Positions 1 through 38,555 of a stretch of 38,555 bases of DNA are shown in pieces. Origin of the DNA: Streptomyces sp. SID14436 (GTDB taxonomy: Bacteria > Actinomycetota > Actinomycetes > Streptomycetales > Streptomycetaceae); the NCBI RefSeq assembly GCF_010548465.1, contig NZ_JAAGMD010000538.1:1-38555 (forward strand), read 5' to 3'. Both the position numbers and the translations under genes were made by a program. The first letter of the stretch is position 1; every line of letters starts with the position of its first letter. The notes beneath the pieces are model-generated. The model was not told the DNA's origin, did not search any database, and saw only the letters and a program-made list of their open reading frames with translations.

Positions 1-671
1 ACCATGAGGGGTGCCGCGGCGGGCGATCACCGGCTTGATGCCCAAAGCCCACACGAGCCGACGGTACTTGTCGTGGTCGTAGCCACGGTCGCCGAGCACC
101 ATGTCGGGCCGCCGACGCGGCCGCCCGACCAGGCCCGCAACGGACGGGACCTTGGCGAGGAGGGGCAGCAGTTGCGTGACGTCGTTACGGTTGCCGCCGG
201 TCAGCGACACCGCGAGCGGGACGCCCTGACCGTCGACGAGGACGTGGTGCTTGCTGCCCGGACGCGCACGGTCGACCGGGCTGGGTCCGCTTTTGGGCCT
301 CGTCGAGCGGCCCGCACATGGCTGGAGTCGATCACCGCCCGAGACCAGTCGAGCTGCTTCGCAGCCCGCAACTTCTGCAGCAGGATGACGTGAAGGCGGT
401 CCCACACGCCGGCCTCGTTCCAAGCGGCCAGCCGCCGCCAGCACGTCATGCCTGAGCCGAAGCCGAGCTCCTGGGGTAGGTACTCCCACTGGATGCCGGT
501 GTGCAGGACGAACAGAATCCCGCACAGAGCCTGCCGGTCAGGAACCCTCGGCCGCCCGGCGACCAGCTTCGGACCCGGCTCCGGCAACAACGGCTCGATC
601 AGCGACCACAGTTCGTCCGACACGATCCACGGACGGGAGTTCCTCTTCCCCACGAACAGAGCAACGAGCAT
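1..671 (-). CDS. IS5-family transposase, two overlapping frames joined by -1 frameshift, C-terminus outside window
   Basis: This is a transposase that catalyses cut-and-paste movement of the element. The first frame (from 671 down to the slip site) has the IS5 N-terminal helix region with WSLIEPLLPEP, a GIQWEYLP segment and the first catalytic Asp in VIDSSHVRA. Continuing in the same frame soon loses similarity and stops at 201. A -1 shift at the heptamer C CCA AAA (complement of 291-297) restores the family sequence: PGSKHHVLVDGQGVPLAV, then TGGNRNDVTQ, then the second catalytic Asp in GDRGYDHDKYRR. The catalytic Glu would lie beyond position 1. A slippery heptamer exactly at the frame junction argues for programmed frameshifting rather than decay. 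The start is uncertain: ATG at 671 or GTG at 653, and neither has a good ribosome site. Confidence 0.8.
291..297 (-). promoter_or_regulatory. Programmed -1 ribosomal frameshift site (CCCAAAA)
   Basis: On the minus strand the bases read C CCA AAA in the zero frame, a canonical X XXY YYZ slippery heptamer. The ribosome would decode Pro-Lys, slip back one base and continue with Ser-Gly-Pro in the frame that encodes the rest of the DDE domain. Frame arithmetic agrees exactly: zero-frame codons start at positions equal to 2 modulo 3, and the downstream catalytic frame at 0 modulo 3. Confidence 0.7.
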
Positions 672-714
672 CTGAGCCGACAGTCACACCATCAGCGACT
701 TCTGTTAGGACCTC

Positions 715-1263
715 TTAAGGATGCGGAAGCGGTGCGTGCCCACGAGGTCACCGGCGACCCGGACGTCCATCCGGGTCGTGACGAAGTACCCCGCTCCCAG
801 CTTCGTCGTCTTCCGGGCGGACACCGACTCGGTCACCGCGTCGAAGGCGATGTCGTCGCCCGGGCGCAGGGGACGCGCGTACTCCTGCTCGCAGTCGGTC
901 GCCACCACCGCGGTGCAGCCCGCCTCGTCGAGGAGCCGGAGCAGGTCGTCGAACGCGTCCGTGCGGCCGGTCCGCGCCGCTGTCCGGCCGCCCGCCGCCC
1001 GCCGCCCCCACGGGCTCCCCCCGGTCGTGGCCGGAGAGTCCTCCCATCGTCCACACCTGCAGCATGGTGGGGGGCGCAACCGCGTCCGGGCCCGTGTACG
1101 CCGGGTTGGCGTCCCCCATCGCCTCGCACCAGTGCCTGATCATGAGTGCGTTGACCGGGTCCCGGCCCCTCCCGCCCGACACGGCCGGCCGCCCCTCGTA
1201 CTCCTTCAGCCGCGCCTACAGGCCCCCGCCGGTCTCGTCCACCACCTCCTGCACCGCGCTCAT
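715..1263 (-). pseudogene. MaoC-like (FAS1-type N-terminal) acyl dehydratase, disrupted
   Basis: This is the remains of a hot-dog-fold hydratase/dehydratase-like gene of the kind that acts on acyl-CoA. Visible family sequence includes LKEYEGRPA, then NALMIRHWCEAMGDANPAY, PPTMLQVWTMGGL, LLRLLDEAGCTAVVATDCEQ, and YARPLRPGDDIAFD followed by GTHRFRILK. Three lesions are present. An in-frame TAG at 1216-1218 could come from a single C-to-G change in a Tyr codon. A frame change between about 960 and 1040, equal to one extra base, moves the reading frame. The IS then cuts the gene at about 714, directly after codons for ILK. The start ATG at 1261-1263 has an upstream G-rich ribosome site. The distal part of the gene would lie left of the window. 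The gene cannot make a functional product in this strain unless the sequence contains errors. Confidence 0.75.
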
Positions 1264-1362
1264 CCGACCCCCCTCGTCGTCCCGCTCGCCTCGCTCCTCG
1301 TGCCCTGACACTTTTGGTACACCGCGCCCGCCGCACGGGTTCTCACATCTCCCACGCCAGTT

Positions 1363-1379
1363 TCTGACTACTCGTCAGA
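1363..1379. promoter_or_regulatory. Inverted repeat TCTGAC-N5-GTCAGA, possible operator
   Basis: A 6-5-6 inverted repeat lies about 100 bases upstream of the disrupted dehydratase start codon. Its size and position would suit a TetR-like regulator site of the kind found in front of acyl-CoA metabolism genes. No regulator gene is visible nearby, so this is only a candidate. Confidence 0.3.
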
Positions 1380-1522
1380 TTCGGCTCCGGTGCGCTGTGG
1401 CGTCAAGTGCCCCGAGCCCCACGAACGCCTGCGCGGCGGCACCGAAGCACCGCCGCGCAGACGCCTTGCACCCCACGAAGCACACCCCCACACCATCCGG
1501 GACCGAAGAGGCCCCGGTCACC

Positions 1523-1849
1523 TCACCACCACAGCGGGGTGAAGCTGACGGCCACGTTGTCGTTGCCCTGGTTCACCGCCGTGAAGGCGGATCCGTTGAC
1601 CTGGGCGGTATTGCTCTGGTTCGAGGCGCCGGAGCCGACGGCCTGCTGCTGTGTGGTGGCGGAGTTGCCGAAGTTGTCGCCGCCCACGCCGCTTCCGACG
1701 ACCCCGGCCACGGCACTCGCCGCCGTCGCGCTCGATCCGTTGTCCGCGACGGCGCCGTTGTCCGCCGTCGCGACGCCGGTGAAGAGGGCGGCCGCGAGCG
1801 GCAGGGCGGAGACGGCGGCGATGACGCGGGCAGTACGGATGCTTGCCAT
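1523..1849 (-). CDS. Small secreted Gln/Asn-rich protein of unknown function
   Basis: This encodes 108 residues. A signal peptide occupies roughly residues 1-30 (basic MASIRTAR, hydrophobic core AAVSALPLAAALFTG, probable cleavage after VATA). The mature part is about 78 residues, rich in Gly, Ala, Ser, Asn and Gln, with no Cys or Lys. Segments such as DNFGNSATTQQQAVG, SGASNQSNTAQVNG and TAVNQGNDNVAVSF alternate small and amide residues in a way that recalls curli and rodlin-like surface proteins. It lacks the chaplin signature. It ends in aromatic residues (PLWW). The start is set by a strong GGAGGG ribosome site about 9 bases upstream of the ATG. It stands alone, divergent from the prim-pol gene. 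A surface or spore-coat role is inference only. Confidence 0.7.
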   Translation of the reverse strand: MASIRTARVIAAVSALPLAAALFTGVATADNGAVADNGSSATAASAVAGVVGSGVGGDNFGNSATTQQQAVGSGASNQSNTAQVNGSAFTAVNQGNDNVAVSFTPLWW

Positions 1850-2211
1850 GTTGAGTTCCCTCCAGAACCAAGGACGCACCGGCCGTCGGCCATGCGTGCG
1901 TGAAGTACGGCTGTGGTCAGGGCGGTTGGCCGACCGCCCCGGTCCTGCTGTGCACGACGTCGCATGATCAGAGTTGCCCACCGCAGCGCCCCGAACCACC
2001 CCGTACGCCGTCATTCGCACGCAAGCGTGAGGACATGTCGATAAACCCTTTTCCGTCACTTGAGCGGCAGCTCACCTCGAATGTGACGACACCCCCCAAG
2101 GCCCCCATGGGAGGAAGCGTTCCGGCACGCATTCCGCCGACCGAGGGACCCACGGCGTGTCGCCACCCTTACCCCCTTTCCTTTTTCGAACGTACGTACG
2201 AACATGGAGGC
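1850..2211. other. Divergent intergenic region
   Basis: These 362 bases lie between the small secreted protein (minus) and the prim-pol gene (plus) and must hold both promoters. There is a short hairpin with GGGCGGT/ACCGCCC arms at about 1921-1940 and a longer palindrome at 2185-2202. The stretch at 2030-2060 is less GC-rich than its surroundings. I see no convincing small gene here. Confidence 0.5.
2185..2202. promoter_or_regulatory. 18-base near-perfect palindrome just upstream of prim-pol gene
   Basis: The sequence TTCGAACGTACGTACGAA is self-complementary except for one mismatched pair (2189/2198). It ends 9 bases before the ATG at 2212 and overlaps the region where the ribosome binds, so a protein bound here, or RNA folding, could control the gene. 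No known consensus is recognised. Confidence 0.4.
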
Positions 2212-3081
2212 ATGGCCACCACCGACCGGCAGGCCACGACGCTGGCCCTCGCACACGCCCTGTCAGCCGCCGAACGCGGGCTGGCCGTCATCCCCCTGTC
2301 CCGGACGAAGCTCCCGGCCCTGCGCTCCCCGCACCGCGACGACCCCGCCACCCCCAACCGCTGCCACGGCGCCTGCGGACGCCTCGGGCACGGGGTCTAC
2401 GACGCCTCCACCGATCCCGTCCGCATCCGCCGCATGTTCGCCGCCGCGCCCCACGCCACCGGCTACGGCATCGCCTGCGGCCTCCCCCCGCACCACCTCA
2501 TCGGCATCGACCTGGACACCAAGACCGGCACCGACGCCTCGGCGGCACTGCGCGAGATCGCCCTGCGACACCTGTTCACCATCCCCGCCACCGTGGTCGT
2601 CCGGACACCCAGCGGCGGACGCCACCTGTGGCTGAGCGGCCCGCCCGATGTCGTCGTCCCCAACTCCGCGAGCCGGCTCGCCCCGGGCATCGACGTCCGC
2701 GGCGCCGGCGGCTACCTCGTGGGCCCCGGCTCCCGTACCGACCACGGCACCTACACCGCCGCCCCCGGCACGGCCCACCTCCCCCCGGCCGCCTGCCCAC
2801 CCGCCCTGCTGCGGATCCTGCTGCCGCCACCCCGGCCGCACCACCCCACGCCCTCGTCGGCCGGCGGGCACGGCCAGGGCCTGGTGCAGTTCGTCCTCGC
2901 CGCCCACGCGGGCCAGCGGAACACCCGCCTGTTCTGGGCCGCCTGCCGCGCCTACGAGGACGGCATCGGTCCCGCCCTCGTGGACCCCCTCGTCCGCGCG
3001 GCCCTCGGCACCGGCCTGTCCGAACGCGAGGCCCGCGCGACGATCGCCTCGGCGGCCCGCCTCACCGGTCACACCCCCTGA
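2212..3081 (+). CDS. Bifunctional DNA primase/polymerase (prim-pol) domain protein
   Basis: This encodes 289 residues with an archaeo-eukaryotic-primase-like prim-pol domain of the kind found in actinomycete plasmids, phages and chromosomes. Catalytic features are intact: the paired acidic motif IGIDLDTKTG with Asp100 and Asp102, the TPSGGRHLW strand with His138, and GIDVRGAGGYLVGPGS at about 158-173. A CHGACG segment near residue 51 could bind metal. The C-terminal 90 residues, after a Pro/His-rich linker, form a helical region (NTRLFWAACRAYEDG) like the accessory domain of such proteins. No helicase domain is attached, so it is shorter than phage or plasmid replication proteins. The ATG at 2212 was chosen over upstream starts because it follows an ATGGAGG ribosome site; sequence before it has poor codon bias. 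Function in the cell is unknown; a repair or mobile-element origin is possible. Confidence 0.8.
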   Translation: MATTDRQATTLALAHALSAAERGLAVIPLSRTKLPALRSPHRDDPATPNRCHGACGRLGHGVYDASTDPVRIRRMFAAAPHATGYGIACGLPPHHLIGIDLDTKTGTDASAALREIALRHLFTIPATVVVRTPSGGRHLWLSGPPDVVVPNSASRLAPGIDVRGAGGYLVGPGSRTDHGTYTAAPGTAHLPPAACPPALLRILLPPPRPHHPTPSSAGGHGQGLVQFVLAAHAGQRNTRLFWAACRAYEDGIGPALVDPLVRAALGTGLSEREARATIASAARLTGHTP

Positions 3082-3143
3082 CCTGCCCCGACCCCGCTCC
3101 CCGGCCGCCACGAAAATCGAAAGACCCCGATGCACCACCGCTC

Positions 3144-3149
3144 TAGAGT
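3144..3149 (+). promoter_or_regulatory. Candidate -10 element (TAGAGT) for a leaderless transcript
   Basis: TAGAGT lies 7 bases before the ATG at 3157, so transcription would begin at or next to the start codon. No ribosome site is visible before that ATG, which fits leaderless translation. The -35 region is poor. Confidence 0.4.
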
Positions 3150-3156
3150 GCCGACC

Positions 3157-3588
3157 ATGTCGCTCGCCCGCGTAGTCCTCACGTCCGGCCGCGAGGTGAA
3201 CCTGTCCGAACTGCGCCTGTCGTCGACGTACGGCGGACTGCTCGAGGGTTACCCCTGCAAGCCGCTGAACGACCTGTGGATCAAGGGGCTGCTGCGGTCC
3301 GCCGCCCAAGCCTTCCCCGGCGCCCCCGTCCACCTCGTCACGCCCCCGCGTGAGTACCCCGACCAGTACGCGGGAGCCTTCGGGCCGGTCGAGGTCCTGC
3401 CCGCCGTGACCTGCGTCGGCTCCTTCAGCTCCGCGGCCCTCGACCCGGCCCACGACCGCGTACTCCACCGCTCGCGCCTCACCGTCGTCTGGTTCCAGCC
3501 GACCTCCCTGCTGCCCTCGGGATGCGACGCGGATCCCCGCCTTCGGGAGCTGCCCTGGGAGCGCCTGGCGGAGGACGACGAGCTCTGA
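3157..3588 (+). CDS. Conserved hypothetical protein
   Basis: This encodes 143 residues and I do not recognise a named family. It starts MSLARVVLTSGREVNLSELR and contains a WIKGLLRSAAQAFPG helix, a proline-rich middle (HLVTPPREYPD) and an acidic C-terminus (ERLAEDDEL). There is no signal peptide or membrane segment, so it is probably cytosolic. Codon use is typical of the genome. It follows the prim-pol gene by 75 bases but has its own candidate promoter. The ATG at 3157 was preferred to the one at 3130 because a -10-like TAGAGT lies between them. Confidence 0.65.
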   Translation: MSLARVVLTSGREVNLSELRLSSTYGGLLEGYPCKPLNDLWIKGLLRSAAQAFPGAPVHLVTPPREYPDQYAGAFGPVEVLPAVTCVGSFSSAALDPAHDRVLHRSRLTVVWFQPTSLLPSGCDADPRLRELPWERLAEDDEL

Positions 3589-3638
3589 CAGACGCCACCG
3601 AGGCCCACTCGCCCCACAGAAAGACCAGTACACCGTCC

Positions 3639-4193
3639 ATGAACGTCATCACCGCACCCCGCACCGAGCCGTCCCCCACCCCCCGCCTCGACCTGCTGCG
3701 AGGGCAGTTCGACCTGACGTGGTCCCTGTTCGAGTACCACCTGGAGCGGCTGGAACCGGAGGACTTCCTGTGGGAACCCGCCGCCCACTGCTGGACCCTG
3801 CACCCCACGGCGGACGGAACCTGGGAGCCGGACTTCGCGGAGACCGAGCCCGACCCCGTCCCGGTGCCCACCATCGCCTGGGTGAGCTGGCACGTGGGCT
3901 GGTGGTGGAGCGTCGCCCTCAACCACCTCCAGGGCCGCGAGCCCCGCGAACGCACCACGGTCGTCTGGCCCGGCGCGGGCGCCCCGGCCGTGGACTGGCT
4001 CCGCTCCCTGCGCACCGAATGGCTGACCGCCCTGGACCGCCTCACCGAAGCCGACCTCGACGCCACGGCCCCCTTCCCCTGGCCGCCCGACCCGGCCCGC
4101 ACCGTGGCCGACATGCTCGCCTGGGCGAACGCCGAGCTGATGAAGAACGTCGCGGAAATCGGCCAACTGCGCCTGCTGCGAGCCGCGTCCTGA
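3639..4193 (+). CDS. DinB-like family protein
   Basis: This encodes 184 residues of a DinB/YfiT-like four-helix-bundle protein. The family includes metal-dependent thiol transferases and many proteins of unknown role. Family sequence includes RLDLLRGQFDLTWSLFEYHLERL at the start, WVSWHVGWWWSVALNHLQG in the middle (a likely metal His followed by Trp residues), and MLAWANAELMKNVAEIGQLRLL at the end. The last helix has Asn/Lys where many DinB proteins have a metal-binding His, so metal binding may be altered. The ATG at 3639 is chosen because the preceding sequence lacks coding character. It converges on the disrupted PPOX gene. Confidence 0.75.
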   Translation: MNVITAPRTEPSPTPRLDLLRGQFDLTWSLFEYHLERLEPEDFLWEPAAHCWTLHPTADGTWEPDFAETEPDPVPVPTIAWVSWHVGWWWSVALNHLQGREPRERTTVVWPGAGAPAVDWLRSLRTEWLTALDRLTEADLDATAPFPWPPDPARTVADMLAWANAELMKNVAEIGQLRLLRAAS

Positions 4194-4230
4194 CCCGGCA
4201 CGACCACGGGCAACCGGGACCGTCCGGCTG

Positions 4231-4628
4231 TCACCACGAACGATCCTGCAGCCGAGGCGGACGATCGGGCGCCAACCGGACCATCTTGGTCGCAGGGTCG
4301 TCCAGCGGAGCGGAGAACCGCACTGGCCACCGATCCTCGGGCCCGAGGTAGCGGGTCAGCTTGCGAACGGCCCTGGCCCGGTCGAGCGGCACGACCTCAG
4401 CCACTCCTCGGCACGTCACCGAGAACACCGTCCTCGCGGACACGTCGCAGGTATCGATCACCAGCGCCACGCGCGAGTCCACGGCGAGGAGTTGCTCCAG
4501 CCGGGAGTACGAGCCGGTGAGCCACCAGAACGCGCCGCCCTCCCAGAGAAACCACACCGGCCGGATGTCAGGCCCGCTGGTCGCCACGCGCGGGACCAGG
4601 GCTGAGCCAGGAACTCGTTCACGTCCAT
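4231..4628 (-). pseudogene. Frameshifted pyridoxamine 5'-phosphate oxidase-fold protein
   Basis: The N-terminus (MDVNEFLAQP, ATG at 4626-4628) is in one frame. The rest (LVPRVATSGPDIRPVWFLWE, then GGAFWWLTGSYSRLEQLL and VALVIDTCD) is in another. The frames meet near 4600-4604, where deletion of one base from CCN CTG would explain the break. The downstream part is a typical split-barrel FMN-binding PPOX-like protein of about 130 residues, with RPVWFLWEGGAFWWLTG and the later KLTRYLGPEDRW. No sensible start codon opens the second frame close to the junction. It is either a young pseudogene or a single-base sequencing error; the rest of the gene keeps clean codon bias, so the lesion is recent. 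Confidence 0.65.
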
Positions 4629-4732
4629 GCCCCGAAGACTGCTGCACAGAAGCAGCGAGGCACAGCGCCTTCCGTGCCCGATTGACCGAAAACCACGGGA
4701 GCACGGGCGGTCATGGGGTCCGGACACGAGAA

Positions 4733-4766
4733 CGGGCCCCCGGCCGGCTTCCGGCACAGGGGCCCG
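4733..4766 (-). terminator. Rho-independent-type hairpin after tRNA-Ser
   Basis: An 8-base outer stem (CGGGCCCC at 4733-4740 with GGGGCCCG at 4759-4766) encloses a second perfect 5-base hairpin (4743-4747 with 4751-4755). On the minus strand it follows the tRNA by about 20 bases and is followed by TTCTCG, so it should end the tRNA transcript. Confidence 0.75.
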
Positions 4767-4784
4767 CTCGCACTGCTCTCAGCG

Positions 4785-4871
4785 CGGAGGCGGTGGGATT
4801 TGAACCCACGGTGACATCGCTGCCACGACGGTTTTCAAGACCGTTCCCTTCGGCCGCTCGGGCACACCTCC
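4785..4871 (-). tRNA. tRNA-Ser (anticodon UGA)
   Basis: This is an 87-base class II tRNA. The acceptor arms GGAGGTG (complement of 4865-4871) and CGCCTCC pair over seven positions with one G-T pair, and the discriminator base is G. The anticodon loop CTTGAAA, closed by ACGGT/ACCGT, gives anticodon TGA (complement of 4835-4837), which reads UCA. A long variable arm typical of serine tRNAs follows. The T arm is GTGGG-TTCAAAT-CCCAC. CCA is not encoded. UCA is a rare codon in this GC-rich genome. Confidence 0.95.
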
Positions 4872-4935
4872 CCGCGCCTGCCGGTGATCGGCGGCGCGGG
4901 GACCAGGGTAACGGGTCGGTGCGGGCGGGGTGGGG

Positions 4936-6471
4936 TCAGCTGTCGCCGACGCGGGCGCCCAGGGTGAGTTCGGTGGTGTGCTCCTTGCCGTCCCGCTTGT
5001 AGGTGAGGGTGACCTCGTCGCCCGGCTTGTGGGTCCAGATCTCGCCGATCAGGGTGGGTCCGGAGTCGATGACCCGGTCGTCCAGCTTGGTGATGACGTC
5101 ACCGGGCTCGAGGCCGGCCTTGTCGGCGGGGCCGCCCGGGTCGACGGCCTCGGAGCCGCCGGCGCCCTGGTCGGTGATCTTCGCCCCGCCCGAGGTGTCC
5201 TCGAGGGAGACGGAGGCGCCGATCTTGGCGTACACCGGCTTGCCGTTCTTGATCAGTTCCTGGGCGACGTACTTGGCCTGGTTGATCGGGATGGCGAAGC
5301 CCAGTCCGATCGAGCCGGCCTGGCCGGTGCCGAAGCCGCCGTTGCTCGTGGACTGGATGGCGGAGTTGATGCCGATGACGTTGCCCTGGGCGTCGAGCAG
5401 CGGGCCGCCGGAGTTGCCCGGGTTGATGGACGCGTCGGTCTGCAGGGCGCTCATGTACGACGCCTGGCTGCCGGTGCCGTCGCTGGAGGCGACCGGCCGG
5501 TTCTTGGCGCTGATGATGCCAGTCGTCACCGTGTTGGACAGGCCGAAGGGGGCGCCGATGGCGATGGTCGAGTCGCCGACGACGACCTCGTCGGAGTTGC
5601 CCAGGGGCAGCGGCTTGAGGTTCGACGGGGCGTCCGCCAGCTTGATGACGGCGACGTCGTAGCCCTGCGCGTGGCCGACGACCTTGGCCTCGTATTTCTT
5701 GCCGTCCGGGAAGGTCGCGGAGACCTTGCCGCCGTCGACGGCCTCCGCCACCACGTGGTTGTTGGTGACGATGTGGCCCTGGGTGTCGAACACGAAGCCG
5801 GTGCCGGTGCCGCCCTCGCCGCTGCGGCCCTCGGCCTCGATGGTGACCGTGCTCGGCAGCGCCTTGGAGGCGACGGCCGCGACCGTGCCGGGGTCGCGCT
5901 TGACGTTGCCCCCGCTGGTCGACGCGGAGACGGTGGTGGAGCCGCTGTCGTCGTTGTTCTTGGCCAGTGTGTAGCCCAGCCCGCCGCCCAGACCGCCCGC
6001 CAGCAGCGCGGCAGCAGCGATCGCGGCGAGCAGCCGGCCGCCACTGCCCTTCTTCTTGGGCTCCGGGGGCTGGTACGAGGAGCCCCAGCCGCCGCCTCCC
6101 TGGCCGTGGCCGGATCCGCCGTCGCCGTACGGGCCGAAGGGGCCACCGGGCCCGCCGCCCTGGGCCGGGGTGCCGGGCGGCGGGGGCGGCGGCCAGGAGG
6201 GGTCGGGGGCGGACGGCGAGCCGTGGGGACCGCCGTGTCCGGCGCCGGGCGTGCCCGGGGTGCCGTGGGCGGCGGTCGCGTCCTGCGTGGGGGTCCCGTA
6301 CGGGCCGTGGTCCGGGGCGGTCGTCGGGACGGGGGGCAGGGGCGTCGTCGGGTTGCTGCCCTGGTCGGGTGCCGGGCGCTCCTGAGGTGCCGGAGCAGCG
6401 GGGGCATCCGTCCGCGTGGGCGGTGCGGACGGCGCCGGGGGGACCGCGGTGCCCTCGTTCTCGGTGCTCAC
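4936..6471 (-). CDS. Membrane-anchored HtrA/DegP-like serine protease with PDZ domain
   Basis: This encodes 511 residues. Residues 1-140 are a cytosolic tail very rich in Pro and Gly. One transmembrane helix follows basic KKK at about 147-170, so the protease faces outside. The trypsin-like domain carries the triad His239 (TNNHVV), Asp272 (YDVAVIKL) and Ser354 (INPGNSGGPL). A PDZ domain spans about 415-505 with GGPADKAGLEPGDVITKLDDR. Family members degrade or refold damaged secreted proteins. The start GTG at 6471 has a GAGGAG site upstream. It is transcribed toward the tRNA and divergently from the glycerophosphodiesterase gene. An AT-rich block at 6641-6660 is the likely promoter area. The long Pro/Gly tail is common in actinobacterial members. 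Confidence 0.92.
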   Translation of the reverse strand: MSTENEGTAVPPAPSAPPTRTDAPAAPAPQERPAPDQGSNPTTPLPPVPTTAPDHGPYGTPTQDATAAHGTPGTPGAGHGGPHGSPSAPDPSWPPPPPPGTPAQGGGPGGPFGPYGDGGSGHGQGGGGWGSSYQPPEPKKKGSGGRLLAAIAAAALLAGGLGGGLGYTLAKNNDDSGSTTVSASTSGGNVKRDPGTVAAVASKALPSTVTIEAEGRSGEGGTGTGFVFDTQGHIVTNNHVVAEAVDGGKVSATFPDGKKYEAKVVGHAQGYDVAVIKLADAPSNLKPLPLGNSDEVVVGDSTIAIGAPFGLSNTVTTGIISAKNRPVASSDGTGSQASYMSALQTDASINPGNSGGPLLDAQGNVIGINSAIQSTSNGGFGTGQAGSIGLGFAIPINQAKYVAQELIKNGKPVYAKIGASVSLEDTSGGAKITDQGAGGSEAVDPGGPADKAGLEPGDVITKLDDRVIDSGPTLIGEIWTHKPGDEVTLTYKRDGKEHTTELTLGARVGDS

Positions 6472-6642
6472 AGCTTCTCTCCTCGATCCACGGCTCTTTT
6501 TCTCGGTCGCACTCGGACACGCTCGTTCACTCGTCGACCGTCCCGGCGCAATGCGGTCGGGCAGGTTCTCTTTGTACGACGTCAGCTTTTCCCACGGGCC
6601 GTCAGGGCACGGTAAGCCGTTCCTGTGGGTCCGGGGTCATTC

Positions 6643-6660
6643 TTTATATAGGGCATTACT
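6643..6660. promoter_or_regulatory. AT-rich candidate promoter block between divergent genes
   Basis: The block TTTATATAGGGCATTACT stands out in very GC-rich DNA. On the minus strand it offers TATATAAA as a -10-like element for the HtrA protease, leaving a leader of about 170 bases. It could also serve the diesterase on the plus strand. Direction and start site cannot be settled by eye. Confidence 0.35.
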
Positions 6661-6759
6661 CACTTAAGGCGCGCCATTCCGATGCCTCCGACCGGACCTC
6701 CGCACCGCTCCTTCCGCACCGACCGCACGTGTACCCGCGCGCGGTGGCACCATGACGCG

Positions 6760-7587
6760 GTGACCCACGCACGCCAGCACCTCACCCAAGTCGTCGCACA
6801 CCGCGGGGCCTCCGAGGACGCCCCCGAACACACCCTGGCCGCGTATCGCAAAGCGATCGAGGACGGTGCGGACGCGCTCGAATGCGATGTACGTCTGACC
6901 GCCGACGGTCATTTGGTCTGTGTTCACGACCGTCGAGTCAACCGTACGTCCAATGGCCGCGGTGCCGTGTCGGCGCTGGAGCTCTCCGATCTCGCCGCTC
7001 TCGACTTCGGTTCCTGGAAGAACCGCGACTCCTTCGCCGGACGCGCCGAGGAGCCGGACTGGGAGCACCGCCCCGAGGACCGGGAGGCCACCTCCGTCCT
7101 CACCCTCGAGCGGCTGCTGGAACTGGTCGCCGACGCGGGGCGGCGCGTGGAACTCGCCATCGAGACCAAGCACCCCACCCGGTGGGCGGGCCAGGTGGAG
7201 GAACGGCTGCTGTTCCTGCTGAAGCGGTTCGGGCTGGACGCCCCGGCCGACCCGGCGGACTCCCCGGTCCGGGTGATGAGCTTCTCCGCACGGTCACTGC
7301 ACCGGGTGCGGGCCGCGTCCCCGACGCTGCCCACGGTGTACCTCATGCAGTTCGTCTCGCCCCGGCTGCGCGACGGACGGCTGCCGGTGGGCGTCGACAT
7401 CGCGGGCCCCTCGATCCGGATCCTGCGCAGCCATCCCACGTACATCGAACGGCTGAAACAGTCCGGTCACCAGGTGCACACGTGGACCGTCAACGAGCCC
7501 GACGACGTGGACCTGTGCGTCGGCCTCGGGGTGGACGCGATCATCACCAACCGCCCGCGCGCGGTGCTCGACCAGCTCGGTCGCTGA
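6760..7587 (+). CDS. Glycerophosphodiester phosphodiesterase
   Basis: This encodes 275 residues of a GDPD TIM barrel that hydrolyses glycerophosphodiesters to glycerol 3-phosphate and an alcohol. Catalytic and metal residues are visible: VAHRGASEDAPEHT (His14, Arg15), ALECDVRLTADG (Glu41, Asp43), the second catalytic His56 in VCVHDRR, ELAIETKHP near 140, MSFSARSL and the C-terminal TWTVNEPDDV plus DAIITNRP. There is no signal peptide, so it is probably a cytosolic enzyme of lipid headgroup recycling. The GTG start at 6760 places the barrel's first strand close to the N-terminus as in family members; an in-frame ATG at 6682 would add 26 residues of low similarity. The ribosome site is weak for both. 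Confidence 0.88.
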   Translation: MTHARQHLTQVVAHRGASEDAPEHTLAAYRKAIEDGADALECDVRLTADGHLVCVHDRRVNRTSNGRGAVSALELSDLAALDFGSWKNRDSFAGRAEEPDWEHRPEDREATSVLTLERLLELVADAGRRVELAIETKHPTRWAGQVEERLLFLLKRFGLDAPADPADSPVRVMSFSARSLHRVRAASPTLPTVYLMQFVSPRLRDGRLPVGVDIAGPSIRILRSHPTYIERLKQSGHQVHTWTVNEPDDVDLCVGLGVDAIITNRPRAVLDQLGR

Positions 7588-7883
7588 ACCCGCACAACCG
7601 TCACCATCTGCGCACCATGTCCATCGCACGGCGCGGTGTCCGAACCGATACGTCACAGAAGGACCGGGATGACGCGCGCCCCTTGACCGCGCACACGCCT
7701 CCGGAGCATCCTCACGTCTCGGCCACACCGAAGAAATCCAGCCACATGATGACGGGGAGTGCTCCGGCGCGTTCGGTGCGTGTTCACTCGTTTCGAGTGC
7801 GTCACCGCACAGGGATCGGCCGGTTTCCGGTTCAGGCCAATGGGGCATCCACACCGTGGCGTGGGGCAAAGGAGGTCTCGGGG

Positions 7884-8435
7884 GTGGCGTTGGTGGTGGC
7901 ACAGGAGGTGCCCGCGTCGTCGTGCATGGCCGTTCCCCACGGCCCTGCGGGCGTGGGGGAAGCGAGGCACCGCATGCGTGCGCAGCTGCGCGCGGGCGGG
8001 GTCGCGGACTCGGTCATCGACGATGCCGTACTGATCCTTTCCGAGCTGTTGAGCAACGCGTGCAAGCACGGCAGACCCCTCGGCGACGCCCTCGCGGGCG
8101 ACGGCGACGTACGGGCCGCCTGGCGCATCGACCCCTGCGGCCGGCTCGTCGTCGAGGTCACCGACGGCGGCGGCCCGACCCGCCCGGCACCGGCCACGCC
8201 CTCGGTGACCGCGCGCGGCGGCCGGGGGCTGAACATCATCACCGCGCTGGCCGACGACTGGGGCGTACGCGACGAGGTCCCCGGCGAGGTCACGGTGTGG
8301 GTGGTCCTGCAGGACACCGTCCGCGACCCGGCCGCCCGGCACCGCCGGGCCGACTTCGCGGCACGGGTGACGGCCCCTTCCGTGGCCGAGATACCAGGGC
8401 TGGGCTTCGCGGAAGCCTTCGACGACCTCGGCTGA
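7884..8435 (+). CDS. HATPase_c ATP-binding protein, RsbW/anti-sigma-like
   Basis: This encodes 183 residues of a GHKL ATPase domain resembling serine-kinase anti-sigma factors, which bind and phosphorylate anti-sigma antagonists. The ATP site is recognisable: N box LILSELLSNACKHG, G1 box VVEVTDGGGPTRP, G2 box GGRGLNIITALADDWG. The N-terminal part (GEARHRMRAQLRAGG) is the usual helix before the N box. A 40-residue tail follows the domain (ADFAARV ... GFAEAFDDLG). The GTG at 7884 was chosen because AAAGGAGGT ends 8 bases before it, an unusually strong site; an ATG at 7746 would add 46 residues. No sigma factor or antagonist gene is adjacent, as is common for the many solitary ATPases of Streptomyces. 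Confidence 0.85.
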   Translation: MALVVAQEVPASSCMAVPHGPAGVGEARHRMRAQLRAGGVADSVIDDAVLILSELLSNACKHGRPLGDALAGDGDVRAAWRIDPCGRLVVEVTDGGGPTRPAPATPSVTARGGRGLNIITALADDWGVRDEVPGEVTVWVVLQDTVRDPAARHRRADFAARVTAPSVAEIPGLGFAEAFDDLG

Positions 8436-8450
8436 GCGGCGGGACGCCGG

Positions 8451-8535
8451 CTCCGGCCGCACCGCCACCGCCGGCAGAAGCCGCCAGCCCGCTCGGACGG
8501 CCGTCTCCGGCAGCCCCCGCGCCTCCGGGAACCGT
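8451..8535. repeat. Imperfect direct repeat, copy 1
   Basis: The copy begins CTCCGGCCGCACCGCC and ends CCGGGAACCGT. It aligns to 8554-8630 with several substitutions and small gaps. Both copies share the GGACGGCC block in the middle. The repeat lies wholly between genes. Shared strong GC bias can inflate such similarity, but the order of matching blocks is preserved along the whole length. Confidence 0.5.
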
Positions 8536-8553
8536 TGGTCGCCGGAACGACAC

Positions 8554-8630
8554 CTCCGGCCGCACCGCCATCGCCGACAGGAACCGCCGCCCCGCCCGGA
8601 CGGCCACCTCCCGCGTCCTTCCGGGACCGT
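8554..8630. repeat. Imperfect direct repeat, copy 2
   Basis: This is the second copy, in the same orientation as 8451-8535 and 18 bases downstream of it. It starts with the same 16 bases and ends CCGGGACCGT. It is about 8 bases shorter than copy 1. Confidence 0.5.
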
Positions 8631-8684
8631 CCACCACACTCCCGCCGCCCCTCCGCGGATACCGGCCCCCGCCGGGTGAACGGC

Positions 8685-8690
8685 TAGGCT
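8685..8690 (+). promoter_or_regulatory. Candidate -10 element (TAGGCT) of SEC-C protein gene
   Basis: TAGGCT matches the housekeeping -10 pattern TAnnnT and would give a leader of about 34 bases with the ribosome site GGGAGA before the ATG at 8731. No clear -35 is visible. Confidence 0.35.
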
Positions 8691-8730
8691 CGCGCCGTAC
8701 GAGACGAGCCGTAACCGGGAGACAGCCACG

Positions 8731-9699
8731 ATGGCCAAGAAGCGCCCCCAGACGAAGGCGGCCAAGCGCCCGCAGCTCACGGACGGGGAGATCCCGGTCG
8801 TCGGTGCGCGGGAGCCCTGCCCCTGCGGCAGTGGCCGCCGTTATAAGGCCTGCCACGGACGGGCCGCCGCGCACGCCGTGACCGAGTTGGTGCACCGTCC
8901 CTTCGAGGGCCTGGCGGGTGAGTGCGACTGGGTGGCGCTGCGGGAGCTGGTACCGGCGGCCACCGCCGCGCTCACGCTCAAGGACGGCCTGCCCGAGGGC
9001 GTCCCGTCGGTCACCCTTGCCACGGTGCTTCCGATGGCCTGGCCGGCGCTGCGCCGCGACGACGGCTCCGTGCTGATCGGTCTGCAGAACGACACGTCCT
9101 CCGGCGACATCAGCCGCGACCTCGCCGACACCCTCCAGCGAGCCCTCGACGCGGCCCCTGGCCAGCCTGTGCAGGGCCGGCGCGCACCCGCCGACGGTCC
9201 CCGGCTGCAGGACCTGCTCGACCCGGAGGCCGCGTTCGAGCCGGTCGTGCACAGCGGTTTCGAGTTCTGGGTGCCCGACTCGGAGAACGCCACCCCGGAG
9301 GTGACCGCCTCCCTGGAACGCGCCAATGCCGCCGCCATCCCCACCGTGAAGCTGGCGGGCGTCGACGCGGCCTACTGGTGCGAGACGCCGGAGAAGAACC
9401 ACCTGCGGTGGGTCATGCCGCACCCGGAGGAGCAGCTTCTGGACGCTCTGGCGCGGCTGCACGCGGCGGGCCGCTCCTCCTTGGGCGATGGCACCCGCCT
9501 GGTCGGTTCGTTCCGCGCCCACGGTCTGACCGTGCCGGTCTGGGACCTGCCGAGCGAGGTCGGCGCCGACGACGTGGAGAAGCCGGCGGCCGAGTTCGCC
9601 GAGCGGCTCGCCGCCGCGCTCGCCACCGACGCTCCGCTGACCGCCGACGAACGCCGGGCGCGTGGCGGGCTGACCAACCGCCAGGTCACGCTCAGCTGA
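8731..9699 (+). CDS. SEC-C motif protein of the DUF5926 type
   Basis: This encodes 322 residues. The N-terminus is lysine-rich (MAKKRPQTKAAKRPQ) and is followed at about residues 29-45 by a zinc-binding SEC-C motif, EPCPCGSGRRYKACHGR (CxC ... CH), as in SecA tails and many small adaptor domains. The rest has no catalytic motif I recognise; conserved-looking stretches include SGFEFWVPD, DAAYWCETPEKNHLRWVMPHPEEQ and LVGSFRAHGLTVPVWDLP. It matches the general plan of an actinobacterial family annotated DUF5926. It is cytosolic, with no signal or membrane segment. A strong 13-base hairpin closes the transcript. The function is unknown; the SEC-C motif suggests interaction with ribosomes, nucleic acid or translocon parts, by inference. 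Confidence 0.8.
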   Translation: MAKKRPQTKAAKRPQLTDGEIPVVGAREPCPCGSGRRYKACHGRAAAHAVTELVHRPFEGLAGECDWVALRELVPAATAALTLKDGLPEGVPSVTLATVLPMAWPALRRDDGSVLIGLQNDTSSGDISRDLADTLQRALDAAPGQPVQGRRAPADGPRLQDLLDPEAAFEPVVHSGFEFWVPDSENATPEVTASLERANAAAIPTVKLAGVDAAYWCETPEKNHLRWVMPHPEEQLLDALARLHAAGRSSLGDGTRLVGSFRAHGLTVPVWDLPSEVGADDVEKPAAEFAERLAAALATDAPLTADERRARGGLTNRQVTLS

Positions 9700-9718
9700 C
9701 GCGGACCTCGGCGGGGAC

Positions 9719-9748
9719 GGCTGTGCTGACCGACCGGTCAGCACAGCC
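9719..9748 (+). terminator. Perfect 13-base-pair hairpin after SEC-C gene
   Basis: Arms GGCTGTGCTGACC (9719-9731) and GGTCAGCACAGCC (9736-9748) pair without mismatch around the 4-base loop GACC, 20 bases after the stop codon. There is no T-run, as is usual in Streptomyces terminators. Confidence 0.75.
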
Positions 9749-9829
9749 GTCCCGGTGGAAACACCGGCTACATGCGCAACTCCCGGCTCGCACAAGCAAG
9801 TCGGTGACCTGAAACGACTGAGATCGAAT

Positions 9830-9857
9830 TTGCGAACCGCCGATCTCTTGTTACCGT
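9830..9857 (+). promoter_or_regulatory. Candidate promoter of a small RNA
   Basis: TTGCGA (9830-9835) and TACCGT (9852-9857) are separated by 16 bases and fit the housekeeping sigma factor pattern. Transcription would start near 9862-9865, right before a strong hairpin and with no gene downstream on this strand. Confidence 0.45.
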
Positions 9858-9860
9858 TCC

Positions 9861-9912
9861 AGTAGCCCGGTTGCTGGTGCATCCCCCGTCGCCAGCAACC
9901 GGGTCTTTCGTG
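9861..9912 (+). ncRNA. Candidate small RNA: single hairpin with C-rich loop and T-rich tail
   Basis: A perfect 12-base-pair stem (CCCGGTTGCTGG at 9866-9877 with CCAGCAACCGGG at 9892-9903) carries a 14-base loop containing CCCCC. It is followed by TCTTTCG, so it has the form of an intrinsic terminator. It starts only a few bases after the predicted transcription start and is preceded by a plausible promoter, so a transcript of roughly 45-55 bases is expected. C-rich loops occur in small RNAs that pair with G-rich ribosome sites; actinobacteria have such a class (6C RNA), but that has two C-rich hairpins and I see one. It could also be a stand-alone terminator. Confidence 0.45.
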
Positions 9913-10036
9913 TCATGGATCGTTCACGGAACGCGTTCATATGCCAACCGGCTGTTTCCGCTGCGGAGTTGTCCGGTGAGATCGGCCGGCGCGGGTGCCC
10001 TGACGGCGTCGTGCCGTCCACCGACCGGGGCGTGAC

Positions 10037-10810
10037 TCAGTCGCCGGGCTGGTTGCTTCCGGCCCGCAGCAGCAGCGGTCCGTCCCCGGACCGGGCCGCG
10101 AATTCCACGATCGCCTCGTGCTCGTCGAGGTGCCCCCTCCTCGGCCGGCGGGGCGTCTCGCAGACCGCCGGTTCGTCCCCGGACTCCACCGCGCAGTGGA
10201 CGCGCACGCTGCGACCGCCGGGCGCCATGAGGCTCAGCACGGCGGACGGCGCCGTACCGGTGGCGTTGCGGTAGTAGGTGCGCCCCCAGACCTCGTCACC
10301 CAGGACGACGACGCAGGTCTGGGCCTCGATGCCGTCGGGGGAGGAGAGTTCGGGGCCGCAACGCAGAACCGGCGCCCGGAACAGGCCGGTTGACGGGGGC
10401 CTCGGTCCGTCAAGGTCGTCGAACGCGCCGGGTGCCCCCTCGGGAACCCCGGTCCGCCCGTCTCCCACTTGATCCCCGGCCGGCGCCTCGGCGTTCCGGT
10501 CCGCCGCCCCGCTCCGCACGGCCAGGTCGCCGGCGGCCGCGGATCCGGTCGCGGTGCCGGACCGCTCACCGCGCGTCTCCCCGGGCCGTTCGGCGCCTTC
10601 CGACCCCGGCGGGCCGCCGAGGGCCGTGGGCCCCGTGCGTCCCGCCTCCTGCGCGGAACCCAGCGCACCCACCGCGCCCAACGGGCTCGGCGACCCGCCG
10701 GACTCCGCCGCCAGCGGCAGCGCGACCACGCAGGCCGTCGCGGCGCCGACGAAGGCGAGCAGACGGGCTGTTCGGGGGTCCCTGGCACGCCCCCCGGCAT
10801 GACGCGGCAT
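10037..10810 (-). CDS. Hypothetical secreted or membrane-anchored protein
   Basis: This encodes 257 residues. Arg/His-rich MPRHAGGRARDPRTAR precedes a hydrophobic segment (LLAFVGAATACVVALPLAA, about 17-35), which may be a signal peptide or an N-terminal anchor. Residues 36-125 are low-complexity Gly, Pro, Ala and acidic residues, probably disordered. Residues 140-250 look like a folded domain with LRCGPELSSPDG, CVVVLGDEVWGRTYYRNATG, VRVHCAVESGDEPAVCET and a His/Asp/Glu-rich GHLDEHEAIVEFAAR. Four Cys could form two disulfides outside the cell. I do not recognise the family. The ATG at 10810 is preceded by a -10-like TATGTT, suggesting a leaderless transcript, since no ribosome site is seen. 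Confidence 0.65.
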   Translation of the reverse strand: MPRHAGGRARDPRTARLLAFVGAATACVVALPLAAESGGSPSPLGAVGALGSAQEAGRTGPTALGGPPGSEGAERPGETRGERSGTATGSAAAGDLAVRSGAADRNAEAPAGDQVGDGRTGVPEGAPGAFDDLDGPRPPSTGLFRAPVLRCGPELSSPDGIEAQTCVVVLGDEVWGRTYYRNATGTAPSAVLSLMAPGGRSVRVHCAVESGDEPAVCETPRRPRRGHLDEHEAIVEFAARSGDGPLLLRAGSNQPGD

Positions 10811-10818
10811 GGTTCCGC

Positions 10819-10824
10819 AACATA
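10819..10824 (-). promoter_or_regulatory. Candidate -10 element (TATGTT), leaderless
   Basis: On the minus strand TATGTT is followed by 8 bases and then the ATG at 10810. Transcription would start at or next to the start codon. No ribosome site precedes that codon. Confidence 0.4.
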
Positions 10825-10864
10825 ACGCTCCCGGGCCGCCGCGGTGGGCGCCGCGCCGGGATCC

Positions 10865-11530
10865 CTACAGCTCGGGCGCGCTCACACCCGTACGAGTGAG
10901 GGTGTCGACCACGGCGTCCACCACGGCCTCGACGTCGGGCAGCCACGGGGAGGCCGAGCCGGGCAGCGGGGCGCGCTCCCAGGTGATGTCGCCCTGTCCG
11001 GTCCCGGACGGCGGGAGGGCGAGGTAACCGCCCTCGCCGTGGAAACGGAGGGAGCCGGGGACGAAGTCCTTCGCGTACAGCAGTTCGCCGAGCTGCTCCA
11101 GGGAGTACGGCTTCACCAGGATCGACCAGCGGGTCGGCGAGGCGACGACCGGGCCGAGGCGCATGCCGAGCCGGTCCAGGGACTCGAGGGCGCGGGCGGC
11201 CGGCTCCGCGGGCAGCGAGACCGCGCACGGGGCGTGGCCGCCGGTGGCCAGGACCACCGGAGCGGTCGGCCGGTTGCCCCACCACCAGCGCACCATGCGC
11301 GCGTCGGTGGTGGCCGCGAGGAGGCCGGGATCGAAGGGATGGGCCCCCGGCACCGTGCATTCCGGGTCAGGGCAGGCGCAGCGGGACCTGCTGCCCGGGT
11401 CCGCCGCCACGCCCGGGAGCACCGGCCACTTCCATTGAGTGGCGAAGGTCAGGGCCGCGCCGATCAGCTCAGACGCTCCGTCGCCTCGCCGGGACAGGAG
11501 CCTGCGACGCCTTCCGAGGATCTCGCGCAT
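10865..11530 (-). CDS. Prim-pol-like protein lacking the catalytic acidic pair
   Basis: This encodes 221 residues related in layout to prim-pol N-terminal domains: an N-terminal helix with LIGAALTFATQWKWPVLPG, a Cys-rich segment CACPDPECTVPGAHPFDPG (as in primase-like proteins, possibly metal-binding), then MVRWWWGNRPTAPVVLATGG. Where the family has the metal-binding Asp pair (GIDLD-type), this protein reads APCAVSLPAEP (residues 100-110), so neither Asp is present. RWSILVKPYSLEQL and GSLRFHGEGGYLALPPSGTGQG resemble the later strands, including the GGYL motif. It is therefore likely a structural relative without polymerase activity. The start ATG at 11530 has an AAGGA site upstream. It is separate from, and less conserved than, the intact paralogue at 2212-3081. 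Confidence 0.7.
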   Translation of the reverse strand: MREILGRRRRLLSRRGDGASELIGAALTFATQWKWPVLPGVAADPGSRSRCACPDPECTVPGAHPFDPGLLAATTDARMVRWWWGNRPTAPVVLATGGHAPCAVSLPAEPAARALESLDRLGMRLGPVVASPTRWSILVKPYSLEQLGELLYAKDFVPGSLRFHGEGGYLALPPSGTGQGDITWERAPLPGSASPWLPDVEAVVDAVVDTLTRTGVSAPEL

Positions 11531-12146
11531 GAGCGCTCGTTCCTTTCCGTTGCACGCCTGGCAACACCGTGGTCACAACATGTGTCGATCACTTCACTGT
11601 GCGTACCTGTTGGCGCATCACACCCCTGCTCCGGGCAAGGGGGTCCCCTCCGGGCCGAGCATGGGCTGCCTCCGCGGCCGTTCCACCCATACTGCGTTCA
11701 TCAAGGGCGTGGGCACGGCGTGGGGGTGGCGAAGTCTGGCGTTTTCCGTCGCGCGTATTTCTCTTCGCCTCCGCCACGGGAGGATGGGGCACGGTCGTCG
11801 GTGGTTAAGACGCTCGGGTCCGTCCCCAGGTTCCCGAGTGATTCCCAACCACCCCTGGCCTTCACCGAGTACGTACCCAACACGACCGCTGTGACGCTCC
11901 GTCGAGCAAGCCCAGTCGACCGCAATAAGCCTCCCCTTGAGGCAGTTTCAAGCCAATTCCTTCTCGCGGCAAGGGGCGGGTGGGGATTTCCTCTCCAGCC
12001 CCCCGGACACCAGGAATCCCAGCAGGACAATGCTGGACATCTCCTTACGAGTACGTGTACATGTGGAGACACTGCCGGCGACGCAGAATGACATGGGGGT
12101 TTGCGATGCTTTTGAGCAGTACGTACCGGTCGGAAAGCCGGACACC
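11531..12146. other. 616-base divergent intergenic region
   Basis: This lies between the degenerate prim-pol gene (minus) and the SpoIIE gene (plus). There is a 12-base palindrome AGGGGGTCCCCT at 11638-11649. Codon third positions are mixed throughout and short open frames show no family resemblance, so I see no gene. The last part (12030-12146) is in frame with the downstream gene and could be a longer N-terminus starting at ATG 12030; that version contains a TTA codon at 12045-12047. Base composition here is clearly lower in GC than in the neighbouring genes. Confidence 0.5.
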
Positions 12147-13544
12147 ATGAACGCCCCGCACCCTCCGAAAGTGGCCGGAATCGATTCAACGGTTCCCGCG
12201 CCCGCACACACTGTCGCGTCCGTTTCGACGAGTACCTCCCCGGGCGTCCCGCAAAACCCTCCGTCCCCACCCGGCGCACTGCTGCAGGACCGCCTCGCCG
12301 GCTGGGTCTCGGACCTCACGACCCTCCACGAGCTCACCGAGCGCCTGGTGCGCACGGCCACCCTCGACGAGGCGCTCCAGGAACTGCTGCGCGCGGGAGC
12401 CGCCCTGGTCGGCGCCCGGCGCGGGCTGGTCGTCCTGGAGCCCGCCGACGGTCTCGGCCCCGACACCACCATCGGCCTCGGCCTGGGCCGCGCGGACCTC
12501 GGCCACATCGAGACGGTGCCGCGCAGCTCCCTGCCCTACGGCAGGATCCTGGACGGCCTGCCGGGCACCGACGACGGCGTCGTCGAGGCCGACCTGTTCG
12601 CCGAGAAGGGCCTGGACCCCCGCCACCGCGAGGTCGCCGCCCGCCTCGGCTACGCCGCGAGCTACGCCCTCCCCCTCACCACCGGGTCCGGCCGGCGCCT
12701 GGGTGCCGCCGTGTGGCTCTACGACGAGCCCGCCGAGCCGGAGGAGCGCTGCCGCCACCTCGCCGGCCTGTACACCCGGTACGCCGCGGAGCACCTCGCC
12801 CGGCTGCTGGAGCTGGAGCGCACGCGCGCGTCCATGGCCACCATCGCCGACGAGCTGCTGCCCGCCCGCCTGCCCCGGGTCCCCGGCGTCCAGCTGGCCG
12901 CCCGCCACCGCACCTGCGCGCGCGGCGGCGGCGACTGGTACGACGCACTGCCGCTCCCGGACGCCGCGCTCGGCCTCGCCGTGGGCTCCGTCACCGGGTC
13001 CGGGCCCAGCGCCGTCGCCGCCATGGGCCGGCTGCGGGCGTCCCTGCGCGCGTACGCCGTGATGGAGGGCGAGGACCCCGTCGCCGTGCTGTCCGACCTG
13101 GAGCTGCTGCTGCGGCTCACCGAACCGGCCCGGTCCGCCACCGCGCTGTTCGGCTACTGCGAGCCCGCCCTGCGCAAGATCACACTTGCCGGTGCCGGGC
13201 ACAGCCCGCCCCTGCTGCTGGGCGAGCGCCGCACGCAGTACGTGGAGACGTCGGTGTCCGCCCCCCTGGGCATGCTCGCCTGCTGGGAGGCGCCGAGCGT
13301 GGAGATCCACGCGGAGCCGGGCGAGACCGTGCTGCTCTACACCGACGGACTGCTGCACCGCACCGGCGACCCCACCGACCGGGCCTTCGCGCGGCTGCAC
13401 GCGGCGGCGGCCGGAGTGCCGGCCGCGCTGCGGCACGACCCCGGCGCGATCGCCGACCACGTGCTGCGCACCGTGCTGCCGGACGGCGCGGACCCGGCGG
13501 ACACCCCCGAGGACGTCGTGCTGCTGGCGGCCCGCTTCGCATAG
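12147..13544 (+). CDS. GAF domain plus SpoIIE/PP2C-type phosphatase protein
   Basis: This encodes 465 residues: a disordered N-terminus (1-45), a GAF-like sensor domain (about 60-215, starting WVSDLTTLHELTERLVRTATLDEAL) and a SpoIIE-type PP2C domain (about 230-465). Such proteins dephosphorylate anti-sigma antagonists in partner-switching pathways. Motifs present: RGGGDWYDALPL (Asp263, Asp266), LAGAGHSPPLLL, VLLYTDGLLHRTGD (Asp400) and TPEDVVLLAARF (Glu455, Asp456). The normally conserved GDVxGHG motif reads GSVTGSG (280-286), losing an Asp that usually contributes to metal binding, so activity may be weak or absent. The start at 12147 is chosen on codon bias; an alternative ATG at 12030 would add 39 residues including a TTA codon. 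Two RsbW-type ATPases in the window are possible, unproven partners. Confidence 0.82.
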   Translation: MNAPHPPKVAGIDSTVPAPAHTVASVSTSTSPGVPQNPPSPPGALLQDRLAGWVSDLTTLHELTERLVRTATLDEALQELLRAGAALVGARRGLVVLEPADGLGPDTTIGLGLGRADLGHIETVPRSSLPYGRILDGLPGTDDGVVEADLFAEKGLDPRHREVAARLGYAASYALPLTTGSGRRLGAAVWLYDEPAEPEERCRHLAGLYTRYAAEHLARLLELERTRASMATIADELLPARLPRVPGVQLAARHRTCARGGGDWYDALPLPDAALGLAVGSVTGSGPSAVAAMGRLRASLRAYAVMEGEDPVAVLSDLELLLRLTEPARSATALFGYCEPALRKITLAGAGHSPPLLLGERRTQYVETSVSAPLGMLACWEAPSVEIHAEPGETVLLYTDGLLHRTGDPTDRAFARLHAAAAGVPAALRHDPGAIADHVLRTVLPDGADPADTPEDVVLLAARFA

Positions 13545-13668
13545 CAGCGGGGCGGCGGCCCCGGCACCTCCCGTGCGCCCCCGGTAACAGGTCATCGCGC
13601 CCCGTGACCGTTTCACCCGGCCGTACCATGGGGGCTGGTCCAGTGCCGTATCGAGGAGGATGACCGCC

Positions 13669-15141
13669 GTGGCAGAAGAGCTCCCGGAGACCCCGGAGAC
13701 CGCCGGCCCGGAGACTGCCGAAGAGGAGCCCGTCAAGCAGCGCAAGAACGGCCTGTACCCGGGTGTGTCCGACGAGCTGGCCGAGAGCATGCGCAGCGGC
13801 TGGGCCGACACGGAACTGCGCGACCTGGAGCCGATCCCCCAGGCCGCCGAGACCGCCGCCCGGCGCGCCGCGCTGTCCGCCCGCTTCCCCGGCGAGCGCC
13901 TGGTCGTCCCCGCGGGCAACCTAAAGACCCGCTCCAACGACACCGACTACGCCTTCCGCGCCTCCGTCGAGTACGCCTACCTCACCGGCAACCAGACCGA
14001 GGACGGCGTCCTCGTCATGGAGCCCACCGCCGACGGCCACCGGGCGACGCTCTACCTCCTGCCGCGCTCCAACCGGGAGAACGGCGAGTTCTGGCTGGAC
14101 GGCCAGGGCGAGCTGTGGGTCGGCCGCCGCCACTCGCTCGGCGAGGCCGAGCAGCTGTACGGCATCCCCGCCTCCGACGTCCGGGAACTGGCCGGCGCGC
14201 TGCGCGAGGCCACCGGCCCGGTCCGGGTCGTGCGCGGACACGACGCCGGGATCGAGGCGGCCCTGACCGACAAGGTCACCGCCGAGCGCGACGAGGAGCT
14301 GCGGGTCTTCCTCTCCGAGATGCGGCTGGTCAAGGACGACTTCGAGATCGGCGAGCTGCAGAAGGCCGTCGACTCCACGGTGCGGGGCTTCGAGGACGTC
14401 GTGAAGGTCCTCGACAAGGCGGAGGCCACCTCCGAGCGCTACATCGAGGGCACGTTCTTCCTGCGCGCCCGCGTGGAGGGCAACGACATCGGCTACGGCT
14501 CCATCTGCGCCGCCGGCCCGCACGCCACCACCCTGCACTGGGTGCGCAACGACGGCCCCGTCCGCTCCGGCGACCTGCTGCTGCTCGACGCGGGCGTGGA
14601 GACGCACACGTACTACACGGCCGACGTCACGCGCACCCTGCCGATCAACGGCCGCTACAGCGAGCTGCAGAAGAAGATCTACGACGCCGTGTACGACGCC
14701 CAGGAGGCCGGCATCGCGGCCGTGAAGCCGGGCGCCAAGTACCGGGACTTCCACGACGCCGCGCAGCGCGTGCTCACCGAGCGGCTCGTCGAGTGGGGCC
14801 TGGTCGAGGGACCGGTGGAGCGGGTGCTGGAGCTGGGCCTGCAGCGCCGCTGGACCCTGCACGGCACCGGTCACATGCTCGGCATGGACGTCCACGACTG
14901 CGCCGCCGCGCGCACCGAGACCTACGTGGACGGCACCCTCGAGCCGGGCATGGTGCTCACCGTCGAACCCGGACTGTACTTCCAGGCCGACGACCTCACG
15001 CTGCCCGAGGAGTACCGCGGCATCGGCGTCCGCATCGAGGACGACATCCTCGTCACCGAGGACGGCAACCGGAACCTCTCCGCCGCGCTGCCCCGCCGGT
15101 CGGACGAGGTCGAGCGCTGGATGGCCGGTCTGAAGGGCTGA
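13669..15141 (+). CDS. pepP: Xaa-Pro aminopeptidase (aminopeptidase P, M24B)
   Basis: This encodes 490 residues. It releases N-terminal residues that precede proline; it is cytosolic and needs two metal ions. An aminopeptidase P N-terminal domain (about 40-180) is followed by the pita-bread M24 domain. Metal ligands visible: Asp307 and Asp319 (LLLLDAGVETHTYYTADVTRT), His402 (LHGTGHMLGMDVHD), Glu433 (VLTVEPGLYF) and Glu457 (GVRIEDDILVTEDG). The length is normal for the family. The GTG at 13669 is preferred because GAGGAGG (13653-13659) ends 9 bases before it; the ATG at 13660 touches that site directly and is a poorer start. A strong bidirectional hairpin follows the gene. Confidence 0.92.
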   Translation: MAEELPETPETAGPETAEEEPVKQRKNGLYPGVSDELAESMRSGWADTELRDLEPIPQAAETAARRAALSARFPGERLVVPAGNLKTRSNDTDYAFRASVEYAYLTGNQTEDGVLVMEPTADGHRATLYLLPRSNRENGEFWLDGQGELWVGRRHSLGEAEQLYGIPASDVRELAGALREATGPVRVVRGHDAGIEAALTDKVTAERDEELRVFLSEMRLVKDDFEIGELQKAVDSTVRGFEDVVKVLDKAEATSERYIEGTFFLRARVEGNDIGYGSICAAGPHATTLHWVRNDGPVRSGDLLLLDAGVETHTYYTADVTRTLPINGRYSELQKKIYDAVYDAQEAGIAAVKPGAKYRDFHDAAQRVLTERLVEWGLVEGPVERVLELGLQRRWTLHGTGHMLGMDVHDCAAARTETYVDGTLEPGMVLTVEPGLYFQADDLTLPEEYRGIGVRIEDDILVTEDGNRNLSAALPRRSDEVERWMAGLKG

Positions 15142-15161
15142 CCGCGCGGCAGGCCCGCGAC

Positions 15162-15193
15162 GAACGGCCGGACACACACGTGTCCGGCCGTTC
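15162..15193. terminator. Bidirectional terminator, 14-base-pair perfect stem
   Basis: GAACGGCCGGACAC (15162-15175) pairs exactly with GTGTCCGGCCGTTC (15180-15193) around a 4-base loop. It sits between the convergent pepP and ATPase genes and could stop transcription from both sides. Confidence 0.8.
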
Positions 15194-15251
15194 CCGCGTG
15201 TCCGCGGGCGTTCCGCCGGGTCGGACTCCCCGTGGGGCCCGTCGGCCTGCC

Positions 15252-15716
15252 CTACACGGCGACGAGCGGGGCGTCCTTCCGCCACTTGAGGATCTTGTCG
15301 AAGCTCACCACCGCACCGCCGCGGCCCGGTGTGCTGCCGATGTGCACGTGGTCGGCGAGTTCGCGGATGAGGCACAGGCCGCGCCCGTGCTCCGCGTCCG
15401 ACGGGGCCGGACGGGCCGGGGTGCGGGAGCGGCCGCCGTGGGCGGCGGGAAAGCCGGGCCCCGTGTCGGCCACCTCGATGCGGCACTTCTCGCCGTCGAG
15501 GTAGGCGGTCACCCGGTAGGCCTGCGACATGTCGTCCCTGGTGCCGTCCCCGCCGTGCTCGACGGCGTTCGCGCAGGCCTCGCTGAGGGCGACGGACAGG
15601 TCGTAGGAGATGTCGGGGTCGACGCCCGCGGTCTCCATCGCGCCGAGCAGCAGGCGCCGGGCGAGGGGAACGCTCGCAGCGTCGCGCCGCAGATGGAGTG
15701 ACCACCAGATGCTCAT
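15252..15716 (-). CDS. HATPase_c ATP-binding protein, RsbW/anti-sigma-like
   Basis: This encodes 154 residues and consists almost wholly of a GHKL ATPase domain. The N box is VALSEACANAVEHG, the G1 box IEVADTGPGFP and the G2 box EHGRGLCLIRELADHVHIG. It starts MSIWWSLHLRRDAASVPLARR, typical of Streptomyces solitary anti-sigma-like ATPases. A GGGAGG site lies upstream of the ATG at 15716. It converges on pepP and diverges from the copper locus. The likely activity is serine phosphorylation of an anti-sigma antagonist, or binding to a sigma factor; no partner gene lies beside it. Confidence 0.88.
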   Translation of the reverse strand: MSIWWSLHLRRDAASVPLARRLLLGAMETAGVDPDISYDLSVALSEACANAVEHGGDGTRDDMSQAYRVTAYLDGEKCRIEVADTGPGFPAAHGGRSRTPARPAPSDAEHGRGLCLIRELADHVHIGSTPGRGGAVVSFDKILKWRKDAPLVAV

Positions 15717-15936
15717 GCTCCAGCCTCCCGGCCGCGGCTCGACATACCGTTACGTATTGCCCTGAGTACCCACTCGTAAGCGCGCCGTCGGCGTGATACC
15801 GCCCATATGGCGGGTGTGCCGGGGATGCGATCGGTGTATGTGGGACGCGCCGTGGCAGAGGTGATCTTCCGGTCGTAGCGCATCTTGCGGACCTGCCGTA
15901 CGGGGGCCATGGGGCCAGTGCGATGATGAGGCCGCC

Positions 15937-16767
15937 ATGACTGCCCCCCACCCGCGCACGGCGCGCACCGGACGAGGCCTCCGGGTCCTGCGGGCCGCGG
16001 TGTTCGCCGCGGTCTGTGTCGTGCTGGCCGGGGCAGGTCACACACTCGCAGCCCACGAGGCCGTCCCGCTGTGGACGCTCGCCGCGGGCTTCCTCGCCAC
16101 GGCCGCGGTCGCGGTGCCGCTCTCCGGGCGGGCGCGTTCCGTGCCGGCCATCACCGCCCTGCTGGCGGTCTGCCAGACCGTGCTGCACACGCTGTTCGGT
16201 CTCGGGCAGCACGGCGCGGCCGGCGCACCGACCGGGGCGGCGGCCTCCGCGGCCTCCGACGCCTCCCTGATCGCCCAGGCCGCCCGATTGGTGTGCGGGA
16301 CCACGGCCGCCGCGATCAGTCCCGCGCAGGCCCAGCAGATCCTCACGGACGCGCGGATCCCGCCCGGCGCGGGAGGCACGCACGCGGGCCACGCCCCGGG
16401 GGACGCCATGGCCTCGGCCGCGGGCACCTCGATGTCGCTGCTGCCGTCTCTGCCGATGCTCCTGGTGCACCTTCTCGCGGCGGTCGCCACGGGCTGGGTG
16501 CTGCGCCGCGGGGACCTGTCCCTGCTGCGGCTGACCGAGCTGTCGGCCCACGGGGTCGCCGAGCGCGCGCTCGTGCGCGGGCTCCGGGCGGCACTGGCTC
16601 TGGTGCGGGCCCTGCTCGCGGGGCTGCCGGGGGCGCCGGAGGCGGCCCCCCGCCCGCCGCGGACCGCGCTGCTCGCGCCGCCCGTGCCTCACACCACCGC
16701 ACTCCAGCACACGGTGATCCGCCGCGGCCCGCCCGCCGCCGGCACCACGTACGCGCTCGCCGTCTGA
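15937..16767 (+). CDS. Integral membrane protein at the head of the copper locus
   Basis: This encodes 276 residues. Hydrophobic segments at about 18-38 (VLRAAVFAAVCVVLAGAGH), 46-62, 70-90 and 165-185 (LLPSLPMLLVHLLAAVATG) predict four or more membrane helices. The segment between the third and fourth holds His- and Met-containing stretches (THAGHAPGDAMASAAGTSMS), which could bind metal. The C-terminus is Arg/Pro-rich and cytosolic. I do not recognise a catalytic family. It lies 273 bases before ycnI in the same direction, and I recall similar proteins in that position in other Streptomyces, so a role in copper handling is plausible but inferred. Confidence 0.7.
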   Translation: MTAPHPRTARTGRGLRVLRAAVFAAVCVVLAGAGHTLAAHEAVPLWTLAAGFLATAAVAVPLSGRARSVPAITALLAVCQTVLHTLFGLGQHGAAGAPTGAAASAASDASLIAQAARLVCGTTAAAISPAQAQQILTDARIPPGAGGTHAGHAPGDAMASAAGTSMSLLPSLPMLLVHLLAAVATGWVLRRGDLSLLRLTELSAHGVAERALVRGLRAALALVRALLAGLPGAPEAAPRPPRTALLAPPVPHTTALQHTVIRRGPPAAGTTYALAV

Positions 16768-17040
16768 CGCGTCACGACCCGATTCCCCCCTCCGCGACCG
16801 CCAACGGTCCCAGGGCGTCACCCGGTCCACGGTTTCCGGTTCCTCCGGACCCGTCCCCGGGCCGCCGGACCCGCGGTGCCCGGTCCGCGGTGAGGGACGG
16901 GCGTCCGCGTGCGGCACACACGCGCGTGCGGTCCGTTCACGCGTGTGCGGCGCCGGGCCGTCCTCCCCGAGGAGCGGCACGCGCCCGGCACGCGTATCCC
17001 TCACCGTCAGCGAAACCCAACGAAGCGGAGTGCTTCTGCC

Positions 17041-17787
17041 ATGAAGGCTTCCCGACTCACCACCGCCGGCGCCGTCGCCGGTGTCGCCGTTCTCGCCCTG
17101 GCCGCCCCCGCGGCCGCGCACGTCAGCGTGCAGCCCGAGGGCGAGGCCGCGAAGGGCGGCTACGCGGTCGTCAACTTCAAGGTGCCCAACGAGCGTGACA
17201 ACGCCTCCACCACCAAGGTGGAGGTGACCTTCCCGACCGAGCACCCGCTGGCCTCGGTGATGCCCCAGCCGGTCGCCGGCTGGGACGTGAAGGTCACCAA
17301 GTCCAAGCTGGACAAGCCCCTGGAGATGCACGGCAAGAAGATCGACGAGGCCGTCACCAAGGTCACCTGGACCGCCGACGGCGACGGCATCGAGCCGGGC
17401 TTCTTCCAGAAGTTCCCGGTGTCCGTCGGCACCCTGCCCGAGAACGCCGACGACCTCGTCTTCAAGGCCCTGCAGACGTACTCCAACAAGGAGGTCGTCC
17501 GCTGGATCGAGGTGCCGCAGAAGGGTCAGGACGAGCCCGACCACCCGGCTCCCGTCCTGACCCTGTCGGAGGCGTCCGGTGACGGCCACCACGGCGCGTC
17601 GGACGACAAGGCCGCCGACGACGCCGGTTCGGCGAAGAACGCGTCCTCCGAGGCGTCCGCCGCCTCCGGCTCCGACAGCTCCGCCGGCTCGGACACCACG
17701 GCCCGTGTGCTGGGTGTCGTCGGCATCGTGGTCGGCGCCGTCGGCGTCGCCTACGGCGTACTCGCCGGGCGCAGGCGCACCGCCTGA
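17041..17787 (+). CDS. YcnI family copper-binding protein (DUF1775)
   Basis: This encodes 248 residues. The signal peptide ends in APAAA and leaves His27 as the mature N-terminus (HVSVQPEG), the residue that binds Cu(II) in characterised YcnI, together with a conserved Trp in the AGWDVKV/VTWTADG region. The domain spans about 27-160. A Ser/Ala/Asp-rich linker with a His-containing DGHHGASDD stretch (about 175-220) leads to a C-terminal membrane helix (VLGVVGIVVGAVGVAYGVLAG) and an RRRTA tail. The protein should therefore be anchored and face outside. The ribosome site GGAG precedes ATG 17041. A 19-base-pair hairpin follows, separating it from sco. It probably acts as an extracytoplasmic copper chaperone or store. 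Confidence 0.88.
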   Translation: MKASRLTTAGAVAGVAVLALAAPAAAHVSVQPEGEAAKGGYAVVNFKVPNERDNASTTKVEVTFPTEHPLASVMPQPVAGWDVKVTKSKLDKPLEMHGKKIDEAVTKVTWTADGDGIEPGFFQKFPVSVGTLPENADDLVFKALQTYSNKEVVRWIEVPQKGQDEPDHPAPVLTLSEASGDGHHGASDDKAADDAGSAKNASSEASAASGSDSSAGSDTTARVLGVVGIVVGAVGVAYGVLAGRRRTA

Positions 17788-17801
17788 GCCCGCCCATCCG
17801 A

Positions 17802-17850
17802 CGGCGGGCGCCGGGAGGCCCACGGCAGTGCGGCCTCCCGGCGCCCGCCG
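17802..17850 (+). terminator. 19-base-pair perfect hairpin between ycnI and sco
   Basis: Arm 17802-17820 pairs with 17832-17850 without mismatch around an 11-base loop. It begins 14 bases after the ycnI stop and ends 29 bases before the sco start. It may terminate or partly attenuate the upstream transcript, or protect its 3' end. Confidence 0.65.
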
Positions 17851-17879
17851 GAGCACTCACCACCGGGACACCGAATCTC

Positions 17880-18536
17880 ATGCGCAAGAACACCTTCGCC
17901 GCGGCGGCCCTGCTCGCCGCCGCCTGCCTGACCCTCTCCGCCTGCGGCGCCAACGACGACAACAGCGGCAACCCGGTCGCCGTGGTCTCCGAGGACGCCG
18001 CTGCCGAGAAGGCGGCCACCCTCCTCGACAAGCCGTTCGAGAAGCCCGACCTCGTCCTCACCGACACGAACGGCAAGGAGTACGACTTCCGCAAGGAGAC
18101 CGCGGGCAAGCCGACGCTGATCTACTTCGGCTACACGCACTGCCCCGACGTCTGCCCGCTGACGATGAACAACATCGCCGTGGCCAAGAAGCAGCTCTCC
18201 AAGGAGCAGCAGGACCAGCTGCGGATCGTGTTCGTCACCACCGACCCCGAGCGGGACACCGCCCCCGCGCTGGGCAAGTGGCTCAAGGGCATCGACTCCC
18301 AAGTCGTCGGCCTGACCGGGGACTTCTCCACCATCCAGGCCGGCGCGCGCACCCTGGGCATCACCATCAACCCGCCGCGCAAGGACGACCAGGGCAAGAC
18401 GGTCTCCGACCACGGCACGCAGGTCGTCGCGTTCTCCCCGAAGACCGACGGCGGCTACCTGCTCTACGGCGAGGACGCCACCGTCGAGGACTACACCCAG
18501 GACCTCCCCGAGATCATCAAGGGTGAGGCACCGTGA
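17880..18536 (+). CDS. sco: Sco1/SenC family copper chaperone, lipoprotein
   Basis: This encodes 218 residues. The lipobox LSAC places Cys22 as the lipidated residue. The thioredoxin-like domain has GYTHCPDVCPLTM (Cys88 and Cys92 in CxxxC) and a later His178 (SDHGTQVVAF), the three Cu(I) ligands of Sco proteins. Sco proteins deliver copper to cytochrome oxidase; in S. lividans the homologue is also required for maturation of a secreted radical-copper oxidase. The stop codon overlaps the GTG start of the PCuAC gene by 4 bases (GTGA), implying translational coupling. Confidence 0.93.
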   Translation: MRKNTFAAAALLAAACLTLSACGANDDNSGNPVAVVSEDAAAEKAATLLDKPFEKPDLVLTDTNGKEYDFRKETAGKPTLIYFGYTHCPDVCPLTMNNIAVAKKQLSKEQQDQLRIVFVTTDPERDTAPALGKWLKGIDSQVVGLTGDFSTIQAGARTLGITINPPRKDDQGKTVSDHGTQVVAFSPKTDGGYLLYGEDATVEDYTQDLPEIIKGEAP

Positions 18537-19000
18537 GGCGTGTCGCGGGCGCGGCCCTCGCCGTCGCGGGAGCGCTGGTCCTGACCGGTTGCGGCGGCTC
18601 CGAGTCCGGCGGGAAGGACGCCGGCGGCACGCCCGACCTGTCCGTCGGCTCCGCGTACATGCCGCAGCCCGTGTCGGACATGGCGGCCGGGTTCCTCGTC
18701 ATCACCAACAAGGGCGGCGCGGCCGACCGGCTGACGTCCGTGGACAGTGACGTCGCCGGTTCGGTGACCGTGCACGAGACCGTCGACGGGTCCATGCGGG
18801 AGGTGGACGGCCTCGACATCCCGGCGAACGGCCGCCTCGTCCTGGAGAGCGGCGGCAACCACCTGATGTTCGAGGAGCTGAAGCGGAAGCCGAAGGAAGG
18901 CCAGAAGGTCGCCGTGGAACTCCGGTTCGCCCAGTCCGACCCCGTCACGGTCGAGATTCCGGTGAAGGCCGCCACCCACACGCCGAAGCACGGACACTGA
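18533..19000 (+). CDS. PCuAC-type periplasmic copper chaperone, lipoprotein
   Basis: This encodes 155 residues. The lipobox LTGC gives lipidated Cys20. The PCuAC (DUF461) domain carries the usual ligand set: Met43 in AYMPQPV, His in TVHETVDGSM and His/Met in GGNHLMFEELK. It ends in a His-containing tail (ATHTPKHGH). PCuAC proteins hold Cu(I) outside the membrane and work with Sco; the S. lividans equivalent is known as ECuC. The GTG start overlaps the sco stop. CopC-CopD follows after 13 bases with a GGGAG site, so all three are very likely one operon. Confidence 0.92.
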   Translation: MRRVAGAALAVAGALVLTGCGGSESGGKDAGGTPDLSVGSAYMPQPVSDMAAGFLVITNKGGAADRLTSVDSDVAGSVTVHETVDGSMREVDGLDIPANGRLVLESGGNHLMFEELKRKPKEGQKVAVELRFAQSDPVTVEIPVKAATHTPKHGH

Positions 19001-19013
19001 GGGAGACACCCCC

Positions 19014-21266
19014 GTGACCCAGACCATCGCGCCCCGCGTCCGGATCCTGGTGCTGCTGTTGCTGGCCGTCACCGGCGCGCTGCTCGCCGGGGCCGCTCCC
19101 GTCTCCGCGCACGCCGCGCTGACGGGCAGCGATCCCCAGCAGGGGACGGTGGTCGACAAGGCCCCGGCCCAGGTGTCGCTCACCTTCTCCGAGCCCGTCG
19201 CGATCAGTGACGACGCCCTGCGCGTGCTCGACCCGAAGGGCAAGCGCGTCGACCGGGGCGACCCGGACAACCCCGACGGCACCACGTACACCGTGCGCCT
19301 GCACAGCGGGCTGCCCGACGGCACGTACACCGTGACGTACCAGGTCGTGTCGGCGGACAGCCATCCCGTCGCCGGGGCCTTCAGCTTCTCCGTCGGCGCG
19401 CCCTCCGAGACCACGGTGTCCGTCTCGGGCCAGGCGCCGGACGAGGGCCTGGTCGGCCTGCTGTACGGCTTCGGGCGCTACCTGGCGTACGCCGGGTTCG
19501 TGGTCCTGGTCGGCGGGGCCGCGTTCGTGCTCGCCTGCTGGGGGCGCGGGTCGTCGGTGCGGGCGGTGCAGCGGCTGGTGGTCTCCGGGTGGCTCGCGCT
19601 CACCGCGTCCACCCTGGGCATGCTGCTGCTGCGGGGTTCCTACACCACGTCGGGGGCCTTCGGCGACGTCTTCGACCTGTCGCTGCTCGGGCAGGTGCTG
19701 CAGACCAAGACGGGTGCGGCCCTGGTCTCCCGGCTGCTGCTGCTCGCGGCCGCGGCGCTGTTCATCGCCGTGCTGTTCGGTGCCTACGCCCGTCCCGCGG
19801 CCGACGACGACGCCGAGACCGACGGGGACGGCACCGACAGGACCGGCAGCGGTGCCGCTCCGGGTGACGGGGGCGAGGAGCGGAAGCGGGACCTCACCTT
19901 CGGTCTGGCGATCGGCGGCACCGTGGTGGCGGCCGGTCTCGCGGCGACCTGGGCCCTGTCCGAGCACGCCTCCACCGGAATCCAGACGGGCATCGCCATG
20001 CCCGTCGACGTGCTCCACCTGCTGGCGGTCGCCGCGTGGCTGGGCGGACTCACCACCCTGCTCGTCGCGCTCTACCGGGCGCCCGCGGACACCCCGGTCG
20101 GCCCGGAGGCCGTCCGGCGGTTCTCCCGGATCGCCTTCGGCAGCGTGATCGCGCTCGTCCTGACCGGGATCTACCAGAGCTGGCGGCAGCTCGGCTCCTG
20201 GTCGGCGTTCACCGACACCCGGTACGGGCAGTTGCTGCTCGCCAAGATCGTGCTGGTGGCGGTGCTGGTCGGGATCGCCGCCCTCTCCCGGCGCTGGACA
20301 GCACGCCTCGCGGAGCCGACGGCGACGGTGACGGCGACGGCAGCGACCCGGGTGCCTGCCGCACGCGCGGAGAAGCAGACGGCGGGCGCCGCGTCCGCCA
20401 CGGAGGCCGACGCCGGGACCACCGGAGAGGTCGGGAAGGCCGGCTCGACGACCGCCGTGAAGGCCGAGGCCACGGCCGGGGCGAAGACCGGGACACCGGC
20501 GAGGACGGCAGCCGAGGCGGACGGGCCCCCGGCCGACGAGCCCGCAGTCGACGAGCCCGCAGCCGATGGGGCCGCGGCCGACGAGCCCGCAATCGATGGG
20601 GCCGCATCCGATGGGTCCGCGACCGACGAGCCCGCGACCGACGGGGAGAAGGCCACGGACGGCAGCGGGACGGACGCCGTGCGGGCCGCCCAGCTCGCCC
20701 GGCAGCGGGCCGCCGTGGAGAGCGCCCGGCAGAAGCGGGTGCGCGACGCCGACCCGAACCGGTTCGGGCTGCGCCGCTCCGTGCTCGCCGAGGCGGCCGT
20801 CGCCGTCGTCCTGCTCGCCGTCACCACCGCGCTGACCCAGACCGAGCCGGGCCGGACCGAGCAGGAGGCGAGAGCGGCCGCCTCGGTGTCGGACTCCGCC
20901 GAGGCCGCCACCGGCCAGGGTTCGGGGGCGGTGACCCTGAACATGCCGTTCGACACCGGCGGCGAGAAGGGCAAGGGCGTCGTCACGGTCGACCTCGACC
21001 CCGCGCGCGTGGGCAACAACGCCGTCCACGTGTACGTGGAGCGCACCGACGGCACGCCCTTCGACATCCCCGAGGTGCAGATCGCCTTCACCCTCGCCGC
21101 CAAGGACGTCGGACCGCTGCCCGTGGCACCCGACCGCATCACCGCCGGACACTGGTCGGCGAGCGGGGTGCAGATCCCGCTCGCCGGCGACTGGAAGATC
21201 GAGGTGACCGTGCGCACCTCCGACATCGACCAGGTGACCGTCTCCAAGAACGCGCAGATCGGCTGA
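19014..21266 (+). CDS. CopC-CopD fusion copper resistance/transport protein
   Basis: This encodes 750 residues. The signal peptide is followed by a CopC domain whose mature N-terminal His (about residue 33, SAHAALTGSDP) and a later His (SADSHPVAGAF) bind Cu(II). A CopD-like membrane domain follows, with about eight helices between residues 150 and 430 and one near 595. Between the last helices sits an insertion of about 125 residues (438-562) rich in Ala, Asp, Glu, Pro and Thr with repeats of DEPA, DGAA and DGSA. The C-terminal 120 residues (LNMPFDTGGEKGKGVVTVD onward) form a beta-rich extracellular domain like YtkA. It is expected to move copper across the membrane or store it. The GTG start at 19014 follows GGGAG. 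The next gene begins 6 bases after its stop. Confidence 0.9.
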   Translation: MTQTIAPRVRILVLLLLAVTGALLAGAAPVSAHAALTGSDPQQGTVVDKAPAQVSLTFSEPVAISDDALRVLDPKGKRVDRGDPDNPDGTTYTVRLHSGLPDGTYTVTYQVVSADSHPVAGAFSFSVGAPSETTVSVSGQAPDEGLVGLLYGFGRYLAYAGFVVLVGGAAFVLACWGRGSSVRAVQRLVVSGWLALTASTLGMLLLRGSYTTSGAFGDVFDLSLLGQVLQTKTGAALVSRLLLLAAAALFIAVLFGAYARPAADDDAETDGDGTDRTGSGAAPGDGGEERKRDLTFGLAIGGTVVAAGLAATWALSEHASTGIQTGIAMPVDVLHLLAVAAWLGGLTTLLVALYRAPADTPVGPEAVRRFSRIAFGSVIALVLTGIYQSWRQLGSWSAFTDTRYGQLLLAKIVLVAVLVGIAALSRRWTARLAEPTATVTATAATRVPAARAEKQTAGAASATEADAGTTGEVGKAGSTTAVKAEATAGAKTGTPARTAAEADGPPADEPAVDEPAADGAAADEPAIDGAASDGSATDEPATDGEKATDGSGTDAVRAAQLARQRAAVESARQKRVRDADPNRFGLRRSVLAEAAVAVVLLAVTTALTQTEPGRTEQEARAAASVSDSAEAATGQGSGAVTLNMPFDTGGEKGKGVVTVDLDPARVGNNAVHVYVERTDGTPFDIPEVQIAFTLAAKDVGPLPVAPDRITAGHWSASGVQIPLAGDWKIEVTVRTSDIDQVTVSKNAQIG
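20526..20650 (+). repeat. Degenerate tandem repeats in the CopC-CopD insertion
   Basis: Short units resembling GCCGACGAGCCC and GATGGGGCCGCA recur many times in frame, giving alternating DEPA and DGAA/DGSA residues. The pattern suggests growth by replication slippage of a disordered, acidic linker. Confidence 0.6.
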
Positions 21267-21272
21267 ACGACC

Positions 21273-22562
21273 ATGCCCGACCAGTCCCTTCCCGAGACCC
21301 GTACCCCGGAGGCACCCGAGGCGGCGGACACCGCCCGCCCTGCCCCCGACGGCATCTCCCGGCGCCGCCTGCTCGGCACCGCGGGCGCCACCGGGATCGT
21401 GTTCGGCGCGGCGGGCGGCGCCGTGGGATACGCGTCGGCGCCCGCCGGAGCGGCCACCCCGCTCGCCTCGGTGGGCGAACGCCGGGTGATGTTTCACGGG
21501 AAACATCAGCCCGGCATCGTCGAGGGGCTGCACGCGCGGGGCCATCTCGTCGCCTTCGACCTGGCCCCCGGCGCCGGGCGCAAGGAGGCGGCGGCCCTGC
21601 TGCGCCGCTGGTCCGACACGGCCCGGCGTCTGATGGCGGGTGAGCCGAGCGGGCAGGGCGACACCGGCGTCGCGCGTGACGCCGGCCCCTCGTCGCTGAC
21701 GCTGACCTTCGGGTTCGGGCACAGCTTCTTCGGACGCACCGGCCTGGAGAAGCAGCGCCCCGTGGCCCTGGATCCGCTGCCCGACTTCTCCTCCGACCAG
21801 CTGGACAAGAAGCGCAGCAACGGCGACCTGTGGGTGCAGATCGGGGCCGACGACGCCCTGGTCGCCTTCCACGCCCTGCGGGCGATCCAGAAGGACGCGG
21901 GATCGGCGGCGCGGGTGCGCTGGCAGATGAACGGCTTCAACCGGTCCCCGGGCGCCACCGCGCGCCCCATGACGGCCCGCAACCTGATGGGCCAGATCGA
22001 CGGGACCCGCAATCCCAAGCCCGCCGACGCCGACTTCGACCAGCGGATCTTCGTGCCGGACAAGGGCGAACCCGCCTGGATGGCGAACGGCTCCTACGCC
22101 GTCGTCCGCCGCATCCGCATGCTCCTGGACGACTGGGAGAAGCTGCCGGTCAAGGAGCAGGAGGCGGTCATCGGGCGCCGCAAGTCGGACGGGGCGCCGC
22201 TGTCGGGGGGCACCGAGACGTCCCCCATGGACCTGGAGAAGACCGACTCCCGGGGCAACCTGGTCGTCCCCTTCAACGCGCACGCGCGCATCACCCGCCC
22301 CGACCAGAACGGCGGCGCCGCGATGCTCCGGCGCCCGTTCTCGTACCACGACGGCATCGACGCCGACGGGGTGCCGGACGCGGGTCTGCTGTTCATCTGC
22401 TGGCAGGCGGACCCGCTGCGCGGCTTCGTGCCGGTGCAGCGCAAGCTGGACCGCGGCGACGCCCTGACGCCGTACATCCGGCACGAGGCCAGCGGCCTGT
22501 ACGCGGTGCCGGGCGGTGCGGCGGAGGGCGAGTATGTCGGCCAGCGGCTCCTGGAGGGGTGA
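21273..22562 (+). CDS. dtpA: Tat-exported dye-decolourising (DyP-type) heme peroxidase
   Basis: This encodes 429 residues. A twin-arginine signal (SRRRLLG with a hydrophobic segment, about 29-60) exports the folded heme protein. DyP features: the GxxDG motif in LMGQIDGTRNP (catalytic Asp243), the likely proximal heme His337 (NAHARITRP) and the distal Arg in MLRRPFSYHDG (353-354). The length fits the EfeB/DtpA group. In S. lividans the homologue DtpA works with the neighbouring copper chaperones in maturing the oxidase GlxA, linking it to aerial growth. It follows copCD by 6 bases and so is likely in the same operon. A parS-like palindrome lies inside its coding sequence at 21490-21505. Confidence 0.9.
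   Translation: MPDQSLPETRTPEAPEAADTARPAPDGISRRRLLGTAGATGIVFGAAGGAVGYASAPAGAATPLASVGERRVMFHGKHQPGIVEGLHARGHLVAFDLAPGAGRKEAAALLRRWSDTARRLMAGEPSGQGDTGVARDAGPSSLTLTFGFGHSFFGRTGLEKQRPVALDPLPDFSSDQLDKKRSNGDLWVQIGADDALVAFHALRAIQKDAGSAARVRWQMNGFNRSPGATARPMTARNLMGQIDGTRNPKPADADFDQRIFVPDKGEPAWMANGSYAVVRRIRMLLDDWEKLPVKEQEAVIGRRKSDGAPLSGGTETSPMDLEKTDSRGNLVVPFNAHARITRPDQNGGAAMLRRPFSYHDGIDADGVPDAGLLFICWQADPLRGFVPVQRKLDRGDALTPYIRHEASGLYAVPGGAAEGEYVGQRLLEG
21490..21505. promoter_or_regulatory. parS-like ParB site within the DyP gene (one mismatch)
   Basis: TGTTTCACGGGAAACA differs from the ParB target TGTTTCACGTGAAACA at one central position, and its flanks extend the palindrome (AT...AT). It encodes part of VMFHGKHQP in the peroxidase. 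Streptomyces chromosomes carry many parS sites around oriC, some within genes. Confidence 0.6.
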
Positions 22563-22620
22563 AACCCGGCCGCTGTCACTCCTCGGGGCACATCCGGGCG
22601 GTACACGGGGGCGGGCCCAT

Positions 22621-22626
22621 TAGGGT
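22621..22626 (+). promoter_or_regulatory. Candidate -10 element (TAGGGT) of pheA, leaderless
   Basis: TAGGGT lies 6 bases before ATG 22633, so the transcript would begin at the start codon. No ribosome site precedes the ATG and no clear -35 is visible. Confidence 0.4.
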
Positions 22627-22632
22627 GAAGAC

Positions 22633-23562
22633 ATGCCAGCGAGCTACGCGTATCTCGGCCCCGAGGGCACCTTCACCGAAGTCGCCCTGCGCACCCTCCC
22701 GGAGACGGCCACCCGGGAGCTCGTCCCGTACGTGTCCGTGCAGTCCGCGCTCGACGCCGTCCGCGCGGGCGAGGCGGAGGCCGCGTTCGTGCCGATCGAG
22801 AACTCCGTCGAGGGCGGCATCACCACCACCCTCGACGAGCTGGTCGCGGGCAGCCCGCTGATGATCTACCGCGAGGTGCTGCTGTCGATCACCTTCGCCC
22901 TGCTGGTCCGCCCCGGCACCAAGATGTCGGACATCAAGACGGTCACCGCGCATCCGGCGGCCCAGCCGCAGGTCCGCAACTGGATGAAGGCGCACCTGCC
23001 GGACGTGCACTGGGAGTCGGCCGCCTCGAACGCGGACGGGGCGCGGCTGGTCCAGGAGGGCCGGTACGACGCCGCCTTCGCCGGGGAGTTCGCGGCGGCC
23101 CGGTACGGGCTCGAGCCGCTGGAGACCGGGATCCACGACGCGGAGAACGCCCAGACCCGGTTCGTGCTGGTGGGCCGCCCCGCACGGCCCGCGGCCCCCA
23201 CGGGTGCCGACAAGACCTCCGTGGTGCTGTGGCAGCGGGACGACCACCCCGGCGGACTGCGCGATCTGCTGGGCGAGTTCGCCACGCGGGGCATCAACCT
23301 GATGCTGCTGCAGTCCCGGCCGACCGGCGCCGGCATCGGCAACTACTGCTTCTGCATCGACGCCGAGGGCCACATCTCCGACCGGAGGGTCGCCGAGGCG
23401 CTGATGGGCCTCAAGCGGATCTGCCTCCAGGTGCGCTTCCTCGGCTCCTACCCGCGGGCCGACGCCGGACCGGGATCGCATCCCTCGCTTCCGGGGACGT
23501 CGGACGAGGAGTTCGTGGCGGCGGCGGACTGGGTGGCGCGCTGCCAGGACGGCCGGTTCTGA
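22633..23562 (+). CDS. pheA: Prephenate dehydratase
   Basis: This encodes 309 residues. It converts prephenate to phenylpyruvate in phenylalanine synthesis. The PDT domain (1-185) has AYLGPEGTFTEVAL, VPIENSVEGGITTTLDEL and the catalytic TRF motif in NAQTRFVLVG. An ACT regulatory domain follows (about 200-280) with HPGGLRDLLGEFATRGINLMLLQSRPT, where phenylalanine would bind for feedback inhibition. It is monofunctional, with no chorismate mutase domain. It lies 70 bases after the peroxidase gene but has its own candidate promoter. Confidence 0.95.
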   Translation: MPASYAYLGPEGTFTEVALRTLPETATRELVPYVSVQSALDAVRAGEAEAAFVPIENSVEGGITTTLDELVAGSPLMIYREVLLSITFALLVRPGTKMSDIKTVTAHPAAQPQVRNWMKAHLPDVHWESAASNADGARLVQEGRYDAAFAGEFAAARYGLEPLETGIHDAENAQTRFVLVGRPARPAAPTGADKTSVVLWQRDDHPGGLRDLLGEFATRGINLMLLQSRPTGAGIGNYCFCIDAEGHISDRRVAEALMGLKRICLQVRFLGSYPRADAGPGSHPSLPGTSDEEFVAAADWVARCQDGRF

Positions 23563-23655
23563 GACCCCGTTCTGAGAGCCGGTACGCGTGTGACGGATGG
23601 GGCCCCAGGGCGTCGGCCGTCGGTCCTACCTGCTGATCTTCGCCATCCACAGGAG

Positions 23656-23664
23656 TTATCCACA
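23656..23664 (+). promoter_or_regulatory. DnaA box, perfect TTATCCACA
   Basis: Exact match to the classical DnaA 9-mer; leftmost strong site of the cluster between pheA and serS. Confidence 0.75.
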
Positions 23665-23680
23665 GGTCCGCTTCTCGACC

Positions 23681-23689
23681 TGGGGACAA
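23681..23689 (-). promoter_or_regulatory. DnaA box, TTGTCCCCA (one mismatch)
   Basis: Reads TTGTCCCCA on the minus strand, one base from the Streptomyces preference TTGTCCACA; 16 bases from the first box. Confidence 0.5.
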
Positions 23690-23822
23690 GTCGACACCAA
23701 GGTGCCGTACGGTCGACAAATCGCCCTTCTAGCCATGATCGCTGCCACCTGGCGGCACATCACCCTTCGTCCACTCTTTTCCCTGCGTCAACCCTTTGAG
23801 GTGACGCCTTTCCACTCGAAAG

Positions 23823-23831
23823 TGGGGATAA
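23823..23831 (-). promoter_or_regulatory. DnaA box, TTATCCCCA (one mismatch)
   Basis: Minus-strand TTATCCCCA; one base from the consensus. Confidence 0.5.
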
Positions 23832-23890
23832 AGCGAGGTCGGACCGGGAATCCTCGACGCCGGCCGAGCCTTTCGGAGTGATCAATTCCA

Positions 23891-23899
23891 ATGTCCACA
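23891..23899 (+). promoter_or_regulatory. DnaA box, ATGTCCACA (one mismatch)
   Basis: Only the first base differs from TTGTCCACA, a position that tolerates change. Confidence 0.6.
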
Positions 23900-23915
23900 G
23901 ATCTTCCCCACACCC

Positions 23916-23924
23916 TGTGGATAA
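23916..23924 (-). promoter_or_regulatory. DnaA box, perfect TTATCCACA
   Basis: Exact consensus on the minus strand, 16 bases from the previous box, forming a closely spaced inverted pair. Confidence 0.75.
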
Positions 23925-23946
23925 CTTTCCCCGCAGCGGCGACCTC

Positions 23947-23955
23947 TGTGGACAA
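23947..23955 (-). promoter_or_regulatory. DnaA box, perfect TTGTCCACA
   Basis: Exact match to the preferred Streptomyces DnaA box on the minus strand, about two helical turns from the previous one. Confidence 0.8.
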
Positions 23956-24136
23956 GCAACTCCCAAGTCCCCTGCCCCGCAAGGGAATCCAGTCAATCAC
24001 CACACCCTCGCCTGACCCGTTCCGGGGAACCGATCACCCTCATTGACCGCGAGGAACACAAGGCGCAATTCGCCAATAACGGAACGTAAGCCACCCCGGT
24101 CGCAATAGTGGGTCGTGGCCCGTCACCGCACACCGG

Positions 24137-24142
24137 TAGCCT
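24137..24142 (+). promoter_or_regulatory. Candidate -10 element (TAGCCT) of serS, leaderless
   Basis: TAGCCT ends 7 bases before the GTG at 24150, placing the transcript start at the start codon. The absence of any ribosome site before this GTG supports leaderless translation. Confidence 0.45.
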
Positions 24143-24149
24143 TGACCGC

Positions 24150-25427
24150 GTGATTGACCTTCGCCTGCTCCGTGAGGACCCCGACCGTGTGCGTGCGTCG
24201 CAGCGCGCCCGTGGAGAGGACGTCGCCCTCGTCGACTCCCTCCTGTCCGCCGACGAACGGCGCAGGTCGTCCGGCGTCCGCTTCGACGAGCTGCGCGCCG
24301 AACAGAAGGCACTCGGCAAGCTGATCCCCAAGGCGTCCGGTGACGAGAAGGCCGAGCTGCTGAAGAAGGCGGGCGAGCTCGCCGCCGCGGTGAAGGCCGC
24401 CGACGCCGAACGGGACGCCGCCGACGCCGAGACCCAGGAACTCCTGCTGCAGCTCAGCAACCTCGTCCACCCCGACGTCCCCGTCGGCGGCGAGGAGGAC
24501 TTCGTCACGCTGGAGACGCACGGCACCGTCCGCGACTTCGGCGCCGAGGGCTTCGAGCCCAAGGACCACCTGGAACTCGGCCAGATCCTCGGCGCCATCG
24601 ACGTCGAGCGCGGCGCGAAGGTCTCCGGATCCCGCTTCTACTTCCTGACCGGTGTCGGCGCCCTGCTCGAGCTGGCGCTGGTCAACGCGGCGATCGCGCA
24701 GGCCACCGCCGCCGGCTTCACCCCGATGCTCACCCCGGCCCTGGTCCGCCCCCAGTCGATGGCGGGCACCGGCTTCCTCGGCCAGGCCGCCCAGGACGTG
24801 TACCACCTCGACAAGGACGACCTCTACCTGGTCGGCACGTCCGAGGTGCCCCTCGCCGCGTACCACATGGACGAGATCATCGAGGCGGACCGCCTGCCGC
24901 TGCGCTACGCGGGCTTCTCGCCCTGCTTCCGCCGCGAGGCCGGCTCGCACGGCAAGGACACGCGCGGCATCTTCCGCGTGCACCAGTTCGACAAGGTCGA
25001 GATGTTCTCCTACGTCACCCCCGAGGAGTCGCAGGCGGAGCACCAGCGGCTGCTGGAGTGGGAGAAGCAGTGGCTGACGTCGCTGGAGCTGCCGTTCCGC
25101 GTGATCGACGTCGCCTCGGCCGACCTGGGCTCCTCCGCGGCACGCAAGTACGACTGCGAGGCGTGGATCCCGACCCAGGGCAAGTACCGCGAGCTGACCT
25201 CCACCTCGGACTGCACGGAGTTCCAGTCCCGGCGCCTGCAGATCCGGGTCCGTGAGGACAAGAAGGTGCGCCCGCTCGCCACGCTCAACGGCACCCTGTG
25301 CGCCGTACCGCGCACCATCGTGGCGATCCTGGAGAACCACCAGCAGGCCGACGGGTCGGTGCGCGTGCCCGAGGTGCTGCGCCCCTACCTGGGCGGCCGT
25401 GAACTGCTGGAGCCGGTCGCCAAGTGA
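24150..25427 (+). CDS. serS: Seryl-tRNA synthetase
   Basis: This encodes 425 residues of a class II synthetase that charges tRNA-Ser. The N-terminal tRNA-binding arm is a long helical coiled coil (about 10-100, with [25 protein letters not shown]). The catalytic domain has [16 protein letters not shown], the serine-specific [17 protein letters not shown], motif 2 ([18 protein letters not shown]) and motif 3 ([20 protein letters not shown]). The start GTG at 24150 gives [12 protein letters not shown], the usual N-terminus. It is coupled to the next gene by a 4-base overlap. Its cognate tRNA-Ser(UGA) gene lies at 4785-4871. Confidence 0.97.
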
Positions 25428-26236
25428 GTACCGCAGCATCGCCCTTCCCGTACCGGCTCGTCGCCACCGACCTCGACGGCACGCTGCTGCGTGACGACCA
25501 CTCGGTGTCGCAGCGCACCCGGGACGCACTCGCCGCCGCCACCGCGGCGGGTGCCGCCCACATCGTCGTCACCGGGCGCGCGGTCCCCTGGACCCGGCCG
25601 ATACTCGACGACCTCGGCTACCGGGGCCTCGCCGTGTGCGGTCAGGGCGCCCAGGTGTACGACGCGGGCGAGCACCGGCTGCTGACGTCGGTGACGCTGG
25701 ACCGGCAGCTGGCCGGGGTGGCGCTCGCCAAGATCGAGGCGGAGACCGGCCCGCTGCACCTGGCGGCGAGCCGTGACGGCCTGGACGGCGAGGTGCTGGT
25801 CGGGCCCGGGTACGAGGTCGTGGGCGGACTGCCCGCCACCCCGTTCACGGACGCGTCCGACCTGTGGACGGCACCCCTGAACAAGCTGTACATCCAGCAC
25901 CCGTCCCTGACCTCGGACGAGCTCGCCGACGTGGCCGCCCGCACCGCGGGCGGGTTCGTCACCGTCACCATGGCGGGCGAGGGCATCGTCGAACTGCTGC
26001 CCCTCGGGCTGTCCAAGGCCACCGGGCTGTCGCTGGCGGCCCGCCGCCTGGGCGTGAAGGCCGCCGGGACGATCGCCTTCGGCGACATGCCGAACGACGT
26101 CCCGATGTTCGGCTGGGCCGCGCACGGCGTGGCGATGGCCAACGCCCACCCGGAGCTGCGGGCGGTGGCCGACGAGGTGACGTCCTCCAACGAGGAGGAC
26201 GGGATCGCGCTGGTCCTGGAGCGTCTGCTGGGCTGA
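25424..26236 (+). CDS. Cof-type HAD hydrolase (phosphatase)
   Basis: This encodes 270 residues. Motif I is [13 protein letters not shown] with the nucleophile Asp, motif II the VVTGRAV strand, motif III the Lys in LGLSKATGL, and motif [13 protein letters not shown] with the metal-binding Asp pair. The large C2-type cap lies between motifs II and III. Members dephosphorylate small metabolites such as sugar phosphates or pyridoxal phosphate; the substrate cannot be told from sequence. The start GTG overlaps the serS stop (GTGA), so it is translationally coupled to serS. A related HAD gene lies at 34642-35514. Confidence 0.9.
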
Positions 26237-26259
26237 TCACGCCGGGCGTCCGGCGTCTC

Positions 26260-26292
<33 letters not shown>

Positions 26293-26318
26293 CGCGCCCG
26301 ACCGCGGCTCACCGGTGA

Positions 26319-26336
26319 CCGGAACGACGGTTCCGG
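26319..26336 (+). terminator. Short hairpin after serS-HAD
   Basis: CCGGAAC and GTTCCGG pair perfectly around a 4-base loop, about 80 bases after the HAD stop codon. It is a weaker candidate than the hairpin at 26670. Confidence 0.35.
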
Positions 26337-26669
26337 CCCGGCCGAGCCGGTGCCTTGCCTCTCGGCCAATCCCCCGGGTGGGCGGCCCACGCGCTGTGCG
26401 GGCGCGTGCTCGAAGCGGCCGCCCCGGGCAGCTCCCGCGTGCGGGGCGGACTCGACGGAGCGTGGGGCTACTCCGGAATCCGCCGCGGGCTGCCCCGAAG
26501 GGAGCCGGACGTCCTGCCGTGCAGTGGCATCGTCCCGCTCCTCTCCCGGACCATGACACCGGACCTTCCCGGCGTTGCGGACACCCCTACTCTGCCCCGG
26601 CGGACAGGTCGGACGCCACCGAATAAACCGGGCGGGCGCCTTCACCGGCCCGCGCCCGGTGAACGCGCG

Positions 26670-26710
26670 GCGGGCGGTGCGTCCGGCGTCTGCCAGGACG
26701 TACCGCCCGC
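26670..26710. terminator. Long hairpin ending the ABC operon
   Basis: A 15-base-pair stem with a single G-T pair (26670-26684 with 26696-26710) and an 11-base loop lies 36 bases beyond the last ABC gene on the minus strand. It may also stop readthrough from the serS side. Confidence 0.7.
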
Positions 26711-26746
26711 CGTCGCGGACCGGTCAGGGACGGCTGTCCCGGACGG

Positions 26747-27466
26747 TCACTCCTCCCCGGCCAGCGTCAGCGCGCGCAGCTTCTGGCCCGCGAACCAGGT
26801 GGCCAGCACGGTGACCACGACCAGCAGGACGGTCGCGGTGGTCAGGCCGACGTCCGAGGTGACCAGGGTGCCGTCGTTGACCTTCTCGGCGACGGCCAGC
26901 GACCACTGCTGGACGCTGAGGGTGCGCGCGCCGGACACCAGGGAACCGAACAGCGCCTCCCAGACGAGCGCGTAGACCAGACCGAACACCACGGCGTGCC
27001 GCGAGACGGTGCCCAGCAGCAGGAACATCGCCGCGTAGGCGATGGAGGCGACCAGCGCCGCCACCGTGTAGGCGACGGCGATCTGCTGGCCGTTGCCGTT
27101 GAGGATGAATCCCGCGATCAGCGTGGGCACGGCCGAGAAGACCATGGTGACGGCGATCGCGACGATCAGCTTGGTGAAGATGATGGTGGGCCGCTTGATC
27201 GGCTTCGACAGCAGGTACACCACCGAGCCGTCGTCGATCTCGGGCCCGATGGCGCCCGTGCCCGCGATGACACCGATGATCGGCACCATGGTGGCGAGCG
27301 CGAGCCCGCCGAGCACGTCGGCGGCCGTCTGGTCGTCGACACCGGCGAGTGCGCGCACCGCCAGGGAGATCACGATGAGCAGCAGCGGCAGGGCACCGAG
27401 GATGAGGGCCCGGCGCCGGCCGAGCAGCGCACGGTAGGTGAGCCGGGCGACAGTGGGGTCGTACAT
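26747..27466 (-). CDS. ABC transporter permease (second pair)
   Basis: This encodes 239 residues of an ABC-2 type membrane protein with about six helices, for example ALILGALPLLLIVISLAVRALAG, MVPIIGVIAGTGAIG, AVTMVFSAVPTLIAGFIL and a C-terminal TATVLLVVVTVLATWFAG. The segment GPEIDDGSVVYLLSKPIKRPTIIFTK after the second helix is typical of this family, and a similar SRPIETADYVRAKY stretch occurs in the other permease. It starts 9 bases after the second ATPase ends, so the two are co-transcribed. It is the last gene of the operon. The substrate is unknown. Confidence 0.85.
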   Translation of the reverse strand: MYDPTVARLTYRALLGRRRALILGALPLLLIVISLAVRALAGVDDQTAADVLGGLALATMVPIIGVIAGTGAIGPEIDDGSVVYLLSKPIKRPTIIFTKLIVAIAVTMVFSAVPTLIAGFILNGNGQQIAVAYTVAALVASIAYAAMFLLLGTVSRHAVVFGLVYALVWEALFGSLVSGARTLSVQQWSLAVAEKVNDGTLVTSDVGLTTATVLLVVVTVLATWFAGQKLRALTLAGEE

Positions 27467-27475
27467 CAGGGCCTC

Positions 27476-28387
27476 CTACGCCGCGACCAGGTACGAGAAC
27501 ACGGACTCGAGGGACTCGTCCGACGGCGAGACCGTGAGCAGGCGGATGCCGTGCTCCTTGGCGACCCGGGGCAGCAGGGCCGTGAACCGGCCGAAGTCGA
27601 CGGCCTGGATGCGCAGCGCGCCCTCGCTGTGGTCGACCTCGATGCCGGACGTGGACGGGTCGGCGATCAGCGCGGCGGCCAGCGCCCGGTCGTCGCTGGA
27701 GCGCACCAGGTAGCGGTGCGGCCGGTCCGTCATCAGGCGCCGGATCTTGCGGAAGTCGCCGCTGGCCGCGTGCCGTCCGGCGACGACGACCTCGATGTGC
27801 CAGGCGAGCTGCTCGACCTCCTCGAGGATGTGGGAGGAGAACAGCACCGTGCGGCCCTCGTCGCCCATCCGCCGCAGCAGGTCCATCAGCTGCATCCGCT
27901 GGCGCGGGTCCATGCCGTTGAAGGGCTCGTCCAGCAGGAGCAGGGACGGGTCGTGCACCAACGCGGAGGCCATCTTCACGCGCTGTCGCATGCCCTTGGA
28001 GTACGTGGCGATCTTGCGGTCCTGCGCGTACTCCATCTCGACCGTGGCGAGGGCCTTCTGCGCCGCCTGCGCGCCCAGGCCGTGCAGTTCCGCGTTGGCG
28101 AGGACGAACTCCCGGCCGGTGAGGAAGTCGTACATCGCCTCGCGCTCGGGCACGACGCCGATGTGCCGGTAGATCTGCTCGTTGCGCCACACCGGCTGCC
28201 CGTCGAGGGTGACGGTGCCGGTGGACGGGGCGAGGAAGCCGCCCATCATGTTGATGAGGGTGGACTTCCCGGCGCCGTTGGGGCCGAGCAGGCCGGTGAC
28301 ACCCGGGCCGATGGTCATGGTGATGTCGTTGACGGCGACCACGTTGCCGAACCAGCGCGAGACGTGGTCGATGGAAAGAGTGCTCAT
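27476..28387 (-). CDS. ABC transporter ATP-binding protein (second pair)
   Basis: This encodes 303 residues. Walker A is GPNGAGKST, the Q-loop region VVPEREAMYDFLTG, the signature YSKGMRQRV, Walker B LLLLDEPFNGMD and the H-loop SSHIL. The roughly 90-residue C-terminal extension (RPHRYLVRSSDDRALAAAL onward) is common in exporters of the CcmA/NatA class. It pairs with the permease downstream. It is similar in plan to the first ATPase of the operon (29347-30318), suggesting an old duplication of the ATPase/permease pair. Confidence 0.92.
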   Translation of the reverse strand: MSTLSIDHVSRWFGNVVAVNDITMTIGPGVTGLLGPNGAGKSTLINMMGGFLAPSTGTVTLDGQPVWRNEQIYRHIGVVPEREAMYDFLTGREFVLANAELHGLGAQAAQKALATVEMEYAQDRKIATYSKGMRQRVKMASALVHDPSLLLLDEPFNGMDPRQRMQLMDLLRRMGDEGRTVLFSSHILEEVEQLAWHIEVVVAGRHAASGDFRKIRRLMTDRPHRYLVRSSDDRALAAALIADPSTSGIEVDHSEGALRIQAVDFGRFTALLPRVAKEHGIRLLTVSPSDESLESVFSYLVAA

Positions 28388-28439
28388 GGACGCAGCCCAT
28401 TCCTTGAAAGGGTGATGGCGGGCGACGGGCTGGGCGGGG

Positions 28440-29357
28440 TCACATTCCCACCTTCTTGTAGCGGCGCACCAGGAGCCCGTAGCAGGCGGCGATCAGGCCC
28501 AGGGCGAAGACGACGTACACCACGCCCTCTCCGGTGCCGGGTCCGGTGCCGCCCGGGAAGGTGGACGTGGCGCCCAGGAAGGCGGACTGCACGCCGTCGA
28601 GGACGGTGATCGGGGAGAACAGGCCGATCCAGGCGACGGTGGCGCTGCTGCTGCCCTGGTAGTCGGCGATCGCCTGGAGGGTGGAGACCGCCCCGTAGGA
28701 GATGGTCAGGACGGCGATCACGGCGGCGATGCCGAAGCCGCGGCGCGGGGTGACCGACGCGATGACCAGGCCGATGCCGGCGAACAGCAGTGAGAGCAGT
28801 GCCACGGAGACCAGTCCCTGTGCGAATTCCTTGGTCTGGTCGGCGAAGTCCAGCTTGGCGAGCAGCGCGCCGATGTACAGCACCAGCAGCGGGGCGGCGG
28901 TGAGGATGAACAGCGCGGAGGCCAGCGCGGCGTACTTGGCCCGCACGTAGTCGGCGGTCTCGATCGGCCGCGAGAAGTACAGCGGCACGGTCTTGAAGCG
29001 CAGGTCGCGCGAAACGGACTGGGGTGCCTGCGAGGCCACGTACAGGCTGATGACGGCCTGCATGATGACCGCGTAGCGGGTGTACTCGACCGGCAGGTCG
29101 TTGGCCTTGGTGGCGACGGCGACCGCCACCATGATGGCGGCCGGCACGCACATCACCACGAACAGCAGCATCGGCAGCACCTTGGACTTCACCGACCGGC
29201 CGAGGCCGTAGGAGCCGCGCAGCGACTGCGAGTACAGCGAGAGCCGCGCGTACGAACGGCCGAGACGGGGGCCGTCGTAGGAGCGGTAGCCGATGTTGTG
29301 GATACGGGTGTCACCCGATGCGGTGGCGGGTGTCTGCACGGAGTGCTCAGCTGCCAT
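28440..29357 (-). CDS. ABC transporter permease (first pair)
   Basis: This encodes 305 residues. A cytosolic N-terminus of about 55 residues (IHNIGYRSYDGPRLGRSYARL) precedes six predicted helices, for example VLPMLLFVVMCVPAAIMVAVAVA, ALFILTAAPLLVLYIGALLA and GVVYVVFALGLIAACYGLLV. The segment SRDLRFKTVPLYFSRPIETADY is typical of ABC-2 permeases. Its start overlaps the end of the first ATPase gene by 11 bases, indicating coupling. The IHNIGYRSYDGPRLGR start is a conserved feature of actinobacterial members. The substrate is unknown. Confidence 0.87.
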   Translation of the reverse strand: MAAEHSVQTPATASGDTRIHNIGYRSYDGPRLGRSYARLSLYSQSLRGSYGLGRSVKSKVLPMLLFVVMCVPAAIMVAVAVATKANDLPVEYTRYAVIMQAVISLYVASQAPQSVSRDLRFKTVPLYFSRPIETADYVRAKYAALASALFILTAAPLLVLYIGALLAKLDFADQTKEFAQGLVSVALLSLLFAGIGLVIASVTPRRGFGIAAVIAVLTISYGAVSTLQAIADYQGSSSATVAWIGLFSPITVLDGVQSAFLGATSTFPGGTGPGTGEGVVYVVFALGLIAACYGLLVRRYKKVGM

Positions 29358-30318
29358 GGCCGACCGCCTCCTTCCGCGTCTCGTCGTCGCTGTTCTGGAA
29401 GACCTCGGCGATGTGGTGGCGGCGCTGCTCCATGCGCACCAGGCCGAGACCGAGGCCGGCGATGACGTCGCGGACCAGGTCGTACGTCTCCTCGCCGCGC
29501 GCGGTGAGCAGCAGCACGTGTCCGGCGCCCGGCAGCCCGCTGCCGTCCTGGACGGTCACCCCGCGCGCGAGGAGGGCGTCGCGCACCGCGCGCGTGCCGT
29601 CCGGGTGCTCGTCGGTGTCGGTGACCTCGATGGCGAGGGTGGTGGTGGACTGGGTGAAGTCCGTGGTGGAGCTGGAGCGCAGCAGGCGTCCGCCGTCCAC
29701 GATGACGACGTGGTCGCAGGTGCGTTCCAGTTCGCCCAGCAGGTGCGAGGTGACCAGGACCGAGATGCCGAAGTCGGTGTGGATGCGGCGGATCAGGCCG
29801 AGCATCTCGTCGCGGCCGACCGGGTCGAGGCCGTTGGTCGGCTCGTCCAGGAACACCAGCTGCGGGTCGTGCACCAGGGCCTGCGCCAGCTTCACGCGCT
29901 GCTTCATGCCGGTCGAGTAGCCGCCCATGGGGCGGTACCGCTCCTCGTAGAGGCCGACATGGCGCAGGGTGTCCGCGGTGCGCTCGCGCGCGGCGGTCGG
30001 CGGCAGTCCGGACATGCGGGCCATGTGGACGACGAACTCCGTGGCCGACACGTCCGGCGGCAGGCAGTCGTGCTCCGGCATGTAGCCGACCCGCTCACGG
30101 ATGGCCGACCCCTTGGTGGCGACGTCGAGGCCGAGCACTTCGGCACGGCCCTCCGTGGCGGGGGACAGACCCAGCAGGATCTTGATCAGTGTGGACTTGC
30201 CGGCCCCGTTGGATCCGACGAGTCCGGTCACACCGGGCCCGACGTCCACGGAGAGCCGGTCAAGCGCGGTCACCCGGGGGAACCGCTTGCTCAGGCTTTT
30301 GGTCGCGATCACAGTCAC
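29347..30318 (-). CDS. ABC transporter ATP-binding protein (first pair)
   Basis: This encodes 323 residues. Walker A is GSNGAGKST, the Q-loop region GYMPEHDCLPP, the signature YSTGMKQRV, Walker B LVFLDEPTNGLD and the H-loop TSHLL. The C-terminal part (about 230-323) is an extension with a TTTLAIEVTDTDEHPDGT strand. It is the first gene of the four-gene operon and starts with GTG at 30318. The CTAGGAC near 30320 could be part of its promoter, and the start lacks a strong ribosome site. Confidence 0.93.
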   Translation of the reverse strand: MTVIATKSLSKRFPRVTALDRLSVDVGPGVTGLVGSNGAGKSTLIKILLGLSPATEGRAEVLGLDVATKGSAIRERVGYMPEHDCLPPDVSATEFVVHMARMSGLPPTAARERTADTLRHVGLYEERYRPMGGYSTGMKQRVKLAQALVHDPQLVFLDEPTNGLDPVGRDEMLGLIRRIHTDFGISVLVTSHLLGELERTCDHVVIVDGGRLLRSSSTTDFTQSTTTLAIEVTDTDEHPDGTRAVRDALLARGVTVQDGSGLPGAGHVLLLTARGEETYDLVRDVIAGLGLGLVRMEQRRHHIAEVFQNSDDETRKEAVGHGS

Positions 30319-30346
30319 GTCCTAGACGGTAGTGACCCGCGGCAAC

Positions 30347-30362
30347 CCGGTCGTCAGACCGG
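30347..30362. promoter_or_regulatory. Inverted repeat CCGGTC-N4-GACCGG in a divergent promoter region
   Basis: A 6-4-6 repeat lies 29 bases upstream of the ABC operon start and 117 bases before the epoxide hydrolase-SDR gene. It is in the right place for an operator but matches no consensus I know. Confidence 0.3.
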
Positions 30363-30479
30363 AGAGCCGTCTTGGTGTCCCCCTGGAGTCGTACGCGCCC
30401 GTAGGGGACGCCCTGCCTGAGGGCTATACGGCGGCCGGGTGGGGCACCCGAGCCGTGGCGGCAGGTACCGGAGGCGCTG

Positions 30480-32273
30480 TTGACGAATGCTCTAACGACT
30501 GCGAGATTCGCCGTCATGACGGGGATCGACGGGGCGCGGGAGCGCCGGGTGCACGCGGGTGACGTCGAGTTGTGCGTGGCCGAGCTGGGGGATGCCGGAC
30601 GGCCCACGGTCGTCCTGGTGCACGGCTACCCCGACAGCAAGGAGGTGTGGTCGCGGCTCGCGACCCGGCTCGCCGAACACTTCCACGTCGTCGCGTACGA
30701 CGTGCGGGGCCACGGCCGGTCCACGGCACCCCGGCCGCTGCGGGGCGGCTTCACCCTGGAGAGACTGACCGACGACTTCCTGGCCGTGGCGGACGCGGTC
30801 AGCCCGGACCGCCCGGTGCACCTGGTGGGTCACGACTGGGGTTCCGTCCAGTCCTGGGAGTTCGCCACCGTCGGGCGCACCGAGGGCCGCATCGCGTCCT
30901 TCACCTCGATGTCCGGGCCGTCCCTCGACCACTTCGGCCACTGGATCAACAGCCGTCTGGCCCGGCCCACTCCGCGCCGGATCGGCCAGCTGCTCGGCCA
31001 GGGCGCCAAGTCCTGGTACATCTACCTGCTGCACACCCCGGTCCTGCCCGAACTGGCCTGGCGCGGCCCCCTCGGCAAGCGCTGGCCGGGCATCCTGCGG
31101 CGCGTCGAGAAGGTGCCCGGCGGCGACTACCCGACCCCCTCCCTGCCGTCCGACGCCGCCCACGGCGCCTGGCTGTACCGGGACAACGTCCGGCCCCGGC
31201 TGCGCGCGCCGCGCGCGGACGCCTACGCACACGTGCCCGTCCAGCTGATCACACCGCTGGGCGACCGCTTCCTCTCGGAGCACCTCTACGACGGACTGGA
31301 GCAGTGGGCGCCCCGCCTGACCCGGCGGACGCTGCCCACCGGCCACTGGGTGCCGCGCACCCGTCCCGACCAGCTGGCGTCCTGGATCACCGACTTCGTC
31401 GAGTCGGTGGAGGAGGGCAGGACGCGGACCGCGCCCCGGGGCCGGTACGCCGACCGGTTCGGCGGCCGGCTCGTGCTCGTCACCGGGGCCGGCAGCGGCA
31501 TCGGGCGGGCCACCGCGCTGGCGTTCGCCGCGGCGGGCGCGCGCGTGATCGCGGCCGACCGGGACACGGAGTCGGCGCGGCGCACCGCGGAGGAGGCCCG
31601 GCGGGGCGGCGCGCAGCGGGCCTGGGCGGAGACGGTGGACGTCTCCGACGAGCGCGGCATGGAGAAGTTCGCCGAGCGGGTCGGCGCCGAGTACGGCGTG
31701 GTGGACGTGCTGGTGAACAACGCCGGCGTCGGTCTCGGCGGCCCGTTCCTGGACACCACGGCGGAGGACTGGAGAAGGGTCCTCGACGTCAACCTGTGGG
31801 GCGTCATCCACGGCTGCCGCCTCTTCGGCCGGCAGATGGCCGAGCGGGGCCAGGGCGGCCACATCGTCAACGTCGCCTCGGCGGCGGCGTTCCTGCCGTC
31901 CCGGTCCCTGCCCGCCTACAGCACCTCCAAGGCGGCGGTGCTGATGCTGAGCGCCTGCCTGCGCGCGGAGCTGGCGGACCGGGACATCGGCGTGACGGCG
32001 ATCTGCCCGGGATTGGTCAACACCCCCATCACGTCCACCGCGCGGTTCGCGGGGGTGGCGGAGGAGGAGGAACAGCGGCTCCGGAAGCGGGCCGCGCGGC
32101 TCTACGGGCTGCGCAATTACCCGCCCGAGAAGGTCGCCGGGGCGATCCTGCGTGCGGTGGTGGACGACGAGGCGGTGGTGCCGGTGACCCCCGAGGCACG
32201 GGGCGGGTACGCGCTGTCGCGGTGGATGCCGGGGGCCCTGCGGCGGATCGCGCGGGTGAAGCCCCGGCTCTGA
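30480..32273 (+). CDS. EphD-like alpha/beta hydrolase (epoxide hydrolase type) fused to short-chain dehydrogenase
   Basis: This encodes 597 residues. The N-terminal alpha/beta hydrolase (about 20-315) has VLVHGYPDSKEVW, the nucleophile Asp119 in LVGHDWGS and a His289 (TGHWVPRTRP), the epoxide-hydrolase pattern. The C-terminal SDR (about 325-595) has TGAGSGIGRA for NAD(P), VLVNNAGVG, and Tyr480/Lys484 in YSTSKAA. The two-domain design and length match mycobacterial EphD, which acts on epoxidised mycolic acids; Streptomyces lacks mycolates, so the substrate must differ. TTG at 30480 is chosen because GGAGG ends 5 bases before it; ATG at 30516 (giving MTGIDGARERR) is the alternative and has no ribosome site. 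Confidence 0.87.
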   Translation: MTNALTTARFAVMTGIDGARERRVHAGDVELCVAELGDAGRPTVVLVHGYPDSKEVWSRLATRLAEHFHVVAYDVRGHGRSTAPRPLRGGFTLERLTDDFLAVADAVSPDRPVHLVGHDWGSVQSWEFATVGRTEGRIASFTSMSGPSLDHFGHWINSRLARPTPRRIGQLLGQGAKSWYIYLLHTPVLPELAWRGPLGKRWPGILRRVEKVPGGDYPTPSLPSDAAHGAWLYRDNVRPRLRAPRADAYAHVPVQLITPLGDRFLSEHLYDGLEQWAPRLTRRTLPTGHWVPRTRPDQLASWITDFVESVEEGRTRTAPRGRYADRFGGRLVLVTGAGSGIGRATALAFAAAGARVIAADRDTESARRTAEEARRGGAQRAWAETVDVSDERGMEKFAERVGAEYGVVDVLVNNAGVGLGGPFLDTTAEDWRRVLDVNLWGVIHGCRLFGRQMAERGQGGHIVNVASAAAFLPSRSLPAYSTSKAAVLMLSACLRAELADRDIGVTAICPGLVNTPITSTARFAGVAEEEEQRLRKRAARLYGLRNYPPEKVAGAILRAVVDDEAVVPVTPEARGGYALSRWMPGALRRIARVKPRL

Positions 32274-32282
32274 CGGCGGCGA

Positions 32283-32337
32283 CTGTCCACAGGATCCTCA
32301 CTTTTGCTTGTGGATAACTACCCTGAGCTGTGGATCA
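32283..32337. promoter_or_regulatory. Compact cluster of three DnaA boxes
   Basis: Within 55 bases: CTGTCCACA at 32283-32291 (+, one mismatch), a perfect TTATCCACA on the minus strand at 32309-32317, and TGATCCACA on the minus strand at 32329-32337 (one mismatch). The cluster lies between the SDR fusion and kptA, about 8.3 kb from the pheA-serS cluster. It starts 10 bases after the SDR gene's stop codon. Confidence 0.65.
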
Positions 32338-32393
32338 AACCTCTCTTTCGAAACCCTTCGCGTGATCCGCGTTACGCCCGGCAGTCTGAACGC

Positions 32394-32954
32394 ATGAACG
32401 AACAACGCAGAATGAGGGTGTCGAAATACCTCTCCAGACACCTGCGGCACCACCCGGAACGAATCGGACTCACCCTCGACGAGGGTGGCTGGGCCGAGAT
32501 CGACACCCTGATCGCGGCGGCCGCCGCCCACGGCTTCCGGTTCACCCGGGAGGAGCTCGCCCACGTCGTCGACGCGGACGACAAGCGACGCTTCGCCGTC
32601 GAGGGCGCCCGGATCCGCGCCAGTCAGGGCCACAGCATCGAGATCGACCTGGGACTGCCGCCGGCCACCCCGCCGCCGTACCTGTACCACGGCACCGTCG
32701 CCCGCTTCCTGGACGCGATCCGCTCCGAGGGCCTGCGGCCCATGAACCGGCACGACGTCCACCTCTCGGCCGACCGCGAGACGGCGACCCGGGTCGGAGC
32801 CCGGCGCGGCCGTCCGGTGGTCCTCACGGTGGACGCCGGCGCCCTGCACGCCGACGGCCACGTCTTCCGGGTCAGCGCGAACGGCGTGTGGCTGACGGCG
32901 TCGGTGCCCTCCCGGTACCTGCGGTTTCCGCCGGACACATCCGACACGGCATGA
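32394..32954 (+). CDS. kptA: RNA 2'-phosphotransferase (Tpt1/KptA)
   Basis: This encodes 186 residues. It transfers a 2'-phosphate from RNA to NAD+, releasing nicotinamide and ADP-ribose cyclic phosphate. The N-terminal winged-helix part has RVSKYLSRHLRHHPERIGL (the RH...R RNA-phosphate pocket). The C-terminal ADP-ribosyltransferase-like part has YLYHGTVARF, then MNRHDVHLSADRETATRVGARRG with NAD-contacting residues, and ANGVWLTASVPSRYL. In fungi the enzyme completes tRNA splicing; bacteria lack that pathway, so its role here is unknown. The stop overlaps the next start (ATGA). The DnaA-box cluster lies directly upstream. Confidence 0.93.
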   Translation: MNEQRRMRVSKYLSRHLRHHPERIGLTLDEGGWAEIDTLIAAAAAHGFRFTREELAHVVDADDKRRFAVEGARIRASQGHSIEIDLGLPPATPPPYLYHGTVARFLDAIRSEGLRPMNRHDVHLSADRETATRVGARRGRPVVLTVDAGALHADGHVFRVSANGVWLTASVPSRYLRFPPDTSDTA

Positions 32955-33409
32955 TCGTCGGCATGGACCAGCTGCCCACCACCGAAGCCGCGGTGACCGC
33001 CTTGCGCGCGCTCGCCGACGAGTACGCGCGGGAGATCGAGGTCTCCCACGACATCGGGGCCGACCAGACGTCCCGCCGCACCGCGTCCGGGGTCGGCGTC
33101 ACGACCGACCCGGACGGCTCCCTCCCCCACGAGGCCCACGTCGAGTTCGGCGGTCGCCCCCGGGTACGCGTGCGGCTGTACCCGGAGGACGACGCCCTGA
33201 TCGAGGTCGAGAACGTCGAATGCCCCGACGTCCCCCGCGACGAGGTACCGGCCTTCCTCCGCTCCGTCTTCGAGGACCGGGCGTACGTCAAGGCGCGGCG
33301 CTTCCCCCCGGGCTACTTCCTCGTCGTGCCGATGCCCCGGGACCGGACGCACAAGGAGTTCATCCCGATGCTCGTCCTGACCCCGTGGCTGAGCGAACGG
33401 GTGCGGTGA
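32951..33409 (+). CDS. Conserved hypothetical protein coupled to kptA
   Basis: This encodes 152 residues that I do not assign to a named family. It starts with a helix ([23 protein letters not shown]), then a beta-rich middle ([28 protein letters not shown]) and a C-terminal part, [28 protein letters not shown]. It is soluble and cytosolic. The ATG at 32951 overlaps the kptA stop by 4 bases, indicating coupled translation; an ATG at 32963 (MDQLPTTEA) is an alternative. Coupling to kptA suggests a shared process, but nothing in the sequence shows what it is. Confidence 0.7.
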
Positions 33410-33518
33410 CCCGGCGGCCGCGTGCCGGGGGCGATGCGCGAGTGGCGAGGTCGGGTGCGGGGCACGCGGGCCACGGGCGTGCGGTGTCCGGAGGGCGGCC
33501 CCCCTCGGGCGCGTGAGG

Positions 33519-33532
33519 GTTTCACGTGAAAC
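33519..33532. promoter_or_regulatory. Perfect parS site (ParB-binding palindrome)
   Basis: GTTTCACGTGAAAC is a perfect 14-base palindrome identical to the Streptomyces parS core. ParB binds these sites around oriC to organise and segregate chromosomes during sporulation. This one is intergenic and overlaps the region where the -35 of the next gene's promoter should lie. Confidence 0.9.
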
Positions 33533-33545
33533 ACCGGGCGGCGCA

Positions 33546-33551
33546 TAGGCT
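33546..33551 (+). promoter_or_regulatory. Candidate -10 element (TAGGCT), leaderless
   Basis: TAGGCT lies 7 bases before ATG 33559, so transcript and protein would start together. Counting back 17-18 bases for a -35 falls inside the parS palindrome. Confidence 0.4.
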
Positions 33552-33558
33552 CGGCGGC

Positions 33559-34461
33559 ATGAGTCTGCGCCTGAGCACCGTGATCCTCCCGTACCGCCGT
33601 TGGCACGAGGGCGGCCGTTCGGCGTGGGAGCGCGCCGAGGCACTCGGCTTCCACACCGGGTACACCTACGACCACCTGTCCTGGCGCACCTTCCGGGACG
33701 GCCCGTGGTTCGGTGCCGTCCCGACGCTGACCGCGGCCGCGGGCGTCACCGACCGGATGCGGCTGGGCACCCTGGTGACCTCGCCGAACTTCCGGCACCC
33801 GGTGACCCTCGCCAAGGAGCTCATCTCCCTCGACGACATCTCCGGCGGACGCGTCACCCTCGGCATCGGAGCGGGCGGCACCGGGTTCGACGCCACCGCG
33901 CTGGGCCAGGAACCGTGGACACCCCGCGAGCGCGCGGACCGCTTCGCCGAGTTCGTCCCGCTGCTCGACCGGCTGCTGACCGAGGACTCCGTGTCGTACG
34001 AGGGCGACTTCTACGCGGCGCACGAGGCACGGAACATCCCCGGCTGCGTGCAGCGCCCCCGGCTGCCCTTCGCCGTCGCCGCCACCGGCCCCCGCGGACT
34101 GCGGCTCGCCGCCCGGCACGGACAGGCCTGGGTCACCACGGGCGACCCGAGGCTGTACGAGAACGGCACACCCGAGCAGTCGGTCCAGGCCCTGCGCGGA
34201 CAGGCGGAGAAACTGGCCGACGCCTGCGCCGAGCTGGGCCGGAACCCCGACGACGTCGACCGGATCCTCCTCACCGGATTCACTCCGGACCGCGGACGGC
34301 CGCTCGAGTCCCTCGACGCCTTCGTCGACTTCGCCGGCCGGCACGCCGAACTGGGCTTCACGGAGCTCGTGATCCACTGGCCCATCCCGGACTCGGACTT
34401 CGCCGCCGACGAGAAGGTCTTCGAGCGGATCGCCATGGAGGCCCCGGCGCAGCTGCGGTGA
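33559..34461 (+). CDS. LLM-class (luciferase-like) probable F420-dependent oxidoreductase
   Basis: This encodes 300 residues of a TIM-barrel flavin/F420 enzyme. Family sequence: [23 protein letters not shown], then [57 protein letters not shown] and a C-terminal [14 protein letters not shown]420 rather than FMN is the usual cofactor in actinobacterial members, but this is inferred. The substrate is unknown. The ATG at 33559 is set by family N-termini and by the close -10 element. A hairpin follows the gene. Confidence 0.87.
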
Positions 34462-34485
34462 CGAGCCGCCCGGCCGCCGGACGCG

Positions 34486-34513
34486 GCCCCGGGCCGGGGA
34501 CCCGCCCCGGGGC
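34486..34513 (+). terminator. GC-rich hairpin after LLM gene
   Basis: GCCCCGGG (34486-34493) pairs with the CCCGGGGC at 34506-34513 around a 12-base loop, 25 bases after the stop codon. Confidence 0.55.
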
Positions 34514-34629
34514 ACGGTGGGGGCGTACCGCCCGGGTCGTACGGCGCACCTTCGGCCGGGAACGCTGCAGGCAGGAGCGGTGGCCACTCAGATGTGCGGA
34601 GCGCCACACAACCGTGCGGGCATATGCGG

Positions 34630-34635
34630 GACAAT
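34630..34635 (+). promoter_or_regulatory. Candidate -10 element (GACAAT), leaderless
   Basis: GACAAT lies 6 bases before the GTG at 34642. No ribosome site precedes the GTG. Confidence 0.35.
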
Positions 34636-34641
34636 GGACGC

Positions 34642-35514
34642 GTGACCTCAGCGACCCGACGGCCCGAGACGCCGGCCTCCCCCCTCACCCCGCCCCGGCT
34701 CATCGCCACCGACCTCGACGGCACCCTGCTGCGCGACGACAAGTCCGTGTCCCCCCGCACGGTCGCCGCGCTGGCCGCCGCAGAGGAGGCCGGTATCGAG
34801 GTCTTCTTCGTCACCGGCCGCCCCGCCCGCTGGATGGACGTGGTCAGTGACCACGTCCACGGCCACGGCCTCGCCATCTGCGGCAACGGCGCGGCGGTCG
34901 TCGACCTGCACGGCGGCCCCGGCGCCCACCGCTTCGTCACCGTGCGCGAACTGGCCCGGGACAACGCCCTGGACGCCGTGCGCCGACTGCGCGAGGCCGC
35001 CCCGGGCACGATGTACGCCGTCGAGCAGACCTACGGCTTCCACCAGGAGCCCCAGTACCCGAAGTTGCACATGGAGGTCCCGGACACCCTGGCCCCGGCG
35101 GAGGAGTTGCTGGCGCCGGACGCCCACACCGCCGGTGAACCCGTGCTCAAGATCCTCGCCCACCACCCCTCGCTCGACCCGGACGCCTTCCTCACCCTGG
35201 CCCGGCTGGCGATCGGCGACCGCGCCAACGTCACCCGCTCCAGCCCCAGCGCCCTGCTGGAGATCAGCGGTCCCGAGGTGTCCAAGGCCAGCACCCTCGC
35301 CCTGTGCTGCGCCGAGCGCGGCATCTCGCACGACGAGGTCGTCGCGTTCGGCGACATGCCCAACGACGTCGAGATGCTGACCTGGGCGGGCAGCTCCTAC
35401 GCGATGGGCAACGCCCACCCGGACGTCCTCGCCGCCGCGTCGGGGCGCACCGTCGCCAACAACGACGACGGCGTGGCCGTGGTGATCGAGCAGATCCTCG
35501 CGGAGCACTACTAG
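34642..35514 (+). CDS. Cof-type HAD hydrolase (phosphatase)
   Basis: This encodes 290 residues. Motif I is [17 protein letters not shown] with the nucleophile Asp, motif II VFFVTGRPARW, motif III the Lys of GPEVSKASTLAL, and motif [16 protein letters not shown]2 cap of about 110 residues lies between motifs II and III. It is a paralogue of the HAD enzyme coupled to serS (25424-26236), with a different cap sequence and therefore probably a different substrate. The GTG start at 34642 follows a candidate -10 element. It converges on the peptidase gene with a gap of only 54 bases. Confidence 0.9.
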   Translation: MTSATRRPETPASPLTPPRLIATDLDGTLLRDDKSVSPRTVAALAAAEEAGIEVFFVTGRPARWMDVVSDHVHGHGLAICGNGAAVVDLHGGPGAHRFVTVRELARDNALDAVRRLREAAPGTMYAVEQTYGFHQEPQYPKLHMEVPDTLAPAEELLAPDAHTAGEPVLKILAHHPSLDPDAFLTLARLAIGDRANVTRSSPSALLEISGPEVSKASTLALCCAERGISHDEVVAFGDMPNDVEMLTWAGSSYAMGNAHPDVLAAASGRTVANNDDGVAVVIEQILAEHY

Positions 35515-35568
35515 GCGATGCCCGGGCGGCGTCCGGAGCAGGAGACCGCCGGCCGGCCGGGCAGGTGG

Positions 35569-36648
35569 TCACCGCAGTGACACGTTCCGCCGGGCCAGCC
35601 ACGGCACCGGGTCGACCGCCGACCCCATCTCGGGCGTGACCCGCACCTCGAAATGCAGGTGCGGGCCGGTGGAGTTGCCGCTGGTGCCGGCCTGGCCGAT
35701 CCACTGGCCGGTCCGGACCCGCTCGCCCTGGTCGACCGCGGCGGCGGCCAGGTGGGCGTACTGGGTGTAGTAGCCGCCCGCGTGCTCCACCACGATCTCG
35801 ATGCCGAAGGCGCCGTGGCAGGACACCTTGACCACCCGGCCCGCGCCCACGGCCCGCACCGGCGTGCCGATCGGCACGGCGAAGTCCTGTCCGGTGTGCC
35901 GGTTCGCCCACCGCGCCCCGCCGCTGCCGTACGAAGCGGACAGCTCGTAGGCCTCCACCGGCGCCACCCAGGGGTTGTCGTACCGGGTCTCCGGCTGGTC
36001 CAGCCGGACCGCGCCGCGGCAGGCCCCCGCGGCGACCGAGGCGTCGGCCTGCCCCTGGAGCTTCCAGCGGGCGGCCTCCAGCTTCTGCTCGATCCCGCTC
36101 TTCACCGCGGCGAGCTGCTTGTTGCGCTGATCCAGCCGACTCCAGGCCGCCGCGGCCTTCCGCTCGTCCCGGGCCAGCCGCTTCTCCGCCCGCACGCTCT
36201 TCTCGATCGCGTTGTCGAGCGCCAGGTCGGCCTTCCACAGGGCGCGCTGACCCCGCATCACCTCCTCCGGATTGTCCGCGAGGAGCATGTGCGCCGTGAG
36301 CGGCAGGCCGCCGCCGCTGCGGTACTGCGAACGCGCGATCCTGCCCAGGTCCTCGTTCAGGGCGTCGGTCCTGCGCCGTTCGCGGTCGAGCAGCTTCTCC
36401 AACCGCTGCGCCTGGGCACGCTGCTTCTCCGCCTCGCGCCGGCCCTGCTCGTACGTCCTGGTCGCCGCCTCGGCCTCCTCGTACAGCCGCACGACCTCCG
36501 TGCCCAGACCGGACGCCGAGCCGTGGCCGGGCACGTGACCGCCCGCGTCGCCACCGACGTAGCCGCCGTCGGCGGGCCGGGCGGCCAGGACGGCCAGCGC
36601 GCACAACAGCACGGCGGCGGGCAGCGGGTGACGGCGGACGAGGCGCAT
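35569..36648 (-). CDS. Secreted M23-family peptidase with N-terminal coiled coil
   Basis: This encodes 359 residues. The signal peptide (MRLVRRHPLPAAVLLCALAVLAARPADG) exports it. Residues 50-205 are heptad-rich helices (EAEKQRAQAQRLEKLLDRERRRTDALNE and KRLARDERKAAAAWSRL), a coiled coil as in EnvC/NlpD-like activators. The LytM domain (about 225-350) has the zinc motifs RHTGQDFAVP (HxxxD) and GPHLHFEV (HxH), all ligands present, so it should cut peptidoglycan cross-bridges itself. The coiled coil suggests regulation by partner binding, as with FtsEX-EnvC, but no partner gene is adjacent. Confidence 0.92.
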   Translation of the reverse strand: MRLVRRHPLPAAVLLCALAVLAARPADGGYVGGDAGGHVPGHGSASGLGTEVVRLYEEAEAATRTYEQGRREAEKQRAQAQRLEKLLDRERRRTDALNEDLGRIARSQYRSGGGLPLTAHMLLADNPEEVMRGQRALWKADLALDNAIEKSVRAEKRLARDERKAAAAWSRLDQRNKQLAAVKSGIEQKLEAARWKLQGQADASVAAGACRGAVRLDQPETRYDNPWVAPVEAYELSASYGSGGARWANRHTGQDFAVPIGTPVRAVGAGRVVKVSCHGAFGIEIVVEHAGGYYTQYAHLAAAAVDQGERVRTGQWIGQAGTSGNSTGPHLHFEVRVTPEMGSAVDPVPWLARRNVSLR

Positions 36649-36804
36649 GACAGCGATCCTGCGCCCGCTCCGGCCACCCGGTCCTGTTCACGTCGTACAC
36701 CTGGGGGACGCCCCGCCCCGGATGGTCCAGCGCAGCGTCGCGTCAGGTGAGTTGACGCGCCCTCAGCATCGGGCGCGGTGGGACCTGCCCGGACGCCGGC
36801 CGGC

Positions 36805-38555
36805 CTACCGCACGCCGACCAGCAGGTCCGCCTCCGCTTCCTGCCGCACCATCCCGCGCAGCGGCCCGTCCGCACCGGCCAGTTCCGCGTACGGCCCGCG
36901 CTGCACCACGCGTCCCTCGTCCAGCACGATCACCTCGTCCACCGCCTCAAGACCGGCCAGCCGGTGGGTGATGAGCAGCGTGGTGCGCCCCTCGGTGGCG
37001 GCCAGCAGGTCGGCGGTGAGCGCGTCGCCCGTCGGAAGGTCGAGATGCTCGGCCGGCTCGTCGAGCACCAGGACCGGGAAGTCGGCGAGCAGCGCGCGGG
37101 CCAGGGCGAGGCGCTGGCGCTGGCCGCCGGACAGCCGTGCGCCGTGCTCGCCGACGAGGGTGTCGAGTCCGTCCGGCAGGCTCCGCGTCCACTCCAGCAA
37201 CCTGGCCCGGCCGAGGGCGTCGCGCAGTTCCTCCTCGGTCGCGTCCCGCTTCGCCAGCAGCAGGTTCTCCCGCAGCGAGCTGTCGAAGAGGTGCGCGTCC
37301 TGCGCGCACAGCCCCACCAGCCGCCGCACGTCGTCGCCGTCCAGCGCGTACGCGTCCACTCCGGCCAGCGTGTAGCCGCCCGCGCGGGCGTCGAGGAACC
37401 GCAGCAGCACCTGCGCCAGGGTCGTCTTGCCGGAGCCGGACGGGCCCACCACGGCGATGCGGCGGCCCTGTTCCAGCGTCAGGTCGAGCCCGCTGAGGGC
37501 GTCCCGGTCCTGCCCCGCGTACCGGGCGGACAGGTCCCGCACGACGAGCGGGAACGGCGAGGCGGGCGCCTGCCGCGGCTGTTCCGGCTCACGCACCGGC
37601 ACCGGCGCGTCCAGCACGTCGAGCACGCGCTCGGCGCTCTTGCGCACCCGCTGCCGGTACTGCACGGCGAGCGGCATCCCGAGGACGGCCTCGAACGCGG
37701 CGAGCGGAGTGAGCACGACGACGGCCAGGGCCACGCCCTCCAGGCGGCCGTCGGCCACCGCCTGCACGCCGACGACGGCGGCCGCTGCGACGGTCAGGCC
37801 GGAGATCAGCGCCGTGAGTCCGTCGCCCAGCGCGGTGGCGGTCGCGGCCCGCGAGGCGATCCGGGTGAGGGTGTTGTCGGCCCGCCGGGCCGCGGTGGTC
37901 TGCTCCGGCAGGGCACCGGCGACGGTGAGTTCCGCGGTGCCGGTCAGCAGATCGGTCACCCGGGTCGCGAGCACGCCGCGGGCGGGCGCCAGCCGCAGCT
38001 CCGCACGCCGGGCGACGGCTCCGGTGAGGAGCGGCACCCCGGCGCCCGCCGCCAGCAGTCCGGCCGCCAGGACGGCCCCGGCCTCGGGCAGCAGCCAGGC
38101 CGTGAAGCCGACCGACAGGGCGGAGACCACGACGGCCGCACCGGCCGGGAGCAGCCACCGCAGCCAGTAGTCCTGCAGTGCGTCCACGTCGGCGACCAGC
38201 CGGGAGAGCAGGTCACCGCGCCGTGCACCGCGCAGCCCGGCCGGCGCCAGCCGCTCCAGGCGCCGGTACACCGCCACCCGGGTGTCGGCGAGCATCCGCA
38301 GCACCGCGTCGTGCGACACGAGCCGCTCGGCGTAGCGGAACACGGCGCGGCCGATGCCGAAGGCGCGCGTGGCCGTGACCGCCACCATCAGATACAGCAC
38401 CGGCGGCTGCTCCGAGGCCCGGGAGATGAGCCAGCCGGACGTCGCCATGAGCCCGACGGCACTGCCCAGCGCGAGGCTGCCCAGCAGCAGGGCCAGGGCG
38501 AGCCGCCCGCGCCGGGCGCCCGACAGGGCACGGGCCCGCGCGAGCACCCCACCGG
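36805..38555 (-). CDS. cydCD: CydCD-type ABC transporter, C-terminal half (5' end outside window)
   Basis: Transmembrane and ATPase domains of the CydC type. The first half shows six membrane helices (LALALLLGSLALGSAVGLMATSG, RAFGIGRAVFRYAERLVSHD). The ATPase domain has Walker A GPSGSGKTT, the signature LSGGQRQRL, Walker B VLVLDEPAEHLD and the H-loop ITHRL. CydDC exports cysteine or glutathione and is needed to assemble cytochrome bd oxidase. A GTG at 38547 could be a start, but the frame stays open to the window edge and reads GGVLARARAL there, which fits the linker of the single-chain CydCD known in Streptomyces. I therefore treat it as the 3' half of a fused gene. cydAB would be expected just outside the window. 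Confidence 0.88.
   Translation of the reverse strand, partial: GGVLARARALSGARRGRLALALLLGSLALGSAVGLMATSGWLISRASEQPPVLYLMVAVTATRAFGIGRAVFRYAERLVSHDAVLRMLADTRVAVYRRLERLAPAGLRGARRGDLLSRLVADVDALQDYWLRWLLPAGAAVVVSALSVGFTAWLLPEAGAVLAAGLLAAGAGVPLLTGAVARRAELRLAPARGVLATRVTDLLTGTAELTVAGALPEQTTAARRADNTLTRIASRAATATALGDGLTALISGLTVAAAAVVGVQAVADGRLEGVALAVVVLTPLAAFEAVLGMPLAVQYRQRVRKSAERVLDVLDAPVPVREPEQPRQAPASPFPLVVRDLSARYAGQDRDALSGLDLTLEQGRRIAVVGPSGSGKTTLAQVLLRFLDARAGGYTLAGVDAYALDGDDVRRLVGLCAQDAHLFDSSLRENLLLAKRDATEEELRDALGRARLLEWTRSLPDGLDTLVGEHGARLSGGQRQRLALARALLADFPVLVLDEPAEHLDLPTGDALTADLLAATEGRTTLLITHRLAGLEAVDEVIVLDEGRVVQRGPYAELAGADGPLRGMVRQEAEADLLVGVR

Follow-up and report, generated by a model that had tools for sequence, protein, structure and literature searches.

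A conserved two-part cluster of DnaA boxes between pheA and serS in Streptomyces, a probable counterpart of D78

Introduction

DnaA is the initiator protein of chromosome replication, and clusters of its binding sites (DnaA boxes) outside oriC are often described as sponges. This raises the question of whether such a cluster is a collection of separate sites or a structure, and the question is posed by the gap between pheA and serS in a stretch of 38,555 nucleotides from Streptomyces sp. SID14436, hereafter the window. The D78 cluster of S. coelicolor, a DnaA-box cluster outside oriC, was reportedly described by Smulczyk-Krawczyszyn et al. in 2006 (J Bacteriol 188:6184), and its phenotype is said to fit a DnaA sink. 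If many species preserve the helix face between the two halves of the pheA-serS cluster, beyond the number of its boxes, the cluster is a structure.

Results

DnaA boxes in the pheA-serS gap

An earlier note on this DNA had recorded three perfect and three one-mismatch matches to TTRTCCACA on both strands of 23643-23955. All six were found at their places, with the last three boxes 16 and 22 bases apart as the note had given them (Table 1). The lower GC of the gap was also confirmed (0.58-0.62 vs 0.69-0.76 in the flanking genes), and so was a box density far over chance: allowing up to one mismatch, the window holds 15 matches vs 3.8 expected, and none of 100 shuffles reached 15. A genome-wide count revealed 46 perfect boxes in 6.84 Mb (908 contigs), three of which are located here. 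At this genome rate, the probability of three perfect boxes in 300 bp is about 1e-9 for any one 300-bp stretch and about 1e-4 for the genome as a whole. The pheA-serS cluster (cluster A) consists of dense, consensus-type DnaA boxes outside oriC, which places it with clusters of the D78 type. A second cluster of three boxes (cluster B, window 32283-32337) had been missed by the earlier note.

Cluster A is composed of two half-clusters, boxes 1-3 and boxes 4-7, and a facing pair of boxes at 25 bp occurs twice, once per half. Box 1 is decayed in the window, and in the relatives its position is mostly occupied by a perfect box, TTATCCACA or TTGTCCACA, 13 bp ahead of box 2. Box 6, between boxes 5 and 7, is present in some relatives. 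Besides the boxes, the spacer (window 23690-23910) shows short conserved blocks, namely two GTCGAC sites, GGAATGATCAATTCC and an inverted repeat with the consensus CCATTTCCACCCGAAAGTGG, which may be sites for another factor.

Such short conserved blocks, some of them palindromic, would be expected if the gap held an RNA element or the site of another regulator and the boxes were incidental. However, no Rfam match reached the gathering score (two weak, chance-like matches were seen), no terminator-like site was found in the gap, and no consensus structure emerged past a six-pair stem of the two GTCGAC blocks, with a covariation of -0.03 (37 of 73 spacers). An RNA element was rejected on these results. 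The boxes are among the best conserved columns, and we consider an RNA element or another regulator's site to be very improbable.

Table 1. Features of the pheA-serS gap and of cluster B in the window
Feature	Position	Strand	Description	Pfam	Mean column conservation
pheA	22633..23562	+	prephenate dehydratase with ACT domain; upstream neighbour	PF00800, PF01842	
Box 1	23643..23651	+	CCATCCACA, two mismatches, decayed		0.89
Box 2	23656..23664	+	TTATCCACA, perfect; left half-cluster		1.00
Box 3	23681..23689	-	TTGTCCCCA, one mismatch, the mismatch conserved too; faces box 2 at 25 bp		0.98
Central spacer	23690..23915	.	between the half-clusters; box 3 to box 5 start-to-start 235 bp here		
Weakly conserved box	23823..23831	-	TTATCCCCA, one mismatch		0.67
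Box 4	23891..23899	+	ATGTCCACA, one mismatch; TCCACA core conserved; faces box 5 at 25 bp		0.84
Box 5	23916..23924	-	TTATCCACA, perfect; right half-cluster		0.99
Box 7	23947..23955	-	TTGTCCACA, perfect; 31 bp after box 5		0.94
serS	24150..25427	+	seryl-tRNA synthetase; downstream neighbour	PF02403, PF00587	
Cluster B box I	32283..32291	+	CTGTCCACA here; TTGTCCACA in most relatives having cluster B		
Cluster B box II	32309..32317	-	TTATCCACA, perfect		
Cluster B box III	32329..32337	-	TGATCCACA		
kptA-like gene	32394..32954	+	RNA 2'-phosphotransferase; adjoins cluster B	PF01885	

Conservation and age of the cluster

Relatives were collected by a SerS search of genome contigs, and the best 80 of 575 loci were used together with the window (81 sequences); 79 of the 80 have Streptomyces in their titles, and the title of the other (L075) is 'Actinobacteria bacterium'. 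Within 620 bp upstream of serS, every one of the 81 sequences has two or more perfect boxes, and the mean there is 3.40 perfect boxes per 620 bp vs 0.0585 elsewhere in the same loci. The columns of boxes 1, 2, 3, 4, 5 and 7 have a mean conservation of 0.84-1.00, those of the rest of the gap 0.65, and the flanks give 0.75 at the end of pheA and 0.96 at the start of serS. Compared across species, the boxes were found to be conserved, rather than lost while the flanking genes are kept, and strong selection on them is supported by this comparison. Chance clustering, which none of the shuffles had reproduced, is refuted by the conservation and has a negligible probability. The full layout with a 235-bp spacer, and both clusters A and B, are present in S. 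violaceoruber (L002), which we take to be very close to S. coelicolor.

In the wider sample, the family's other genera contributed 49 loci (51 non-Streptomyces genomes, two of them with a paralogue only), and there were 51 outgroup loci, of which 11 represent sister families (15 genomes) and 40 the remainder of the class (224 genomes). Two or more perfect boxes were found no farther than 900 bp from serS in 34 of the 49 family loci, exactly those in which the end of pheA is also within 900 bp upstream, and a perfect box at this distance was found in none of the 51 outgroup loci. The pheA gene is located within 900 bp upstream of serS in 19 of the 40 class loci, 16 of these within 260 bp. The gene pair therefore predates the boxes, as box-free class loci already have the pair. 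In eight of the other 15 family loci (seven from genus g105 and one from g106), a cluster is found farther away, 1.0-1.4 kb upstream of serS, and contains one to three perfect boxes; the last seven (L112, L115, L121, L124, L127-L129) have neither pheA nor a box cluster in the 1.5 kb upstream. In G552, one of these seven, the box pattern gave 57 matches genome-wide vs 56 for the reversed control pattern. Judged by these sequences, the cluster is common to all Streptomyces examined and to many other family members by inheritance.

A separate observation concerns G537 of the same family (e.g. L112 7829-8139), whose genome holds 320 perfect TTRTCCACA vs 9 for the reversed control; the other genomes counted beside it have 46, 56 and 57 perfect boxes. 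Many of the 100 places listed for G537 form pairs or triplets with intervals of 75-110 bp and apparently belong to a dispersed repeat.

Spacing between the boxes

The distances inside cluster A are rigid. In the window and the best 80 of 575 loci, boxes 2 and 3 are separated by 25 bp in 78 of 81 sequences, boxes 3 and 5 by 234-235 bp in 63 and boxes 5 and 7 by 30-31 bp in 74, and the outer distances of the same sequences are loose, with a standard deviation of 29.5 bp from the pheA stop to box 2 and 33.7 bp from box 7 to serS. Among the larger departures from 235 bp in this first set, 244-246 bp is conspicuous.

A search for off-modal spacing in 392 Streptomyces genomes required exact copies of these four boxes, with spacers of 204-233 and 236-266 bp; genomes with the modal 234-235 bp are excluded by design and those with any altered box are invisible to it. 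It revealed 50 longer and 15 shorter central spacers. Measured from box 2 to the end of box 7, the matches span 295-298 bp (15 matches), 300-301 bp (14), 306-311 bp (20), 317-321 bp (13) and 327-329 bp (3), with none of the 65 matches at 302-305, 312-316 or 322-326 bp. Alignment placed insertions of 10, 11, 20 and 22 bp at varied positions of the spacer (about 0, 10, 35-70, 100, 115, 120, 165 and 195-200), many of the pairwise alignments also having small compensating gaps, and the different positions argue for separate events. Changes of the central spacer beyond a few bases come mostly as growth by about 10 or about 20 bp. Off-phase spacers also exist, of 251 bp (L100, L104), 224 bp (L048), 238 bp (L256), 271 bp (L255), 277 bp (L254) and 248 bp.

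Helical phasing on a serS tree

In addition, 15 stretches unselected for spacing were fetched, one being from a genome already among the 65. The full layout was parsed in 174 of 210 loci (75 of the 81, 20 of the 49 from other genera, all 65, and 14 of the 15), and the other 36 were excluded. A tree was built from the first 600 bp of serS with 171 tips, one genome being present twice (L199, L268). Phasing was expressed as the mean cosine of spacer changes of 4-40 bp at a given period, with parsimony step sizes that are approximate and a tree that covers part of one gene. Over all tips, the mean cosine at 10.5 bp is 0.51 for the central spacer (n = 46), 0.37 for the serS-side spacer (0.47 at 11 bp; n = 58) and 0.08 for the pheA-side spacer (n = 64), or -0.06 (n = 66) under another tie rule. 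Compared with the pheA-side step sizes, the central spacer yields p values of 0.00005 at 10.5 bp and 0.004 at 11 bp and the serS-side spacer 0.0008 and 0.00015; these phasing p values and those below carry no correction for the five to eight periods examined.

In the 109 tips unselected for off-modal spacing, the centre is weaker, with 0.36 (n = 21; p 0.03 vs the pheA-side null and 0.007 vs a jitter null), and the serS side gives 0.47 (n = 48, p 0.00005), with values of up to 0.56 (n = 48). The 62 tips chosen for off-modal spacing give 0.45 at the centre (n = 24), -0.30 on the pheA side (n = 25) and 0.19-0.24 on the serS side (n = 21). The pheA-side spacer has a mild excess at 11.5-12 bp, of 0.18 over all tips and 0.26-0.31 over the unselected tips. 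No clear phasing was observed in the gap before pheA (0.18 at 10.5 bp; n = 18, small) or in the convergent gap after serS (0.09 at 10.5 bp and 0.31 at 10 bp; n = 8, small). Phasing as a generic feature of indels in the region was set against the pheA-side spacer, which is without phasing at 10.5 bp (n = 64-66), and was rejected.

The serS side of the cluster

The earlier note had suggested that DnaA could regulate serS, and the cluster might be a remote operator or an upstream activating region of a DnaA-responsive serS promoter. The distance from box 7 to serS is indeed helically phased, both over all tips at 11 bp and, with up to 0.56, in the unselected genomes, suggesting a contact with the serS promoter too. 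In addition, a strongly conserved CACCGGTAGCCTTGACC stands directly ahead of the GTG start of serS (window 24128-24152), and its abutting the start suggests a leaderless promoter; a simple promoter scan of the pheA-serS gap found no promoter. However, the off-modal tips give the low serS-side values above, and even box 7, the one closest to serS, ends 194 bp ahead of the gene, with the cluster 1.0-1.4 kb away in the eight loci of two other genera. In L118, L131 and L132, the three of these eight that were examined, an oppositely oriented ORF occupies the interval between the cluster and serS, from about 0.1 to 1.0 kb ahead of the gene; it has 316 codons in L118, 282 in L131 and 266 in L132, and its N-terminus is lipoprotein-like in the last two. 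Two genera keep their boxes about 1 kb from serS, so control of serS does not account for the cluster in every lineage. The phased distance thus stands in favour of the suggestion and the separation from serS against it, and we regard serS control as possible, though clearly short of probable.

Position in the chromosome and passive titration

In L036, L046, L050 and L051, the pheA-serS locus is located 77-93 kb from dnaA, contig C1 being assumed to be the locus record, and is origin-proximal. In the genome of the window, dnaA is found on contig C870 and the window is contig C814; a box array taken for oriC is located beside dnaA (C870 32010-32430), and the pheA-serS locus does not adjoin dnaA as oriC does. 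About 20 kb from dnaA on the same contig, L085 13066-13267 contains three perfect boxes and one TTGTGCACA, with neighbouring ORFs that by eye resemble a rhomboid-family protein and a peptidyl-prolyl isomerase. This group may correspond to another of the clusters published for S. coelicolor.

The D78 cosmid name presumably places the published cluster in the same genomic neighbourhood, and the pheA-serS cluster is probably the counterpart of S. coelicolor D78. The two conserved clusters A and B, 8 kb apart, compete for the name, and cluster B could be all or part of D78. Among the open-licence papers listed, none was seen to place D78, and no SCD78 gene names were found for Streptomyces.

A DnaA titration locus, as the earlier note had proposed, agrees with a selected cluster that is near the origin in relatives and in the neighbourhood that the note had named; however, the phased spacer is not explained by simple titration. 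If the boxes were independent high-affinity sites soaking up DnaA with no higher-order structure, their density and consensus-type sequences would be accounted for, and the datA-like clusters reported in S. coelicolor fit a DnaA sink. Independent sites, however, need neither fixed inner distances nor steps of about one turn, and just three of the 46 perfect boxes in the genome are here. Passive titration is therefore, in our judgement, an unlikely explanation.

Cluster B

Cluster B sits 8 kb downstream of the pheA-serS cluster, and its neighbour opposite the kptA-like gene is a fusion gene of an alpha/beta-hydrolase and a short-chain dehydrogenase (30480-32270). The layout + 25/26 - 19/20 - was found in 58 of 81 sequences (window and best 80 of 575) by a search that allowed 23-28 and 17-23 bp. 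Among these 58, the first spacing is 25 bp in 47 sequences and 26 bp in the other 11, and 55 have a second spacing of 20 bp, against 19 bp in the remaining 3. The loci were covered to about 11.3 kb past the serS start, and in five of the 23 sequences without cluster B the contig ends before 7.3 kb. The exact cluster B consensus is present in 165 of 295 Streptomyces genomes, and the genome of the window differs from it by one change in box I. The distance from cluster B to kptA is 65 bp in 26 of the 58 loci and 64 to 183 bp in the others, which is not obviously helical.

Between clusters A and B, nine of the 80 relatives (best 80 of 575; L018, L040, L050, L055, L056, L061, L065, L068 and L077) have a third, less regular group of two or three boxes, one or more of them perfect, some 6.3-6.9 kb downstream of serS. 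One-mismatch box pairs occur in the same stretch in L013 and L017.

Cluster B is similar to the core of E. coli DARS1 and DARS2, as described in PMC8682772 and PMC4245941, in having three boxes with one facing two (+,-,-). This order and orientation, the near-invariant spacing and the wide occurrence of the exact consensus, together with the facing 25-bp pair that occurs twice in the pheA-serS cluster, would suit a nucleotide switch, in which the pheA-serS locus or cluster B acts like datA (ATP-DnaA turnover) or like DARS (ADP-DnaA recharging). However, the boxes of DARS1 and DARS2 were measured at + 14 - 12 -, not at the 25 and 20 bp (25-26 and 19-20 bp) of Streptomyces cluster B. Cluster B as a DARS was rejected on spacing, and a site that works like a DARS was retained. 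Such a switch appears improbable to us.

Discussion

Based on the rigid inner distances, the phased central spacer and the position near the origin in relatives, we propose that the pheA-serS locus is a cluster of the D78 kind in which two phased half-clusters form a looped DnaA complex that restrains initiation, a reading that we hold to be probable on balance. The half-clusters would be kept on fixed helix faces by the spacer of about 235 bp. Since sets of boxes that hold fixed helix faces over such a distance are a classic sign of proteins meeting across a loop, DnaA at both halves may join via its dimerising domain I and long domain II, giving a loop or hairpin as reported for the two clusters of oriC. 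At 77-93 kb from dnaA, as measured in four relatives, the locus would be copied shortly after replication starts, in keeping with a check on re-initiation; once doubled, it would tie up DnaA or alter its nucleotide state, and further initiation would be restrained. The role in initiation is proposed because the published datA-like clusters of S. coelicolor are reported to repress untimely initiation. The sequences show the boxes, their conservation, the fixed spacing, the phasing and the nearness to the origin in relatives; DnaA occupancy, a loop and an effect on initiation are inferred.

A bolder form of the looped complex would make it a miniature of the oriC hairpin without unwinding, which actively sets DnaA availability or nucleotide state and, through its phasing to the serS start, passes the DnaA state to serS expression, with cluster B as a stretched DARS-like partner. 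We regard this combination as speculative and rather doubtful.

If the looped complex is real, it would represent a second use for the unusually long linker of Streptomyces DnaA and a defined handle on replication restraint during development. If the pheA-serS cluster is D78, the locus itself has presumably been known since 2006; the family-wide conservation, cluster B and the phasing of the spacer come from the present analysis. To our knowledge, the phased bipartite layout does not appear in Smulczyk-Krawczyszyn et al. 2006. No mention of the family-wide conservation, the second cluster or the phasing was seen among the listed open-licence papers, which omit most subscription titles, and none of the papers listed on Streptomyces DnaA loops or DnaA ChIP-seq concerned this locus.

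Similar to S. coelicolor D78, the pheA-serS cluster consists of DnaA boxes outside oriC in an origin-proximal position in Streptomyces. The datA-like DnaA-box clusters of S. coelicolor repress untimely initiation according to three papers citing Smulczyk-Krawczyszyn 2006, and chromosomal DnaA-box clusters of B. subtilis are likewise reported to do so (Okumura 2012, as cited elsewhere). The E. coli datA is also a non-coding DnaA-box cluster thought to restrain initiation, whose position relative to the origin matters. However, it is reported to act with IHF via ATP hydrolysis, and its boxes, as scanned, have an order and spacing unlike those of the pheA-serS cluster. The oriC of Streptomyces also has two DnaA-box groups split by a spacer, although 19 boxes are reported there over nearly 1 kb. 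In S. coelicolor, DnaA complexes on both sides of the oriC spacer form a hairpin-like structure (PMC5448010), and the same hairpin idea has been proposed for S. lividans according to PMC13270200.
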